NCBI RefSeq assembly: GCF_900107095.1
Contig: NZ_FNOR01000004.1
Span: 124,001-188,000, forward strand
Source: Collimonas sp. OK242
GTDB lineage: Bacteria; Pseudomonadota; Gammaproteobacteria; Burkholderiales; Burkholderiaceae_D
Direction: 5' to 3'
DNA: 64,000 bases
In this document: piece by piece, positions 1 through 64,000 of the stretch
Layout: every line of letters starts with the position of its first letter
Numbering within the stretch: position 1 is the stretch's first letter
The notes under the pieces: model-generated
Seen by the model: the letters and a program-made list of their open reading frames with translations, nothing else
Told to the model about the DNA's origin: nothing
Database searches by the model: none
Program-made: the position numbers and the translations under genes

Positions 1-1290
1 TTGCGCCGCTTGCACGGTGACTCTGGTAAAGCCCAGGTCGACATTGCTCTTCTCGCTTTTGCTGCCCAGCCCGTTCACAGCTTTATATACGCCGACACTC
101 AGCTGACGCGTCTGTTGCAGTTTGTCCGGCCCTGTTTTGACGTCGACCCATGCGGCTTCGGCGCTCAATACCCGCACTTGGGAACTAAGCTCGAGCGTCA
201 TTGGCGTAGCCGGCACCGAACGCGTGAACTCCTGGCCATTTTCGGCGCTATACGCGCCGCCGGTAACGGTCACGCTATGGGTGTTATCGAGGATCACCGG
301 ATAACTGAGGGAGCCGCCGGCACGTATGGTTTTGGTTTGATAGCGCGCTTGGTATTGCACGCCTTCCAAAGCCGAATTTTCCGGCTGGGCGCGATAGTCG
401 GACCAGTTCAATTTGGCCAACAGGCCGTCATTGCCGATTGGCTGGACATAATTGATCGCATAATATTTCTCGTCCTGCGGTCCGCTGGGCTGCAGCGTAC
501 TGACGGTCACCTGCTCACCCAGCGGTGTCAAGCCATTGGCGCTGGCGGTCAACAAGCCGCGTATTCCGGGTTGCCGGTAATCCGCGCCGACCCCGACCGT
601 GACCGGTCGTCGCTTCACCGTCAACACCATATCGGCGGCGCCGTCGGTGGTGGTCGGCGGCGCTACGTTGGCGACAATCTTTACCCCTGGCTGCAGGCTA
701 AGAATGCCGGCCACCCGTTCAAAAGTGGCGCGGCGTAACGGCCGATCTTGTCGCAATTGTTCAGCAATCTGCTTCAGTCGCTCTTCGTTGCCGCCGGGAT
801 TGCCTTCGATCTTGACGTTCTGGACATAGCCCTCGACTATCGTGACTGCCACCACGTTATTCTCGAAACTCTGGGCCGGGACGAAAGCAAAAGAGAGTGG
901 ATAGCCCTGGTCTTGATACATCTGCGTGACCTTGTTGGCGGCGGTCAGCAATTCGGCGACTGTCGTATCGCGATTAGCCAACGGCGTAAACACTGCGGCC
1001 ACCTGATCGAACGGCAGGGTTTTCACGCCGGCAATCTGGAAACGCGACGGCGTCAGATGACTTGCCAGCAATTTTTGCAGCGCGGGATCAACCGCCTGGG
1101 TCTGGATATTGATAGTCACCGGCGCGCTAGGCGGCGCCTCGGCTTTGGGTAAGGTGTCGGCCGGATTGCCTTGCAGCGGACTGCGCCCATCCGCATGTGC
1201 CGGCAAAGAATACGACGCCATCAGCCAGTGGGCGCCACCGACCATGATCACCGCAGCACGGCGGTAACATCTCGATTTGAATAGTTGCAT
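1..1290 (-). CDS. Two-partner secretion transporter, ShlB/FhaC/HecB (TpsB) family, partial
   Basis: Outer-membrane pore that exports a partner TpsA exoprotein. The reading frame is open for 430 codons from ATG at 1290 and runs off the left edge, so the C-terminal barrel and stop are missing; complete family members are about 550-600 residues. Residues 1-33 look like a signal peptide (cleavage after AHA). Residues about 82-163 form a POTRA-type domain, with YQDQGYPLSFAFVPAQ at 125-140 and VTIVEGYVQNVKIEG at 149-163, both typical of TpsB proteins. Later segments alternate polar and hydrophobic residues as in beta-barrel strands. The start is the first ATG; its ribosome site is weak. A TpsA gene would be expected to the left, outside the window. 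Confidence 0.85.
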   Translation of the reverse strand, partial: MQLFKSRCYRRAAVIMVGGAHWLMASYSLPAHADGRSPLQGNPADTLPKAEAPPSAPVTINIQTQAVDPALQKLLASHLTPSRFQIAGVKTLPFDQVAAVFTPLANRDTTVAELLTAANKVTQMYQDQGYPLSFAFVPAQSFENNVVAVTIVEGYVQNVKIEGNPGGNEERLKQIAEQLRQDRPLRRATFERVAGILSLQPGVKIVANVAPPTTTDGAADMVLTVKRRPVTVGVGADYRQPGIRGLLTASANGLTPLGEQVTVSTLQPSGPQDEKYYAINYVQPIGNDGLLAKLNWSDYRAQPENSALEGVQYQARYQTKTIRAGGSLSYPVILDNTHSVTVTGGAYSAENGQEFTRSVPATPMTLELSSQVRVLSAEAAWVDVKTGPDKLQQTRQLSVGVYKAVNGLGSKSEKSNVDLGFTRVTVQAAQ

Positions 1291-1402
1291 GCTGCTGCGG
1301 CTCTCGTTCGTTATAGACGGCAAAACCTGCCTGATAATCGGGATGTCAAGTCACTATTAAATTACGGCAATAATTCATGTGGTGCAACAATTTCGTTCAA
1401 AC

Positions 1403-1434
1403 AAAAAGGCCTTGGTGGAAACCAAGACCTTTTA
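1403..1434 (-). terminator. Rho-independent terminator after the glycine-rich lipoprotein gene
   Basis: On the minus strand an 11-bp stem with one mismatch (arms AAAAGGTCTTGGT and ACCAAGGCCTTTT, loop TTCC) is followed by a T-rich tail. It lies just past the stop at 1452 and separates this gene from the TpsB gene downstream. Confidence 0.7.
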
Positions 1435-1451
1435 CAAACCACTGCTACTGC

Positions 1452-2750
1452 CTATTTTTTAGCTATGCCACCCAACAAGCCGCCCAACAAGCCCGTCGCT
1501 TGTCCGCTGCCTGTAGCACTGCCAGTCCCTGCGGAAACCGATGAGGTCAACCCGGCTACCAAATTAGTTACCGGAGCCAGAGGACTGCTACCGCTGGTAC
1601 CGCCTGCGGCACCGCCCAAGGTCCCTAACAGGCCGGTGACCGGAGCCAGAGGACTGCTACCGCTGGTACCGCCTGCGGCGCCGCCCAAGGTCCCTAACAG
1701 GCCGGTGACCGGAGCTAGAGGACCGCTACCGGCGCCGGCTGCCGCACCGCTGAGGCTGCCGGTCAGGCCATTCACAGTACTCACCACGGGGGCCAGCGGT
1801 CCGACAAGGGCGCCAAGCAGCGCATTGTCAGCCGGTTGCAAAATGCCGCCGGTTTGATTTCCTAATAATGGCTGGCCGCTGACGGTCGCGCCGTTGACGG
1901 CAAGGCCGCCAACCAGGTTGCCTGTGTTGCTCACTACCGGGCCGAGATTGCTGACGACAGGCACGCCGGAATTAGTCAGGCCGCCGCCGACGCTGGCGAC
2001 AGTGCCGCCAACCACGCCCAGTAAAAGATTAGCCGGCTGGTTCAGCGCTGTGGTATTACCGACGGTCTGGAGCAAGGTTGCTGCGGTGTTGGTCAAAGGC
2101 ACGATCGCAGTACTCGCCGCTTGTGTGACTTGTTGTACCGGACCGGTCGTCAATGCCGTAGTGAGTGTCGGCGCCACAGTGCCGGAGATGGTGTTGCCGA
2201 CGGTGCTGACCAAACCGCCGACCGGTGCGGTTACCGGCGCCAGAGCGCTAAGCGGACCGCTGCTGCCCAGGCTGGTGACTACCTGCCCTGCGCTATTCAC
2301 CGTGGCGCCAACCTGCGCTACCACGCCGCCGGTACTGCCGGCGGTGATGCCCACCGGATCCTGCGCAGTGCCAATTTGCCCCAGGCCGTTAGTCAAGCCG
2401 CCGCCGAGCACGGTGACGATGCCGCTGGCATTGTCGATCACGCCAGTCAATGCTGTCTTGGTAGCTGGAGTGAGCGGCAACTGACTGACTATCGTGTTGC
2501 CGGCGCCGTCAACCGCCGTACCTACGCTCGATACGGTGGTGCCTGCATTCGTGACCAGATTGCTCGCTGTAGCAGTCGGCGGCGTCGGCGGCGTGACTGG
2601 CGTAGTCGGCGTACCGCCGCCAGGACCGGCACCCACTGTCCTGCCGCCGGCGCCATCGGCAACTAAGCTGCCGCCGCTGCCGCATCCGGCGAGCAATGCT
2701 GTCAGTAACATGGATACCGCCAGCAATCCGTTTTTTTTCGATGCTTTCAT
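1452..2750 (-). CDS. Glycine/valine/threonine-rich collagen-like surface lipoprotein
   Basis: Predicted lipoprotein of 432 residues and unknown function. Residues 1-22 are a type II signal sequence ending in the lipobox LTALLAGC, with Cys23 as the lipidation site, and then a Gly/Ala/Pro/Thr linker. The rest is low-complexity sequence rich in Gly, Val, Thr, Leu and Asn, built from degenerate short repeats of the form GLLGTLGGAAGG and VVSTVGNTV. Near the C-terminus a 23-residue unit beginning SPLAPVTGLLG is repeated twice and then decays. No enzymatic motif is visible. The ATG at 2750 has a good ribosome site (AAGGGAGAT). Similar Gly-rich lipoproteins occur in Burkholderiales annotated as collagen-like. 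A role in the cell surface or matrix is inference only. Confidence 0.7.
   Translation of the reverse strand: MKASKKNGLLAVSMLLTALLAGCGSGGSLVADGAGGRTVGAGPGGGTPTTPVTPPTPPTATASNLVTNAGTTVSSVGTAVDGAGNTIVSQLPLTPATKTALTGVIDNASGIVTVLGGGLTNGLGQIGTAQDPVGITAGSTGGVVAQVGATVNSAGQVVTSLGSSGPLSALAPVTAPVGGLVSTVGNTISGTVAPTLTTALTTGPVQQVTQAASTAIVPLTNTAATLLQTVGNTTALNQPANLLLGVVGGTVASVGGGLTNSGVPVVSNLGPVVSNTGNLVGGLAVNGATVSGQPLLGNQTGGILQPADNALLGALVGPLAPVVSTVNGLTGSLSGAAAGAGSGPLAPVTGLLGTLGGAAGGTSGSSPLAPVTGLLGTLGGAAGGTSGSSPLAPVTNLVAGLTSSVSAGTGSATGSGQATGLLGGLLGGIAKK
1571..1708. repeat. 69-bp direct tandem repeat, two near-identical copies
   Basis: Copies at 1571-1639 and 1640-1708 differ at one base (A at 1611, G at 1680). 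A third, diverging copy starts at 1709. The unit encodes 23 residues in frame within the Gly-rich lipoprotein, so copy-number change would lengthen or shorten the protein without a frameshift. Confidence 0.9.
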
Positions 2751-3118
2751 GATCTATCTCCCTTTTTGATGAATCGGATAAAGCTATGCCTACTGTCTTT
2801 TCGCAAAGAGCGTGCCAGCCAGAAACGCCTTCGAAACAGCAACAGTTGCAGCGCATCCACTTTCATAAAAATGAGAAAAAGAACTTATAAATCAATAACT
2901 AAGAGAAATATTTACGCCTGAAACGGTAACATTGCCGTGCCGGCCGCCGCGGCCTTTGACACGTAACATGTAACGTAACGCGCGGGAACAAAGCTGGCTC
3001 AATACGACGGATAAGTTACAAAAACAGCATCAGGCAAGCATCTCCCTGGTACTCCGTCAATAGTTGCCTTGAAGGCTATAATGAGCGCTCCCGCTAACCG
3101 ACCTTAAGATCACACGCC
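2751..3118. other. Intergenic region between divergent lipoprotein and 5'-nucleotidase genes
   Basis: Must hold two divergent promoters. The part next to the lipoprotein gene is AT-rich (about 2860-2920). The centre has a GC palindrome (about 2940-2955) and overlapping GTAAC repeats at about 2961-2980. No gene, and no promoter clear enough to assign, is visible. Confidence 0.5.
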
Positions 3119-4033
3119 ATGCCGCAGTCCTTAGATAATTTGCTGGTAGTCGGAATTTCATCCCGCGCGCTATTCGATCTGGAAACCGAAGAGGCTATCT
3201 TTCGGCAGCAAGGCCTGAAAGAATATCGTCGTCACCAGCTGCTCAATGAAAACCAGGTCCTCAAGCCCGGGGCCGGGTTCGCCTTGGTAAAAGCGCTGTT
3301 GAAACTGAATCGCCTGACCGGTCAGCGCTTCGTCGAGGTAGTCGTGATGTCGCGCAATTCCAGTGAAACCTCGATGCGCATCTTCAATTCGATCAAGCAT
3401 TACGGCCTCGACATCACGCGTGCTGTGCTGTCCGGCGGCGCTTCGCTGGCGCCGTATTTGCAAGCCTTCAATGTCAGTCTGTTCTTGTCACTGCATGAGG
3501 ACGATGTCCAGGCCGCCGTGAATTCCGGCACGGCGGCGGCGCTGCTGTATCAAAAACCGGAGAATGCGCTGGAAGAGCTGGAGCAGATCCGTATCGCGTT
3601 TGACGGCGATGCCGTTATTTTCTCAGATGAATCGGAAAAGATTTATCAAACCGAAGGGATAGAAGCATTTGAGAAACACGAGCGCGAGAACGCCATGCTG
3701 CCCTTGCCGCAAGGTCCGTTTGCGCGGCTGCTGCTGGCGCTGTCCTACATCCAGAATAACTTCAAGAATCCGGATGGGCATGCGGCGCCTATCCGTACCG
3801 CGCTGGTGACGGCGCGCTCGTCGCCGGCCCATGAACGCGTGATTCGCACTTTGCGCGCCTGGGATGTGGCGATCGATGAAACGTTCTTCATGGGCGGTCT
3901 CGTCAAATCGGATGTGCTGGCCGCCTTCAAGCCGCATATGTTTTTTGACGACCAGCCGGCGCATTGCGAGCGCGCCGCCGGCACGGTGCAAACCGGACGC
4001 GTGCCGTGGAAACAGGCAGGAGAGCTGGAGTAA
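3119..4033 (+). CDS. 5'-nucleotidase, cytosolic NT5C1-like family
   Basis: Predicted cytosolic phosphatase of nucleoside 5'-monophosphates, 304 residues, which matches the bacterial members of this family. Recognisable segments are VVVMSRNSSETSMRIFNSI near residues 74-92, the Asp-rich FDGDAVIFSD at 161-170, and FFDDQPAHCE near the C-terminus, consistent with a HAD-like phosphatase fold using Mg2+. It has no signal peptide. It stands alone and is convergent with the acyl-CoA ligase gene, with only 25 bp between the stop codons. Substrate preference cannot be read from sequence. Confidence 0.85.
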   Translation: MPQSLDNLLVVGISSRALFDLETEEAIFRQQGLKEYRRHQLLNENQVLKPGAGFALVKALLKLNRLTGQRFVEVVVMSRNSSETSMRIFNSIKHYGLDITRAVLSGGASLAPYLQAFNVSLFLSLHEDDVQAAVNSGTAAALLYQKPENALEELEQIRIAFDGDAVIFSDESEKIYQTEGIEAFEKHERENAMLPLPQGPFARLLLALSYIQNNFKNPDGHAAPIRTALVTARSSPAHERVIRTLRAWDVAIDETFFMGGLVKSDVLAAFKPHMFFDDQPAHCERAAGTVQTGRVPWKQAGELE

Positions 4034-4058
4034 ACCTGCCGCTTACTGCAACCAGGCT

Positions 4059-5711
4059 TCAAGCGGTCGGCAGGACGTATTCCTTGAACTGCTCCCGCAA
4101 TTTGTTTTTCAATAGCTTGCCGGTAGCGCCAATCGGCAAGGCGTCGACAAACACCACATCGTCCGGCGTCCACCATTTGGCGATCTTGCCTTCAAAAAAT
4201 TCGAGCAGCTGCTCGCTACTCACCTCCATGCCCGGTTTCCTGACCACCACCAGCAATGGCCGCTCATCCCACTTAGGATGAAATATCCCGATGCAGGCAG
4301 CCATTTGCACCGCCGGATGCGCCATCACGATATTTTCCAGGTCTATGCTGCTGATCCACTCGCCGCCTGATTTGATCACGTCCTTGCTGCGATCGGTTAT
4401 CTGCATGTAGCCGTCGGCATCGATGGTCGCCACGTCGCCGGTAGGGAACCAGCCGTCCTGCAGCACCGCCCCGCCCTCGTTCTTGAAATAGGTATCGATA
4501 ATCCACGGCCCCTTGACCAGCAGATTGCCGTAAGTGACGCCATCCCACGGCAGCTCCTGGCCGGCGTCGTCGACAATTTTCATGTCGACGCCGTAGATCG
4601 CGTGGCCCTGCTTTTGCAGCAGCAATTCCTGTTCTTCAACAGGCAGGGACAAATGCCTGGTCTGCAGGCTGCCGGTGGTGCCCAGCGGCGACATCTCGGT
4701 CATGCCCCAGGCGTGCACCACGTCGACGCCATAGCGATGGCGCAAAGCCTTCATCATCGCTGGCGGACAGGCGGAGCCGCCGATGATGGTGCGCTTGAAG
4801 CTGGAGAATTTCAGCTGGTTTTGATCCATATAGTTCAGCAAGCCGAGCCAGACCGTCGGCACGCCGGCGGAAAAGGTGACTTGCTCTTGCTCGAACAATT
4901 CGTACAGGGATTTCCCATCCAGCGCGGGCCCCGGAAACACCATTTTCGCGCCCGTAATCGGTACCGCGTACGGCAAACCCCAGGCGTTGACATGAAACAT
5001 CGGCACTACCGGCAGCACGACGTCGCGCCCCGATATGTTCATGGTGTCCGGCATGGTCGATGCCAGGGAATGCAATACAGTCGAGCGGTGCGAGTACAAG
5101 GCGCCTTTGGGATTGCCGGTGGTGCCCGAGGTATAACACAGGCTGGAAGCGGAATTCTCATCGAACAACGGCCAGCTGTAATCATCCGTGCCGGCTTCCA
5201 GCAAGGCTTCATAGCACATCAGATTGGGCAGCTTGCTGCCTTGCGGCAAATGCCCTGGCCCGCACATGGCGATGTAGCCTTTGATGGTCTTGGCCAGCGG
5301 CGCCACCGCCTCCACCAGCGGCAGGAAGCAGACATCGAACAGCAGGTATTGATCTTCGGCGTGGTTGGCAATGTAGCCGATCAGGTCCGGATGCAGGCGC
5401 GGATTGATTGTGTGCAGCACCGCCCCCGAACCGGATACCGCGTAATACGCCTCCATATGCCGATAACCGTTCCATGCCAGCGTGGCAACCCGCTCGCCCA
5501 TCTTCACGCCGAGCGCGCTCAAGGCATTGGCAAGCCGGCGTGTGCGGCGATGGCATTCGCTATAGGTGTAGCGATGGAGATCACCTTCCACCCGCCGCGA
5601 GACTATTTCGTTGCTGCCGAAATAGCGGTCTGCATGCTGGAGAATGCCGGAAATGAGCAGCGGCTGGCTCATCATCTGCCCCATCAACGGACTCTTGGGA
5701 TACTGTGACAT
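4059..5711 (-). CDS. AMP-forming fatty acyl-CoA synthetase (long-chain / DmdB-like)
   Basis: Adenylate-forming ligase of 550 residues that activates a carboxylic acid to its CoA thioester in the cytosol. The ATP-binding P-loop [11 protein letters not shown] is at residues 193-203. The Asp-containing hinge region [19 protein letters not shown] and [14 protein letters not shown] follow, and the catalytic lysine is K532 in [13 protein letters not shown]. The ATG at 5711 has AGGAG six bases upstream. The sequence groups with medium/long-chain acyl-CoA ligases and methylthiopropionate-CoA ligase-like proteins. The true substrate (fatty acid or methylthiopropionate) is not decidable here. It stands alone, with no beta-oxidation genes beside it. 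Confidence 0.85.
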
Positions 5712-5802
5712 CGCATCTCCTGATGTTGTAATGAATACGTCTTTTTTAATGAAACAGCGTACTTACAATAGTCCAGGGATGACATATATGTCAAAAACAA
5801 AA

Positions 5803-5849
5803 AAGACCCAGTTTCACCGCCTGTCATTTGGCAGTAAAGCTGGGCCTTT
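5803..5849 (-). terminator. Rho-independent terminator after maeB
   Basis: On the minus strand a long stem (AAAGGCCCAG pairing with CTGGGTCTTT, with further pairing inside) is followed by TTTTTTGTTTTT. It lies 44 bp beyond the maeB stop codon. Confidence 0.75.
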
Positions 5850-5892
5850 CGATTCCTACTTTCTATGCTTACGTACTAGCGATACTTATATC

Positions 5893-8205
5893 TTACCGTG
5901 CCGAAATCGCGTCCACCACGCACAAGGCGGTCATGTTGACGATACGGCGCACCGTTGCCGATGGCGTCAGGATGTGGACCGGCTTGGCGCAACCTAACAG
6001 GATAGGACCAACCGCCACGCCATTGCCGCAGGTGTTCTTGAGCAGGTTGTAGGCGATATTGGCAGCATCGATGTTCGGCATTACCAGCAGGTTGGCATCG
6101 CCTTTCAACGACGAATCCGGCATCGTTTTTCTCAGCAGCTCGGCGTTCAGCGCCGTGTCGCCATGCATTTCACCGTCGACTTCCAGCTCCGGCGCCAGTT
6201 CCTTGATGATGGCCAGGGCTTTCCGCATTTTCAGCGCGGAAGCGCTGTTGCTGGAACCGAAATTCGAATGCGACAGCAAGGCTGCGCGCGGTTTGATGCC
6301 GAAGCGCAGCATTTCTTCCGCCGCCAGGATCGTGATTTCCGCCAGTTGCTCGGCAGTCGGATCTTCGTTGACATGGGTATCGACCAATACCAGCTGGCGG
6401 TCGGTCAGGATCAAGGCATTCATCGCGGCGTACACATTGACTCCCTCGCGACGGCCCAGCACCTTGTCGATGTAGTTCAGATGCAGGCTGGTGGTGCCGT
6501 AAGTACCGCAGATCATGCCGTCGGCATCGCCTTTGTGGATTGCCATCGAACCGATCAGGGTATGACGGCGGCGCATTTCCAGCTTGGCGTATTGTTCCGT
6601 CACGCCCTGGCGCTTGGTCATCGCCAGGAAGGTTTGCCAGTAATCGCGATAGCGTGCGTCGAACTCGGGATTGATGACTTCAAAATCGACACCCGCCTTC
6701 AAACGCAGGCCGAAACGCTCGATGCGCTGTTGCAGCACCGCCGGACGGCCAACCAGGATCGGCCGCGCCAGATTTTCATCGACCACCACCTGCACTGCAC
6801 GCAGGACGCGTTCTTCTTCGCCTTCAGCGTAGACAATCCGCTTTTTCTCGTTCGGCGTCTTCTTGGCGACCTGGAACAAGGGCCGCATGAAGGTGCCGCT
6901 GCGATAGACGAACTGCTGCAGCTTGTCGATATAGGCTTCCATGTCCTTGATCGGACGGCTGGCGACGCCGGACGCTTCAGCGGCCTTGGCGACTGCTGGT
7001 GCAATCTTCATCATCAGACGCGGATCGAACGGCTTGGGAATGATGTATTCAGGTCCGAACGCCAGATTGGCGATGCCGTAGGTAGTGGCGACGATGTCCG
7101 ATTGCTCGGCTTGCGCCAGCTCGGCGATCGCATGCACCACCGCGATTTCCATCTCACGCGTGATAGTGGTGGCGCCGCAATCGAGGGCGCCGCGGAAAAT
7201 GTAAGGGAAGCACAGAACGTTGTTAACCTGGTTCGGGTAGTCCGAACGGCCAGTCGCCATGACGGCATCGTCACGCACCGCCTTGACCTCTTCCGGCAGG
7301 ATTTCAGGAGTCGGATTAGCCAGCGCCAGCACCAGCGGCCGTGGCGCCATCGCCTTCACCATATCTTGCTTGAGCACGCCGCCGGCCGACAGGCCGAGGA
7401 AAATGTCGGCGCCCGGGATCAGCTCGGCCAGGGTACGCGCATCAGTCTCGCGCGCGAAACGCAGCTTGTCCGGATCCATCAGTTCAACCCGGCCTTTATA
7501 GACCACGCCGGCCAGGTCGGTGACGAAAATATTTTCAATCGGGAAGCCGAGGTCGACGATCAGGTCCAGGCACGCCAGCGCTGCGGCGCCTGCGCCGGAG
7601 ACCACTAGCTTGCAGCTCTTGATGTCTTTGCCTACCACCTTCAAGCCGTTCAGAATCGCCGCGCCGACGATGATAGCGGTACCGTGCTGGTCATCATGAA
7701 AGACCGGGATCTTCATGCGGTCGCGCAATTTGCGCTCAATCTCGAAACACTCTGGCGCCTTGATGTCTTCCAGGTTGATACCGCCGAAAGTCGGCTCCAG
7801 CGAGGCAATGATGTCGCACAGCTTTTCCGGATCGTGTTCGTTGATTTCGATATCGAAGACATCGATGCCGGCAAATTTCTTGAACAGCACGCCCTTGCCT
7901 TCCATCACCGGCTTCGACGCCAGCGGCCCGATATTGCCGAGGCCGAGAACGGCGGTGCCGTTGGTGATGACGGCGACCAGGTTGCCGCGTGCCGTGTAGC
8001 GGAAGGCATTGGCCGGGTCGGCCACGATTTCTTCGCAAGCGGCAGCAACGCCGGGCGAGTAAGCCAGCGCCAGATCGCGCTGGTTAGTCAGCAGTTTAGT
8101 CGGGGTTACGCTTATTTTCCCGGGGGTTGGAAACTCGTGATACTCAAGCGCGGCTTGACGCAATTGTTGGCGGAGCTCTTCTTTTTTATCGATCATCGAA
8201 TCCAT
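5893..8205 (-). CDS. maeB: NADP-dependent malic enzyme with C-terminal phosphotransacetylase-like domain
   Basis: Oxidative decarboxylation of malate to pyruvate with NADPH formation. At 770 residues it is the long MaeB type. Residues about 15-160 are the malic N-terminal domain ([28 protein letters not shown]), and about 165-430 the NAD(P)-binding domain ([15 protein letters not shown]). The rest is a phosphate acetyl/butyryl transferase-like regulatory domain (from about [17 protein letters not shown]). Hybrid enzymes of this kind are regulated by acetyl-CoA through that domain. An in-frame ATG three codons downstream is an alternative start. The gene has its own terminator and no operon partner. 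Confidence 0.95.
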
Positions 8206-8581
8206 ATGCCTCTGTCCCCAAGTCTAACGAGTGAAAAGTGAAAGTCTTTGATTTTATCAGACTGCTCGCCGCCAACCATGCAAATTTCGCATTATGAACA
8301 GGGATTTCACACAATTATTACTAATAGCTATTAATTTATTAAAATCGATTAATTTTACATTCCGTTTAGTATGCGCCGACCGGCTGGAAATGCCCCAATT
8401 GCAGCGTCGCCAGGGCGAATGTTGAAATGATCAAGAAAATGATCAAGATCCAGCCCGCTGTTACCGATGTTGTAAAATTGGCCGCCGCAAGCATTGCGGC
8501 GACTTGCCGCTCAATGCAAACAAGAGCTAAGACCGCTTTTTCATCACCGTCAACCCAGCCGATCACCCCTCAGGACATTCC
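8206..8581. other. Intergenic region between divergent maeB and rubredoxin reductase-like gene
   Basis: 376 bp. The half next to maeB is AT-rich (8280-8360) and plausibly carries its promoter. Beyond that lies a possible 42-codon minus-strand ORF. A rubredoxin gene, often found beside such reductases, is absent here. Confidence 0.45.
8366..8494 (-). CDS. Possible small single-pass membrane protein (42 aa)
   Basis: Starting at ATG 8494 the frame encodes a short Ala/Thr-rich N-terminus, one strongly hydrophobic segment (AGWILIIFLIISTFALATL) and a short polar tail. The open frame extends upstream to 8566, but that part has no membrane character. The ribosome site is weak and no family is recognised. 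Hydrophobicity alone could be chance, so this is a candidate only. Confidence 0.25.
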   Translation of the reverse strand: MLAAANFTTSVTAGWILIIFLIISTFALATLQLGHFQPVGAY

Positions 8582-9760
8582 ATGAAACCCATCATCATCA
8601 TCGGCGCCGGCATGGCTGCCTATACGCTGGCGCGCGAAGTGCGCAAGCTGGACAAAACCGCCGCGCTTCTGATCATCACGGCGGACGATGGCGGTTTCTA
8701 TTCCAAGCCGATGCTCTCGAACGCCTTCGCCCAAAAGAAACTGGCGGCGCAGCTGATCTCGCAAAGCGCGCTGCAAATGGCGGAACAGATAGGCGCCGAT
8801 ATCAAGACCAGAACCCGGGTCGACGGCATCGACACCGCGCGCAAGGTGGTTAACACCAGCAGCGGCGCTTTCGAATACCGGCAGCTGGTGCTTGCCGTCG
8901 GCGCCCAGCCGATCCGGCTGGACCTCGCCGGCGACGCCAGCGACCGCGTGCTGTCCGTCAACCATATCGACGACTACGCTACCTTCCGCGCCAAGTTGCT
9001 GCCCGATCTGCAGGCATCGGCCCGAGTCGCGATCCTGGGCGCCGGTTTGATCGGCTGCGAATTTGCCGACGATCTTGCTGCGCATGGCCATGTCGTCACG
9101 TTGATCGATCCCAACCCGTCGCCGTTGGCGGCACTGGCGGCGCCGGCTTTATGCCAAGGCTTGCAGACAGCGCTGACAGGGCGCGGCATCAGCCTGCAGC
9201 TTGGCACCACTGCCGCGCGCATCGACCATGCCGGCAATGCAATCAACATCACCTTGGCGAATGGCGCAGCGGTGGTGGCCGATGTCGTCTTGTCTGCAGT
9301 CGGCCTGCGCCCCGACCTGGCTCTGGCGCAAGCAGCGCAATTGGCCACTGGCCGCGGCATCATGGTCGACAGCCATGGCCGCACCAGCGCTGCCGACGTG
9401 TATGCGCTCGGCGATTGCGCCGAATACCGCGTCGACCGTGAAGGCCGCACCAGTCCCTTGCCGTACATCGCACCGATTCTTACCGCTGCGCGTGCGATTG
9501 CCAAGTCATTGACTGGCGAAGATACCGAAATCGATCTGAAACATGCGCCGGTGATCGTCAAGACACCGAGCTATCCGCTGGCGCTGATGGCGCCGCCGCC
9601 GCACACGGTGGCCACCGGCCGCTGGGAAACCGAACTGGATGGCGCCACCACCATCTGCCGCTTCTTTGATGCGCAAGGTGTGATGGTAGGTTTCGGGGTT
9701 GCTCCGCAAGAAGCGAAAATCAGGCAAGCCTTGATGGCGGCTCTGGGTACGGCAGCTTAA
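8582..9760 (+). CDS. FAD-dependent NAD(P)H oxidoreductase, rubredoxin-NAD+ reductase-like
   Basis: Cytosolic flavoprotein of 392 residues. The FAD-binding Rossmann motif IIIIGAGMAAY is at residues 4-14, the NADH-binding motif VAILGAGLIGCEF at 149-161, and the second FAD contact YALGDCAEY at 274-282. A C-terminal domain of about 70 residues resembles that of rubredoxin reductases (RubB/AlkT type), which pass electrons from NADH to rubredoxin for alkane hydroxylation or oxidative-stress defence. No rubredoxin or hydroxylase gene lies beside it, so the partner is unknown. The ATG at 8582 follows directly on a modest ribosome site. Confidence 0.8.
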   Translation: MKPIIIIGAGMAAYTLAREVRKLDKTAALLIITADDGGFYSKPMLSNAFAQKKLAAQLISQSALQMAEQIGADIKTRTRVDGIDTARKVVNTSSGAFEYRQLVLAVGAQPIRLDLAGDASDRVLSVNHIDDYATFRAKLLPDLQASARVAILGAGLIGCEFADDLAAHGHVVTLIDPNPSPLAALAAPALCQGLQTALTGRGISLQLGTTAARIDHAGNAINITLANGAAVVADVVLSAVGLRPDLALAQAAQLATGRGIMVDSHGRTSAADVYALGDCAEYRVDREGRTSPLPYIAPILTAARAIAKSLTGEDTEIDLKHAPVIVKTPSYPLALMAPPPHTVATGRWETELDGATTICRFFDAQGVMVGFGVAPQEAKIRQALMAALGTAA

Positions 9761-9764
9761 ACGG

Positions 9765-9795
9765 TTTGGCGGCGCTGCTGTCGAGCGCCGCCAAA
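9765..9795. terminator. Hairpin between convergent oxidoreductase and recQ genes
   Basis: A perfect 12-bp stem (TTTGGCGGCGCT / AGCGCCGCCAAA) with a 7-nt loop in the 50-bp gap between two convergent genes. There is no U tract on either side, so bidirectional termination is likely but not certain. Confidence 0.55.
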
Positions 9796-9810
9796 GCTGC
9801 ATCTAAAACA

Positions 9811-11658
<1,848 letters not shown>

Positions 11659-11703
11659 TAGTTACTTGAGGATCTTTTATTTCAGAGAATCTCTGATTAA
11701 TTA

Positions 11704-11828
11704 GAGGAAGCTCTGAGTAAGCGTAGCGAGCGGTTCAAGTTCAGGGGGAGAAGCGCAGTCGTACGAAAGTACGATGAGCATCGCAGCCCTGAAATTGAAT
11801 CGCGCAGTAGCTTAGTCAGGGCTTCCTC
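11704..11828. repeat. Imperfect long inverted repeat (hairpin element) between uppP and recQ
   Basis: Left arm 11704-11746 and right arm 11787-11828 pair over about 42 bases with roughly 34 matches, and the ends are GAGGAAGC and GCTTCCTC. The 40-nt centre folds again (TCGTAC-GAAA-GTACGA). The whole element could form one long hairpin. The right arm overlaps the uppP stop codon (11827-11829). It could be a MITE-like or REP-like intergenic element. No transposase or clear target-site duplication is visible. Confidence 0.7.
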
Positions 11829-12699
11829 AGCTAAGGAAGCCGTTATGGACACCGACCAGGAGAAATACTCCCAAAGCGATGCGATAGACGATGAACGGCC
11901 AGGTTGAGAATTTCTCCAGGAATTTCATCAGACCCCAGATCGCGCCAAAAGCCGAAATGCTGGCCACCACCAGACCGAAGATTAGCAACATCCAGGTCTC
12001 CAGCGGCATATGCAAATGGAACAGCACCAGCAACTCTTTCAACCCGGCCAGCGCAATCGCCGGCAAACCGAGCAGGAAGGAGAAGCGCGCCGCTTCTTCG
12101 CGCTTGAAATTAAGGAACAAAGCAGCAGTCAAGGTCGAACCGGAACGCGACACGCCCGGAATCAGCGCACCGACCTGTGCCAGGCCGACGATCACTGCGT
12201 CACGCATACGCATCTCGCCGACGGTGCGGCGATGACGGCAACTGACTTCGGCAAGCGCCAGCAGTACGCCCATGGCGATACAGGCATAGCCGATCACGCT
12301 CAGGCTGCGCAACGGCGAGCCGCAGGCATTCAGCACATGCGACAGGGACAGTCCGGCAATCCCGATCGGGATCGTCGCCAGGATGATCGCCATCCCCAGC
12401 CGGAATGACGGGCTGCTGAAATTGCGTTCACGCACCGCCGCGATGCTGCCGACAGTCACTTCGCGCACATCATGCCAGAAGTAGCTGACCACGGCCGCCA
12501 GCGCCGCCAGCTGCATCGCTGCTGAAAAAGCGGAGCCGGGATCATGCCAGCCGAGTATGGCCGGAACGATGCGCATATGCGCGGTGGAAGAAATCGGCAA
12601 TAGCTCAGAGATCCCCTGAATCACGCCAAGAATCGCAACCTGTAAATAGTCTAGCGATGCAAACCCGATATCGGTACCAGCGGAACATACACTTGCCAC
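11827..12699 (-). CDS. uppP: Undecaprenyl-diphosphatase UppP/BacA
   Basis: Integral membrane phosphatase that recycles undecaprenyl diphosphate for peptidoglycan and O-antigen synthesis. Signature motifs are VIQGISELLPISSTAHMRI near the N-terminus and PGVSRSGSTLTAAL in the middle, with about eight membrane segments. The open frame extends to a TTG at 12723. I place the start at GTG 12699 because AGGAG lies six bases upstream of it (12706-12710), giving 290 residues. The family usually starts closer to the first motif, which supports the shorter form. The 3' end overlaps the hairpin repeat. Confidence 0.92.
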   Translation of the reverse strand: MASVCSAGTDIGFASLDYLQVAILGVIQGISELLPISSTAHMRIVPAILGWHDPGSAFSAAMQLAALAAVVSYFWHDVREVTVGSIAAVRERNFSSPSFRLGMAIILATIPIGIAGLSLSHVLNACGSPLRSLSVIGYACIAMGVLLALAEVSCRHRRTVGEMRMRDAVIVGLAQVGALIPGVSRSGSTLTAALFLNFKREEAARFSFLLGLPAIALAGLKELLVLFHLHMPLETWMLLIFGLVVASISAFGAIWGLMKFLEKFSTWPFIVYRIALGVFLLVGVHNGFLS

Positions 12700-13150
12700 A
12701 ACAATCTCCTGTTCAGGATTCAATGATTACAATTTTTAAAATACCAATGGCTTTTCTTCCGCCTGCCACGCTAGACCAGCCCCATGATGAGCACTTGTAA
12801 CGCGAGAACAATATCCATGCGGCGGGGGAGTAAAAATAGAAAGAAAATCAAGTTCCGGGGCGAATGATACCGCTCCGGCCGTCGTAAAGCTGCGGGATAT
12901 TTCTTAAAAACAGCTGACTATTTTACCGGTTCAACCTAGGGCCGGTAGTTGAACGGGTGCGAGTGTGCATTTTTCCGGCCCTCTGGCTAGGCGCGACGAC
13001 GACGCGGACTGTACTCCGCTAGGAGGAGCAACGACGCCAGCGGGCCGGAAAAATGTGCAATCGCGCCCGTAGCGCTTTCTGCTAAGAGACGAACCTTATG
13101 AAACGAAGCAAAATCAATGTTCATACAACATTCCAAGTGTCAGTGAGCGG
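12700..13150. other. Intergenic region upstream of uppP
   Basis: About 450 bp between two minus-strand genes. It contains a large inverted repeat (12953-13070) and a smaller one just before it (GTTCAAC/GTTGAAC, about 12929-12954). The part next to uppP must carry its promoter, but no convincing -35/-10 pair stands out. No ORF is supported. Confidence 0.5.
12953..13070. repeat. 35-bp inverted repeat enclosing a structured 48-nt spacer
   Basis: Arms 12953-12987 and 13036-13070 match at 30 of 35 positions, with a shared perfect core CATTTTTCCGGCCC. The spacer holds a second small hairpin (GCGGA-CTGTAC-TCCGC) and GACGAC runs. Arms this long and well matched suggest a dispersed intergenic repeat or a mobile element remnant; no coding sequence lies inside. 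Confidence 0.8.
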
Positions 13151-13729
13151 TCAACTGCCGGGCCTAGGTTCGAATGTAACCACCAGGTTTTCGGGCTTGG
13201 TGCCGATTCTTGTCGGCATGAAAGCTACGCCGGCATAACGTAAATCTTCCGGCTTGAAGGTATACAACGGCACCCCGGCCAGCAATTGACGCGCCAGCAA
13301 ATTACCTATCTGCGTCACTTGCGCGGCGTAGGTATCGTCGAGGCCGTTCAGCATCAGACTGTCCAGTTTGGGTTCCAGCAATGTCACGGCATTGTGTGGA
13401 TTATCCAGGGTCAGTACACCTGAGATCGCCATCTTGCCGCTCCATGATTTACCTAGCAGGGGCATGGCGACTGTCACATCGGTTGCCATCGACAGGCGAT
13501 TCTGCTCCGGCGGCAAGCTTAGCAGGGCCTGGCTGGCGGTAATCTCGAACAGGCCCAGATAACGCTGCGAAAACGGCAAACGCTTGTCAACGGATTGCTG
13601 CAGTTTAGCCAACGGAAATTCCACATCGCGCGGTCCGATAAGGGCGGCGCAGGACGATAAGAGCAGTGTAATGCATAGCGCCAACACCGCCGGCATAACC
13701 TTGCCGGAAGTAAAGTTTCTAGATTGCAT
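13151..13729 (-). CDS. DUF1439 (YceB-like) lipoprotein
   Basis: Predicted envelope lipoprotein of 192 residues. The signal sequence ends in the lipobox TLLLSSC with Cys27 as the lipidation site. The mature part opens with FPLAKLQQSVDKRLPFSQRY and ends in a beta-rich domain, both characteristic of the DUF1439/YceB family, whose function is unknown. Length is normal. It is separated from the cysteine-cluster gene upstream by 45 bp, so the two may be co-transcribed. Confidence 0.85.
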   Translation of the reverse strand: MQSRNFTSGKVMPAVLALCITLLLSSCAALIGPRDVEFPLAKLQQSVDKRLPFSQRYLGLFEITASQALLSLPPEQNRLSMATDVTVAMPLLGKSWSGKMAISGVLTLDNPHNAVTLLEPKLDSLMLNGLDDTYAAQVTQIGNLLARQLLAGVPLYTFKPEDLRYAGVAFMPTRIGTKPENLVVTFEPRPGS

Positions 13730-13774
13730 ACGAATTTTTCCTCTTTCTTTTTCCTGCCGATCATTAGACTGACT

Positions 13775-14044
13775 CTAGGCAGCGGTCAAACGTTCCAGCA
13801 TTGCCAGGTAATGCATCGCATGCTCGCGGGAACTGCCGCACATATCCAATGCCGGCTGCAGGCTGGCGCAAACGGCAGGACGATCCGGACTGCCGAAAAT
13901 CCGGCAGAGATTGGCGGGATCCAGCTGAATACAGCGAACGCCCGCCGGCTTGCCGTCGGGCATGCCAGGGATAGGCGACGAGATCGACGGTGCGGTACAG
14001 CATGCGCCGCAATCGGGACGGCAAGTGATGCCTGGCGTACTCAA
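13775..14044 (-). CDS. YkgJ-family cysteine cluster protein
   Basis: Small protein (89 residues from this start) with CRPDCGACC at its N-terminus and further cysteines in VRCIQL, NLCRIFG, AVCASL and DMCG. This is the pattern of the YkgJ/UPF0153 family, thought to bind zinc or an iron-sulfur centre; function unknown. The open frame extends up to a TTG at 14134 that follows a G-rich stretch resembling a ribosome site. I prefer the in-frame TTG at 14044 because homologues begin just before the first cysteine motif. The real start is uncertain. No ATG precedes the conserved region. Confidence 0.75.
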
Positions 14045-14215
14045 GCCATACTTTCGACAAGTAATGTATATTTTAAAAACATTTGACGCTCTATAGCATT
14101 GCGGATTGAACCGAAGGCCAGATTCTACTTGCAATCCCCCTCCCTACCCCCAAGTTCTAGGGCCTGTTAACATTCGCCTGGTTTTCTTGACACTCCGGCG
14201 GTTGCCGCTTACATT

Positions 14216-14233
14216 ACTGACTCAAAAGTCAGT
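14216..14233. promoter_or_regulatory. Palindromic operator candidate upstream of TetR-family gene
   Basis: Inverted repeat ACTGACT-CAAA-AGTCAGT lies 34 bp upstream of the TetR-family start at 14268. Size and position suit autoregulation by a TetR dimer. The YkgJ gene on the other strand could share it. Confidence 0.5.
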
Positions 14234-14267
14234 TAATAAATAAGCTAAGTATATTGCCAAGGCATTC

Positions 14268-14927
14268 ATGAACTGCCCTTTCAGCTCCAAACCCCGCTGG
14301 GCCAGACGCAAAGAAGCACGTCCACAGGAATTGCTGGCGGCCGCGCTGGATTTGTTTGTCGAACGCGGCTTTGCCGCCACCCGGCTGGGCGATGTCGCAA
14401 CCCGGGCTGGCGTCTCCAAAGGAACGCTGTATCTGTACTTTGAGAACAAGGAAGAATTGTTCAAGGCAGTGGTGCGCGAAAACATGCTGCCGCTGCTGGA
14501 TGAAGCTGACGACATCATTGGCGGCTACCACGGCTCCAGCGCCGATCTGTTCCGTGACATCATCCTGGTCTGGTGGGAGCGTATCGGCGCCACCAAACTG
14601 GCCGGGATCACCAAACTGATGATGGCCGAATCGGGCAATTTTCCCGAACTGGCGACCTTCCATCGCGAAGAAGTCAGCATGCGCGGCAACGCCATGCTGG
14701 TGCGCCTGCTGCAGCGTGGCATCGAGCGCGGCGAATTTCGTGCGATCGATGTCCACCAGACCGCCAATGTACTGGTCGCGCCGGTCATCATGCTGATGAT
14801 GTGGCAGCAACCTCTCAATCCCTGCCACGTCGAAGCCGTCAACCCGGAAACTTATCTGAACAGTTTTATCGACCTCTGCCTGCATGGCTTGCTTAGCCGG
14901 CCCATGCCTGCTCCAGCCGAACTATGA
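14268..14927 (+). CDS. TetR/AcrR-family transcriptional regulator
   Basis: DNA-binding repressor of 219 residues. The N-terminal helix-turn-helix lies at about residues 39-58 (RLGDVATRAGVSKGTLYLYF), followed by a variable ligand-binding helical domain. The ligand and targets are unknown. The gene is preceded by a palindrome likely to be its own operator and followed by a strong palindromic hairpin. The next genes downstream (isoaspartyl methyltransferase, rhodanese, TolC) start 136 bp on, beyond that hairpin, so it need not control them. An RND pump starts 3 kb away but has its own divergent AcrR-type regulator. Confidence 0.9.
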   Translation: MNCPFSSKPRWARRKEARPQELLAAALDLFVERGFAATRLGDVATRAGVSKGTLYLYFENKEELFKAVVRENMLPLLDEADDIIGGYHGSSADLFRDIILVWWERIGATKLAGITKLMMAESGNFPELATFHREEVSMRGNAMLVRLLQRGIERGEFRAIDVHQTANVLVAPVIMLMMWQQPLNPCHVEAVNPETYLNSFIDLCLHGLLSRPMPAPAEL

Positions 14928-14950
14928 GTAAGCGCAGACCCTTCTTGCAT

Positions 14951-14980
14951 GCGATCCCAGGCTGCGCAGCCTGGGATCGC
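14951..14980. terminator. Perfect 30-bp palindrome after the TetR gene
   Basis: Two 15-bp arms (GCGATCCCAGGCTGC and its exact complement) with no spacer, 23 bp beyond the stop codon at 14927. It would fold as a very stable hairpin. A U tract is missing, so it is either a weak terminator or a transcript-end stabiliser. Confidence 0.55.
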
Positions 14981-15063
14981 TGTATTTACCGTACCGCGCA
15001 ATAGGTTTTTGAGGGTGGCCTTTGATAGAATGAGCCCTTTATTTTCACTACCGAGCCTTAACC

Positions 15064-15723
15064 ATGAATATCGAACAAGCCCGCTTCAACATGATCGAAC
15101 AGCAAATTCGCCCTTGGAATGTGCTGGACCTGGACGTTCTGGAGCTGCTCACGGTAGTACGGCGTGAAGAATTCGTTCCAGCCGCGTACAAGAGCCTGGC
15201 GTTTTCCGACACTGAAATCCCCCTGCCAGGCGGCGAAAACATGCTGGCGCCTAAGATTGAAGCACGTCTGCTGCAAGAAGCTGCCGTAAAGAAACATGAG
15301 CAAGTGCTGGAAATCGGCGCCGGCTCCGGTTACATGGCCGCGTTGCTGTGCTACAAGGCCCGGCATGTTACGACGGTTGAAATCGATCCCGAGCTGAAAG
15401 CATTGGCGGCAAACAACCTGGCTGCCTACGGCATCACCAATGTCGAGGTTGCACTGGGCAACGGCGCCCAAGGCTGGGACCAGAGCGAAACCAAGAGCTA
15501 CGACGCGATCGTGATCTCCGGTTCGCTCGCCGCCCTGCCGGACGCTTTCCTCAAGCAGCTCAATGTCGGCGGCCGGATTGTGGCAATCCTCGGCGAAGCG
15601 CCGGTGATGACGGCACAAATCATTACCCGCACTTCTGAAAGCAACTACAGCGCGCGCCATCTGTTTGAAACCGATGTCAAGCCGTTGCGTGAAGCCGCCG
15701 TTCATTCCCACTTCAAGTTTTAA
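15064..15723 (+). CDS. Protein-L-isoaspartate O-methyltransferase family protein
   Basis: SAM-dependent methyltransferase of 219 residues in the PCMT family, which methylates isoaspartyl residues in damaged proteins. The SAM-binding motif VLEIGAGSGY is at 81-90, followed by VTTVEIDPEL. The N-terminus (RFNMIEQQIRPW) matches the subgroup common in Betaproteobacteria next to tolC. That subgroup diverges from classical Pcm, so repair activity is a family-based guess. The stop is 8 bp before the rhodanese gene, indicating co-transcription. Confidence 0.85.
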   Translation: MNIEQARFNMIEQQIRPWNVLDLDVLELLTVVRREEFVPAAYKSLAFSDTEIPLPGGENMLAPKIEARLLQEAAVKKHEQVLEIGAGSGYMAALLCYKARHVTTVEIDPELKALAANNLAAYGITNVEVALGNGAQGWDQSETKSYDAIVISGSLAALPDAFLKQLNVGGRIVAILGEAPVMTAQIITRTSESNYSARHLFETDVKPLREAAVHSHFKF

Positions 15724-15731
15724 GCCAGCGC

Positions 15732-16055
15732 ATGCAACATCTCACAGCCTCAGAACTGGCCGCCTGGATCGCCGATCCGCAACGTCCGACGCCATTGTTG
15801 CTGGATGTGCGCGAACCGTGGGAATACGAGACTTGCCACATAGATGCAGTGCGGCTGATGCCGATGCAAACGGTGCCCGCGCATCTGCATGACCTGGAAG
15901 AGGATCAGGCGATCGTCTGCATCTGCCATCACGGCGCGCGCAGCATGCAGGTCGCGGCTTTTCTCGAGCGTCACGGATTTTCTGCCGTCAGCAACCTGAC
16001 CGGTGGCATCCATGCATGGGCGCAGCAGGTGGACCCAGGGATGCCGACCTACTAG
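15732..16055 (+). CDS. Single-domain rhodanese-like sulfurtransferase
   Basis: Small cytosolic protein of 107 residues. The active-site loop is ICHHGARS with Cys65 as the persulfide-carrying residue, and the conserved LLLDVREPWEYETCHI segment lies at about 22-37. It is closest to GlpE/PspE-like single-domain rhodaneses. The sulfur acceptor is unknown. It is the middle gene of an apparent operon with the methyltransferase and tolC. Confidence 0.9.
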   Translation: MQHLTASELAAWIADPQRPTPLLLDVREPWEYETCHIDAVRLMPMQTVPAHLHDLEEDQAIVCICHHGARSMQVAAFLERHGFSAVSNLTGGIHAWAQQVDPGMPTY

Positions 16056-16116
16056 ACATAGGCACACCGACATATAGATATATGGATCGACCTGCCGCAC
16101 TGTTCCGGAGAGTGTA

Positions 16117-17418
16117 ATGCGCAATACCCTGATGGCTTCGTTGGTCGCTAGCGCATTGCTGGCCGTGAATGCGCAAGCAGTCGATCTGGTACAGACGTAT
16201 CAGCAAGCGTTGGCCAACGATCCCTCGTATACCAGCGCGCGCTATGCGCTGAGCGCCAACAACGAAGCTGGTGTACAGGGCCGCGCCGGCCTGTTGCCGA
16301 CGGTCGGCTTCGGCGGCAATTACAGCCGTGCCGGGGAATCCTGGAAGACCGTCACCAACAATTACAGCTTGCAGCTGACCCAGCCGCTGTTTCGTCCGGC
16401 CTATTGGCAGCAATACCAGGAAGGCAAATTATCGGTGGCCGCCGGCGAAGTCCGATTTGCCCAGGCTCAGCAGGATTTGATATTGCGCGTCAGCCAGGCT
16501 TATTTTGACATCTTGACGGCGCAAGACGTTTTGGCATCTCTGCAAGCCCAGGAAAGTGCGATTGCCGAGCAGCTGGCTTCCGCCAAACGCAATTTCGACG
16601 TCGGCACCGCTACCATTACCGATACCAACGAGGCGCAAGCCAGCTACGATCTGGTGATCGCGCAGGAAATCGCGGCCAAAAACAATCTGGAAGTCGGCCG
16701 CAACGTGCTGCAACAGATTATCGGCAAGCCGCCGGCGCCGCTGGCGACCTTGCGCCCCGGTGTCCAGCTGAGCGCGCCGCAACCGGCGGCGATTGAAAAC
16801 TGGGTCAGCAGCGCCGAGCAACAGAATTTCGGTGTGATCGGCCAGGAAATTGCGCTGGATACGGCGCAGCATGAGATCAAGAAAAGCCGTGCCGGCCATC
16901 TGCCTACGGTCGATCTGGTGGCTAGCCGCACGCATTCGGATGTCAGCGGCAGCCCTATTCCTTTTTACAATATCTCGCAAATGTCCAACTCGATCGGCGT
17001 GCAATGGACCATTCCCTTGTATGCCGGCGGCGCTGTCAACAGCAGCGTGCGGCAGGCGGTGGCGCTGGAAGACAAGGCGCGTTCCGATCTTGAAAATGCG
17101 CGCAGAACCGCGGCGCTAAATGCGCGCCAGGCCTTTCTCGGCGTCAGCAGCGGTTTGGCGCAGATCAAGGCGTTGGAGGCCGCGGAGATTTCCAGCCAGT
17201 CATCGCTGGATTCGAATCGGCTGGGTTACCAGGTTGGCGTGCGCATCAATATCGATGTACTGAACGCGCAACAGCAATTGTTTTCCACTCGCAGGGATTT
17301 GGCAAAGGCGCGTTACGATACGCTGATGAACAGCCTGAAACTCAAGTCAGCGGTGGGCACTTTGAAAGAAGAAGATCTGCAGCAGATTAATGCCTTGCTG
17401 GCGCCTGCGGTGTATTAA
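16117..17418 (+). CDS. tolC: TolC-family outer membrane efflux channel
   Basis: Outer-membrane channel of 433 residues serving type I secretion and tripartite pumps. Residues 1-22 are a signal peptide ending in AQA. The mature protein has the duplicated helical-hairpin repeats of the TolC family (LVQTYQQALANDPSY; VLNAQQQLFSTRRDLAKARY) and lacks a lipobox, unlike the NodT-type channel at 22.7 kb. Length fits classical TolC. It is the last gene after the methyltransferase and rhodanese, with a 61-bp gap, and is convergent with the AcrR-type gene. Confidence 0.92.
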   Translation: MRNTLMASLVASALLAVNAQAVDLVQTYQQALANDPSYTSARYALSANNEAGVQGRAGLLPTVGFGGNYSRAGESWKTVTNNYSLQLTQPLFRPAYWQQYQEGKLSVAAGEVRFAQAQQDLILRVSQAYFDILTAQDVLASLQAQESAIAEQLASAKRNFDVGTATITDTNEAQASYDLVIAQEIAAKNNLEVGRNVLQQIIGKPPAPLATLRPGVQLSAPQPAAIENWVSSAEQQNFGVIGQEIALDTAQHEIKKSRAGHLPTVDLVASRTHSDVSGSPIPFYNISQMSNSIGVQWTIPLYAGGAVNSSVRQAVALEDKARSDLENARRTAALNARQAFLGVSSGLAQIKALEAAEISSQSSLDSNRLGYQVGVRINIDVLNAQQQLFSTRRDLAKARYDTLMNSLKLKSAVGTLKEEDLQQINALLAPAVY

Positions 17419-17472
17419 GAAAGATAATTGATACCGATGCCGCCAAGCAATGACTTGACCGGCGCCGGCCGG

Positions 17473-18108
17473 CTATATTTTCCGTAATGGCGGTGCGGTT
17501 TCCAGCATATAGATACATAAATCTACCAGTCTTTCGGTATGCGCTCCCAGATCAAAGCTGTCCGGTTTAAACAACCAGTTATCCAGGAATCCTGACAGCA
17601 GTGCCTGCACCGATACAGCACCCAATTCGGTGTCCAGATTACGCGGCAACTGGCCCTTGGCGACAGCGTAGCGCAGAATGCGCTGGATATTCATCCGGCC
17701 CTTTATAAAGCATTCCTGCTGACGCATATAAATAGGATCTTCAGGATCGACAAATTCGCATTTATTTAAAATGATGTCGAAAATCTTGCGCGTCTGCGGA
17801 TTGTGCACCGCTTCTTCCAGTGCAAACAGACACCAGCTACGGAACTGACCCAGCGGATCTACAGCACTCTCGTCGGCGCTGTTGGTGATCAGGGCTTCCA
17901 TCGGCAAGCGAAACTGCTCGCACATGGCGTCGAATAAATCGCTCTTGTTCTTGAAATGCCAATAAATCGCACCGCGTGTTACCCCTGCGGCGCTGGCTAC
18001 ATCAGCCAGCGATGTTTGTGACACGCCGCGGGTATGAAACACGTCGACAGCAGCATCCAAAATGCGGCTGCGCGTCTCCAGTGCTTCTTCTTTGGTACTT
18101 CTAGCCAT
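17473..18108 (-). CDS. AcrR/TtgR-type TetR-family repressor of the adjacent RND pump
   Basis: DNA-binding repressor of 211 residues. The helix-turn-helix lies at 34-52 (SLADVASAAGVTRGAIYWHF), with the typical AcrR opening ARSTKEEALETRSRILDAA and a conserved C-terminal ligand-binding region. It is transcribed divergently from the acrA-acrB-oprM operon, and an AcrR-like palindrome lies between them. This is the standard arrangement for local repression relieved by pump substrates. Confidence 0.92.
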   Translation of the reverse strand: MARSTKEEALETRSRILDAAVDVFHTRGVSQTSLADVASAAGVTRGAIYWHFKNKSDLFDAMCEQFRLPMEALITNSADESAVDPLGQFRSWCLFALEEAVHNPQTRKIFDIILNKCEFVDPEDPIYMRQQECFIKGRMNIQRILRYAVAKGQLPRNLDTELGAVSVQALLSGFLDNWLFKPDSFDLGAHTERLVDLCIYMLETAPPLRKI

Positions 18109-18203
18109 TTTGAGCCGACCTCCAAACTGTTAGGATACTTTGCATGTTTTTGTGCATCTGCAGCAAATAATTAAACGGCAACAAACCGCAACATATGCAA
18201 AAC

Positions 18204-18221
18204 ACATACATTCATGTATGT
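18204..18221. promoter_or_regulatory. AcrR-like operator between the repressor and the RND operon
   Basis: Perfect inverted repeat ACATACAT-TC-ATGTATGT, extended by a further TATGT on the right. It closely resembles the half-sites of the E. coli AcrR box (TACATACAT/ATGTATGTA). It sits 96 bp upstream of the repressor gene and 163 bp upstream of the pump gene. Confidence 0.75.
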
Positions 18222-18383
18222 ATGTATAATAGCAGGATTCCGGCTGTCCCACCCGCTTTCAGGCAATGCATCCGGTGCATCAAAGCAATTACTTATATAT
18301 CCTATGTCATTTCCAGAAGCAGAGTTACCTGTCAGATTTGCAGTCTTTCCTCAGTCTTTCTTCAATTACCGTGCGAGAATTTT

Positions 18384-19580
18384 ATGAATTCAGTTAGCTC
18401 CATCAATCGTCTCACGCGTATCACCCTGGCTATCGCGGTATTGTCCGCTGTCGCCGCCTGTGGCAAAAAACCTGACGCCCAGGGCGCGCCGCCGCCAGCC
18501 GGTGTTTCCTTCATCACCATCGCGCCAGAACGCCTGGCCCTCACGACTGAATTGCCGGGTCGGCTGGAATCTACCCGTATCGCTCAAATCGGCGCACGCG
18601 CAGCCGGCATCGTGCTCAAGCGCGACTTCCGCGAAGGCAGCGATGTGAAAGCCGGTCAAACCTTGTATCAGATTGATCCGGCGCCATTGCGGGCCGCTTA
18701 CGACAGTGCGCAAGCATCATTGGCTAGAGCCGAAGCAAATCTGACTACTGCAACGTTGAAAGCGCAACGCTATAAGCCACTGGTGGAAGTCAACGCCGTC
18801 AGCAAGCAGGAGTATGACGACACCGTTGCGGCGCAGAAGCAAGCTGCGGCAGATGTTGCATCGGCCAAGGCCGCCCGCCAGACCGCCAGCCTCAATCTCG
18901 GTTACGCGACTGTGACCTCGCCAATTTCCGGCCGCATCGGCAAGGCATTGGTTACCGAGGGCGCGCTGGTAGGTCAAGGTGAAGTGACTCAACTGGCAGT
19001 CGTGCAGCAAATCGATCCGATCTACGTCAACCTGACCCAGTCCAGCACCGACATTCTCAAACTGCAGCAAGCAATGAAGAGCGGCCAGTTGCAAAGCGCC
19101 GGTCAAGGGCAGGCTAAGGTGACGCTGGTGACCGAAGATGGCCGCCCTTATCCGCAATCGGGCAAATTGCTGTTTTCCGATTTGACGGTTGACGCCAACA
19201 CTGGCGCAGTCACCTTGCGCGCAGAATTCCCGAACCCTGATCACAGCCTGTTGCCGGGCATGTACGTGCGCGCCAAGCTGGAACAGGCAGTTAACGCTTC
19301 TGCCTTGACAGTGCCGCAACAAGCCGTGCAGCGTGACCTCAACGGTTCTTCGGTATTTGTTGTCGGCTCCGACAACAAGGTGGCGGTACGTCCGGTTACG
19401 GCCGATGTTGCGCAAGGCGATAAATGGATCGTCAGCGACGGCTTGAAAGCCGGCGACAAGGTGATCGTCGAAGGCATGCAAAAGGTCAAGCCGGGCGCGG
19501 TGGTGAAACCAACGCCATGGAACCCGACTGCTGCCGCTACCGCCGCGGCCGCAGCTCCAGCTGCCTCAACTGCTAAATAA
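18384..19580 (+). CDS. acrA: RND efflux periplasmic adaptor (membrane fusion lipoprotein), AcrA type
   Basis: Periplasmic adaptor that links the inner-membrane pump to the outer-membrane channel. From ATG 18384 the protein has 398 residues, with the lipobox SAVAAC and Cys26 as the lipidation site. A lipoyl/barrel-sandwich half (RAAGIVLKRDFREGSDVKAG), a coiled-coil hairpin (about 105-165) and the second lipoyl half (TSPISGRIGKALVTEGALVG) follow in order. The open frame reaches back to 18195, but that extension crosses the operator and has no signal-like sequence, so the ATG before the lipoprotein signal is chosen. The acrB gene follows after 11 bp. Confidence 0.93.
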   Translation: MNSVSSINRLTRITLAIAVLSAVAACGKKPDAQGAPPPAGVSFITIAPERLALTTELPGRLESTRIAQIGARAAGIVLKRDFREGSDVKAGQTLYQIDPAPLRAAYDSAQASLARAEANLTTATLKAQRYKPLVEVNAVSKQEYDDTVAAQKQAAADVASAKAARQTASLNLGYATVTSPISGRIGKALVTEGALVGQGEVTQLAVVQQIDPIYVNLTQSSTDILKLQQAMKSGQLQSAGQGQAKVTLVTEDGRPYPQSGKLLFSDLTVDANTGAVTLRAEFPNPDHSLLPGMYVRAKLEQAVNASALTVPQQAVQRDLNGSSVFVVGSDNKVAVRPVTADVAQGDKWIVSDGLKAGDKVIVEGMQKVKPGAVVKPTPWNPTAAATAAAAAPAASTAK

Positions 19581-19591
19581 GGAGCCTATTA

Positions 19592-22500
19592 ATGGGCAAG
19601 TTTTTCATCGATCGCCCCGTATTTGCGTGGGTGCTGGCGATATTCATCCTGCTCGGGGGTGCATTGGCCATCACGCAATTACCGGTGGCCCAGTATCCCT
19701 CGATTGCACCGCCGACGATTGTCGTTAACGCCACCTATCCTGGCGCAACTGCGCAAACTCTCGACGATAGCGTTACCAGCCTGATTGAACAGGAAATGAA
19801 CGGCGCCGATGGTTTGCAATATATCGAGTCGCAAAGCCAGGCTAACGGCACGGTAGCTATCACCGTGACGTTCTCGCCTGAAACCAATGCCGACCTGGCA
19901 GCAGTGGACGTACAAAACCGCTTGAAGCGAGTGGAAGCTCGCCTGCCGGCGGCGGTCACGCAGCAAGGTGTGCAAGTCACCAAGTCGCGCAGTAACTTCC
20001 TGATGTTTATCGGTCTGTCATCGAGTGACGGCAAGCTCGATCCGATTGCGCTCGGCGATTACCTGTCGCGTAACGTGCTGAACGAAATCAAACGTGTGCC
20101 GGGCGTTGGCCAAGCTCAGTTGTTCGGTACCGAACGCGCCATGCGGATCTGGATTGATCCGGCCAAACTGGTCGGCCTCAATCTGACGCCAGCCGATGTG
20201 ACGGCTGCGATCACGGCACAAAATGCTTTGGTCGCAGGCGGCACTATCGGCGATTTGCCTAGCCCCGGTACCCAGCAGATCTCCGCTACCGTGGTTGTCA
20301 CCGGCCAGCTGAATACCGTTGAACAGTTCGGCAATATCCAATTGCGCGCCAATGCGGATGGCTCGGTGGTGCGCCTGCGCGACGTTGCCCGTATTGAAAT
20401 CGGTGGCCAGTCTTATGCGACTGCCGGCCGGCTCGACGGCAAGCCGACTTCCTTCGTCGGCGTGCAATTGTCGCCAACCGCCAACGCGCTTGGCACCGCT
20501 ACCGCAGTCCATGCCAAGATGGCAGAACTGTCGAAGTACTTCCCTGCCGGCGTCACATATACCATTCCTTACGACACCTCGAAATTCGTCAAGATTTCGA
20601 TCGAAGAAGTGGTCAAGACCTTGGTAGAGGCGATCATCCTGGTGTTCCTGGTGATGTATCTGTTCCTGCAAAACATCCGCTACACCTTGATTCCGACGCT
20701 GGTCGTACCGGTCGCGCTGATGGGTACTTTCGCCACCTTGCTGCTGTTCGGCTTCTCGATCAACGTGCTGACCATGTTCGGCATGGTGCTGGCGATCGGT
20801 ATCCTGATCGACGATGCGATCGTGGTGGTGGAAAACGTCGAACGCATCATGAGCGAAGAAGGTTTGTCGCCGCGCGATGCAACCCGCAAGGCGATGGGCC
20901 AGATTACCGGCGCACTGATCGGTATCACCCTGGTGCTGATCGCGGTGTTCATCCCGATGGCGTTCTTTAGCGGTGCGGTCGGCGCCATCTATCGCCAGTT
21001 CTCGCTGTCGATGGTAGCTTCGATGGTGTTCTCGGTATTGATGGCATTTACGCTGACGCCAGCGCTGTGCGCCACCATCCTGAAACCGGTGGAAGCCGGA
21101 CATCACCATGAGAAAACGGGCTTCTTCGGCTGGTTCAACCGCAGGTTCAGCGCTGCCACCAACGGCTATCAAGGCGTAGTCGCCAAGATGCTGACGAAGA
21201 CCGGCCGTTACCTGCTGATATATGGCGCGATCCTGATATGCGTCGGCTTGCTGTATGCACGCTTGCCGGCATCGTTCCTGCCGGCCGAAGATCAGGGCTA
21301 CATCGTCACCAACGTGCAATTGCCTTCCGGCGCCAGCAGCAACCGCACCCTGGAAGTCATCAAGACGATTGAGGACTATTACGCGAAATTGCCTGGCGTC
21401 GCCCATGTGGTGGCCATTACCGGTTTCAGTTTCTCCGGTAACGGCCAGAATGCCGGCCTGGTATTCACGCCGCTCAAGGACTGGAGCGAACGTGGGCCGG
21501 ATCAGTCGGCCGACGCGATTGCGGGCAAGGCATTTGGCGTGTTCTCGCAAATCAAGGACGCCATCGTCTACCCGCTGAATCCGCCGCCGATTCCGGAACT
21601 GGGTAACGCCACCGGCTTTACCTTCCGTCTGCAAGACCGTTCGGGACAGGGGCATGCTGCGCTGACCGCGGCGCGTAACCAAATGCTGGGCATGGCGTCG
21701 CAAAGCAAAATCCTGGCTGGCGTTCGTCCCGAAGGCCTGGAAGATGCACCCCAGTTGCAACTCGATATTGACCGCGACAAGGCCAATGCCCTGGGCGTCT
21801 CGTTCAACGCCATCAACAGCGTGCTGTCGACTGCGCTTGGATCTTCCTACGTCAATGACTTCCCTAACCAGGGACGTCAGCAACGGGTAATCGTGCAAGC
21901 CGATTCACCGCAACGGCTGCAACCGGAAGACCTGGCCAGGCTGTATGTCAAGAACACTCAAGGAACCATGGTGCCGTTCTCGTCGTTCACCAGCTCGCAC
22001 TGGACCAATGGTCCGGTACAACTGACACGCTACAACGGCTATCCGGCGATGAAAATCTCCGGCGGCGCTGCACCTGGCCATAGCACCGGCGAAGCCATGG
22101 ATGAGATGGAAGCATTGACTGCCAAACTGCCTCCTGGCTTCGGCTTTGAATGGACCGGCCAGTCGCTGGAAGAAAAGACTTCCGGCTCGCAAGCGCCGAT
22201 GCTCTACGCATTGTCGCTGCTGGCGGTGTTCCTGGTGTTGGCGGCCTTGTACGAAAGTACTTCCATCCCGCTGTCAGTGATGCTGGTGGTGCCGCTGGGG
22301 ATTCTCGGCGCACTGCTGGGCGTGACCTTGCGCGGCATGCCTAACGATGTCTACTTCAAGGTCGGGATGATTACCGTGGTCGGTTTGTCGGCGAAGAACG
22401 CGATTCTGATTATCGAATTCGCGAAAGACCTGCAGGCGCAAGGCAAGGGTCTGATCGAAGCGACGCTGGAAGCGGTGCATCTGCGGTTCCGGCCGATTCT

Positions 22501-22744
22501 GATGACCTCGTTCGCGTTCATCCTGGGCGTGTTGCCGCTGGCGATCAAGACCGGCGCCGGCTCAGGCAGCCAGCGCGCAATCGGTACCGGCGTGATGGGC
22601 GGCATGATCACAGCGACAGCCTTGGCGGTGTTCCTGGTGCCGGTGTTCTTCGTGGTGGTGCGCAAGTTCTTCAAAGGCAGCGAACGCCAACGGAAGATGT
22701 ATGCGGCCAACAAGAAAATAGATGTGGAGAATCAGCATGTTTAA
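19592..22744 (+). CDS. acrB: RND multidrug efflux transporter, HAE1 family, AcrB type
   Basis: Inner-membrane proton/drug antiporter of 1050 residues. It starts MGKFFIDRPVFAWVLAI, the hallmark opening of HAE1 pumps. Transmembrane helix 4 carries the paired aspartates of proton relay in GILIDDAIVVVENVER. Two large periplasmic loops and twelve membrane segments fit the family in length and order. It is part of the three-gene operon and its stop overlaps the channel gene start. Confidence 0.97.
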   Translation: MGKFFIDRPVFAWVLAIFILLGGALAITQLPVAQYPSIAPPTIVVNATYPGATAQTLDDSVTSLIEQEMNGADGLQYIESQSQANGTVAITVTFSPETNADLAAVDVQNRLKRVEARLPAAVTQQGVQVTKSRSNFLMFIGLSSSDGKLDPIALGDYLSRNVLNEIKRVPGVGQAQLFGTERAMRIWIDPAKLVGLNLTPADVTAAITAQNALVAGGTIGDLPSPGTQQISATVVVTGQLNTVEQFGNIQLRANADGSVVRLRDVARIEIGGQSYATAGRLDGKPTSFVGVQLSPTANALGTATAVHAKMAELSKYFPAGVTYTIPYDTSKFVKISIEEVVKTLVEAIILVFLVMYLFLQNIRYTLIPTLVVPVALMGTFATLLLFGFSINVLTMFGMVLAIGILIDDAIVVVENVERIMSEEGLSPRDATRKAMGQITGALIGITLVLIAVFIPMAFFSGAVGAIYRQFSLSMVASMVFSVLMAFTLTPALCATILKPVEAGHHHEKTGFFGWFNRRFSAATNGYQGVVAKMLTKTGRYLLIYGAILICVGLLYARLPASFLPAEDQGYIVTNVQLPSGASSNRTLEVIKTIEDYYAKLPGVAHVVAITGFSFSGNGQNAGLVFTPLKDWSERGPDQSADAIAGKAFGVFSQIKDAIVYPLNPPPIPELGNATGFTFRLQDRSGQGHAALTAARNQMLGMASQSKILAGVRPEGLEDAPQLQLDIDRDKANALGVSFNAINSVLSTALGSSYVNDFPNQGRQQRVIVQADSPQRLQPEDLARLYVKNTQGTMVPFSSFTSSHWTNGPVQLTRYNGYPAMKISGGAAPGHSTGEAMDEMEALTAKLPPGFGFEWTGQSLEEKTSGSQAPMLYALSLLAVFLVLAALYESTSIPLSVMLVVPLGILGALLGVTLRGMPNDVYFKVGMITVVGLSAKNAILIIEFAKDLQAQGKGLIEATLEAVHLRFRPILMTSFAFILGVLPLAIKTGAGSGSQRAIGTGVMGGMITATALAVFLVPVFFVVVRKFFKGSERQRKMYAANKKIDVENQHV

Positions 22745-24176
22745 TATGGCAATGACGGCGTACTTACCCAAGCAGCTGACCGGCGCCCTGCTGCTGGCAG
22801 GGGTCCTCTCGGGTTGCACCATGGCGCCAACCTACGTACGGCCGGAAGCGCCGGTGGCCGGCAGCTATCCGGCTGCTGCCGACGGCCAGGCGCAACTGGA
22901 AGCGGTGGCGCTCGGCTGGCGCCAGTTTTTCCCTGACCAGCGTCTGCAGGCGCTGATCGCATCGGCGCTTGAAAACAACCGCGACCTGCGCACCGCAGCC
23001 TTGAATATCGAGCAGGCGCGCGCCCAGTACGACATCACCGCATCCGATGCGCTGCCACATTTGAACGGCAACTTCAGCCGCACTCGCGGCCGTACAGCGG
23101 CCGATCAACTGGTTCCGGGCCAAGCCGCGGTCGGCACTGCCTATTCGGTCGGCTTGAACATGACCTCTTTCGAACTGGACTTCTTTGGCCGTGTCCGCAG
23201 CTTGAAAGATGCCGCACTGGCCAGCTACCTGGCGACCGAGGAAGCACGTCAGTCCGCGCAAATCAGCCTGATTTCGCAGGTTGCGCAAGCTTACCTGGCC
23301 GAGCAGTCGTTCGCCGAACAGCAACGGTTGGCGCAGCAAACCCTGGATAGCCGGCTAGACGACTACCAGCGGGACAAGTTGCGCTTTGATGTCGGCGCAT
23401 CATCCGAGCTTGATCTGCGCAATTCCGAGACTTTGGTGCAAGCAGCCCGCGTGTCGCTGACTACGCTGGCGCGCCAGCGCGGCCAGGCCACCAACGCATT
23501 GGAGCTTCTGGTCGGCAAGCCGCTGGGTGAGTTGCCGGCGCCGCAATCGTTGTCGGATGAACAGATCGTCACCGATATTCCGGCCGGCCTGCCTTCCGAT
23601 CTGCTGACACGCCGTCCTGATATCCGTGAGGCGGAACAGCAATTGCGCTCCGCCAATGCCAACATCGGCGCCGCCCGTGCCGCCTTCTTCCCCACCATTT
23701 CGCTGACGGCCGGGATCGGCAATTCCAGCACATCGCTCGGCAGCCTGTTCTCGGCAGGCAGCCGTACCTGGTCTTTTGTGCCGCAGTTGACCTTGCCGAT
23801 TTTTGAGGGTGGACGTAATCGCGCCAACCTGTCGCTGAGCGAGATCCGCAAGAATCTGGCGATTGCCAACTACGAGAAAACCATACAGAGTGCATTCAGG
23901 GAAGTGGCCGATGCGCTGGTTGCCCGTGGTACGCTGGAAGATCAGCTGGCGGCTCAGGATGCGTTCGTCAAAGCGCAGGAACAACGGGTGAAATTAACCG
24001 ATCTGCGTTACAAGAATGGCATCGCCAGTTCCACCGATCGCCTCAACGCGGAGCGTGATCTGTTCTCGGCACAACAGGCGCTGATCCAGACGCGGCAGTT
24101 GCGTTTGAACAACGCGATTGACCTGTATCGTTCGCTGGGTGGCGGGTTAAATGAAAATACCCTGGCGGCCAAGTAG
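22737..24176 (+). CDS. Outer-membrane efflux lipoprotein, NodT/OprM type
   Basis: Outer-membrane channel of the RND system, 479 residues from ATG 22737. The lipobox GVLSGC gives Cys27 as the acylation site. Family segments include GWRQFFPDQRLQALIASALE and LLTRRPDIREAEQQLRSANA, both typical of OprM/NodT proteins. An upstream in-frame ATG at 22722 exists, but GGAG lies eight bases before 22737, and this start overlaps the acrB stop by eight bases, implying translational coupling. A terminator follows the gene. Confidence 0.93.
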   Translation: MFNMAMTAYLPKQLTGALLLAGVLSGCTMAPTYVRPEAPVAGSYPAAADGQAQLEAVALGWRQFFPDQRLQALIASALENNRDLRTAALNIEQARAQYDITASDALPHLNGNFSRTRGRTAADQLVPGQAAVGTAYSVGLNMTSFELDFFGRVRSLKDAALASYLATEEARQSAQISLISQVAQAYLAEQSFAEQQRLAQQTLDSRLDDYQRDKLRFDVGASSELDLRNSETLVQAARVSLTTLARQRGQATNALELLVGKPLGELPAPQSLSDEQIVTDIPAGLPSDLLTRRPDIREAEQQLRSANANIGAARAAFFPTISLTAGIGNSSTSLGSLFSAGSRTWSFVPQLTLPIFEGGRNRANLSLSEIRKNLAIANYEKTIQSAFREVADALVARGTLEDQLAAQDAFVKAQEQRVKLTDLRYKNGIASSTDRLNAERDLFSAQQALIQTRQLRLNNAIDLYRSLGGGLNENTLAAK

Positions 24177-24213
24177 TAATTTGGCGGGATTTCAGTATTG
24201 ATCCAAATATAAA

Positions 24214-24241
24214 GGCGCCGCACTTGTGCGGCGCTTTTTTT
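24214..24241 (+). terminator. Rho-independent terminator of the RND operon
   Basis: A perfect stem GCGCCGCAC-TT-GTGCGGCGC followed by seven T residues, 37 bp after the channel gene stop codon. Confidence 0.93.
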
Positions 24242-24321
24242 ACCACTACAGTTTGCCCATGTACCCAATAGAGCCAGTGAGCAATTTTCGAATTTGCAAG
24301 TCAAACTGAAATAAATTCCCT

Positions 24322-25344
24322 ATGAAGAAAACTATTCTCTTAACCGGCGCTACCGGATATATCGGCTCCCATACCTGGTGTACCCTGATTGAGGCCGGAT
24401 ATGACGTTATCGGTTTGGATAATTTGTGCAACAGCAGTATTGAAGTTATTCAACGGATTTCTACGATTACTCAGACAAAATTGAATTTTGCCGAAGGCGA
24501 TGTACGGGATAAATCTCTTCTCAATGCAATTTTTTCACAAAACAGAATTGATGCAGCCATTCATTTTGCCGCGCTGAAATCGGTGGGAGAATCAGTAGCA
24601 CTTCCGCTCGCTTATTACGATACGAATTTGAACGGCCTGTTAAGCTTGTGCATGGCTATGGCGCAGCATGAGGTGAAAACCCTGGTATTCAGTTCATCTG
24701 CCACGGTCTACGGCGATCCCGAATCCGTACCGATTAAAGAGACTGCCTCTTTAAAGACGGCCAGTCCGTATGGCCAAACCAAATTGATGAGCGAGCAGAT
24801 TTTGCGCGACCTGGAATGTTCAGACCATGAATGGAACATCGGCTATTTGCGCTATTTCAATCCGGTTGGCGCTCATGAGAGCGGGCTGATCGGCGAAAAT
24901 CCACGCGGCGTGCCCAACAATCTGATGCCTTATGTGGCACAAGTTGCCGTTGGAAAACTGGACAAATTACGCATATACGGCGGCGATTATCCTACCCCGG
25001 ATGGGACTGGAGTACGCGACTACATACATGTGATGGATTTAGCAGAAGGGCATGTGTCGGCATTGTCACATTTGCTTGACGACCGATCCGGCAATGCATC
25101 GTTCACAGTCAATCTTGGCGCTGGACGCGGCATCAGCGTTCTTGAGGTGATACACGCTTATGAAAAAGCATGCGGGCGCCCGATTCCCTATGAGATTGTA
25201 ACAAGGCGCCCAGGCGACGTCGCCGCCTACTATGCGGATCCGTCTTTAGCTGCGGACATCCTTGATTGGCACGCCACTCGGGGGATAGACACCATATGCA
25301 GCGACTCATGGCGCTGGCAAACCATGAATCCAAACGGGATGTGA
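24322..25344 (+). CDS. galE: UDP-glucose 4-epimerase GalE
   Basis: Interconverts UDP-glucose and UDP-galactose for core or O-antigen sugars. It is a 340-residue short-chain dehydrogenase. The NAD-binding motif TGATGYIGSH is at 8-17, the Ser/Thr region FSSSATVYG at 123-131, and the catalytic pair is Tyr150 and Lys154 in SPYGQTK. The family's C-terminal sugar-binding residues (NPVGAHESGLIGE) are present. It stands just before LPS core genes on the opposite strand and is visibly more AT-rich than the efflux operon, like the following genes. Confidence 0.93.
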   Translation: MKKTILLTGATGYIGSHTWCTLIEAGYDVIGLDNLCNSSIEVIQRISTITQTKLNFAEGDVRDKSLLNAIFSQNRIDAAIHFAALKSVGESVALPLAYYDTNLNGLLSLCMAMAQHEVKTLVFSSSATVYGDPESVPIKETASLKTASPYGQTKLMSEQILRDLECSDHEWNIGYLRYFNPVGAHESGLIGENPRGVPNNLMPYVAQVAVGKLDKLRIYGGDYPTPDGTGVRDYIHVMDLAEGHVSALSHLLDDRSGNASFTVNLGAGRGISVLEVIHAYEKACGRPIPYEIVTRRPGDVAAYYADPSLAADILDWHATRGIDTICSDSWRWQTMNPNGM

Positions 25345-25397
25345 CTCCAGGAGGCTTTCCTGTTAGTTTCCTGTAAGCATTAACAAATGTTCAAGAA

Positions 25398-26642
25398 TCA
25401 AGAACGAAGCGGCTGCTCCCCTTCAAGGGATTTTTTGCGTTTTATTATGTATGTCAAGAAAAAAGCAATACTCAAAACATAGTATGGATAAATCTCCCAC
25501 CACAAAAATACAACGTCAACCAAGCCCAGGACGATAAAGCCAAGACAGAGTGCTATTCCCATGCCAGCTGTATATCGAACCTCATGGTCATCATTGCGTA
25601 TATCACGTAAAAAATAATATGCCGGGGTGAAATATAATGCCAATAATGCGAACAATCCGAATATGCCCAGCTTCGACATCATGAATAATACTTCGTTATG
25701 CGAATGTGGAAAAGTTGCCGCGAATGGCGTAATAATATTTCGCTTGGACAACTCCTCTAAAGCTTTTGGAAAACCCTCTACACCAACCCCGGTAAGCGGA
25801 TGTTCAGTGAACAGTACCCAGGATCCTCGCCATAGTTGAAGGCGAATGCCAAGGGAGGTGTCAACATTTTCACCCCCGGAATATTGAGTCATATCACTTT
25901 CAGCAACGGACATCCGCTCTTTTACAATTTGACCGTAGTGGGAAACGGCAGTAATTAATATTACAAAAAAAACTATGACTGATAGTTTGTAACTGCTAGG
26001 GATGTTTTTTGTCACCAGGCCGGCAATCACAATAAAAACCGGGATCGTAAGCCAGACGCCACGTGATTGCGATAAGTACGCCGCATACAAGCCGGCGCAT
26101 AGCGCTACAATTTTGAAGAATATAGTTATTTTGTTGCCGGGATTATTCCACGAGATCGACAATGCCGAGAAAACACCCAGCAACAATGCCATTTCGGAAA
26201 AAATTATAATGGGAATGAAATCTGTTCCATAACGTAAGGCTCCACCGCCGGTCAGGATATGGATTTTGACAGCGGACAGAATTGCGCCGATGACCAAGGC
26301 CCATTGCACCTGCTTCATATATCTGATCGGTAAAAACGAGACAATCCAAAAAATCAGCCCAAACATCGCAAGCCGAAGGAGCGGATCGTATGTTCTGCCC
26401 ATAAAATTACCAGATGCAACCTGATTCGCAAATACGGCAACCAAGGGAGCGCACATTGCCAGATTAAGCGGCCAATAATCTTTCATCAGTTGACCAAATG
26501 ATTTGCCGTCCGGACGTTTTTTAATGACAAGCAAGATCAGGCTCAATACCAGCATTAAGGCAAAGAGTAGCCCGGCCGCGCGATCTACAACTAATGCCAA
26601 TATATAAAAAGCTATGATTATGGCAATAATCAAATATTTCAT
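25398..26642 (-). CDS. O-antigen ligase / polymerase family membrane protein (WaaL-like)
   Basis: Inner-membrane protein of 414 residues with about ten to twelve hydrophobic segments and a large periplasmic loop. The loop carries the family signature around PLTGVGVEGF and FPHSHNEVLFMMSKLG, and QSRGVWL lies in an earlier helix. Wzy_C family proteins with this layout either ligate O-antigen to lipid A-core (WaaL) or polymerise it. WaaL is favoured because core genes surround it and a separate Wzy lies at 57 kb, but this is inference. The open frame extends to TTG 26684; ATG 26642 with GGAGAAG upstream is preferred. AT-rich. Confidence 0.7.
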   Translation of the reverse strand: MKYLIIAIIIAFYILALVVDRAAGLLFALMLVLSLILLVIKKRPDGKSFGQLMKDYWPLNLAMCAPLVAVFANQVASGNFMGRTYDPLLRLAMFGLIFWIVSFLPIRYMKQVQWALVIGAILSAVKIHILTGGGALRYGTDFIPIIIFSEMALLLGVFSALSISWNNPGNKITIFFKIVALCAGLYAAYLSQSRGVWLTIPVFIVIAGLVTKNIPSSYKLSVIVFFVILITAVSHYGQIVKERMSVAESDMTQYSGGENVDTSLGIRLQLWRGSWVLFTEHPLTGVGVEGFPKALEELSKRNIITPFAATFPHSHNEVLFMMSKLGIFGLFALLALYFTPAYYFLRDIRNDDHEVRYTAGMGIALCLGFIVLGLVDVVFLWWEIYPYYVLSIAFFLTYIIKRKKSLEGEQPLRS

Positions 26643-26758
26643 GTAACGCAAGTGCTTCTCCGATTTACGAACATTCCAGTACAAACATGAACAAATAATT
26701 TTATCGCTTTTAACGACTGCTACTTCGACTCAACTTCACATTAGATATAAAAAAATAT

Positions 26759-27763
26759 TCATGATTTCGTATATTTCTTTACATCATGAATAAATTTCAT
26801 CCATAAATATTTCATATGCCACCCGACTCCTTCGGCGACTCTGTGTTGTTTAATCAGGAATTTTGAAAACAATTTCAATTCTCTTGTACTTTTCGGCTGA
26901 TCCAAGGGCATATCAGCCCAAGAAGACATTAACTGGTATTCGATAAATATGGATTTTGCTTCGTGCAGGCACCAGGCTTGCCAAGGCTTTACCGGGCCTG
27001 TGAAATGCATGAATACAAATGGCTCCGTAACATTCAGACGTGTACCGCCTTTACTGAGAAAATCCACCAGGTGGTAACGGTAATTCCATTTTTCATCAAT
27101 GAATTTTGTATGCCCATTAAGTACGACATTTAATGCATCCTGATCTGCGAAGCGCAATTCTTGGGTTGAAAGAATAATGAGCGCCTTATTTTGGATATCG
27201 TTCGCTACCCAATTATTCACATCAATGTACATCACTCCCGCATTAAAATATTCATGATGCTGCAGATGCAATGCCGCAACCTGCGTCTTTACGGTGGTTT
27301 CAAGTTCATCATGAACAACTGCGGCAATGCAATTCTTCATTTCAACAGACAATAAATCCTGAATTTTACCCATGCACAAGATATCGGCATCAAGATACAG
27401 GACTTTGTCGGTTATTCCATGTAGTAAATTGGGGATTAATATCCGGACAAATGTGCCAAGCGGGTGCTGCGAGAAACAAGGAAATTGAGAGAATTCAGAC
27501 AATATATCAGTATGCAGGAGATGAATTACTATGGAAGTATTACAACTTCTTTCCAATTCCTCTAAGCGGCGCCGACTATCATCTGTAATGGAAAATGCGA
27601 AGACATGAAAAATGAAAACCATGTCAGGATTATTTTTAACAATAGAGGTAATATTGACGCCCATACCGCGGAAATAATTAGTGTCAACACCGAAGGCCAC
27701 ATGCACAACATCGGAATTGAGAATAATATCTGAAGCAGAGTTACAAGACGAAATGGCACCCAA
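26759..27763 (-). CDS. Glycosyltransferase family 8 (LPS core galactosyl/glucosyltransferase type)
   Basis: Predicted retaining sugar transferase of 334 residues, related to LgtC and WaaI/WaaJ. The metal-binding DxD motif lies in KVLYLDADILC (about 120-130), and HFTGPVKPW near the C-terminus is the second GT8 signature. No ATG lies upstream of the conserved region. The frame opens at TTG 27769, but AAGGA sits six bases before the next TTG at 27763, so that start is chosen. The sugar and acceptor cannot be fixed; position beside waaA and the ligase-like gene suggests the LPS outer core. AT-rich. Confidence 0.8.
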   Translation of the reverse strand: MGAISSCNSASDIILNSDVVHVAFGVDTNYFRGMGVNITSIVKNNPDMVFIFHVFAFSITDDSRRRLEELERSCNTSIVIHLLHTDILSEFSQFPCFSQHPLGTFVRILIPNLLHGITDKVLYLDADILCMGKIQDLLSVEMKNCIAAVVHDELETTVKTQVAALHLQHHEYFNAGVMYIDVNNWVANDIQNKALIILSTQELRFADQDALNVVLNGHTKFIDEKWNYRYHLVDFLSKGGTRLNVTEPFVFMHFTGPVKPWQAWCLHEAKSIFIEYQLMSSWADMPLDQPKSTRELKLFSKFLIKQHRVAEGVGWHMKYLWMKFIHDVKKYTKS

Positions 27764-28040
27764 TTGCAATCCTTACTGACTTATATTGGTTGAATCCTCA
27801 AACTTCAAGGATAAAAACTTAATCACACGAAATTTATAAAAAAACACGAACTAGAAAGCAATCCATTGAGACTGCTTTTTTTTCAGGTAGCGAAGGATAG
27901 CAAACTTGGGTTCTCCATGTCATTAAAACGCGTTATGCGTCAATGACTTACAAAACTGCGCGGGTCCGGATCTTGGCCGAAATTGGAGTTAGCTCGCACT
28001 CACGCAGTTCCGGTTAGCTGCCAAAAATCCCGTCGCCCCG

Positions 28041-28775
28041 CTACCAAAGTAGTCCCAGCCATTCGTGCAACGCATATCCGCTACGCCGCATACCCTCGCC
28101 AGACGGCAGGAAACTCAGCAGAGTAAGGCGCTCCACTGTTGGGGCGGCGACCACCCTCAGCCCGGTCTGAGCGAACAGCAGCCGAGCGCGCTGCATATGC
28201 ACCGCATCCGTCACCAGGATGATTTCTTTCACATTCGCCAGTCTTAACATCTCGGCGGAGAATTTTGCATTTTGCCTGGTATCGTCAGACGCCCCTTCGA
28301 GCCACCTTACCGGCGTCGCAAAATCGTCGCGCAAACTGTTTGCCATCACGGCCGCTTCCGTTACCGTCGAGCCGTCAGGCTTACCGCCTGACACCAATAT
28401 CGGCAGCCCGGTCTGGCGCTGTATCTTCGCGCCATAACGCAAACGCGCCAGGGTCCAATAGTTTGGCGTATCGTCACCGTCATATTCCGGTGCATTTCCC
28501 AGCCTGCCCCCACCCAGTATGACAATCGCCTGCGCGCCATCTGCCGCGCCCGCCGCCATCGGTGGCGCACGTTGCTCCAGCGGCGTCACCAGCAACAAAG
28601 CGCCGGCCTTGCTGCTGAATACTGCCAGCAACAGCAACGACGCCAGACTTACGGCCATGCCGACGCGTGGATGAGTCCGTCGCAGCAGCAAGCCGGCGAT
28701 GCACAACAAGATCAGATTGGTTGGCAGCAGTAGCAAGGTACTCAGCAGTTTGGTGGCGATCACAGTTGCATGCAT
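28041..28775 (-). CDS. YdcF/ElyC-type DUF218 membrane protein
   Basis: Inner-membrane protein of 244 residues with two N-terminal hydrophobic segments and a periplasmic DUF218 domain. Signature pieces are AIVILGGGRLG, PILVSGGKPDGSTVTEA and ILVTDAVHMQRARLLF. E. coli relatives (ElyC, SanA) affect envelope integrity and lipid-carrier use; the reaction is not known. The frame extends upstream into waaA, but ATG 28775, ten bases past the waaA stop, precedes the first membrane segment and is preferred. It appears to be the last gene of a kdoO-waaA-ydcF transcript. Confidence 0.85.
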   Translation of the reverse strand: MHATVIATKLLSTLLLLPTNLILLCIAGLLLRRTHPRVGMAVSLASLLLLAVFSSKAGALLLVTPLEQRAPPMAAGAADGAQAIVILGGGRLGNAPEYDGDDTPNYWTLARLRYGAKIQRQTGLPILVSGGKPDGSTVTEAAVMANSLRDDFATPVRWLEGASDDTRQNAKFSAEMLRLANVKEIILVTDAVHMQRARLLFAQTGLRVVAAPTVERLTLLSFLPSGEGMRRSGYALHEWLGLLW

Positions 28776-28785
28776 GGCAGAACGA

Positions 28786-30123
28786 TCAGATAAACGGCGC
28801 CAGCAAGGCCATGGTGCGCGCTGTTGCGCCACGATGCTGCTGTGCAAAACGAATGGCTTGCCCACTCATCGTCTGACGCTGCTGGTCCGCCTGCAATAAT
28901 TGTTTTGCAGTCTCCAGCATATTGTCAACGTCGCTCACCCGTTGCGCGGCGCCGGCAGCAATCGCCTGTTCGGTAATATCTGAAAAATTGAAAGTATGAG
29001 GTCCGATCAATACCGGCTTGCCGACCGCAAACGCCTCGATCAGGTTTTGCCCCCCCATCGGCAGCAGGCTGCCGCCGATGAATGCCACATCGCACATAGC
29101 GTAATAAGCGAACATTTCTCCCATCGAATCGCCGATCAGTACCTTCACTTGCGGCGGCACCGGTTCGTCAGCCAGCCGGGTGCGGCGCAACGGCGGCAAT
29201 CCCTTTGCTGCCGCCATGTCCGCCACTTCATCGAAGCGCTGCGGGTGACGCGGTACGATGATGGTCAGCAAATTCGTGGTCAACAAATCGGCATAAGCTG
29301 GATCCTGGCCGCGCCTGGACAAAGCATCGAGAATCAACTCCTCTTCGCCATCGCGCGTACTGGCGCACAGCAGCACCGGACGATCACCGATCTGTCCTCG
29401 CATCGCAGCGCCGACGGCCAACAAGGCAGGAGAAGGCGTGACGTCGAACTTGAGGTTGCCGGTCACTTGCACGTTGTTGCCGCCGAGTTGCCGCAAACGT
29501 CCGGCGTCTGCTTCGGTTTGCGCGCCAACGCAGGACATGCCGCCGGCAGCCTCGGTCATCAAGCTAGAAAAACGTTTGCCGCGACGCAGGGAACGCGCCG
29601 ACAGACGCGCATTCACCAGCGCCACCGGCACCTTGTAGCGTCCGCACTGGGCGATCAGGTTCGGCCACACTTCGGTTTCCATCAGGACGCACAGGCGAGG
29701 CGAGAAATGGCGCAGGAAACGCCCTGCCATCCAACCGGTATCGTAGGGCAGAAAACATTGCAGCACCCGTGGCGATTTGCCAAACAAAGCCTGTCCGGTA
29801 GCGCGGCCGGTCGCCGTCATATGCGTCAATAGAATTGCGTGCTCTGGATAGGCCTCCAGCATGGCAGCAATCAAAGGCTCGGCAGCGCGCGTTTCACCGA
29901 CCGAGACCGCATGCACCCACAAGAATTTGCGCGCTGTCAGCGACGGCGCCAGCGGCGGATAAAAGCCGATGCGCTCCGCCACATGCTGGCGGTAACCAGG
30001 TTCCTTGCCGCCGCGGCGCCACAAGCGCAGTAATACAAAGGGCAGCGCCAGCCACCATACTGCGGAATACAACAAGCGGATGCGCCGGGCCCGCCCTGCA
30101 TCAAAACCCGATGCAGCGTTCAT
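28786..30123 (-). CDS. waaA: 3-deoxy-D-manno-octulosonic acid transferase WaaA
   Basis: Transfers Kdo from CMP-Kdo to lipid IVA, the first step of LPS core assembly, at the inner-membrane face. It has 445 residues, with an N-terminal hydrophobic anchor at about 17-35, the motif HAVSVGETRA at 71-80, METEVWPNL in the middle, and the C-terminal donor-binding part (GGSLLPMGGQNLIEAFAVGKPVLIG region). The ATG at 30123 overlaps the kdoO stop as ATGA, implying translational coupling. Confidence 0.95.
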   Translation of the reverse strand: MNAASGFDAGRARRIRLLYSAVWWLALPFVLLRLWRRGGKEPGYRQHVAERIGFYPPLAPSLTARKFLWVHAVSVGETRAAEPLIAAMLEAYPEHAILLTHMTATGRATGQALFGKSPRVLQCFLPYDTGWMAGRFLRHFSPRLCVLMETEVWPNLIAQCGRYKVPVALVNARLSARSLRRGKRFSSLMTEAAGGMSCVGAQTEADAGRLRQLGGNNVQVTGNLKFDVTPSPALLAVGAAMRGQIGDRPVLLCASTRDGEEELILDALSRRGQDPAYADLLTTNLLTIIVPRHPQRFDEVADMAAAKGLPPLRRTRLADEPVPPQVKVLIGDSMGEMFAYYAMCDVAFIGGSLLPMGGQNLIEAFAVGKPVLIGPHTFNFSDITEQAIAAGAAQRVSDVDNMLETAKQLLQADQQRQTMSGQAIRFAQQHRGATARTMALLAPFI

Positions 30124-31001
30124 TCGGTCAGCGCACGGCCGGTCAAGCGACGCAAAATTGCTAGCGGGCTGGCGTCCGGATCGTATTGCCTGGCTGCCGG
30201 CAGATGCAAGGTTTGCTCCATCATGTACTGGCCCGACATGACGGCATGCGGCGTCTGGTCGGAAAAACAGACCCAGACCGATCCAGCGGCAAATGGCTGC
30301 GTCAGCTGCGGGCCATCTTTTTGATATGCCAGATCAGATTTCATGGCGTCATGCAATTGCAGCATCAGATGATCGTATTCGCTGCGCAAGGACTTGGTCA
30401 CATGCAAGGCGTTCAATGCCAGCGCCTGCCAGCGTGAATACGCTTTCACCCTAGGCAAGAAGCGTTGCGCCACATCTTCGAACGGTTCGCCAACCCGCCA
30501 TACGCGCGGCACGCCGTCCGGATTCACATTGGCGAATACACGCAAGATGCGTTCACCGTAATTGGGCCGCGACGGGAATGCATCGACATGCAGGCGGCGG
30601 TCATCGGCGCGCCAGGATTGAGAGCGGGTTTCCACCTGCATCGGCCGATAGCTGGTCGGCGCCATGCGCAACTCGCTGCGCGTATCCGCATAAGCCGGCA
30701 GCAAGGAATGGATCAGTTGCTGCGCTTGCGCTCGAAAGCGCCCGATCATGTTGGCCAGCGCCGCCTGATCGGCCGCGTCGCCCAGCGCGCCTTTCAGCTT
30801 GCCATTGGCGTCCAGGCTGATATTGCGGCTCTTGGGATCGCGCACCGCCGGTGTCAGGAAGCGCCGTTCGTCGGCCGTAAACGCAAAGCTGAGATGCGGG
30901 AAATACAGGATTTTCCCCGCCTCAAGGGCGGAAATCCACGCTGAATTCGGCGTGCTGATCTGCCAGTCGGCAATGTCGATTTCGATAATTTGTTGTTCCA
31001 T
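30120..31001 (-). CDS. kdoO: Kdo hydroxylase (KdoO), Fe(II)/2-oxoglutarate-dependent dioxygenase
   Basis: Hydroxylates the outer Kdo residue of LPS at C-3 to give Ko, using O2, Fe(II) and 2-oxoglutarate; described for Burkholderia and Yersinia KdoO. At 293 residues the length fits. Candidate iron ligands are His138 and Asp140 in RLHVDAFPSRP, with His252 in DQTPHAVMSGQYMMEQT. The upstream segment RSRNISLD-type pattern and VFANVNPDGVPRVWRVGEPF are family features. Coupling to waaA by a four-base overlap supports action on freshly added Kdo. Ko makes the Kdo-lipid A bond more acid stable, so the cell may carry Ko-modified LPS. Confidence 0.85.
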   Translation of the reverse strand: MEQQIIEIDIADWQISTPNSAWISALEAGKILYFPHLSFAFTADERRFLTPAVRDPKSRNISLDANGKLKGALGDAADQAALANMIGRFRAQAQQLIHSLLPAYADTRSELRMAPTSYRPMQVETRSQSWRADDRRLHVDAFPSRPNYGERILRVFANVNPDGVPRVWRVGEPFEDVAQRFLPRVKAYSRWQALALNALHVTKSLRSEYDHLMLQLHDAMKSDLAYQKDGPQLTQPFAAGSVWVCFSDQTPHAVMSGQYMMEQTLHLPAARQYDPDASPLAILRRLTGRALTE

Positions 31002-31408
31002 GGCCGTATTATGCCGCGTTGCGATGATGGCGGGAACAGCTGAGACAAGTCACGGTCGGAATAATCCAATGTTGGGGGGGCATTGCCAGAAGGGCTCGCT
31101 GAATGTAACGGAATATCAAATGGCTGCCGCCGATGCAGCTATGAAACAATGCTAATTTGCAACTCTTATCAAGCCGACTATGTAGCGCGGCCGCTGCTAG
31201 TCCCTATGAACAGCAAACCGAATGCCTTTCATCCCGGCAATACACAATACGATACAATTTAATACAATTAAATACAAAACAGCACAATACGCCATATTCC
31301 CCCTTTAAATTTCCTTGAGAATGATATATTTCTTTTCGAACTTGCATATTGATAAATTATCATCAATAATATTTTTCGATCTGCAATTTTAATTGGCCAA
31401 GACGGCAC
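31002..31408. other. Intergenic region between divergent kdoO and the glycan module
   Basis: About 400 bp with a sharp fall in GC content from about 31240 rightwards. It contains phased ATACAA repeats (31240-31294) and a small inverted repeat TATTGAT/ATCAATA at 31347-31368, 40 bp before the next gene. It must hold divergent promoters. No gene is supported. Confidence 0.5.
31240..31294. repeat. Degenerate ~10-bp ATACAA repeats
   Basis: ATACAA-like units recur at about ten-base spacing (ATACACA, ATACGATACAA, AATACAATT, AAATACAAAA, CACAATAC). The helical phasing would make this a curved or protein-binding stretch upstream of the AT-rich gene at 31409. Confidence 0.45.
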
Positions 31409-33040
31409 ATGCTGAAAATAAATAATATTTCCAAGAATTACTCATTTTCAATATTATTAATATCTTTGCTTTTCTTAATCAAAGCACTGTATCTGTCTTT
31501 CTACGTAACGCCATTTGCGGCGGTTCCAGATGAAATTGGGCATTTTGCATATACCCAGGATATTGCATATGGAAAAGGCATTCCACTACTGAGCCCCCCA
31601 TCATCCGGGAAGTCGGTGATAAGTGCCGACGTTATGGGACATGTTGAAAAGACTGCAAATTCCCAGCCTGCATACAACTGGATCGCGCAGCACCCCCCTG
31701 TGTATTACGCCATTGCAGCGATACCACTGAAAATAGGAAGCCTGATAATCAATGACCCGGATATTCTTTACCGGTTACCACGTATCGTATCCGCATTGTC
31801 AGGAGCCTTACTTTTGCTAGTTCTATTTCGAACTTGCAGGGTTGTCGGATTAGATTCATCACGTTCTACGGCAGTCGCCGCAGCGATTGGTTTCATTCCG
31901 ATGACATCGCATTTATCTTCAGGCACCAATCACGATATATCGCTTTTTCTCTTTTGCGCGCTCGCCACTCATTTCTTTGCGAAATATATTCTCATTCGAG
32001 AAATCAAAGATGCATATCAATGTGCAATATGGCTCGCTATCGCAGGTGGAACCAAAATGATGACTCCACTGGTTCTGATTGCTCCCATGGTATTTATTCT
32101 AATTCTGGAACTTTCTGGACCGAACCGGGTTAGACATGCAATAGGAATACTTTTAATTGCAATATCTATACCAGTTATGTGGGCGGCACGCAATTTCATT
32201 TATTTTAAGTCTTTTTTTTACACATCTGGAACCGATAGGAAACCAGGACTGGATATTGCATTAAAGCAGAATTTTTCAGATTATATAAACTCACAGCCTG
32301 TGTTCGAATCAATAGTCAATTTGTTTTATGGCATGTTCGGCCATATGGCTGCCGGCATGGACCATGTATTTCTTGAATATGATGCATTTCCACGTCATTT
32401 AAAATTTATTGGAATTACGGCAGATGGATTGCCACATGATGTATTTTTGGCTCTTTTATTCATTATGGCATGCATCTGCATGGTTTATATTTCAAGGCTT
32501 GCATGGTGCTCTTTCAAAGAAAAATCAAAATCCCCAAATAACAATTCCTTAATTTCACAAGCAAACTTTCATCTGATAAATTGTAAATATAAAATTATAC
32601 TGCTCGCTGCCATTATCTTCCTTGCATGCTATGCTGCAATCTTCATCAGTATCACAAGTTTCAGTAGTTTTATGTTTATTTTATTCTTGCCCATTCCCAT
32701 ATCAATATTTCTGGGAATTGTAGCGATCCCTTTAGTTTTTTACGTCACAGATAGCACTGACAGAATAGCTCTTTACGGATTTGCAATCACGTTATTTTTC
32801 GGTTCCGTTTTTTTATATCATATTTATGGTGCCTACCTGGAAGAAGGTGTTTTACGCGCAGCGCAAGGAAGATATTTCTATCCAGTTACTCCATTGATAA
32901 TTTTATCCGCGGCGATTGTATTGATGCGATTACGCCTCCCTGGATTTATTATCAATACCGGAATTGCATTACTGGCTTGTGCAGAATTGTCTGTTTATAT
33001 CAATCAAGTCATTCCATTTTATTTAATATATTACCAATGA
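31409..33040 (+). CDS. DUF2142 / GT-C-like integral membrane protein
   Basis: Polytopic membrane protein of 543 residues with about twelve hydrophobic segments. The first periplasmic loop carries the acidic PDEIGHFAY, as in GT-C glycosyltransferases, and HPPVYYA follows. The C-terminal AAQGRYFYPVTPL matches the DUF2142 signature. GT-C enzymes use polyprenyl-phosphate sugars on the outer face of the membrane, and a GT2 able to make such donors lies downstream. The acceptor is unknown. Strongly AT-rich relative to the rest of the window, which suggests acquisition. Its stop overlaps the next gene as ATGA. Confidence 0.65.
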   Translation: MLKINNISKNYSFSILLISLLFLIKALYLSFYVTPFAAVPDEIGHFAYTQDIAYGKGIPLLSPPSSGKSVISADVMGHVEKTANSQPAYNWIAQHPPVYYAIAAIPLKIGSLIINDPDILYRLPRIVSALSGALLLLVLFRTCRVVGLDSSRSTAVAAAIGFIPMTSHLSSGTNHDISLFLFCALATHFFAKYILIREIKDAYQCAIWLAIAGGTKMMTPLVLIAPMVFILILELSGPNRVRHAIGILLIAISIPVMWAARNFIYFKSFFYTSGTDRKPGLDIALKQNFSDYINSQPVFESIVNLFYGMFGHMAAGMDHVFLEYDAFPRHLKFIGITADGLPHDVFLALLFIMACICMVYISRLAWCSFKEKSKSPNNNSLISQANFHLINCKYKIILLAAIIFLACYAAIFISITSFSSFMFILFLPIPISIFLGIVAIPLVFYVTDSTDRIALYGFAITLFFGSVFLYHIYGAYLEEGVLRAAQGRYFYPVTPLIILSAAIVLMRLRLPGFIINTGIALLACAELSVYINQVIPFYLIYYQ

Positions 33041-33693
33041 AATCGTTCAATTCATTTTTCATTCTCGTTTTATGGGTGACCTGCTTTCTAATTTTTATTT
33101 TCATTTTTCCAGACGGTTCATATTCAAGAAAATATGAATATTCTGTTCTCCCCCCGCCACCAGTTCTACAGCAAACACCGGCTGGTGAGCTGACAGCTGG
33201 CTTTCGTCTTGAGCAACCCATCGATTGGAACTTGATCAACAATTTTAAAAGGCCCGGATCAGACACGCTTTGCATCGATATTTTGTTAGCAAATTACAAC
33301 AATCGAGACAATACAGGTACTTTTGCCGTGAGCTTGCGAGCAGGACATTTTTCACAAAAAATCTTGTTCAATACCCGTCAGGTGCACGACAACGCTTATC
33401 AGCGTTTTTGTTATGATGAATTGCCCCTGCAAAATATCGCAGATAAGCCCGCCGCGCTGGTCCTTGAGGGGATAGATAGCCCGGCTGGCAAAGCCGTTAC
33501 AGCCTGGATGACATCAGACACAACCAGGGGGAAAGCGCGTCGTGATAATCGGGAATTAGATTGGAGTCTTATGTTCTCCATTGACGCGGTTACAGAGTCG
33601 AACAAGAGGCGTACGCAGGCCATCATCCTGACCCTGCTCTGCGGCTTAAGCGTTTCGATATTGTTTTGGCCCTCAAAAAACAAATTGTACTGA
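33037..33693 (+). CDS. Double-anchored membrane protein of unknown function
   Basis: Not recognised. It has 218 residues: an N-terminal membrane anchor (about 5-24), a Pro-rich linker (LPPPPVLQQTP), a predicted periplasmic domain of about 140 residues with two cysteines (DTLCIDI and RFCYDELP) that could form a disulfide, and a C-terminal membrane segment (about 194-212) followed by a short Lys-rich tail. ATG 33037 overlaps the upstream stop as ATGA, so it is translationally coupled to the DUF2142 protein and probably works with it. No catalytic motif is visible. The domain could be a carbohydrate-binding or accessory subunit. Confidence 0.6.
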   Translation: MKSFNSFFILVLWVTCFLIFIFIFPDGSYSRKYEYSVLPPPPVLQQTPAGELTAGFRLEQPIDWNLINNFKRPGSDTLCIDILLANYNNRDNTGTFAVSLRAGHFSQKILFNTRQVHDNAYQRFCYDELPLQNIADKPAALVLEGIDSPAGKAVTAWMTSDTTRGKARRDNRELDWSLMFSIDAVTESNKRRTQAIILTLLCGLSVSILFWPSKNKLY

Positions 33694-33751
33694 TACAAGA
33701 TAGTGGAAATGTATCGTATAGCAGCATCTAATATAAAAGAAACGGAACGAC

Positions 33752-34759
33752 GTGAAGCTGATTATCCAGATCCCTTGTTATAACGAAGCCGGGACCCTCG
33801 CCATTGCGCTTGCTGCCTTACCCAGAAAAATCTTGGGATTTGATAGCGTCGAATGGTTAATCATTGACGACGGTAGTAGTGACGACACGATTAAGATAGC
33901 CCGAGAAAACGGTGTCGACCATGTAGTACGCCATACTCGTAATCAGGGCTTGGCGCGCGCGTTCATGAGCGGACTGGAGGCATGCCTGCACCTGAAAGCG
34001 GATGTTATTGTCAACACCGATGCCGATAATCAATACAATGCGGATGATATCCCCGCACTTACTGCGCCTATTGTCGCTAAGCAAGCCGATATCGTAGTGG
34101 GTGCACGCCCAATTGAAGCGATTGAACATTTTTCGCCGTGGAAAAAAATGCTGCAAAAACTGGGCAGCTGGGTGGTACGTGTCGCCAGCAAGACTGACAT
34201 CCCCGACGCCGCCAGTGGCTTTCGCGCTATCAGCCGCACTGCGGCCCAAAGCCTGACAGTTTTCAGTAACTACACCTACACACTCGAAACCATCATCCAG
34301 GCCGGGCAAAAAAACATGAGTATCACCTCGGTTCCCATCCGGGTGAACGCGGACCTGCGGCCGTCACGCCTGGTCAAAAGCATCTCATCGTATGTGTGGC
34401 GCAGCATAGTCACCATTGTAAGAATTTTCGTCATCTATCGTCCTTTTCGCTTTTTCGGAACGATTGGCGCCATATTGTTCAGCGCAGGCCTCTTGATTGG
34501 TTTGCGGTTCATGTGGAAGTACATCGGTGGCGAAGGGGCGGGGCACATTCAGTCCTTGATTCTGGTAGCTGTCTTATTGGTAATGGGATTTCAGACCTTG
34601 CTGGTAGCTTTTTTGGCGGATATGTTGGCAGCCAACCGAAAATTGACCGAAGACGTGCGCTTTCGATTACGAGCTGGCAAAGACGCAAACGCAATATTGG
34701 ATCGCTCGATTGATCGGGATATGCAATCGTTGACGCCGCTTGATGACATGGCTGCTTAA
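33752..34759 (+). CDS. Glycosyltransferase family 2, polyprenol-phosphate sugar synthase type (GtrB/DPM1-like)
   Basis: Predicted enzyme of 335 residues that would transfer a sugar from a nucleotide donor to a polyprenyl phosphate. The GT-A domain has IQIPCYNEAGTLAIAL at the N-terminus, the acidic IIDDGSSDDT and the DxD-like NTDADNQY. Two C-terminal hydrophobic segments (about 230-250 and 265-290) are the GtrB/DPM1 layout. The start is GTG 33752. A GT-C partner lies upstream, which fits a donor-maker plus donor-user pair. The sugar is unknown. GC content is back to intermediate. Confidence 0.8.
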   Translation: MKLIIQIPCYNEAGTLAIALAALPRKILGFDSVEWLIIDDGSSDDTIKIARENGVDHVVRHTRNQGLARAFMSGLEACLHLKADVIVNTDADNQYNADDIPALTAPIVAKQADIVVGARPIEAIEHFSPWKKMLQKLGSWVVRVASKTDIPDAASGFRAISRTAAQSLTVFSNYTYTLETIIQAGQKNMSITSVPIRVNADLRPSRLVKSISSYVWRSIVTIVRIFVIYRPFRFFGTIGAILFSAGLLIGLRFMWKYIGGEGAGHIQSLILVAVLLVMGFQTLLVAFLADMLAANRKLTEDVRFRLRAGKDANAILDRSIDRDMQSLTPLDDMAA

Positions 34760-34768
34760 GCAGATTCG

Positions 34769-35914
34769 ATGAAAATCGTCTTATGGGGTACTTATGACAC
34801 GGGCAAACCACGGGTGAGGCTGTTGCGCGAGGGTATCCGGAAAAGCAGCGTCCAATTGATCGAGTGTCACACAGATATCTGGAGCGGTATTGAAGACAAA
34901 AGCCAGATCAGCAGTGTTTTCAGCAAGCTGTCTTTGGTGCTCCGTCTCTTTTCCTGCTATCCATTACTGATTTGGCGATATCTGCGATTGCCGGCCCATG
35001 ATCTGGTTCTGGTCAGCTACCCAGGCTTGTTCGATGTATTGGTCATCCGCTGCTTCGCCTGGTTAAGACGCACGCCGGTAGCATGGGATGTCTTTATCTC
35101 GGCCTACGATACGGTGGTCGACGATCGGCGTTTGTTCAGTATCCACCACCCGGCGGCTCGTGTGTTGTGGGGGCTGGAGTGGCTCGCGGTCAGAGCGGCC
35201 AACGGCATCTTCATGGATACCGAAGCACACGCCAGACGGTTGGAAGGACTCTTTCGTTTACGTGACGGCGAATGCGGCGCGGTGTGGGTAGGCGCGGAAA
35301 CAGAAAAATTCCCGGTCGCCCCCGCAACTGCTCCGCAACCTGAAAGGCCTTTGCAGGTGCTGTTCTACGGCCAGTTTATTCCATTGCATGGGATTGAATA
35401 TATTGTAGAAGCTGCCGGCTTGCTACGTGATGAAAAGATCGATTGGATATTGATCGGACAGGGACAAGAAACACAACGCGTCCGAGAGATGCTTGCTAAC
35501 GCGCCTGTGGCACGCCTGCGTTGGCTTGAATGGATTGATTACCCCGATTTGATAACCTGGATTCAACAAGCGGATATCTGTCTTGGCATTTTTGGCACCT
35601 CGAAAAAAGCTGCCAATGTTATCCCGAATAAGGTCTACCAGATTATTGCAGCGCAAAAGCCGTTAATTACCCGAGACTCCCCAGCCATTCGGGAGCTCCT
35701 GCGGCACAATCCTCCGTGTGTCGCTTTAATCCCTGCCGGTAATGCGCATGCATTGGCGAATGCGGTGAAATCGCATGCGGATATGCTGGCGGATCACCGC
35801 ACCACTCGTTGCCACGCTGACTTGGCAAACAAGATTGATGCTGCAGCGATCGGGGTTCAGTTTCGCAAGTGGCTGCTAACAAAAGAAAATTTCAAAATCA
35901 ATAATGAAAATTGA
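34769..35914 (+). CDS. Glycosyltransferase family 4/1 (GT-B)
   Basis: Predicted retaining sugar transferase of 381 residues. The C-terminal donor-binding half starts near LQVLFYGQFIPLHGIEYIVEAA and continues with WILIGQGQE, WIDYPDLITWIQQADICLG and IPNKVYQIIAAQKPLITR, the usual GT4 pattern with the Glu-containing motif degenerate. A hydrophobic stretch at about 65-80 suggests membrane association. The 3' end overlaps the next methyltransferase gene by 11 bases. Confidence 0.8.
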   Translation: MKIVLWGTYDTGKPRVRLLREGIRKSSVQLIECHTDIWSGIEDKSQISSVFSKLSLVLRLFSCYPLLIWRYLRLPAHDLVLVSYPGLFDVLVIRCFAWLRRTPVAWDVFISAYDTVVDDRRLFSIHHPAARVLWGLEWLAVRAANGIFMDTEAHARRLEGLFRLRDGECGAVWVGAETEKFPVAPATAPQPERPLQVLFYGQFIPLHGIEYIVEAAGLLRDEKIDWILIGQGQETQRVREMLANAPVARLRWLEWIDYPDLITWIQQADICLGIFGTSKKAANVIPNKVYQIIAAQKPLITRDSPAIRELLRHNPPCVALIPAGNAHALANAVKSHADMLADHRTTRCHADLANKIDAAAIGVQFRKWLLTKENFKINNEN

Positions 35915-36704
35915 CCCGATACTTGGACCAGCCGTACCAGAACTGGGTTGGGTTCCTGCGCCACGTTACCTGATGCGACGTGCGCGAATCCGCCAATTGA
36001 TGAGCAAGATGCAGCCCGGACGACTACTGGAAATCGGCCCAGGCGCTGCAGCGTTGCTGGTTGAATTATCCCGGAATGGATTCCGCTGCGAAGCGCTGGA
36101 ACTCTCCGTTGAAGCTCGCACGTTATCGCAATCGGTAGTTGATAGATTTGGCCGAGACATTCCGCTTCATGCACTGCCTGGGGCGCAATGGCAAAATTGT
36201 TTTGACGTGTTATGCGCTTTTGACGTGTTGGAACATATCGAGGACGACCAGCAGGCATTGGCGCAATGGGTATCTTGGATCAAGCCGGGCGGGCAATTAT
36301 TGTTGTCTGTACCAGCTCACATGAAGCTATGGCGCGCGGGCGACCAATGGGCCGGACATTTTCGACGCTATGAGCGCGAATCGCTAATAACATTGTTGCA
36401 GGATGCCGGACTGGAAGTGGAAATATTCGAATGCTATGGTTTCCCACTGACGAACCTGACCGAATGGATCAGCGCCCCCATCTATGCTCGCCGCATATAC
36501 AACAATTCCCACAACGATGAAACAAACCGCAAGCAGAATAATGACCGAAGTGGCACCGACCGCGTGCCACACATGAGGCTCTACCCCCTACTGCGTTCTG
36601 TGCCGGGTAAATGGGCGTTACGTCTGTTTGCCATGATACAAGGCATCTTTATCAATAAAGATCTCGGCAGCGGCTATGTCGTCAGAGCCAGACGCCAATG
36701 CTGA
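35904..36704 (+). CDS. Class I SAM-dependent methyltransferase (UbiG/type-11 like)
   Basis: Predicted methyltransferase of 266 residues. SAM motif I is RLLEIGPGAAALLVEL (about 34-49), followed by the acidic end of strand 2 (ALELSVEA) and motif FDVLEHIEDDQQALAQW with GGQLLLSVPAH as motif III. It overlaps both neighbours (11 bases upstream, 7 downstream), so it belongs to the glycan module. It may methylate a sugar or lipid; the substrate cannot be read from sequence. Confidence 0.8.
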   Translation: MKIDPILGPAVPELGWVPAPRYLMRRARIRQLMSKMQPGRLLEIGPGAAALLVELSRNGFRCEALELSVEARTLSQSVVDRFGRDIPLHALPGAQWQNCFDVLCAFDVLEHIEDDQQALAQWVSWIKPGGQLLLSVPAHMKLWRAGDQWAGHFRRYERESLITLLQDAGLEVEIFECYGFPLTNLTEWISAPIYARRIYNNSHNDETNRKQNNDRSGTDRVPHMRLYPLLRSVPGKWALRLFAMIQGIFINKDLGSGYVVRARRQC

Positions 36705-37648
36705 AGAAAATCTATCGTTTTCTGGGCCTTCTGATTGGCCTGGTGGCTGTGATTGCTTTCATGGGATATACGGTCAAAACGTTAACCATCGCGGACATAT
36801 CGCATTACATCACCGCTCCGGCGATAGGTGGCATCATCGTGGCAGCACTACTTTACGCCACCATCATCCCGGTGAGCGCCTGGGCCTGGAAAAACATGCT
36901 TGCCGATATCGGCTGCCCTCATTCATGGTACGAGTTGTCAATGATCATGGGCGTCACCCAGATGGCTAAATATCTACCGGGGAATGTCGGACAACATATT
37001 GGTCGTGCTGCGATGTCAATGACGCGCGGTATCGCCATTCAGCCATTCTTGTTAACCGTATTTTCAGAAACTTTGCTTGCCTTGTTGGCCGCTTTAGTGA
37101 CTGGGACGACTGGTGCTTTTTTTTCACAAGCCGGTCTCGCCAGTTTTGCGTCTGCGCACCAGACCATTTTCATTCCAATGCTGGTCGGGCTGTTAATCAT
37201 CGCGTTGTTGCTCTATCGTCCCATGGTTCCGCGCCTGCTCAAACGATTTGCCCCCGCCTACGGCAAGTCATCGCTGGCAGGCTTGCTGCCTCATTCGTTG
37301 ACGCTGCTGCGAGCTTTGGCGGCCTACTGCTTGAACTACGTCATGATTGGCGTCGGGATTTTTTTGATGGCGACGGCATTGCTGCCAGAAGTAAAGCATG
37401 ATTTCATGCTGCTGCTCGCCAGCTTTTCTCTGGCCTGGGTTGCTGGTTTTTTTACGCCAGGCGCCCCTGCCGGCTTAGGCGTTCGTGAAGTGATCATGCT
37501 TGGCATGCTCAGCGCGAGTTACCCAGGATCAAACGCCCTTCTTATCATTGTCTGTTTCAGGCTGGCGACCATACTGGGTGATAGCCTGTGCTTCCTAACT
37601 GCCTATGTCATGCTGATTTTTTCCCGGCGTGCGGCATGTTCTTCTTAA
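36698..37648 (+). CDS. Lysylphosphatidylglycerol synthase-type (UPF0104/YbhN-like) membrane protein
   Basis: Integral membrane protein of 316 residues with about eight hydrophobic segments, matching the transmembrane domain of MprF-like proteins but without the catalytic aminoacyl-transfer domain. Family signatures include MAKYLPGNVGQHIGRAAM and the C-terminal GFFTPGAPAGLGVREVIML. Such proteins are thought to flip or bind lipids and often sit in glycan clusters. Here it could flip a lipid-linked sugar made by its neighbours (inference). Confidence 0.8.
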   Translation: MLKKIYRFLGLLIGLVAVIAFMGYTVKTLTIADISHYITAPAIGGIIVAALLYATIIPVSAWAWKNMLADIGCPHSWYELSMIMGVTQMAKYLPGNVGQHIGRAAMSMTRGIAIQPFLLTVFSETLLALLAALVTGTTGAFFSQAGLASFASAHQTIFIPMLVGLLIIALLLYRPMVPRLLKRFAPAYGKSSLAGLLPHSLTLLRALAAYCLNYVMIGVGIFLMATALLPEVKHDFMLLLASFSLAWVAGFFTPGAPAGLGVREVIMLGMLSASYPGSNALLIIVCFRLATILGDSLCFLTAYVMLIFSRRAACSS

Positions 37649-37669
37649 TCCCTACTTACATCCCACGCC

Positions 37670-38470
37670 ATGAGTCTCGAACCTACCGGTGAAAGAATGA
37701 TCATCGAGCATTACCACTCTTCGCTCGAAGATTACGTCATTTATGTTATGCATATCGCCACTTACAATTTTGCTGAACAGTTCACAAGGAACCAGCGCGT
37801 TCTCGATTATGGCTGTGGCAGCGGTTATGGTGCTGCGCGAATCGCAAAAAATGCCGCTCATGTGCATGCCGTTGATGTAGCGGATGATGCCATTGCATAC
37901 GCCCGCGAACACTACGCAGCGGATAACCTTGATTTCCACTGCTGCGCGCCGGACAGTCGCCTGCCGTTTCCGGACCAGTCGTTTGACACCGTACTGTCGT
38001 TTCAGGTTTTTGAGCACATTGAAGAAACTGCGCATTACCTGTCAGAAATTCGCCGCGTCCTCGTACCTGGCGGACATCTGCTACTGGTAACCCCGGATCG
38101 CAGCACCCGTTTGCTGCCCTTCCAATCCCCCTGGAATCGCTGGCACATTCGCGAATACAGCACGAACTCTCTCAGAAGAACATTGAATAGAGTTTTTCCA
38201 GACGTCCGGATACAGCACATGAGCGGGCGCCAAGATGTGATCGCAATAGAACTTAAGCGCTGCGCGAAAGTGAAATGGCTGACACTCCCCTTCACACTGC
38301 CTTTTGTACCAAGGTTCCTGAGGGTGAAACTATTAAATGTTCTTCACACATTGAAAAGTAAACGCGAATCGTCTGGCTCGTCACGGCAATTCAATTTTGA
38401 CGAGTCGCATATAACAATTGCGCCAAATGCACAGCCATCTCTGAATCTGGTGGCGGTAGTTCGAAAATAG
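37670..38470 (+). CDS. Class I SAM-dependent methyltransferase
   Basis: Second predicted methyltransferase of the module, 266 residues. SAM motif I is VLDYGCGSGYGAARIA (about 44-59), with HAVDVADDAI and LSFQVFEHIEETAHYL further on and GGHLLLVTPDR as motif III. It differs clearly from the upstream methyltransferase, so it is not a simple duplication. It is the last gene of the plus-strand module, 21 bp after the membrane protein gene. Substrate unknown. Confidence 0.8.
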   Translation: MSLEPTGERMIIEHYHSSLEDYVIYVMHIATYNFAEQFTRNQRVLDYGCGSGYGAARIAKNAAHVHAVDVADDAIAYAREHYAADNLDFHCCAPDSRLPFPDQSFDTVLSFQVFEHIEETAHYLSEIRRVLVPGGHLLLVTPDRSTRLLPFQSPWNRWHIREYSTNSLRRTLNRVFPDVRIQHMSGRQDVIAIELKRCAKVKWLTLPFTLPFVPRFLRVKLLNVLHTLKSKRESSGSSRQFNFDESHITIAPNAQPSLNLVAVVRK

Positions 38471-38759
38471 AGTTTCTCAGACGCTTCTTCTGGAATGTTT
38501 TCACTAAATTGCAGAAACCTTGCCGTTCCATGAGCATCGTGTCGCGTCGCCATAATGCATTAATCATACGACCGACTTGCTCATCTTAAAATTGACAATT
38601 AATCAACATTTAAGGTAACCTGCCAGCAGGAATCAGGATGATTGACCATGGTAGCGAGGCAAATATATTTCCTTCTATTGACAAACAATAATCCATCCTA
38701 TAATAAAACAGCATGCTCCGAACGCTATTTGGCACCAGTGCACAAAGAGAGGTCCCCCC

Positions 38760-41700
38760 ATGGTTCACATGTCTCGGCGCCAGTTTCTTAAAACGACTGG
38801 CGCTACCCTGGCAGGTTCAAGCCTGGCGTTGATGGGATTTTCGCCGGCGCCCGCGCTGGCGGAGGTCCGCAGCTATAAACTGACGCGCACCGTCGAAACC
38901 CGCAACACCTGCCCCTACTGCTCCGTCAGTTGCGGAGTCCTGATGTACAGCCTCGGCGATGGCGCCAAGAATGCCCAAGCCAGCATCATTCACATCGAAG
39001 GTGATCCGGATCACCCGGTCAATCGCGGCACGCTCTGCCCCAAAGGCGCGGCTTTGCTCGATTTCGTGCACAGCCCGAGCCGTCTCCGGTTCCCCGAATA
39101 TCGAGCGCCAGGCGCCAAGGAATGGAAACGCATGTCTTGGGACGATGCGCTAAGCCGCATTGCAACCTTGATGAAGCAGGACCGGGATGCCAATTTTGTC
39201 GAAAAGACCCCGGAGGGCTTGACCGTCAACCGCTGGCTGACCACGGGCATGCTGGCCGCATCGGCCAGCAGCAATGAAGTCGGCTACCTGACGCATAAAA
39301 CCATACGCAGTCTTGGCATTCTGGGGTTCGATAACCAGGCGCGTGTCTGACACGGTCCGACGGTGGCAGGTCTTGCCCCGACGTTTGGCCGTGGAGCGAT
39401 GACGAATCATTGGGTCGACATCAAGAATGCGGACGTTATTCTCATCATGGGCGGCAATGCAGCCGAAGCGCATCCCTGCGGTTTCAAATGGGTGACGGAA
39501 GCCAAGGCGCATAACAAGGCTAAGCTGATCGTGGTTGATCCGCGCTTTACGCGCTCGGCCTCGGTGGCGGATTTCTACGCGCCTATCCGTACCGGCACGG
39601 ATATCATCTTCCTCGGCGGCGTGATCCGCTACCTGCTGGAGAAGGATCAGATTCAGCACGAGTACGTCAAGAATTACACTGACTTCACTTTTATCGTGCG
39701 GGAAGATTTCACTTTCGACGACGGGATTTTCTCTGGCTACAACGCGGAAAAACGCAATTACAGCAAGACCACCTGGGATTACGAACTGGGCGACGACGGT
39801 TTTGTAAAGACCGATCCGACCCTGGCCCATCCGCGCTGCGTATTCAAGCTGATGAAACAGCACTACGATCGCTACACACCGGAGATGGTGGAGAGCGTGT
39901 GCGGCACGCCCAAGGAGAAATTCCTGAAAGTGTGCGAAATGCTGGCGTCCACCGCATCGCCGACACGCGCCGGCACCATCTTGTACGCGCTCGGCTGGAC
40001 CCAGCATTCGATCGGTTCGCAAATCATCCGCACCGGCGCGATGGTGCAACTGCTGCTCGGCAATATCGGCATTGCCGGCGGCGGCATGAATGCCTTGCGC
40101 GGCCACTCGAACATCCAGGGGCTGACCGATCTGGGGCTGATGACCAATCTGCTGCCGGGTTACATGACCCTGCCCTCGGAATCCGAGCAAGACTACGGCA
40201 AATATATCGCCGCGCGCGCCAGCAAGCCGTTGCGCCCGAATCAGCTGAGTTACTGGCAGAACTACGGCAAGTTCCATGTCAGCCTGATGAAAGCATGGTG
40301 GGGCGACGCCGCCAAGGCGGACAACAACTGGGGTTATGACTATCTGCCCAAGCTGGACAAGCCGTACGACATGCTGCAGGTGTTTGAACTGATGAAACAA
40401 GGCAAGGTCAACGGCTATATCGCCCAGGGCTTCAACCCGCTGGCGGCGGCGCCGGACAAAGGGAAAATCGGCGCCAGCCTGGCTAATCTGAAGTTCCTGG
40501 TCATCATGGATCCGCTGGCCACCGAGACTTCCGAGTTCTGGCAGAACCATGGCGTGTTCAATGACGTCGATCCGAGCAAGATACAGACCGAGGTATTCCG
40601 CCTGCCCACCACCTGCTTTGCCGAAGAGGACGGCTCGCTGGTGAATTCCGGCCGCTGGCTGCAATGGCATTGGAAAGGCGCACCGCCTCCGGGCGAGGCG
40701 CGCAGCGATCTGGAAATCATGTCGGAGCTGTTCCTGAAGATTCGCACGATGTACGCCAAGGACGGCGGCAAATATCCTGATCCTATCCTCAACCTGTCAT
40801 GGCCCTACGCCAATCCGGAAAACCCGACCGCGGAAGAACTGGCCAAGGAATACAACGGCCGCGCGCTCAGCGACCTGGCTGATCCCAAGGATGCGACCAA
40901 GATCGTCCGCAAGAAAAACGAGCAGGTGGCCGGCTTTGCCGAGCTGCGCGATGACGGCAGCACGGCCTGCGGCTGCTGGATTTTCGCCGGTTGCTGGACC
41001 GAAGCCGGCAACCAGATGGCGCGGCGCGACAACTCCGATCCGACCGGCATCGGGCAAACCCTGAACTGGGCATGGGCATGGCCGGCCAACCGGCGCATCC
41101 TGTATAACCGCGCATCCTGCGACCTCAATGGCAAACCGTTCGATCCGAAACGCAAGGTGATCGGCTGGAACGGCCAGAAATGGGGCGGCGTCGACGTGCC
41201 CGATTTCAAGGTGGACGAAGCGCCGGCGGGCGGCATGGGACCGTTCATCATGAACCCGGAAGGCGTGGCGCGTTTCTTTGCCAGGGCCGGCATGGCCGAG
41301 GGACCGTTCCCGGTGCATTACGAACCGTTCGAAACGCCGGTCGGCTACAACCCGCTGTTTCCAAAAAATCCGGCGGCGACCAGCAATCCGGGCGCGCGGG
41401 TATTCGCCGACGACCGCGCCATGTTCGGCAAGGCCGATGCCTTCCCGCATGTAGCCACCACTTACCGGCTCACCGAACATTTCCACTACTGGACCAAGCA
41501 TGCGCGTCTCAACGCCATTCTCCAACCCGAGCAGTTTGTCGAGATTGGCGAAGAGCTGGCGAAGGAAGTCGGCGTGGTCGCCGGCGAGCGGGTCAAGGTC
41601 AGTTCCAAGCGCGGTCACATTGTTGCCGTGGCGGTGGTGACCAAACGCATCAAGAAAATGACGATTGAAGGCAAGCCGGTGCATCACGTAGGGATCCCGA

Positions 41701-41828
41701 TACACTGGGGTTTCAAAGGTTTGACCAAACCGGGCTACCTGGCCAACACGCTGACGCCGGGTGTGGGCGACGGCAATTCGCAGACGCCGGAATTCAAGTC
41801 GTTCCTGGTCAAGGTCGAGAAGGCATAG
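38760..41828 (+). CDS. fdnG: Formate dehydrogenase-N/O alpha subunit, selenocysteine-containing (UGA at 39348 read as Sec197)
   Basis: Catalytic subunit that oxidises formate to CO2 in the periplasm and passes electrons to the quinone pool through FdnH and FdnI. The twin-arginine signal is SRRQFLK at 5-11. A 4Fe-4S site uses Cys51, Cys54, Cys58 and Cys93. The frame is interrupted by TGA at 39348-39350, but sequence on both sides is continuous with the family: ...[18 protein letters not shown]. coli FdnG has Sec at 196, against residue 197 here. With Sec the protein is 1022 residues, the expected size. A SECIS hairpin follows immediately and selA, selB and selC are downstream. The molybdopterin domains follow in normal order. 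A gene caller that ignores Sec will split this into two ORFs. Confidence 0.97.
39348..39393 (+). promoter_or_regulatory. Bacterial SECIS element directing Sec insertion at UGA
   Basis: The UGA is followed directly by a hairpin: outer stem 39351-39355 with 39389-39393, inner stem GGCA/TGCC at 39365-39368 and 39374-39377, apical loop GGTCT. Counting the U of UGA as 1, the bulged U is at 17 (39364) and the loop G and U are at 23 and 24 (39370-39371), the positions that SelB contacts in E. coli fdhF. Confidence 0.92.
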
Positions 41829-41836
41829 GAGAAACC

Positions 41837-42820
41837 ATGGCCCTGCAATCACTCGATGTCAAACGCGTCTCCGCCACCACTACGGCGCCGCCCGGCGTAC
41901 GTGAACAGGTGACCGGCACTGTCGCCAAACTGATCGATGTCACTAAATGCATAGGCTGCAAAGCCTGCCAGACCGCATGCATGGAATGGAACGATCTGCG
42001 CGACGAGGTCGGCGTCAACGTCGGCGTGCTGGACAATCCGCCTGATTTGACGGAACACTCGTGGACCGTGATGCGTTTTTCGGAATACGAAAATCCGGAC
42101 GGCAATCTCGAATGGCTGATCCGCAAGGATGGCTGCATGCACTGCGCAGATCCGGGCTGCCTCAAGGCTTGTCCGGCGCCCGGCGCGATCGTCCAGTACA
42201 ACAACGGGATTGTCGATTTTCACGAAGAAAACTGCATCGGCTGCGGCTATTGCGTCACCGGCTGCCCGTTCGACGTGCCGCGCATTTCAAAGAAGGACAA
42301 CAAAGCCTATAAATGCACGCTCTGTTCAGATCGGGTCGCCGTGGGCCAGGAACCGGCCTGCGTCAAGACCTGCCCTACCGGCGCGATCGTATTCGGCACC
42401 AAAGAGGACATGAAGGCGCACGCAGAAGAGCGCATAGTCGATCTCAAGGAGCGTGGCTTCGGACAGGCTGGCCTGTACGACCCGCCAGGCGTCGGCGGCA
42501 CGCATGTCATGTACGTCTTGCATCATGCGGATAAGCCTTCGCTCTATCACGGCCTGCCAGACAACCCGCATATCAGCCCCTTGGTCGGTTTGTGGAAAGG
42601 CGCCGCCAAGCCGCTCGCGCTGGCAGGCATCGCGTTGACGGCGCTGGCGGGATTTTTCCACTATATCAAGGTCGGACCGAGCGAGGTCTCGGAGGATGAC
42701 AAGGCGGCGGAGAAGGAGGAAGCCGATTCCGCCAAGCGTGCCGCGCTGCTTGCCACGCCAACTGTCGACACGAATGATCCCAACGATCCCAACATCAACT
42801 CGCAGGATCTGCCGCCATGA
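41837..42820 (+). CDS. fdnH: Formate dehydrogenase beta subunit (4Fe-4S ferredoxin)
   Basis: Electron-transfer subunit of 327 residues with four 4Fe-4S cluster motifs: [35 protein letters not shown] and CTLCSDRV...CVKTC. A C-terminal membrane anchor (about 258-275) is followed by a Glu/Lys-rich tail. It carries electrons from the alpha subunit to the cytochrome b subunit across the membrane. It follows fdnG by 8 bp with a good ribosome site, and its stop overlaps the gamma subunit start as ATGA. Confidence 0.96.
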
Positions 42821-43458
42821 ACAACGCCGAACGAGATGTAGAAAAAGACAGCATCGTACGTTACAACGCCAAGGAGCGCATCAACCACTGGCTCGTCGCC
42901 ATCACGTTTGTAGTGCTGGCGCTGTCCGGACTGGCCTTGTTCCATCCAGCGATGTTCTGGCTCACCTTTGTATTGGGCGGCGGCACCTGGACGCGCATCT
43001 TGCATCCTTTCATCGGGCTGGTGATGTTTGTCTGTTTTGCGATACTGGCCCTTGGTTTCTGGCGCTACAATCTGATCGAAAAGAATGACATTGCCTGGCT
43101 AAAAGGGATACGCGAGGTGGTCGGCAATCGCGAACAAAACCTGCCGCCGGTGGGCCGCTACAATGGTGGCCAGAAGTTGCTGTTCTGGATCATGATCGCC
43201 TGTATGATAGGACTGCTGCTGTCCGGTATCGTCATCTGGCGCGCCTGGTTTTCCTGGCTGTTCCCGCTATTTGTGATCCGGGTTGCGGTTGTGCTGCATG
43301 CGCTGTGCGGCTTCTTGCTGATCGTGGGCATCGTCGTGCATATTTATGCGGCCATCTGGATCAAGGGAACGGTGGGCGCCATGACGCGCGGCACCGTCAG
43401 CCGCGCCTGGGCGCGCAAGCATCATCCGGCCTGGTACCGGAACATGACAGACGAATGA
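42817..43458 (+). CDS. fdnI: Formate dehydrogenase gamma subunit (cytochrome b556)
   Basis: Quinone-reducing membrane subunit of 213 residues with four hydrophobic segments. Histidines suited to binding two b-type haems occur in [21 protein letters not shown] and [13 protein letters not shown]. The motif [25 protein letters not shown] near the C-terminus is typical of FdnI/FdoI. It completes the fdnGHI operon; fdhE follows after 10 bp. Confidence 0.95.
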
Positions 43459-43468
43459 AGGAACCGAC

Positions 43469-44404
43469 TTGCAACGTATCCTCGAACCGGGCGAAATCGA
43501 AGCACTTGACCAAAATGCCATTCCACGCATTCGCCTGCCGGAACGCGCCAGCGTATTCAGCAATCGCGCGCAACGCCTGCAACAACTCGCAGCGGGAAAT
43601 GCCATCGGCGGCTACCTGAACCTGATGGCGGTACTGGCGGAGGCGCAGCAGCAGGCATTGAACAGATTAGCCGGCGAACCAGACGACCATGCCCGGGACC
43701 AGGCGCGCATCAACCTGGCACACACGCATCTGATGCCATTGATTCTGGCTACAGATCAGGTGCGTAGCCCGCACTGGCAAGCTGTCTTCAATCAATTACT
43801 CCAACACATCGCAGAAGCCGCCGACATCCCGGCTGCCGTAACGCAACTGGTAGCGCGGCTTCAGCAAACCGGCGCCAACGAGCGTGACAGCCAGGCCGAA
43901 GCGATCCTGCGCAACAATCATGAGATTGTCGATCCGGCCAGCGCCCCGTTTTACGCTGCCGCCCTGCAAGTGGTCTGCTGCGATCTTGTGACCCGCTTTA
44001 GCGTACGCGATGTGCCGCTGCTGGATACGCCTGGGCTGTGCCCATGCTGCGGCTCATTGCCGGTGGCCAGCGTTGTGCGCATGGATGGGCAATCGCAGGG
44101 GCATCGCTACCTGCAATGCAGCATGTGCGCGGCCGAGTGGCATATGGTGCGCATCAAATGCAGCTATTGCGATTCCACAAAAGGCATCGCCTACCAGGCC
44201 ATCGCAGATGGTTCGCCGGCCATCAAGGCCGAGACCTGCGATGAATGCCACAGCTGGCTGAAAATCTTCTATCAGGAAAAAGATCCCTATCTCGAACCGC
44301 TGGCCGACGACCTGGCCAGCGTAGCCCTGGATCTGCTGATGGGCGAAACTGTTTATGCACGCCGCCATGGCAATCCCCTGCTCTGGCAATCCACGGAGAA
44401 CTGA
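43469..44404 (+). CDS. fdhE: Formate dehydrogenase accessory protein FdhE
   Basis: Cytosolic factor required for activity of membrane-bound formate dehydrogenases, 311 residues. It has four CxxC motifs of the rubredoxin-like type: CPCC, CSMC, CSYC and CDEC. The start is TTG 43469; GAAGGA lies at a proper distance upstream and no ATG precedes the conserved N-terminal segment ILEPGEIEALDQ. It is cotranscribed between fdnI and selA, and its stop directly abuts the selA ATG. Confidence 0.93.
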   Translation: MQRILEPGEIEALDQNAIPRIRLPERASVFSNRAQRLQQLAAGNAIGGYLNLMAVLAEAQQQALNRLAGEPDDHARDQARINLAHTHLMPLILATDQVRSPHWQAVFNQLLQHIAEAADIPAAVTQLVARLQQTGANERDSQAEAILRNNHEIVDPASAPFYAAALQVVCCDLVTRFSVRDVPLLDTPGLCPCCGSLPVASVVRMDGQSQGHRYLQCSMCAAEWHMVRIKCSYCDSTKGIAYQAIADGSPAIKAETCDECHSWLKIFYQEKDPYLEPLADDLASVALDLLMGETVYARRHGNPLLWQSTEN

Positions 44405-45853
44405 ATGGCTGCTGCAATCACGCAAGCTGAGGCAGCCACAATCTCGATCGCCTCTGTCAGTGACATTCCCGCCGTCGACCGTATTCTGAATCTGACGGCA
44501 GCCCAGCCCTTGCTGGCGCAATACGGACGCACTCGGGTAACCGCCGCGGTGCGCAGGCATCTGGATCAGCTGAGGGCCGATGCCCTTGCCGGCAAACTGG
44601 CGCAGGCAGATGTGGACGAATCGCAGCTGGTCGAGATTCTCGCAAAGCAGCTGGCAGCTGCCAACCGGCTGCATCTGCGGGCATTGTTCAATCTTACCGG
44701 CACCGTGCTGCATACCAATCTGGGGCGCGCACTGCTGCCGGACGAAGCGGTGCAGGCGGTGACCAGTGCACTGACAGCTCCCGGCAATCTTGAATTCGAT
44801 CTGGAAACCGGCGGCCGCGGCGATCGCGACAGCCTGGTTGAAGACGTATTGTGTGAGCTCACCGGCGCCGAAGCAGCCACCGTTGTCAACAACAACGCTG
44901 CCGCCGTGCTGCTGATGCTCAATGCACTGGCGCAAAGGAAAGAAGTGATCGTCTCGCGCGGCGAACTGGTCGAAATCGGCGGCGCATTCCGCATCCCCGA
45001 CATCATGCAGCGCGCAGGCGCAAAACTGGTGGAAGTCGGCAGCACCAACCGTACCCATGCGGCGGATTACGCCAACGCCATCACGCCGCGTAGCGCGATG
45101 CTGATGAAGGTTCATTGCAGTAATTACGCCATCAGCGGCTTCACGCACAGTGTCGAAGTCTCGACGCTGGCAGAACTGGCGCGCCCGCACGGACTGCCTG
45201 TTACAGTTGATCTCGGCAGCGGCACGCTGGTCGACCTGACGCAGTGGGGCCTGCCGGGAGAGACCACGGTACGGGAAACCATACGGCAAGGCGCGGATCT
45301 GGTCACATTCAGCGGCGACAAGCTGTTGGGCGGGCCGCAGGCCGGGCTGATCGTCGGCCGCGCAGACCTGATAGCCCGCATCAAGAAAAATCCGCTGAAG
45401 CGTGCGCTGCGCGTCGGCAAGCTCACCTTGGCCGCACTGGAACCGGTGCTAAGACTGTATCTTGCCCCGGAATTTCTGGCAGAACGCCTGACAACCTTAC
45501 GCCTGCTTACCCGTAACCAGCTTGCGATACGAGTTCAGGCTGAACGCCTGTTAAGCGTATTGCAGACTGCGCTGGGAACCCGCTATACCGTCACCGCAGA
45601 AGCGATGTTCAGCCAGATTGGCAGCGGCGCATTGCCAGTCGACCAGCTGCCGAGTTACGGCCTGGTGGTGCGTGCCGGGAATGGCGCCAAACGCCATGGC
45701 CGCGCGCTCGACCAACTGGAAAAAGCCCTGCGCCAGTTGCCGCGTCCTGTCATCGGACGGATCGCCAGCGATGCGTTGTGGCTGGATTGCCGCTGCCTGG
45801 AAGAACGTGACGAAGCCGTTTTCAACGCACAGTTGCTGGATCTGTCCCTATGA
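44405..45853 (+). CDS. selA: L-seryl-tRNA(Sec) selenium transferase SelA
   Basis: PLP enzyme that converts seryl-tRNA(Sec) to selenocysteinyl-tRNA(Sec) using selenophosphate; works as a large ring of subunits. It has 482 residues. PLP is bound by Lys306 in [13 protein letters not shown]. The N-terminal tRNA-binding part and [13 protein letters not shown] are family signatures. The ATG directly abuts the fdhE stop, and the selA stop overlaps the selB start as ATGA, so it is translationally coupled at both ends. Confidence 0.97.
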
Positions 45854-47790
45854 TCGTCGGCACCGCCGGGCATATCGATCACGGCAAGACCACGCTCATC
45901 AAGGCGCTGACAGGCGTCAGTACCGATCGCCTCAAGGAGGAGCAGGTCCGAGGCATTTCGATTGAGCTTGGTTATGCCTACACCCCGCTGCCGAATGGCG
46001 AAGTATTGGGATTTATCGACGTGCCGGGTCATGAGCATCTGGTGCATACGATGGTGGCGGGCGCCTCCGGCATCGACTTCGCATTGCTGGTGATTGCCGC
46101 CGACGATGGCGTCATGCCGCAAACACGCGAGCATCTGGAAATCCTGCAATGGCTGGGAGTCAATAGCGGCGCAGTGGCCCTGACCAAAATCGACCGCGTC
46201 GATCAAGCGCGCATTGCCGAAGTCGCCAGCGAAATTCAACAGCTGTTGGCAAGCACCATGCTGGCAGACGTAGCGCTCTTTCCCGTCGCCGCACATGACT
46301 TGCAAGATGTTGGAACCGCCGCCCTGCTACGCCATTTGCACGAGGTCGCGCAGCATATGCAGCCGCGTCGCGATGACGGACTATTCAGGCTGGCGATTGA
46401 CCGGGTGTTTACCCTTGCAGGACACGGCACCGTGGCGACCGGAACCGTTTTCTCCGGCCAGGTCCACGTCGGCGATCATGTTGCGCTGATGCCAGCCGGC
46501 GACATGGCGCGCGTACGCAGCCTGCATGTGCAAAACCGCGCGGCCCCCAGCGGCCGCGCCGGACAGCGTTGCGCACTCAACCTGAGCGGCATCGACAAGG
46601 ATGCCATCAGGCGCGGCGACTGGCTGGCCGATCCACGCGCAATGACGCCGTCGACACGGATTGATGTGGAGCTCCAGCTGTCGGCCCATGCCGGCGTATT
46701 GCTGCGCAACCGCTCACCCCTGCATGTACACCTGGGCACCTTGCATCAAGTTGCCCAGGTCACGCTACTGGAAGGAAATACGCTGTCTCCCGGCAGCCGC
46801 AGCAGAGTGCAGCTGCAATTTGAAACGCCTGTCTGCGCGATTCCGGGCGACCGCTTTATCATCCGCAATGCGCAGGCAAACATGACCATCGGCGGCGGTC
46901 ATGTACTGGACCCGCTTGCTCCTGCACGTAAGCGCCGCACACCGGAACGCCACGCCTGGCTCGATGCGATCGAACACATGCTGAACGGCGCCGGCATCGG
47001 CGCGTTGCTGCAAGCCGCTGCGCCTGGCGGCTTGCGCTTCTCCATGCTGATGCAGCTTAGCGGCATGCCAGCCGCCGCATTGCAGTTGCCGGAAGACGCG
47101 CAATCCATCGCGACCGGTGCGCAAGAGCAGGATAATTTTGTCATGCTGTCTGCCCAATGGCAGTCGTTAAGAACGCTGGCGCTAACTGCACTCACGGAGT
47201 TTCATGCACGCTTTCCTGACGAACAGGGTGTGGACGCCGCACGTCTGCGGCGGATGACGCTGCCGGCGCTGGATAGCGCGCTGTGGTTGGCAGTCGTCGA
47301 CTCCCTCATCGGCGATGCGACGATTCAGCGCAGCGGACCATGGCTGCATCTGCCGCAGCATACGGTAACGCTGTCAGAAGAGGAACAGGCGCTGGCGCAA
47401 CAGCTGCTGTCAACGCTGGCCGCAGCGGGATATGACCCGCCCTGGGTGCGCGAACTGGCGCAAGCGCACAAGATTGCAGAGGAAGCGGTGCGGCAGCTAT
47501 TGCGTAAATTACTGCGGCAAGGGCTGGTATATCAAATAGAGCGCGACCTGTTTTATCACCATGACCGTGTGCGCGAACTAGCCGCGCTGCTGGCGCGTCT
47601 GGCCGCAGAACAAAGGCCAGAGCATGATTCTACAGCTGCGGCAGGAGTGAATGCCGCACGCTGGCGCGATGCCACGGGACTGGGCCGTAAGCGCGCCATC
47701 CAGATCCTGGAATTTTTTGATCGTATAGGCTATACCCGCCGCCTGCGCGATGCGCACGTATTGCGCGGCGGCGACCTGAGCTGGTTCTGA
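45850..47790 (+). CDS. selB: Selenocysteine-specific elongation factor SelB
   Basis: GTPase that delivers Sec-tRNA to UGA codons marked by SECIS hairpins, 646 residues. GTP-binding motifs are [12 protein letters not shown] (G1), DVPGHEH (G3) and TKIDR (G4). EF-Tu-like barrels follow to about residue 340, and the remaining region contains the winged-helix domains that bind the SECIS RNA ([19 protein letters not shown] and [18 protein letters not shown] near the end). Overlap with selA indicates coupled translation. selC follows within 41 bp. Confidence 0.97.
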
Positions 47791-47830
47791 TGGCGCGGGA
47801 ATCGCGAATCAGGATAAGATAGCACACCAA

Positions 47831-47926
47831 GGAAGGCACACGTATCCGGTGATGCGGCCGGGCTTCAAACCCGGTGGGGGGTGCCAGTCACTCCCGGGTA
47901 GGTTCGACTCCTGCTGCCTTCCGCCA
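47831..47926 (+). tRNA. selC: tRNA-Sec (anticodon UCA)
   Basis: 96-nt tRNA with the features unique to tRNA-Sec: an eight-base acceptor stem (GGAAGGCA/TGCCTTCC), a long variable arm (about 47873-47893), anticodon loop CTTCAAA giving anticodon UCA, and an encoded CCA end at 47924-47926. Overall sequence follows E. coli selC closely in the T arm (GGTTCGACTCC). It directly follows selB and ends only six bases before the convergent waaC stop codon. Confidence 0.97.
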
Positions 47927-47932
47927 ACGGAT

Positions 47933-48919
47933 TTATTGCGCCAGTGTGCTCACCGCCAGCGCGACCTGTTCCACGCTAGGCGCCGCGCCAAGTTCACCCA
48001 GGTTGATAATTTGCGATGACCAGTTGCCTTCGGTTTTCCAGCGCGGCGAATCGCAATATAGCTCAATGGTCGGACGGTTGAATGCAGCGGCGATGTGAGT
48101 CAGGCCGGTATCGACGCCGATCACCAATGCCGCACGCTGGGCCAGCAAGACCGCTTCCATCAATGGCAACCTGGGGAGCACCCGCGCATTGCGCATTTGG
48201 CTCGCCAACTGCTCCGCAGTGTTTTTCTCAGCATCGCTCCCCCAGGGCAGCAACACCGGCAGGCCGCGTTCAGCGAGCAAGGCGGCAATGCGCACCCAAC
48301 TGGCATTCGGCCACTGCTTGGCAGCGCGCGCCGTGCCATGAAAAAAAACTGCATAGGGCGCATCCGGCAGCCAGGCGGGCCGCTCTGCGGGCGTCAGGGC
48401 GGGAGGGCGCAAATTGAAATCAGCAACGCCGTCGACGCTGTAGCCAAGCGCCTGTGCCGCGACTTCACGGGCGCGCAATACAGCGTGCGTATGCAAACCC
48501 ACTTCGACGCTCGCGGTGTGAAATATGCGTGACAGCGGTTCATAACCGGAGCCCTCGGTCGCGTTCGCCAATCCGACCCGTTGGCCATCGGGAGCAAGCC
48601 GCGCCATCCGCATGACCACACTGGTTTTCAGCAAGCCTTGCGTATCGAACACGATATCGTAGGCATCCTGTCTGAGCTGCTGCCTGAAAGTCGATATTTC
48701 CGCCCGGGTGGCGGCAGACAACAGACTCTTGCGCCAGCGGCGCAGGGCAATCGGGATGATGCGGCGTACGTCTGGATTCATGCGCACCAGGCCGGTGTAC
48801 CCCTCTTCCACGACCCAGTCGATATTCGCATCGGGATAATGGCGTCGGATGTCCGACACCATTGGCATGTTATGCACCACGTCGCCCAAAGAGGAGACGC
48901 GGACGATCAGGATGTTCAA
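47933..48919 (-). CDS. waaC: LPS heptosyltransferase I WaaC
   Basis: GT9 enzyme that adds the first L-glycero-D-manno-heptose to Kdo of the inner core. It has 328 residues and opens with MNILIVRVSSLGDVVHNMP, the WaaC signature. ADP-heptose binding segments include FFHGTARAAKQWP and IGVDTGLTHIAAAFNRPTI. Normal length. The 3' end nearly meets selC; upstream, 24 bp separate it from the phosphohexomutase gene on the same strand, with which it is probably co-transcribed. Confidence 0.95.
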   Translation of the reverse strand: MNILIVRVSSLGDVVHNMPMVSDIRRHYPDANIDWVVEEGYTGLVRMNPDVRRIIPIALRRWRKSLLSAATRAEISTFRQQLRQDAYDIVFDTQGLLKTSVVMRMARLAPDGQRVGLANATEGSGYEPLSRIFHTASVEVGLHTHAVLRAREVAAQALGYSVDGVADFNLRPPALTPAERPAWLPDAPYAVFFHGTARAAKQWPNASWVRIAALLAERGLPVLLPWGSDAEKNTAEQLASQMRNARVLPRLPLMEAVLLAQRAALVIGVDTGLTHIAAAFNRPTIELYCDSPRWKTEGNWSSQIINLGELGAAPSVEQVALAVSTLAQ

Positions 48920-48943
48920 ATCGCAGCCATTTCGACAGATTGA

Positions 48944-50332
48944 TTAGAAAGGCAGCGACGCATCGGGCTTGGCCGCCAGAATCACGCGCTTGAATTCAGA
49001 CTGGATCCGAGCCAGCGCCTGCTCCGATTCGGCCTCAAAGCGCATCACTACAACCGGCGTCGTGTTGGATGAGCGAGCCAGGCCGAAGCCATCCGCATAT
49101 TCAACCCGCAAGCCGTCGATCTTGATAATTTCGCCGGATCCGGGGAAATCCGCTTCGCGCTGCAATTTCTCCATCAAGGCGAAATTTTCACCTTCGGCCA
49201 GCGTCAGGTGCAATTCCGGGGTGCTGGCCGATTGCGGCAAGGCATTCAGGATTGCCGAAGGGTCTCTTTCCCGGCTAAGCAGCTCAAGCAATCGTGCGCC
49301 CGCATACATGCCGTCGTCAAAACCGTACCAGCGATCCTTGAAGAAAACATGGCCGCTCATTTCGCCGCCCAGCGGCGCGCCGGTTTCACGCATCTTGGCC
49401 TTGACCAGCGAGTGGCCAGTCTTCCACATCAAAGGCTTGCCGCCGTGCTTGGCAATCCATGGCGCCAGGTGGCGGGTGCATTTGACGTCGTACAAGATCT
49501 CACGGCCTGAATGACGCGTCAGCACATCTGCGGCAAACAGCATCAGCTGCCGGTCCGGGTAGATAATCTGGCCGTCCTTGGTGACGACCCCGAGACGATC
49601 GCCGTCGCCATCGAATGCCAATCCCAACTCGGCGTCGGAGTTTTGCAAGGCGCGAATCACGTCCTGCAGGTTTTCCGGATGCGCCGGATCAGGATGGTGG
49701 TTAGGGAAAGTACCATCCACTTCACAGAACAATTCCTGCACCTCGCACCCGAGTGCGCGATACAGCTCGCCGGCAAACGCGCCGGCCACGCCGTTGCCGC
49801 AATCGACCACGATCTTCATCGGCCGCGCCAGCTTGGTATCGCTGACGATCCGCTGCAGGTAGGCATCCTTGATGTCATGCTGGCGATAGCTGCCGGCCGG
49901 CGCCGGCATGGCAGCCTTGACGCTGTCATTTGCAATCGCCTGATACAGCTGCTGAATGGTGTCGCCGTATATCGCCTCGCCGGCCAGCACCATCTTGAAG
50001 CCGTTGTAATCGGGTGGGTTGTGACTGCCTGTGACCATGATCCCGGATTGCGCCCCGAGTATATGCGTCGCGAAATACACCATCGGCGTCGCTACGACAC
50101 CGAGATCTATCACATCCACGCCAGCGTCCTGCATACCGGTTGCCAGGGCAGCGGCCAGTTCCGGCCCGGACAAACGGCCGTCGCGGCCGATAATCACGGT
50201 TTGCTCGCCTTTAGCGCGCGCGGCAACGCCGAATGCCTGGCCGATTTGGCGAGCAATGCCGGCATCTAGCGTGGTACCCACGACACCGCGAATGTCATAG
50301 GCCTTGAATATCGATTTGGAGAGTGGAAGCAT
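48944..50332 (-). CDS. algC: Phosphomannomutase/phosphoglucomutase (AlgC/ManB type)
   Basis: Interconverts hexose 1- and 6-phosphates for sugar-nucleotide synthesis (GDP-mannose, UDP/dTDP-glucose). It has 462 residues from ATG 50332. The phosphoserine is Ser103 in VTGSHNPPDYNGFK, metal is bound by FDGDGDRLG, and the sugar-phosphate site contains GEMSGHVFFKDRW. The open frame extends to TTG 50368, but homologues start LSKSIFKAYDIRG right after the internal ATG. It could supply glucose-1-phosphate to RmlA in the nearby rhamnose pathway (inference). Confidence 0.93.
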   Translation of the reverse strand: MLPLSKSIFKAYDIRGVVGTTLDAGIARQIGQAFGVAARAKGEQTVIIGRDGRLSGPELAAALATGMQDAGVDVIDLGVVATPMVYFATHILGAQSGIMVTGSHNPPDYNGFKMVLAGEAIYGDTIQQLYQAIANDSVKAAMPAPAGSYRQHDIKDAYLQRIVSDTKLARPMKIVVDCGNGVAGAFAGELYRALGCEVQELFCEVDGTFPNHHPDPAHPENLQDVIRALQNSDAELGLAFDGDGDRLGVVTKDGQIIYPDRQLMLFAADVLTRHSGREILYDVKCTRHLAPWIAKHGGKPLMWKTGHSLVKAKMRETGAPLGGEMSGHVFFKDRWYGFDDGMYAGARLLELLSRERDPSAILNALPQSASTPELHLTLAEGENFALMEKLQREADFPGSGEIIKIDGLRVEYADGFGLARSSNTTPVVVMRFEAESEQALARIQSEFKRVILAAKPDASLPF

Positions 50333-50440
50333 GGTCTTATCAAATGAGAATGCGACGTTCCGTGGCAAGAAAACTGCAGCGAATTTATGGTTCGCATGCC
50401 ACTACCGGCACGGATGATGCGTTTGGCCAAATCGAAAGAC

Positions 50441-50462
50441 GCGCGCCTGGTTCCAGGCGCGC
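50441..50462 (-). terminator. Terminator after the H-NS gene
   Basis: A perfect 10-bp stem (GCGCGCCTGG / CCAGGCGCGC) with a two-base spacer in the middle. On the minus strand it is followed by GTCTTTCGATTT, a short T-rich tail, 68 bp after the H-NS stop. Confidence 0.65.
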
Positions 50463-50529
50463 ATCTTCGATTCAAGCGCCGGTCATCAGGCCTGCGCTAT
50501 TTTGCGGAAAACAGAAACAACGGTGACGG

Positions 50530-50850
50530 TTATACGCGTATGGCATCCAGCGACTGACCGGAAGCGACCCAGTCCTGAACCCATTTAGGCTGACGGCCAC
50601 GGCCGGTCCATTGCAACAGCGGATCCGAAGGATGGCGATAACGAACTGCTACTTTTGTCTTGGACGCGCTGCTCTTGCTACGCGACTGGGTGCCCAGCAA
50701 ATCCTGCAGAGAGATTCCCGCGCTTTGTGCAATAGCCAGAATTTGTTCGCGTGCCTTGGCTTGTTCCTGATGCTCGCGGTCTTTCAAGGCTTGTTTGACT
50801 TGATCCTGCAATGCACGCAGCTCGGCTACTGTTAATCCGGATAAATCCAT
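50530..50850 (-). CDS. H-NS family nucleoid protein
   Basis: DNA-binding protein of 106 residues that silences AT-rich DNA. The N-terminal half (LSGLTVAELRALQDQVKQAL onwards) is a coiled-coil oligomerisation region. The C-terminal domain has YRHPSDPLLQWTGRGRQPKW, the Burkholderiales form of the H-NS DNA-binding loop (TGRGRQP). It stands alone between the core-sugar genes and the O-antigen cluster, whose wzx and wzy genes are very AT-rich and obvious targets. Confidence 0.93.
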   Translation of the reverse strand: MDLSGLTVAELRALQDQVKQALKDREHQEQAKAREQILAIAQSAGISLQDLLGTQSRSKSSASKTKVAVRYRHPSDPLLQWTGRGRQPKWVQDWVASGQSLDAIRV

Positions 50851-50894
50851 GCTACCTCCGATAAGTGAAATTCAATCAAATATTGCTTCCGCAT

Positions 50895-52829
50895 TCAATG
50901 CAACAACACGTCACCTGCATCTACCAAGCGATTCTTGGCGCGCCAGATAAAATCTTCAATCCCACATTGGGGGGAATATTCAGCGACCGCCTGCAACAAC
51001 AATGTACGTACTTCTTCATAGGCGAATCTGGCGCACGCATCTTCCAGCTTGGCCAAAAGACCTTCAAGGATTGTCCACGGTATCTCTATCTCTTGCGCGC
51101 GCATGATCAGCGGATGTTCGGTGCCCTCGACATTTTCACCGATCAATAATTCTTCATACAATTTTTCACCTGGGCGCAAGCCGACATGATTAATTTCTAT
51201 GGTGCCATCTGGCGTTAAATCGGATAACACTTCGAGCCCGCTCAAATGCACCATGCGCTTTGCCAGATCGATAATTTTTACCGGGTCGCCCATATCCAGC
51301 ACAAACACATCACCGCCCTGCCCCATCGCTCCGGCCTGCAACACCAACTGCGCCGCCTCGGGAATTGTCATGAAATAACGGGTGATTTCGGGATGCGTCA
51401 AGGTGATCGGCCCACCCGCCATGATCTGCTTGCGAAATAGCGGCACCACTGAACCCGACGAGCCAAGCACGTTACCAAAGCGAACCATACAGAATCTAGT
51501 CCTTGATGCACCTTTGACTTGTGAGCGGGAAAACCCCTGCAATATCAATTCGGCGAAACGCTTGGTTGAACCCATCACATTCGTCGGACGCACTGCCTTG
51601 TCGGTAGAAATCAATACGAATGACTTAACACCGGCAGCCATCGCTGCCTTGGCTACACTCAATGTGCCAAATACGTTATTCCGAATCCCTTCGATCGGAT
51701 TATGCTCGACCAATGGGACATGTTTATAAGCCGCGGCATGATAGACAGTTTCCACTGAAAATGTACGCATAATGCGCGTACATTTCTCTGTTTCCAGCAC
51801 GGATCCGAGAAACGGCAACAATTCGATATTGAGACCAAGGCGCCGTTGTAATTCACTCAACTCCTGCTCAATTGCGTAAAGGCCGAACTCGGACATTTCC
51901 AGCAGGATCAGCCGCGAAGGTCGTTGCCGGATAATTTGACGGCACAGCTCAGATCCAATGGAGCCGCCTGCGCCCGTCACCAATACGGATTTATTAACGA
52001 TGCATGCTGAAATCAGTTCAGGATTAGGCTCGACAGGATCACGTCCAAGTAAGTCCTCGATTTCAACCTCGCGGATATCCTGAACGCGTAGCTCACCGTT
52101 AATCAGGCTTTTGATGGGCGGGGTAACCTTGATTTTGACTTTGAACGGCTCAAGCTGGTCAAGAATATGCTTCTGTTGCAGTTTGCTCACGGACGGCATA
52201 GCGAGCAATACCTCTTTGAGGTTGTAACGTGCAATCAAATTAGACAAGTCGCTAGCTGGAAAGACTTTAATGCCGGCTATAGTCGCTTTTTGCAATTCTT
52301 TTTTATCGTCGATAAATGCGACTGGCAAATATTCATCGCCGGCCCGAAGCGCGCTCGCCAATTGCGACCCAGCCTGCCCGGCGCCATAAATTGCCACTGG
52401 CACCGCGCCAATCGTACCGCTGGCCCGTAGCAGATAACCACGCGCCAAAAACCGACTTGCTGCCACGTACAAAATCGCGCTGACCCAATATATGCCAAAA
52501 ACTGCGCGGGAATAACCCGCAGTTTGGGTAAATGTACCCAGTGCGCCCAAAGCAATCACCGAAAGTGTCACGCCAAACACCACTACATACACAATCTTAT
52601 GGTCGATAAAACGGATAACCGCCCGATACAAACCCAATCTGATGAAAATGGGGATCGATATCAGCGGCGCTGCCGCGATCAACAGGCCATATTGATGTAA
52701 TAACCAATTGCTAAGGCCGTCATGGCGCAGCCAGATCGCCAGGCAAAAAGTCACCGGCAACAGAATCAGATCTGCCGATGCAGCAATTATCTGCTTGTGA
52801 AAGCGTGATAGGTTTAAAAAAGAACTCAT
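50895..52829 (-). CDS. wbpM: UDP-N-acetylhexosamine 4,6-dehydratase, WbpM/FlaA1/CapD type
   Basis: Membrane-bound nucleotide-sugar dehydratase of 644 residues that starts synthesis of 2,6-dideoxy amino sugars (QuiNAc, FucNAc or bacillosamine) from UDP-GlcNAc. Four N-terminal membrane segments are followed by a first Rossmann domain (VAIYGAGQAGSQLASAL) and the catalytic SDR domain (VLVTGAGGSIGSELCRQI, ISTDKAVRPTNVMGSTK). The usual Tyr of the YxxxK motif is Met in MGSTK, as is normal for this family. No dedicated 4-reductase or aminotransferase gene was seen in the cluster. It is the last gene of the O-antigen cluster. Confidence 0.9.
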   Translation of the reverse strand: MSSFLNLSRFHKQIIAASADLILLPVTFCLAIWLRHDGLSNWLLHQYGLLIAAAPLISIPIFIRLGLYRAVIRFIDHKIVYVVVFGVTLSVIALGALGTFTQTAGYSRAVFGIYWVSAILYVAASRFLARGYLLRASGTIGAVPVAIYGAGQAGSQLASALRAGDEYLPVAFIDDKKELQKATIAGIKVFPASDLSNLIARYNLKEVLLAMPSVSKLQQKHILDQLEPFKVKIKVTPPIKSLINGELRVQDIREVEIEDLLGRDPVEPNPELISACIVNKSVLVTGAGGSIGSELCRQIIRQRPSRLILLEMSEFGLYAIEQELSELQRRLGLNIELLPFLGSVLETEKCTRIMRTFSVETVYHAAAYKHVPLVEHNPIEGIRNNVFGTLSVAKAAMAAGVKSFVLISTDKAVRPTNVMGSTKRFAELILQGFSRSQVKGASRTRFCMVRFGNVLGSSGSVVPLFRKQIMAGGPITLTHPEITRYFMTIPEAAQLVLQAGAMGQGGDVFVLDMGDPVKIIDLAKRMVHLSGLEVLSDLTPDGTIEINHVGLRPGEKLYEELLIGENVEGTEHPLIMRAQEIEIPWTILEGLLAKLEDACARFAYEEVRTLLLQAVAEYSPQCGIEDFIWRAKNRLVDAGDVLLH

Positions 52830-52904
52830 GTCGACAATTCAGTAAGCTTAGAGTCCAAAAAATCCACATCGCCGTCAAGATAATTTCCCGGCTTTGGCTG
52901 ATAA

Positions 52905-53465
52905 TTAATGCGTAATACCATCTCTGCGGACAACTTTTAAAAAAGTGAGAAATATGATTTTTATGTCGAGAAAAAATGATCGCTGATGAAGATAATCAAC
53001 ATCCAGTTTCACTTTCTCAGGTATGGGTAACTCGTCCCGACCATTGATTTGCGCCCATCCGGTCAATCCCGGCAATAATTGATCAACACCGTACTCTGTT
53101 CTCAGAGCTACCAAGTCATCCTGATTGAATAACGCTGGCCGCGGACCGACAAAACTCATGTCCCCGACAATTATGCTCCATAATTGCGGCAATTCATCGA
53201 GACTCGATTTCCGTAAAAAAGATCCTACCGGGGTCAAGAATTTTTTTGGATCCGGCAATAAATGAGTCGCAACCGCAGGTGTATCAATACGCATGGTACG
53301 AAATTTTGGCATCCTGAATATTTTATTACAGCGTCCAACACGATCCGACCAGTAGATAATCGGACCAATCGATGTGAACCTGACCAGCAAAGAAACAATA
53401 ACTATAGGAACAATTAATATAATCGATGCAATCAATGCCAACAGTAAGTCAAAAGACCTTTTCAT
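52905..53465 (-). CDS. Undecaprenyl-phosphate sugar-1-phosphate transferase (PglC type)
   Basis: Initiating transferase of 186 residues that links the first sugar-1-phosphate to undecaprenyl phosphate. The single N-terminal membrane helix (about 5-27) and the catalytic core PKFRTMRID, RKSSLDELPQLW and VGPRPAL are the monotopic phosphoglycosyl transferase pattern. The short form without the extra N-terminal region matches PglC/WcaJ-core proteins. Together with WbpM it suggests a QuiNAc- or bacillosamine-like first sugar. Confidence 0.9.
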   Translation of the reverse strand: MKRSFDLLLALIASIILIVPIVIVSLLVRFTSIGPIIYWSDRVGRCNKIFRMPKFRTMRIDTPAVATHLLPDPKKFLTPVGSFLRKSSLDELPQLWSIIVGDMSFVGPRPALFNQDDLVALRTEYGVDQLLPGLTGWAQINGRDELPIPEKVKLDVDYLHQRSFFLDIKIIFLTFLKVVRRDGITH

Positions 53466-53480
53466 TCGCTTTCTAAGCTT

Positions 53481-54488
53481 TCAATAAAATATCTCGGCCA
53501 ACCATTCTCGCAAGCTATATTTTCCATAGACACTTTCAACGATCGGATGAAAAGCGGCGCGCATGAAACCATCCGGAATTATCGGCTTCATCCTGTCAAC
53601 CACAAGGATATTGTCAGGATGATAAAAATCATAGATCTTCACATCTGAATTTGTGGTGATTAACTTTCTCTTGGCACCAAGGCACTCTATGGTGCGCATA
53701 GTCAGCCCTGTTTGGCCCGGATGATGTATGTCAATCAATATCTTGCTCCGCCCAATCAGCTCCAGTGTGCTCTGCGTATTTAATGAATTCCATTTCACGT
53801 CACTCCAGGGAATTCCTCTGAATTGCCGATCCATGATTTTTCGTATTGCAAAGACCCATTTGCTTTGATAGAAAAAATGGGTAAAAAGTCGAATTTCAGG
53901 CACAAGCGCTTTTGCAGCAACCCATATTTTTTGCACGACCAAATAGCGATCAGAATGTATCGATCCCAAAAACAGAAGATCAATATCCAATTTTTCCTTG
54001 GATTGGTTCAACTGCCCCAACGTTTCATAGGCGCGTGAATAGAATAAAGGAAGATGCCTGATATGCTCATTATCAACGGAATCAAATCGATCGAAACTGT
54101 AAACTTTATCGAAGTATAGTAATTTTTCGTGACTATTCTTGAAATTTCTCAAAGAATCCCACGTATAGTACAAAAACCTCGCCTGCGGTAAAACTTGTTT
54201 CAGCGCCTGAATTTTACCGACAGGAAGCGCTTCTCCCTTGATGACAAATACAACATCATAGGCAACAGCGGCCGCTTGCTTGATAATCCCGTCAAAATAG
54301 TCATTGATTATTTTCGTCACTAATTCAGGACGAAAGCGAATCATCGCCTTCATTAGCGAGGTTGAAGAGGGTCTATCGTCATGCCAATCGACTACGCAAC
54401 CCGCAGCCTTTAATTCACTCTGAATCTCTTTTTCATAACCAAAAAACCGCGGCGCAATAAATAAAACTCGCTGACCTGTTTGCATCAT
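53481..54488 (-). CDS. Glycosyltransferase (CgeB-like, GT-B)
   Basis: Predicted sugar transferase of 335 residues. The N-terminus is RVLFIAPRFFGYEKEIQSEL; the middle has RFLYYTWDSLRN and DIDLLFLGSIHSDRY; the C-terminal half has ILIDIHHPGQTGLTMRTIECLGAKRKLITTN-like features in which GLTMRTIE holds the donor-binding Glu of CgeB/GT-B proteins. The family is loosely defined, so sugar and acceptor are unknown. It lies five bases after the acyltransferase gene. Confidence 0.65.
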   Translation of the reverse strand: MMQTGQRVLFIAPRFFGYEKEIQSELKAAGCVVDWHDDRPSSTSLMKAMIRFRPELVTKIINDYFDGIIKQAAAVAYDVVFVIKGEALPVGKIQALKQVLPQARFLYYTWDSLRNFKNSHEKLLYFDKVYSFDRFDSVDNEHIRHLPLFYSRAYETLGQLNQSKEKLDIDLLFLGSIHSDRYLVVQKIWVAAKALVPEIRLFTHFFYQSKWVFAIRKIMDRQFRGIPWSDVKWNSLNTQSTLELIGRSKILIDIHHPGQTGLTMRTIECLGAKRKLITTNSDVKIYDFYHPDNILVVDRMKPIIPDGFMRAAFHPIVESVYGKYSLREWLAEIFY

Positions 54489-54493
54489 ATTGC

Positions 54494-55036
54494 TTAAACC
54501 TGTTTGACTATACGTGCCGGGATACCGACAACGGTGGCGCCGACGGGCACATCGTCAACAACGACAGCGTTCGCTCCCACTCTGGCATTATTACCAATTA
54601 CCACTGATCCGAGAATTTTTGCGCCGGCGCCAACGATCACGTTGTCGCCGATATTTGGGCGGGAAGAGGCTGAATAATCAAGATCGATCTCACGCGCGCC
54701 AAAAGTCACGTTGTGATAAATCGTTGCATTCTCGCCAATTTTATTGGCGCCAATAACCGTACCCTGGGTGTGCGGGAAATATAGCCCCGGGCCAATCTCG
54801 CACCTGGCCGCTATTTCAAGCCCAAACAAAACGAAATTCATGAAGCTAAATATCTTGGCGAGTGGTGATAATCCAAGCTGAAAAAACCAGTGTGAGAGAC
54901 GAAAAAGAACTACCGGCATGAAGCGCGGCGACAGTGAACTCTTCAGAACGCCCAGAAGAGTCGCCTGCCTCTGCAGTTGACCTGCAACCACATACTGCCG
55001 CTTTAAATCGGCAATTAAAATTGCTTTCAAGCTCAT
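54494..55036 (-). CDS. Left-handed beta-helix acyltransferase (serine acetyltransferase-like)
   Basis: Predicted O- or N-acetyltransferase of 180 residues from ATG 55036. The C-terminal half has hexapeptide repeats (IGPGLYFPHTQGTVIGANK, IGDNVIVGAGAKILGSVVIG) and ends in the family's IPARIVKQV. CysE-like proteins in polysaccharide clusters acetylate sugars instead of serine, so a role in O-antigen acetylation is likely. The frame extends upstream to 55114, but ATG 55036 overlaps the epimerase stop as ATGA and precedes the conserved LKAILIADLKRQY. Confidence 0.8.
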   Translation of the reverse strand: MSLKAILIADLKRQYVVAGQLQRQATLLGVLKSSLSPRFMPVVLFRLSHWFFQLGLSPLAKIFSFMNFVLFGLEIAARCEIGPGLYFPHTQGTVIGANKIGENATIYHNVTFGAREIDLDYSASSRPNIGDNVIVGAGAKILGSVVIGNNARVGANAVVVDDVPVGATVVGIPARIVKQV

Positions 55037-56151
55037 GACATCATCTTGCGCTTCTTCAATTCTTCGTTTGCCTTGTCCAACCCATCCTCGGGCAGCGGCT
55101 GAGATAATACCCAACTGGCGAATTCCTCCATGCCGCTTTGCAATGACATTTTTGGTTCGAATTTCAGCTTGGCTCTGATTTGAGTCAGGTCAGCGTAACA
55201 GTGACGAATATCTCCCAGACGATATTGCCCGGTTACTTCGGGCCTCACCTTGCCACCGAATGCATCCACCAGCATATTGGCAATTTCCAATACAGAAGTT
55301 GGTTCGCCCGCACCAACATTGAAAGTGCCACCATTTGCGGCCTCTGTCTGGAGCGCCAATTCGATCGCCTGAACGACATCGCTGACATGCACGAAGTCAC
55401 GGCTCTCTTGCCCATCTTCGAAGATCGGGAGAGACATGCCACGGCGTATACGCGTAGAAAAAATCGAAAGAATCCCGGTATACGGATTGTTCAGCGATTG
55501 TCCCGCCCCATACACATTCTGAAAACGCAGAATGGCTGTTCCAATCCCAAGCGAATCTCCTGCGATGCGTATCAGGTCCTCTTGCGCATACTTTGTTGCG
55601 GCATAAATAGATGCGGGACTTGGGCGCGCTGCTTCTGGCGTTGGCACAGCGACTATAGAAGCACCGCATTGCGGGCAGACTGGATCCCATTGATGACTTT
55701 TCAGTTGCGCGGCGCTTCGAGCGCCAGGATAAACAAGGCCGTGAATCTCACAGTTATAGGCACCTTCACCATAGATCGACCTGGATGACGCAAGAACAAT
55801 TTTCTTAATCGAATGAGTGTCATTGGCCAGCACATCCAGTAGCTGGGCCGTAGCTTGACTATTCACATTATTGTAGTGGGCAATTTGGTACATGGATTGC
55901 GCAGTGCCGGTTTCAGCCGCAAGATGGACCACGCCGTCCATACCAGCCAACGCCTGCACCAGCGCATCGCGATCACGCACATCGGCGAGAATCAGCTCAA
56001 CTTGGTTAACCAGATCAGCGGGCAGGCTCTGCGTGACGTGGATCTGCGGACTGAAATTGTCCAAAACGCGAATCCTGAAACCCTGCTTTCGCAAGGAATA
56101 TATCAAGTTCTGACCAATAAAGCCGGCACCGCCGGTAATCAAAATATTCAT
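55033..56151 (-). CDS. NAD-dependent sugar epimerase, dTDP-L-rhamnose 4-epimerase (WbiB)-like
   Basis: Extended SDR of 372 residues. The NAD motif [12 protein letters not shown] is at the N-terminus, the Ser in LASSRSIYGEG, and the catalytic Tyr and Lys in YAATKYAQED. A CPQCG insertion between those two motifs is the unusual feature, and it resembles Burkholderia WbiB, which turns dTDP-L-rhamnose into dTDP-6-deoxy-L-talose. With rmlBACD nearby this function is attractive but inferred. The frame opens at GTG 56163, overlapping the rhamnosyltransferase stop; I choose ATG 56151, which directly precedes the NAD motif. ATG 56154 is possible. Confidence 0.75.
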   Translation of the reverse strand: MNILITGGAGFIGQNLIYSLRKQGFRIRVLDNFSPQIHVTQSLPADLVNQVELILADVRDRDALVQALAGMDGVVHLAAETGTAQSMYQIAHYNNVNSQATAQLLDVLANDTHSIKKIVLASSRSIYGEGAYNCEIHGLVYPGARSAAQLKSHQWDPVCPQCGASIVAVPTPEAARPSPASIYAATKYAQEDLIRIAGDSLGIGTAILRFQNVYGAGQSLNNPYTGILSIFSTRIRRGMSLPIFEDGQESRDFVHVSDVVQAIELALQTEAANGGTFNVGAGEPTSVLEIANMLVDAFGGKVRPEVTGQYRLGDIRHCYADLTQIRAKLKFEPKMSLQSGMEEFASWVLSQPLPEDGLDKANEELKKRKMMS

Positions 56152-56159
56152 CATATGGT

Positions 56160-57083
56160 TCACCCAATAAATTCACCTGACTTGCGACGAAAACCATCGC
56201 AAATGCCAGCAAGCATCATTTTCAAACTACGCAGCTTTTTTTTATCAATTAGAAAATTAATAAAAAATCTGAGAGTAAGACCGTATGTCAAACGCCGCTT
56301 CCACGCCCAGGAAACGTAATTAGCCTGGCAAAAATTGACAGTGTTTCGGAAATAATAATAGCGTCGCAGGGGAGAATATCTAAAGAAGCTCAAACCCAAA
56401 ATACGCGCAGGAGGCGCATCTGATGGTGCATGCCCCATTTCTATTCTGAGGCAGCCGAATAGTTTATAGCCTTTAGCTCTCGCACGAAAGCACCATTCGG
56501 TATCGGTGTAATCCACAAACAGCCCGTCGTCGTAATGTACGCCGCCGGTCCAGACGTCGGCTCGCACCAGCATGCCGGAAGTGATCAGGGCATCGGTTTC
56601 AACATAACTGTCGGTACAGTTATTCGGCATCCTGGAGATAATTCGTCCCTTCTCCTCAAGATAGAACGGAAAGTAAATTTTGGCAGCCTCGCGCCTGTCA
56701 AAGAAAACCGGACCAACCGCAGCACAGTTAACGCCCTGCTCTTCGAATTTCTGATGAACCTCCCTGAGATTAGCAATCAAACCAGCGACGGGGGCGCTAT
56801 CCTGATCGAAAGTGGCAACATACTTCACACCTAGGCTGACAGCCCGTTCGAATCCCATATTCAAGGCATGTCCAAGGCCCTTATTTTTTTCGAATTCGAT
56901 ATATTCGACAGCCAAACCTTCACTTTGTGAAAAATTGTAAGCCTCGCGAGTTCCGCCATTATCGACCAATATCAAATGGTCAACCTGAGAAGAAAGAGAT
57001 TTCAGGAGATTAACTACAATTTTATACTCAGGAAAATAGCCGACGACTATGGCCGCAGTATTGGTTTTGTTAGAGCCATTCAT
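56160..57083 (-). CDS. Rhamnosyltransferase-like glycosyltransferase family 2
   Basis: Predicted sugar transferase of 307 residues. The GT-A core has AAIVVGYFPEYKIVVNLL, LILVDNGG and YVATFDQDSAP (the acidic donor/metal motif). The downstream VDYTDTEWCFRARAKGYK and EMGHAPSD are typical of RfbF/WbbL-type rhamnosyltransferases. The likely donor is dTDP-L-rhamnose, or 6-deoxy-talose if the adjacent epimerase acts first. Confidence 0.82.
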   Translation of the reverse strand: MNGSNKTNTAAIVVGYFPEYKIVVNLLKSLSSQVDHLILVDNGGTREAYNFSQSEGLAVEYIEFEKNKGLGHALNMGFERAVSLGVKYVATFDQDSAPVAGLIANLREVHQKFEEQGVNCAAVGPVFFDRREAAKIYFPFYLEEKGRIISRMPNNCTDSYVETDALITSGMLVRADVWTGGVHYDDGLFVDYTDTEWCFRARAKGYKLFGCLRIEMGHAPSDAPPARILGLSFFRYSPLRRYYYFRNTVNFCQANYVSWAWKRRLTYGLTLRFFINFLIDKKKLRSLKMMLAGICDGFRRKSGEFIG

Positions 57084-57225
57084 TTAATAAATTTCTTATT
57101 TGAAATTTCAAAAATTATTATTATTTTTTTTAATTTTTCATTCATTTTAAATTTACCTTTTTGTGAAAGAAATTTTTTACATTAAGTTAATACGATAATT
57201 CCATCAGCGTCACTTCAATTTCAAT

Positions 57226-58413
57226 CTATATTCTCTTAAATTTAAAATTTTCAAAAGCAAAAAAGAAAATATAAAGTAAGAAAACCAAAGTCCATAATGT
57301 ATAAGTGCGAAGATATTGCTCTTCAAATATGGTCATTATCAGAGGATATAAGGAAAGAGCGTAGTTAAGTAGATTTAATTTTGACTTATATCTCATTCTA
57401 AATAAATACATTGATATAAATCCAATGGCAAAAAACCCAAACAAAACACCTAAAATACCGCCATCGTGATACCAAGGAAAAAATGCAGTATACACATTGG
57501 TTGGTAACGGAGTTTCGACAAATGGAAGTACCGTAGGAGTTACATCACTATTTATTCCAATAAATCCCAATATGCTTTTTAAAAAATTTGGAACCAATAA
57601 CCAACCAGGAATATTGGGGTCACCCACTGCCACATAATTATTAAATGCGGCCACCGCACTTAATGCATAAACTTTAAAATTCCACGCAACACTTTCGAAA
57701 AGTGTATTATCAGCTCCGCCCTTACCTAAAAGATAGGCTATTAAAAAGAATATAATCAAAAAAGAAAATCCGAATATAAAAACAGTTTTTTTTCCTATTC
57801 TTGCTTGAAAATATAATATTATGCTCAATGAAATAAAATAGAGCATTAAAATAGTTCTACCAAATGTCAACAAGCCGGCAACTACTCCTGAGATAACGAT
57901 ATAAATTACAATTATTTTTCGAAATTTAGATGCATACGATAGTGCGAGCAATGAAGCAATTACAACAAGATAGTGTAAATATAGAACAAGTATCACACTT
58001 CGATCGTTGTCAACAACGGAATCCACAAGTGACGATCGCACTTCGGAAAGCAATTGCCCAGAATTCAAAGCATAATTTACTATTTGTGGCATCGCCACAA
58101 ATAGAATATAAATTGGCAATAATATTTTGATATATAGATTTACGAAACGTGGAACATAATCTTTATATTCGGAATTCACATGTGCATTTTTTTCCCGGAA
58201 AATCTTAGTAGTAATGCAGCCAACAATAAAAGCACAAAATCCTCCAAATATGATAATCCAGGTATCCGCAACAAATGGATAAAAATCACCCGAGAAAATA
58301 ATATGCCCAAAAATTTGGGTAGCCCAGAGAAATGAAAATATAAAAATTGGATTTATCAACCAATCAGAGGTTTTTCTTTTTTGCATAATTTTATAAAGGA
58401 GCAAAGCAGGCAT
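57226..58413 (-). CDS. wzy: O-antigen polymerase Wzy-like (oligosaccharide repeat-unit polymerase)
   Basis: Polytopic inner-membrane protein of 395 residues with about eleven hydrophobic segments and a periplasmic loop (about 255-310) containing NIPGWLLVPNFLKS and the FPWYHDGGILGVLFGF stretch. Wzy proteins vary so much that assignment rests on topology, size, very AT-rich DNA and position between wzx and a rhamnosyltransferase in an O-antigen cluster. About 140 AT-rich bases separate it from each neighbour. Confidence 0.72.
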   Translation of the reverse strand: MPALLLYKIMQKRKTSDWLINPIFIFSFLWATQIFGHIIFSGDFYPFVADTWIIIFGGFCAFIVGCITTKIFREKNAHVNSEYKDYVPRFVNLYIKILLPIYILFVAMPQIVNYALNSGQLLSEVRSSLVDSVVDNDRSVILVLYLHYLVVIASLLALSYASKFRKIIVIYIVISGVVAGLLTFGRTILMLYFISLSIILYFQARIGKKTVFIFGFSFLIIFFLIAYLLGKGGADNTLFESVAWNFKVYALSAVAAFNNYVAVGDPNIPGWLLVPNFLKSILGFIGINSDVTPTVLPFVETPLPTNVYTAFFPWYHDGGILGVLFGFFAIGFISMYLFRMRYKSKLNLLNYALSLYPLIMTIFEEQYLRTYTLWTLVFLLYIFFFAFENFKFKRI

Positions 58414-58547
58414 AACCTGATCATTGAAATTGTTTATATATCAATGAAAATCAATATTTCAGATTGACGAACAGAATAAACATTCAATAAAAAAACAACA
58501 ATTACATCAGAGATATCCAATAGCACGCCAAATTCCCTCCATTAAAA

Positions 58548-59888
58548 CTACAGCGTCGATGGTGATTGAACGCTATCTTTATTTTTTGATACAATTAAAT
58601 TTACCATCTTGTGTAATATTATTCCGTCACAAAATACCCGTAACGACCATACTAGAGCGGCACCGATAATACCAAATTTGTTTACGGAAAAATATAGTAA
58701 AGGCAGATATGCAAGTAATTCGCAAACATGAACTTTTGCAGTAACGTCCGAACGTCCAGCTCCTTGCAAAAATGCAAAAGGGACAGCCGCCAAACCATTT
58801 ACCAGAACCCCGATAGCCAATATCTGGAATACTCGCGTACTCTCTTCAGAGAATTTCCCTCCAAGCCATAGATGAAGTATCCATCCCGCAAACAATATGA
58901 GGAAAACTACTGCTGGAAATATCAGATAAAATATGTATTTACAGCTTTTCCAATATAAAGCCATCGCATCTTTAATATTTCGCTGCGCGTTTAATTTGGC
59001 AAATTGTGGAAAACATACGCCAGCTATGGCTGCAGGAATCACCAGAAGTTTGGTCACCATTTCATAAGGAGTGGCGTAGTACGCTACCGCCGCCATCGAC
59101 AACATCATCCCAATCACGAAACGGTCCATCTGCACCATGATAGGACTGACAATATTGCTCACTGTCATCCATCCGCCAAATTTCAGCAATTCCGGTATGA
59201 CCGCCTTTGACAAGGTAATTTTCGTGAAATTATCCATCGAACGATGACACAAATACAAAAATGCGATTGCCGTAGCGGCTCGCACCAGCAGTAAAGAAAA
59301 GAAAATCGCGACGAGACTATTGGAAAATGGCAATACACAGAGCGGTGCAACAAACATCAGCACTCCCAGTGGGACGCGCACCAGATTTATCGATTTAAAC
59401 TCATGCTTGGCTTCCAATATTCCTCGCAGGCCTGTAGCTATTAGCACCAATGGAATGGACGGCGCCAGCATGCCTAAACTGCGCTTCGTTTCCGCCTGCA
59501 AATAAACAGGTATTTTAAGGGCTGAATAAATAATCCAGTCGCTAAGGCCAACAATAAGCAGGCTAGCAACCAGACCGAGTACAAACATAACAGTCAATCC
59601 AGTCCACATCAATGGAGGGATTGCAGCCTGATCATTTATAGCGAGTTTCTCAGAGATAATTTGTGTTAAAGCGCGCCCTATCCCGAGATCAAACAAGCTG
59701 AAATAGCCGATTAGCATCCAGGCGATGGTCAATATACCAAAACGATCAACGCCCAGACCTTTGATCAATAAGGGAATGGATACGACTGCCGCAATTAACG
59801 GAGCCACCTGACCTACCAAATTCCATCCAATATTATGAATAAATGTTCGATACGACTTCTTGTTGGATTCGGAATTCGTTAGATCCAA
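58548..59888 (-). CDS. wzx: O-antigen flippase Wzx-like (MATE/MOP superfamily)
   Basis: Polytopic membrane protein of 446 residues with about twelve to fourteen hydrophobic segments. The opening (NIGWNLVGQVAPLIAAVVSIP), an internal GGWMTVSNIVSPIMVQMDRF and the general layout match polysaccharide transporters that flip undecaprenyl-linked O-units to the periplasmic face. AT-rich, located between rmlD and wzy. Confidence 0.85.
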   Translation of the reverse strand: MDLTNSESNKKSYRTFIHNIGWNLVGQVAPLIAAVVSIPLLIKGLGVDRFGILTIAWMLIGYFSLFDLGIGRALTQIISEKLAINDQAAIPPLMWTGLTVMFVLGLVASLLIVGLSDWIIYSALKIPVYLQAETKRSLGMLAPSIPLVLIATGLRGILEAKHEFKSINLVRVPLGVLMFVAPLCVLPFSNSLVAIFFSLLLVRAATAIAFLYLCHRSMDNFTKITLSKAVIPELLKFGGWMTVSNIVSPIMVQMDRFVIGMMLSMAAVAYYATPYEMVTKLLVIPAAIAGVCFPQFAKLNAQRNIKDAMALYWKSCKYIFYLIFPAVVFLILFAGWILHLWLGGKFSEESTRVFQILAIGVLVNGLAAVPFAFLQGAGRSDVTAKVHVCELLAYLPLLYFSVNKFGIIGAALVWSLRVFCDGIILHKMVNLIVSKNKDSVQSPSTL

Positions 59889-59996
59889 GTTTTCACCTTA
59901 CTCTTTTTCTCTGCGGGGATCGATTTCGATCTCCTGCAATCAATGACGCGACATCAAATCAACAGATGGAAATGGATATATCCAATTAATGTGGCT

Positions 59997-60866
59997 TCAA
60001 TCTTGACATAGCTTCAAAGCTTGTTCCCAAGCTGGCAATCCACAAAACTTACTGATCAATTTCTCGCACGATATAACTGAATTCCCGGGTCGCTTCGCCG
60101 GCAGCGGGTATTCCGCTGCTGTTATAGCCGTTACAGCAGGCCTTTTAGGCAAAACGGCGTTGGCAAGTATTGCTTCCGTGAACCCAGCCCAGGTCGTCTG
60201 CCCCTGTGCAGTCAAATGATATAAACCGCTGTTCTCTTGCCACCAGTCTTGCGAATACTGCGCTCCTTTGGCTTGAGCAACAATATGGGCAGTCGTGTCA
60301 GCGATTGTGCGGCACCAGGTCGGCGCACCGTGTTGGTCGCCAACGATACGCAATTCATTGCGATCCTGAGCCAGGCGCAATACTGTCAGCAGAAAATTCT
60401 TTCCGCGCATGCCGTACACCCAACTGGTGCGCAAAATCAGATGCGAAACGCCGGCAGCCTGGATCGCCAGCTCACCCGCTAGCTTGCTGGCGCCATAGAC
60501 ATTGATTGGGCAGGTGGGGTCATTTTCGATATATGGGCCAACTTTGGCGCCGTCAAAAACGTAATCGGTGGAGTAATGGATGATGGCTGCGCCGAGCTTC
60601 CTGGCCTCTTCAGCCATAAGTCCAGGTGCTTCGCCATTGACACGCATGGCAAGTTCGGGTTCAGTTTCCGCCTTGTCGACCGCCGTATAAGCTGCGGGAT
60701 TGACGATCAGATTGGGCTTGATTTCACGAATGACATCCCGTACTTGAGCCAGGTCTGACAGATCCATTTGACTACGATCCAAGGCGATAATCTCGCCCAG
60801 ACCTTGCAAGCTGCGCTCCAGTTCGTAACCAACCTGGCCGGTTTTACCGGTAACGAGAATCTTCAC
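59997..60866 (-). CDS. rmlD: dTDP-4-dehydrorhamnose reductase RmlD
   Basis: Last step of dTDP-L-rhamnose synthesis, NAD(P)H-dependent, 289 residues. The NAD-binding motif is VTGKTGQVGYELE at the N-terminus. IIHYSTDYVFDG and the catalytic Tyr/Lys in NVYGASKLAGE are the RmlD signatures. The ATG at 60866 overlaps the rmlC stop as ATGA. Confidence 0.96.
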   Translation of the reverse strand: MKILVTGKTGQVGYELERSLQGLGEIIALDRSQMDLSDLAQVRDVIREIKPNLIVNPAAYTAVDKAETEPELAMRVNGEAPGLMAEEARKLGAAIIHYSTDYVFDGAKVGPYIENDPTCPINVYGASKLAGELAIQAAGVSHLILRTSWVYGMRGKNFLLTVLRLAQDRNELRIVGDQHGAPTWCRTIADTTAHIVAQAKGAQYSQDWWQENSGLYHLTAQGQTTWAGFTEAILANAVLPKRPAVTAITAAEYPLPAKRPGNSVISCEKLISKFCGLPAWEQALKLCQD

Positions 60867-61408
60867 GCAAATACCTCTGCATCAGCCAGCAGCTTGCCGA
60901 CCTGGTCCTTCCCGGACAACAGCGGCGCGTCCTTGATCGGCCAGTCAATCCCGATTGCCGGGTCGTTCCAGAGAATGCTGCGCTCGAACTCAGGCGCCCA
61001 GTAGTCGGTGGTCTTGTACAGGAACTCTGCCGATTCGCTGGTAACAACAAAGCCGTGCGCAAACCCTTCTGGAATCCACAATTGACGCTTGTTCTCAGCC
61101 GACAGCGTTACGCCGACCCAATGGCCGAAAGTCGGCGAGCTTTTACGCACATCGACCGCAACATCGAACACCTCTCCGGCCACCACGCGCACGAGCTTGC
61201 CTTGCGGCTGACGAATCTGATAATGCAGTCCCCGCAGGACATTCTTAGCGGATTTGGAGTGGTTATCCTGAACGAAGCTGGCGTTTAGACCTGTTAGCTC
61301 ATTGAAACGGCGCTCGTTGAAGCTCTCGTAAAAGAAACCGCGATCGTCGCCGAAAACTTTCGGCTCGAAAATCAATACTTCAGGAATATTCGTGGTTTGT
61401 ACTTGCAT
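60863..61408 (-). CDS. rmlC: dTDP-4-dehydrorhamnose 3,5-epimerase RmlC
   Basis: Cupin-fold epimerase, 181 residues. Family segments are DDRGFFYESFNERRF, FVQDNHSKSAKNVLRGLHYQ (catalytic His in LRGLHYQ) and VDVRKSSPTFGHWVGVTL, plus WIPEGFAHGFVV. It is the third gene of the rml operon, with two bases between it and rmlA. Confidence 0.97.
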   Translation of the reverse strand: MQVQTTNIPEVLIFEPKVFGDDRGFFYESFNERRFNELTGLNASFVQDNHSKSAKNVLRGLHYQIRQPQGKLVRVVAGEVFDVAVDVRKSSPTFGHWVGVTLSAENKRQLWIPEGFAHGFVVTSESAEFLYKTTDYWAPEFERSILWNDPAIGIDWPIKDAPLLSGKDQVGKLLADAEVFA

Positions 61409-61410
61409 GC

Positions 61411-62313
61411 TTAAAATACCTTATCTTTTAGTAAGCCCAACAAATATTGGCCATATCCGTTTTTCTTCAGCGGTTGCGCCAATTGCTCTAGCTGCTCAGT
61501 GTTGATATAGCCCATGCGATAGGCAATCTCTTCTGGACAAGCGACTTTCAGGCCTTGGCGATTCTCAATGGTGGCAATGAATTGCCCTGCTTCCAGCAAG
61601 GATTCGTGGGTGCCAGTGTCAAGCCATGCCATTCCGCGCCCCATCAACTCGACATTCAGGCACTGCCGTTCCAGGTACACCCGATTCACGTCGGTAATCT
61701 CAAGTTCCCCGCGTGGAGATGGCTCGATGCCGGCAGCGATGTCGCAAACTTGGCGATCATAAAAATACAGGCCGGTTACGGCATAGTGTGATTTTGGTTT
61801 CAGGGGTTTTTCTTCGATGCTGACGGCGCGGCGCTGCTCATCGAATTCGACCACGCCATAACGTTCCGGGTCATGCACGTGATAGGCAAATACAGTGGAG
61901 CCTTCCGTTCGTGCCGAAGCTGCCCGCAGCTGGCTTTCGAAGTCATGACCGTAATAGATGTTGTCGCCCAAAATCAAAGCCGAGGGAGCATCGCCGACAA
62001 AGTCGCGGCCTATGATGAATGCCTGCGCCAGGCCGTCCGGAGCCGGCTGCACAGCGTAGCTAAGTTCAATCCCCCATTGTCGGCCGTCACCCAGCAATTC
62101 CTTAAAGCGAGGTGTATCTTGAGGTGTCGAAATGATCAGAATTTCTCGTATCCCAGCCAGCATCAGCGTGGTCAGCGGATAATAAATCATCGGTTTGTCG
62201 TACACCGGCAGCAATTGCTTGGAGACTGCCATGGTAACGGGATACAGACGAGTGCCTGAGCCTCCGGCGAGAATAATTCCTTTACGATTTTGGGATGTCG
62301 TCAGTGTTGTCAT
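61411..62313 (-). CDS. rmlA: Glucose-1-phosphate thymidylyltransferase RmlA
   Basis: Makes dTDP-glucose from glucose-1-phosphate and dTTP; feedback-inhibited by dTDP-rhamnose in the family. It has 300 residues, with the nucleotidyltransferase motif [16 protein letters not shown] near the N-terminus, [16 protein letters not shown], and [13 protein letters not shown]. The start codon shares one base with the rmlB stop. Confidence 0.97.
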
Positions 62314-63392
62314 TACACACTCTCCGCCGAACTTTGACGTTGCTCATAATTTTTCTCAACCCATTTCAGATAGTCACCGGACTGAACATCTTTGACCCAA
62401 TCCTGATTCGCAAGGTACCACTGCACCGTCTTACGAATGCCGGTATCGAAAGTTTCCACCGGTTTCCAGCCCAGTTCGCGTTCGATCTTGCGCGCATCAA
62501 TGGCGTAGCGGCGGTCATGGCCAGGGCGGTCGGTGACGTAAGTAATTTGATCGCGATAGCTACCCGCTGCCTTCGGATCGAGTTCATCCAGAATATCGCA
62601 TAGCGTATGGACCACCTCCAGATTGGCCTTCTCATTCCAGCCGCCAATGTTGTAGACCTCACCAGGCTTGCCGGCTTCCAGTACGCGGCGAATCGCGGCG
62701 CAGTGATCGCTCACATAGAGCCAATCGCGCACTTGCTGTCCGTCGCCATATATCGGCAACGGCTTGCCGGCGCGGGCATTGGTGATAATCAGCGGAATCA
62801 GTTTTTCCGGGAAATGGTAGGAACCGTAATTGTTGGAGCAGTTGGTAGTCAGCGTCGGCAAGCCATAGGTATGGTGGTAGGAGCGGACCAGATGGTCGGA
62901 GGCGGCTTTCGATGCCGAATAGGGGCTGTTAGGTGCGTACTGCGTGTTTTCGGTGAACGGTGCGTCAGTTGGGCCCAGCGTGCCATAGACCTCGTCGGTC
63001 GAGACGTGCAGAAAGCGGAATGCTGCTTTTTCGACATCTGGCAGAGCGCTCCAATAGGAGCGGGCAGCTTCGAGCAATCCGAAAGTGCCATTGACATTGG
63101 TTTCCACAAAAGCCGCAGGCCCGTGGATGGAGCGATCGACATGGCTTTCCGCTGCGAAGTGGACAATCGCGCGCGGCTTGTATTGCGCCAGAAGAGCGGC
63201 AACCTGTGCGGTATCGCCGATATCGCCCTGTACAAAGATATGGCGTGGATCCTGGCGAACGCTCGCCAGATTATTCATGTTGCCGGCGTAAGTCAGCTTA
63301 TCGAAATTAATCACCGGTTCGTCATTTTGCGCCAACCAGTCGAGTACGAAATTGGAACCAATAAACCCGGCTCCGCCAGTAATAAAAATCAT
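62313..63392 (-). CDS. rmlB: dTDP-glucose 4,6-dehydratase RmlB
   Basis: NAD-dependent dehydratase, 359 residues, second step of dTDP-rhamnose synthesis and first gene of the O-antigen cluster. The motif [17 protein letters not shown] is at 4-20, [11 protein letters not shown] holds the catalytic Thr-Asp-Glu, and [12 protein letters not shown] the Tyr and Lys. The ATG at 63392 is the start of the conserved MIFITGG segment. Confidence 0.97.
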
Positions 63393-63783
63393 GTATATGT
63401 CCTAAAAATAGGGTTCTGAAGGCCATGCCCGATGAGCGCTCAATGTCGTGCGCTTCCTCGAAATCACCAGATTCGTGCGTAACCCTGAATTATCCACTAT
63501 TGGCGGCTAATATAAGTTACCTAAATAACATTTAACGATCTTTAAACCGGTACATATTGGTAAGCGATGTAACATTTTGTTGCGAAACAACAACTCGACA
63601 ATATTTGGGAGCACCAGTCAGCCTCAGACAATAATAAATATAGGAAGTGCCCCTAGCCGCTGCCGCTCAACATCGCGTGTAATTTGTGTACCTGTCCCGC
63701 CTACTGAAAACATAAGCAGCTACTCAACAACCCGACCGGCAATCTACAATAGCGAACCTCAATTGCCGCAATCGCTACGAAAT
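63393..63783. other. Intergenic region between divergent rmlB and apaH
   Basis: 391 bp expected to hold the O-antigen cluster promoter and the apaH promoter. It is AT-rich at 63490-63610. A small hairpin TTGTTG-CGAAA-CAACAA lies at 63577-63593. No JUMPstart/ops element could be recognised. Confidence 0.45.
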
Positions 63784-64000
63784 ATGACATCGATCAGTTC
63801 CACCCTATTTGCCATCGGCGACTTGCAAGGCTGCCACCAAAGCTTGCTGGATCTGCTAAAACGCATTGACGCAAGCAGCCCCGGCGCGCGCCTGATCTTC
63901 GTCGGCGACCTGGTCAACCGCGGCCCGCAGTCGCTGGCAACGCTCAGGCTGGTCCGCTCACTCGGCGATCGCGCGCAAGCCCTGCTCGGCAATCACGACT
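63784..64000 (+). CDS. apaH: Diadenosine tetraphosphatase ApaH, partial
   Basis: Symmetrical Ap4A hydrolase of the metallophosphatase family. Only the first 72 codons lie in the window; the gene runs off the right edge. Metal-binding motifs are visible in order: [12 protein letters not shown] near residues 10-21, [12 protein letters not shown], and LGNHD at the edge. The ATG at 63784 is close to the first motif, as in homologues. Confidence 0.9.

Follow-up and report, generated by a model that had tools for sequence, protein, structure and literature searches.

The window, that is, the whole stretch of 64,000 nucleotides from Collimonas sp. OK242 that was analyzed, carries a run of genes matching the three subunits of a formate dehydrogenase, its accessory protein FdhE, and components of the selenocysteine (Sec) insertion machinery. 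The features below and their homologies were observed directly in the DNA (the NCBIfam cut-offs given for fdoH, fdoI, fdhE, selA, and selB are equivalog cut-offs):

38760..41828 (+), fdoG/fdnG, formate dehydrogenase-N alpha subunit; 1022 aa, Tat signal, one in-frame UGA (predicted Sec197); TIGR01553, Pfam, 1KQF
39345..39403 (+), bacterial SECIS, Rfam RF01989 SECIS_3; 83.3 bits, gathering 63; begins 3 bases before the TGA
39348..39350 (+), in-frame TGA, predicted to be read as Sec; aligned with residue 196 of E. coli FdnG; TGA in 80/80 homologues examined
41837..42820 (+), fdoH, formate dehydrogenase beta (iron-sulfur) subunit; TIGR01582, 461.1 bits, cut-off 334.7
42817..43458 (+), fdoI, formate dehydrogenase gamma (cytochrome b) subunit; TIGR01583, 200.6 bits, cut-off 115.85
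43469..44404 (+), fdhE, formate dehydrogenase accessory protein; TIGR01562, 275.7 bits, cut-off 187.65
44405..45853 (+), selA, L-seryl-tRNA(Sec) selenium transferase; TIGR00474, 606.2 bits, cut-off 267.9
45850..47790 (+), selB, Sec-specific elongation factor; TIGR00475, 457.2 bits, cut-off 242.25; winged-helix PF09106, PF21214, PF09107
47831..47926 (+), selC, tRNA-Sec, anticodon TCA; ARAGORN; RF01852 at 47831-47922, 77.7 bits, gathering 47

The frame at 38760-41828 (+) is open except for a single TGA, codon 197 (39348-39350). When this TGA is read as U, the joined product comprises 1022 residues, with U197 as the only non-standard step before the terminal stop. The standard ORF list of the window splits the gene into two pieces in the same frame, 38760-39350 (196 aa) and 39363-41828 (821 aa). 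These are the two fragments that the earlier note, made from the same DNA, had described, and the flanks of the TGA that it had named (DNQARV upstream and a stretch of 10 residues downstream) were both found in the translation. The same split would be seen in a pseudogene, with the TGA due to nonsense mutation or to faulty sequencing, but against this stands a family match that spans the whole protein: the NCBIfam model for formate dehydrogenase-N alpha, TIGR01553, scored 1503.4 bits (cut-off 814.2) over residues 4-1021 of 1022. The joined protein also contains the Pfam domains PF04879, PF00384, and PF01568 (Fe4S4, molybdopterin, and dinucleotide-binding, respectively), and the Tat signal PF10518 was barely above its cut-off (23.2 versus 22.7 bits).

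The best match among PDB sequences was E. coli FdnG (1KQF chain A; 1577.2 bits), and the alignment, which the earlier note had suggested as a check, runs from end to end. The residue encoded by the TGA is aligned with an X, that is, a non-standard residue, at position 196 of the E. coli chain, which we take to be Sec and a ligand of the metal; the placement of the TGA at the Sec site of the family (196 in FdnG, 197 here) was thereby borne out. The eleven entries following 1KQF in this search are titled Sec-containing formate dehydrogenase. A comparison with 5426 E. coli genomes found at least 80% of the gene covered in 5377, all records falling into the 60-80% identity band, and the five E. 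coli matches listed are fdnG (68.4-68.7% identity). Within the genome of strain OK242 itself, eight stretches besides the gene are weakly related to the alpha subunit (at most 110.9 bits), and none of these eight contains an internal stop.

Relatives were sought in genome contigs, where at least 593 were confirmed; the best 80 by score, with identities down to 71.2%, were considered further, the nearest of them stemming from Cupriavidus, Achromobacter, and Paraburkholderia, which points to a betaproteobacterial genome. The codon aligned with codon 197 was TGA in all 80. A sense codon for anything other than Cys or Sec, which the earlier note had named as speaking against its reading, was thus absent from this set. 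A Cys codon was likewise found in none of these best 80 of at least 593, a set chosen by score, so that distant Cys forms would fall outside it; the notion that the family is a Cys form in which a stop arose by chance was rejected on these grounds. As TIGR01553 continues unbroken through the TGA, the SECIS model scores at this very place, and the TGA recurs in every one of the 80 homologues, its coincidence with the Sec site is more than chance. The same conservation led to rejection of the pseudogene or sequencing error, which we regard as extremely improbable also in view of a relative from the same genus (95% identity) with exactly one internal TGA, the SECIS at the codon, and the adjoining decoding genes. 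Most likely, as judged from sequence, the TGA-interrupted gene encodes a normal respiratory formate dehydrogenase into which Sec is inserted at the TGA.

The Rfam model search yielded one SECIS_3 element in the OK242 genome, and it detected the element in the E. coli control genome as well. In the homologues, the element is conserved almost letter for letter. When the fraction of identical codons, taken over positions where the amino acid is the same, was determined in 1005 windows of 17 codons, the one beginning at codon 200 ranked first (0.884; maximum among windows outside the region, 0.815; mean, 0.568; sd, 0.089), as would follow from selection on the RNA itself downstream of the TGA. All 16 pairs of the Rfam structure are standard in the window sequence, and 499 of 528 cells are paired over the 33 distinct sequences that resulted from anchoring the window and all 80 loci at the TGA. 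Double changes occurred in only four of the 16 pairs, each in one or two of the 33 sequences, so that covariation supports the stem without proving it. The folding energy of the element is unexceptional (z -1.50; equaled or surpassed by 19 of 200 shuffled sequences).

Between the SECIS and the tRNA-Sec, the genes fdoH, fdoI, fdhE, selA, and selB lie on one strand and almost end to end. The tRNA-Sec, the only one above cut-off in the genome, had a folding z of -2.36. The decoding machinery that the earlier note had placed in the window is indeed there as far as selA, selB, and selC are concerned, but selD is located on another contig (C12:16458-17384; 432.5 bits, cut-off 125), where it adjoins a gene for tRNA 2-selenouridine synthase (C12:15364-16284; 356.4 bits). 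Of the Sec-decoding genes, selA, selB, selC, and selD were all found in the genome. A promoter scan returned a single site, against a chance expectation of 0.6. The block is directly followed, on the opposite strand, by a gene for LPS heptosyltransferase I (47933-48919 (-); TIGR02193, 349.7 bits). Upstream of the block (33752-38470 (+)), translations read by eye resembled glycosyltransferases and methyltransferases; a family search with 37670-38467 returned methyltransferase families, those shown all being under cut-off.

The UGA might also be read by something other than tRNA-Sec (e.g., through near-cognate readthrough), or termination might yield a useful product of 196 residues. In general, a certain amount of termination can be expected at Sec codons, but the presence of the Sec machinery and of a SECIS at the codon, the non-standard residue that the homologous structure has at the same site, and the synonymous conservation immediately downstream leave hardly any probability to either option. 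Decoding of the UGA as Sec, as the earlier note had proposed, agrees with the family, the site, the SECIS, the tRNA-Sec, SelA, SelB, the SelD encoded in the genome, and the conservation of the TGA, and we infer that selenium would be inserted at codon 197. Judged on the same features, the locus is almost certainly an operon-like run comprising a respiratory Sec-containing formate dehydrogenase of the FdnGHI/FdoGHI type, FdhE, and its own selA-selB-selC.

How this system would operate can be proposed by analogy with the E. coli enzyme and the general Sec pathway, both of which are well characterized. The genes would be cotranscribed. SelD, encoded elsewhere in the genome, would make selenophosphate, which would serve SelA as the selenium source for converting seryl-tRNA(Sec) to Sec-tRNA(Sec). 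SelB would bind both Sec-tRNA(Sec) and the hairpin of the SECIS at codon 197, with the consequence that the ribosome would decode the UGA as Sec rather than terminate. The selenium of Sec would then be a ligand of the molybdenum center, where formate would be oxidized, presumably on the periplasmic side, and electrons would pass via the iron-sulfur beta subunit (FdoH) to the cytochrome b gamma subunit (FdoI) and on to quinone.

The gene order fdoG-fdoH-fdoI-fdhE-selA-selB-selC was present in 63 of the 80 homologous loci; in the remaining 17, one or more genes of the order were not found, and as less than 8.5 kb of DNA follows the site in 10 of the 80, short contigs can explain only some of the incomplete orders. 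Among 60 genomes of the window's family (the OK242 genome included), 13 contained a full-length match to the alpha subunit, each with exactly one internal TGA. SelB exceeded its cut-off in 20 of the 60, all 13 with the full-length match among them. Homologues whose record titles name organisms that we take to belong to Burkholderiales and Xanthomonadales raise the prospect, which we consider somewhat doubtful, that the fdoGHI-fdhE-selABC block may move between lineages as a nearly self-sufficient unit. If it is mobile, its scattered occurrence (in 13 of the 60 family genomes) would amount to repeated gain of an amino acid together with its user.

Seven of the 20 SelB-containing genomes lack a full-length FdnG homologue, and tRNA-Sec was above cut-off in all seven. 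In three of them (G055, G015, and G034), a frame open through one TGA near selB corresponds to the known UGSC (seleno)protein family (L103:6537-7064 (+), L105:12161-12685 (-), and L106:15200-15906 (-)). These were sought in the stretch around selB, among the frames listed (up to eight per locus after filtering); PF24696 was found in all three, and NF041046 was above cut-off in two and slightly under it in the third (121.1 of 125). If the genomes are betaproteobacterial, these UGSC-like (seleno)protein frames would qualify the statement of Zhang et al (2006; PMC1794560) that the Sec-decoding organisms studied there have no selenoprotein gene other than fdhA. The presence of further selenoprotein genes in the OK242 genome was probed by means of SECIS_3, tRNA-Sec, relatives of the alpha subunit, and a search for UGSC proteins run without a positive control.

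One genome of the family, G058, contains the alpha match in two pieces (42-47% identity), one of them with a TGA. It also has two SelB matches above cut-off, one of which is partial (contig C81), and tRNA-Sec at 78.2 bits (C81) and 67.4 bits (C82, the contig of locus L107). A distinct formate dehydrogenase alpha frame of this genome (L109:2334-5534 (-)) is open through a TGA, codon 198 of the frame as started in the analysis, and exceeds the cut-offs of NF041513 (1461.7 bits) and of TIGR01553 (980.4 bits). This genome may carry two Sec-decoding sets; misassembly or contamination is also possible.

The main consequence is for annotation: the two ORFs should be merged into a single selenoprotein gene, and the genome should be listed as Sec-using. 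The locus also exemplifies how a single enzyme can be encoded next to most of the genes required for the 21st amino acid. It resembles E. coli formate dehydrogenase-N (FdnGHI; PDB 1KQF) in that the alpha subunits align from end to end, the UGA lies opposite residue 196, a SECIS_3 element is present, and the genes for the beta and gamma subunits come next. It differs in that fdhE, selA, selB, and selC directly follow; to our knowledge, these genes are not part of the fdn operon of E. coli.

A closer counterpart is found in betaproteobacteria. According to the available part of Zhang et al (2006; PMC1794560), all Sec-decoding Alphaproteobacteria, Betaproteobacteria, and Pseudomonadales studied possess similar selA-selB-selC operons with fdhA as a neighbor, and joint horizontal transfer was argued for Pseudomonadales; among bacterial selenoprotein families, FdhA is the one with the widest distribution, as stated in a 2026 review (PMC13188914). 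With the betaproteobacterial fdhA-selA-selB-selC clusters, as far as they are described in that part of PMC1794560, the present locus shares both the selA-selB-selC operon and the neighboring fdhA, and no differences from them were found. The arrangement reported there indicates that the finding is correct and, at the same time, ordinary: the predicted Sec-containing formate dehydrogenase locus of the window is a further instance of a well-known system.
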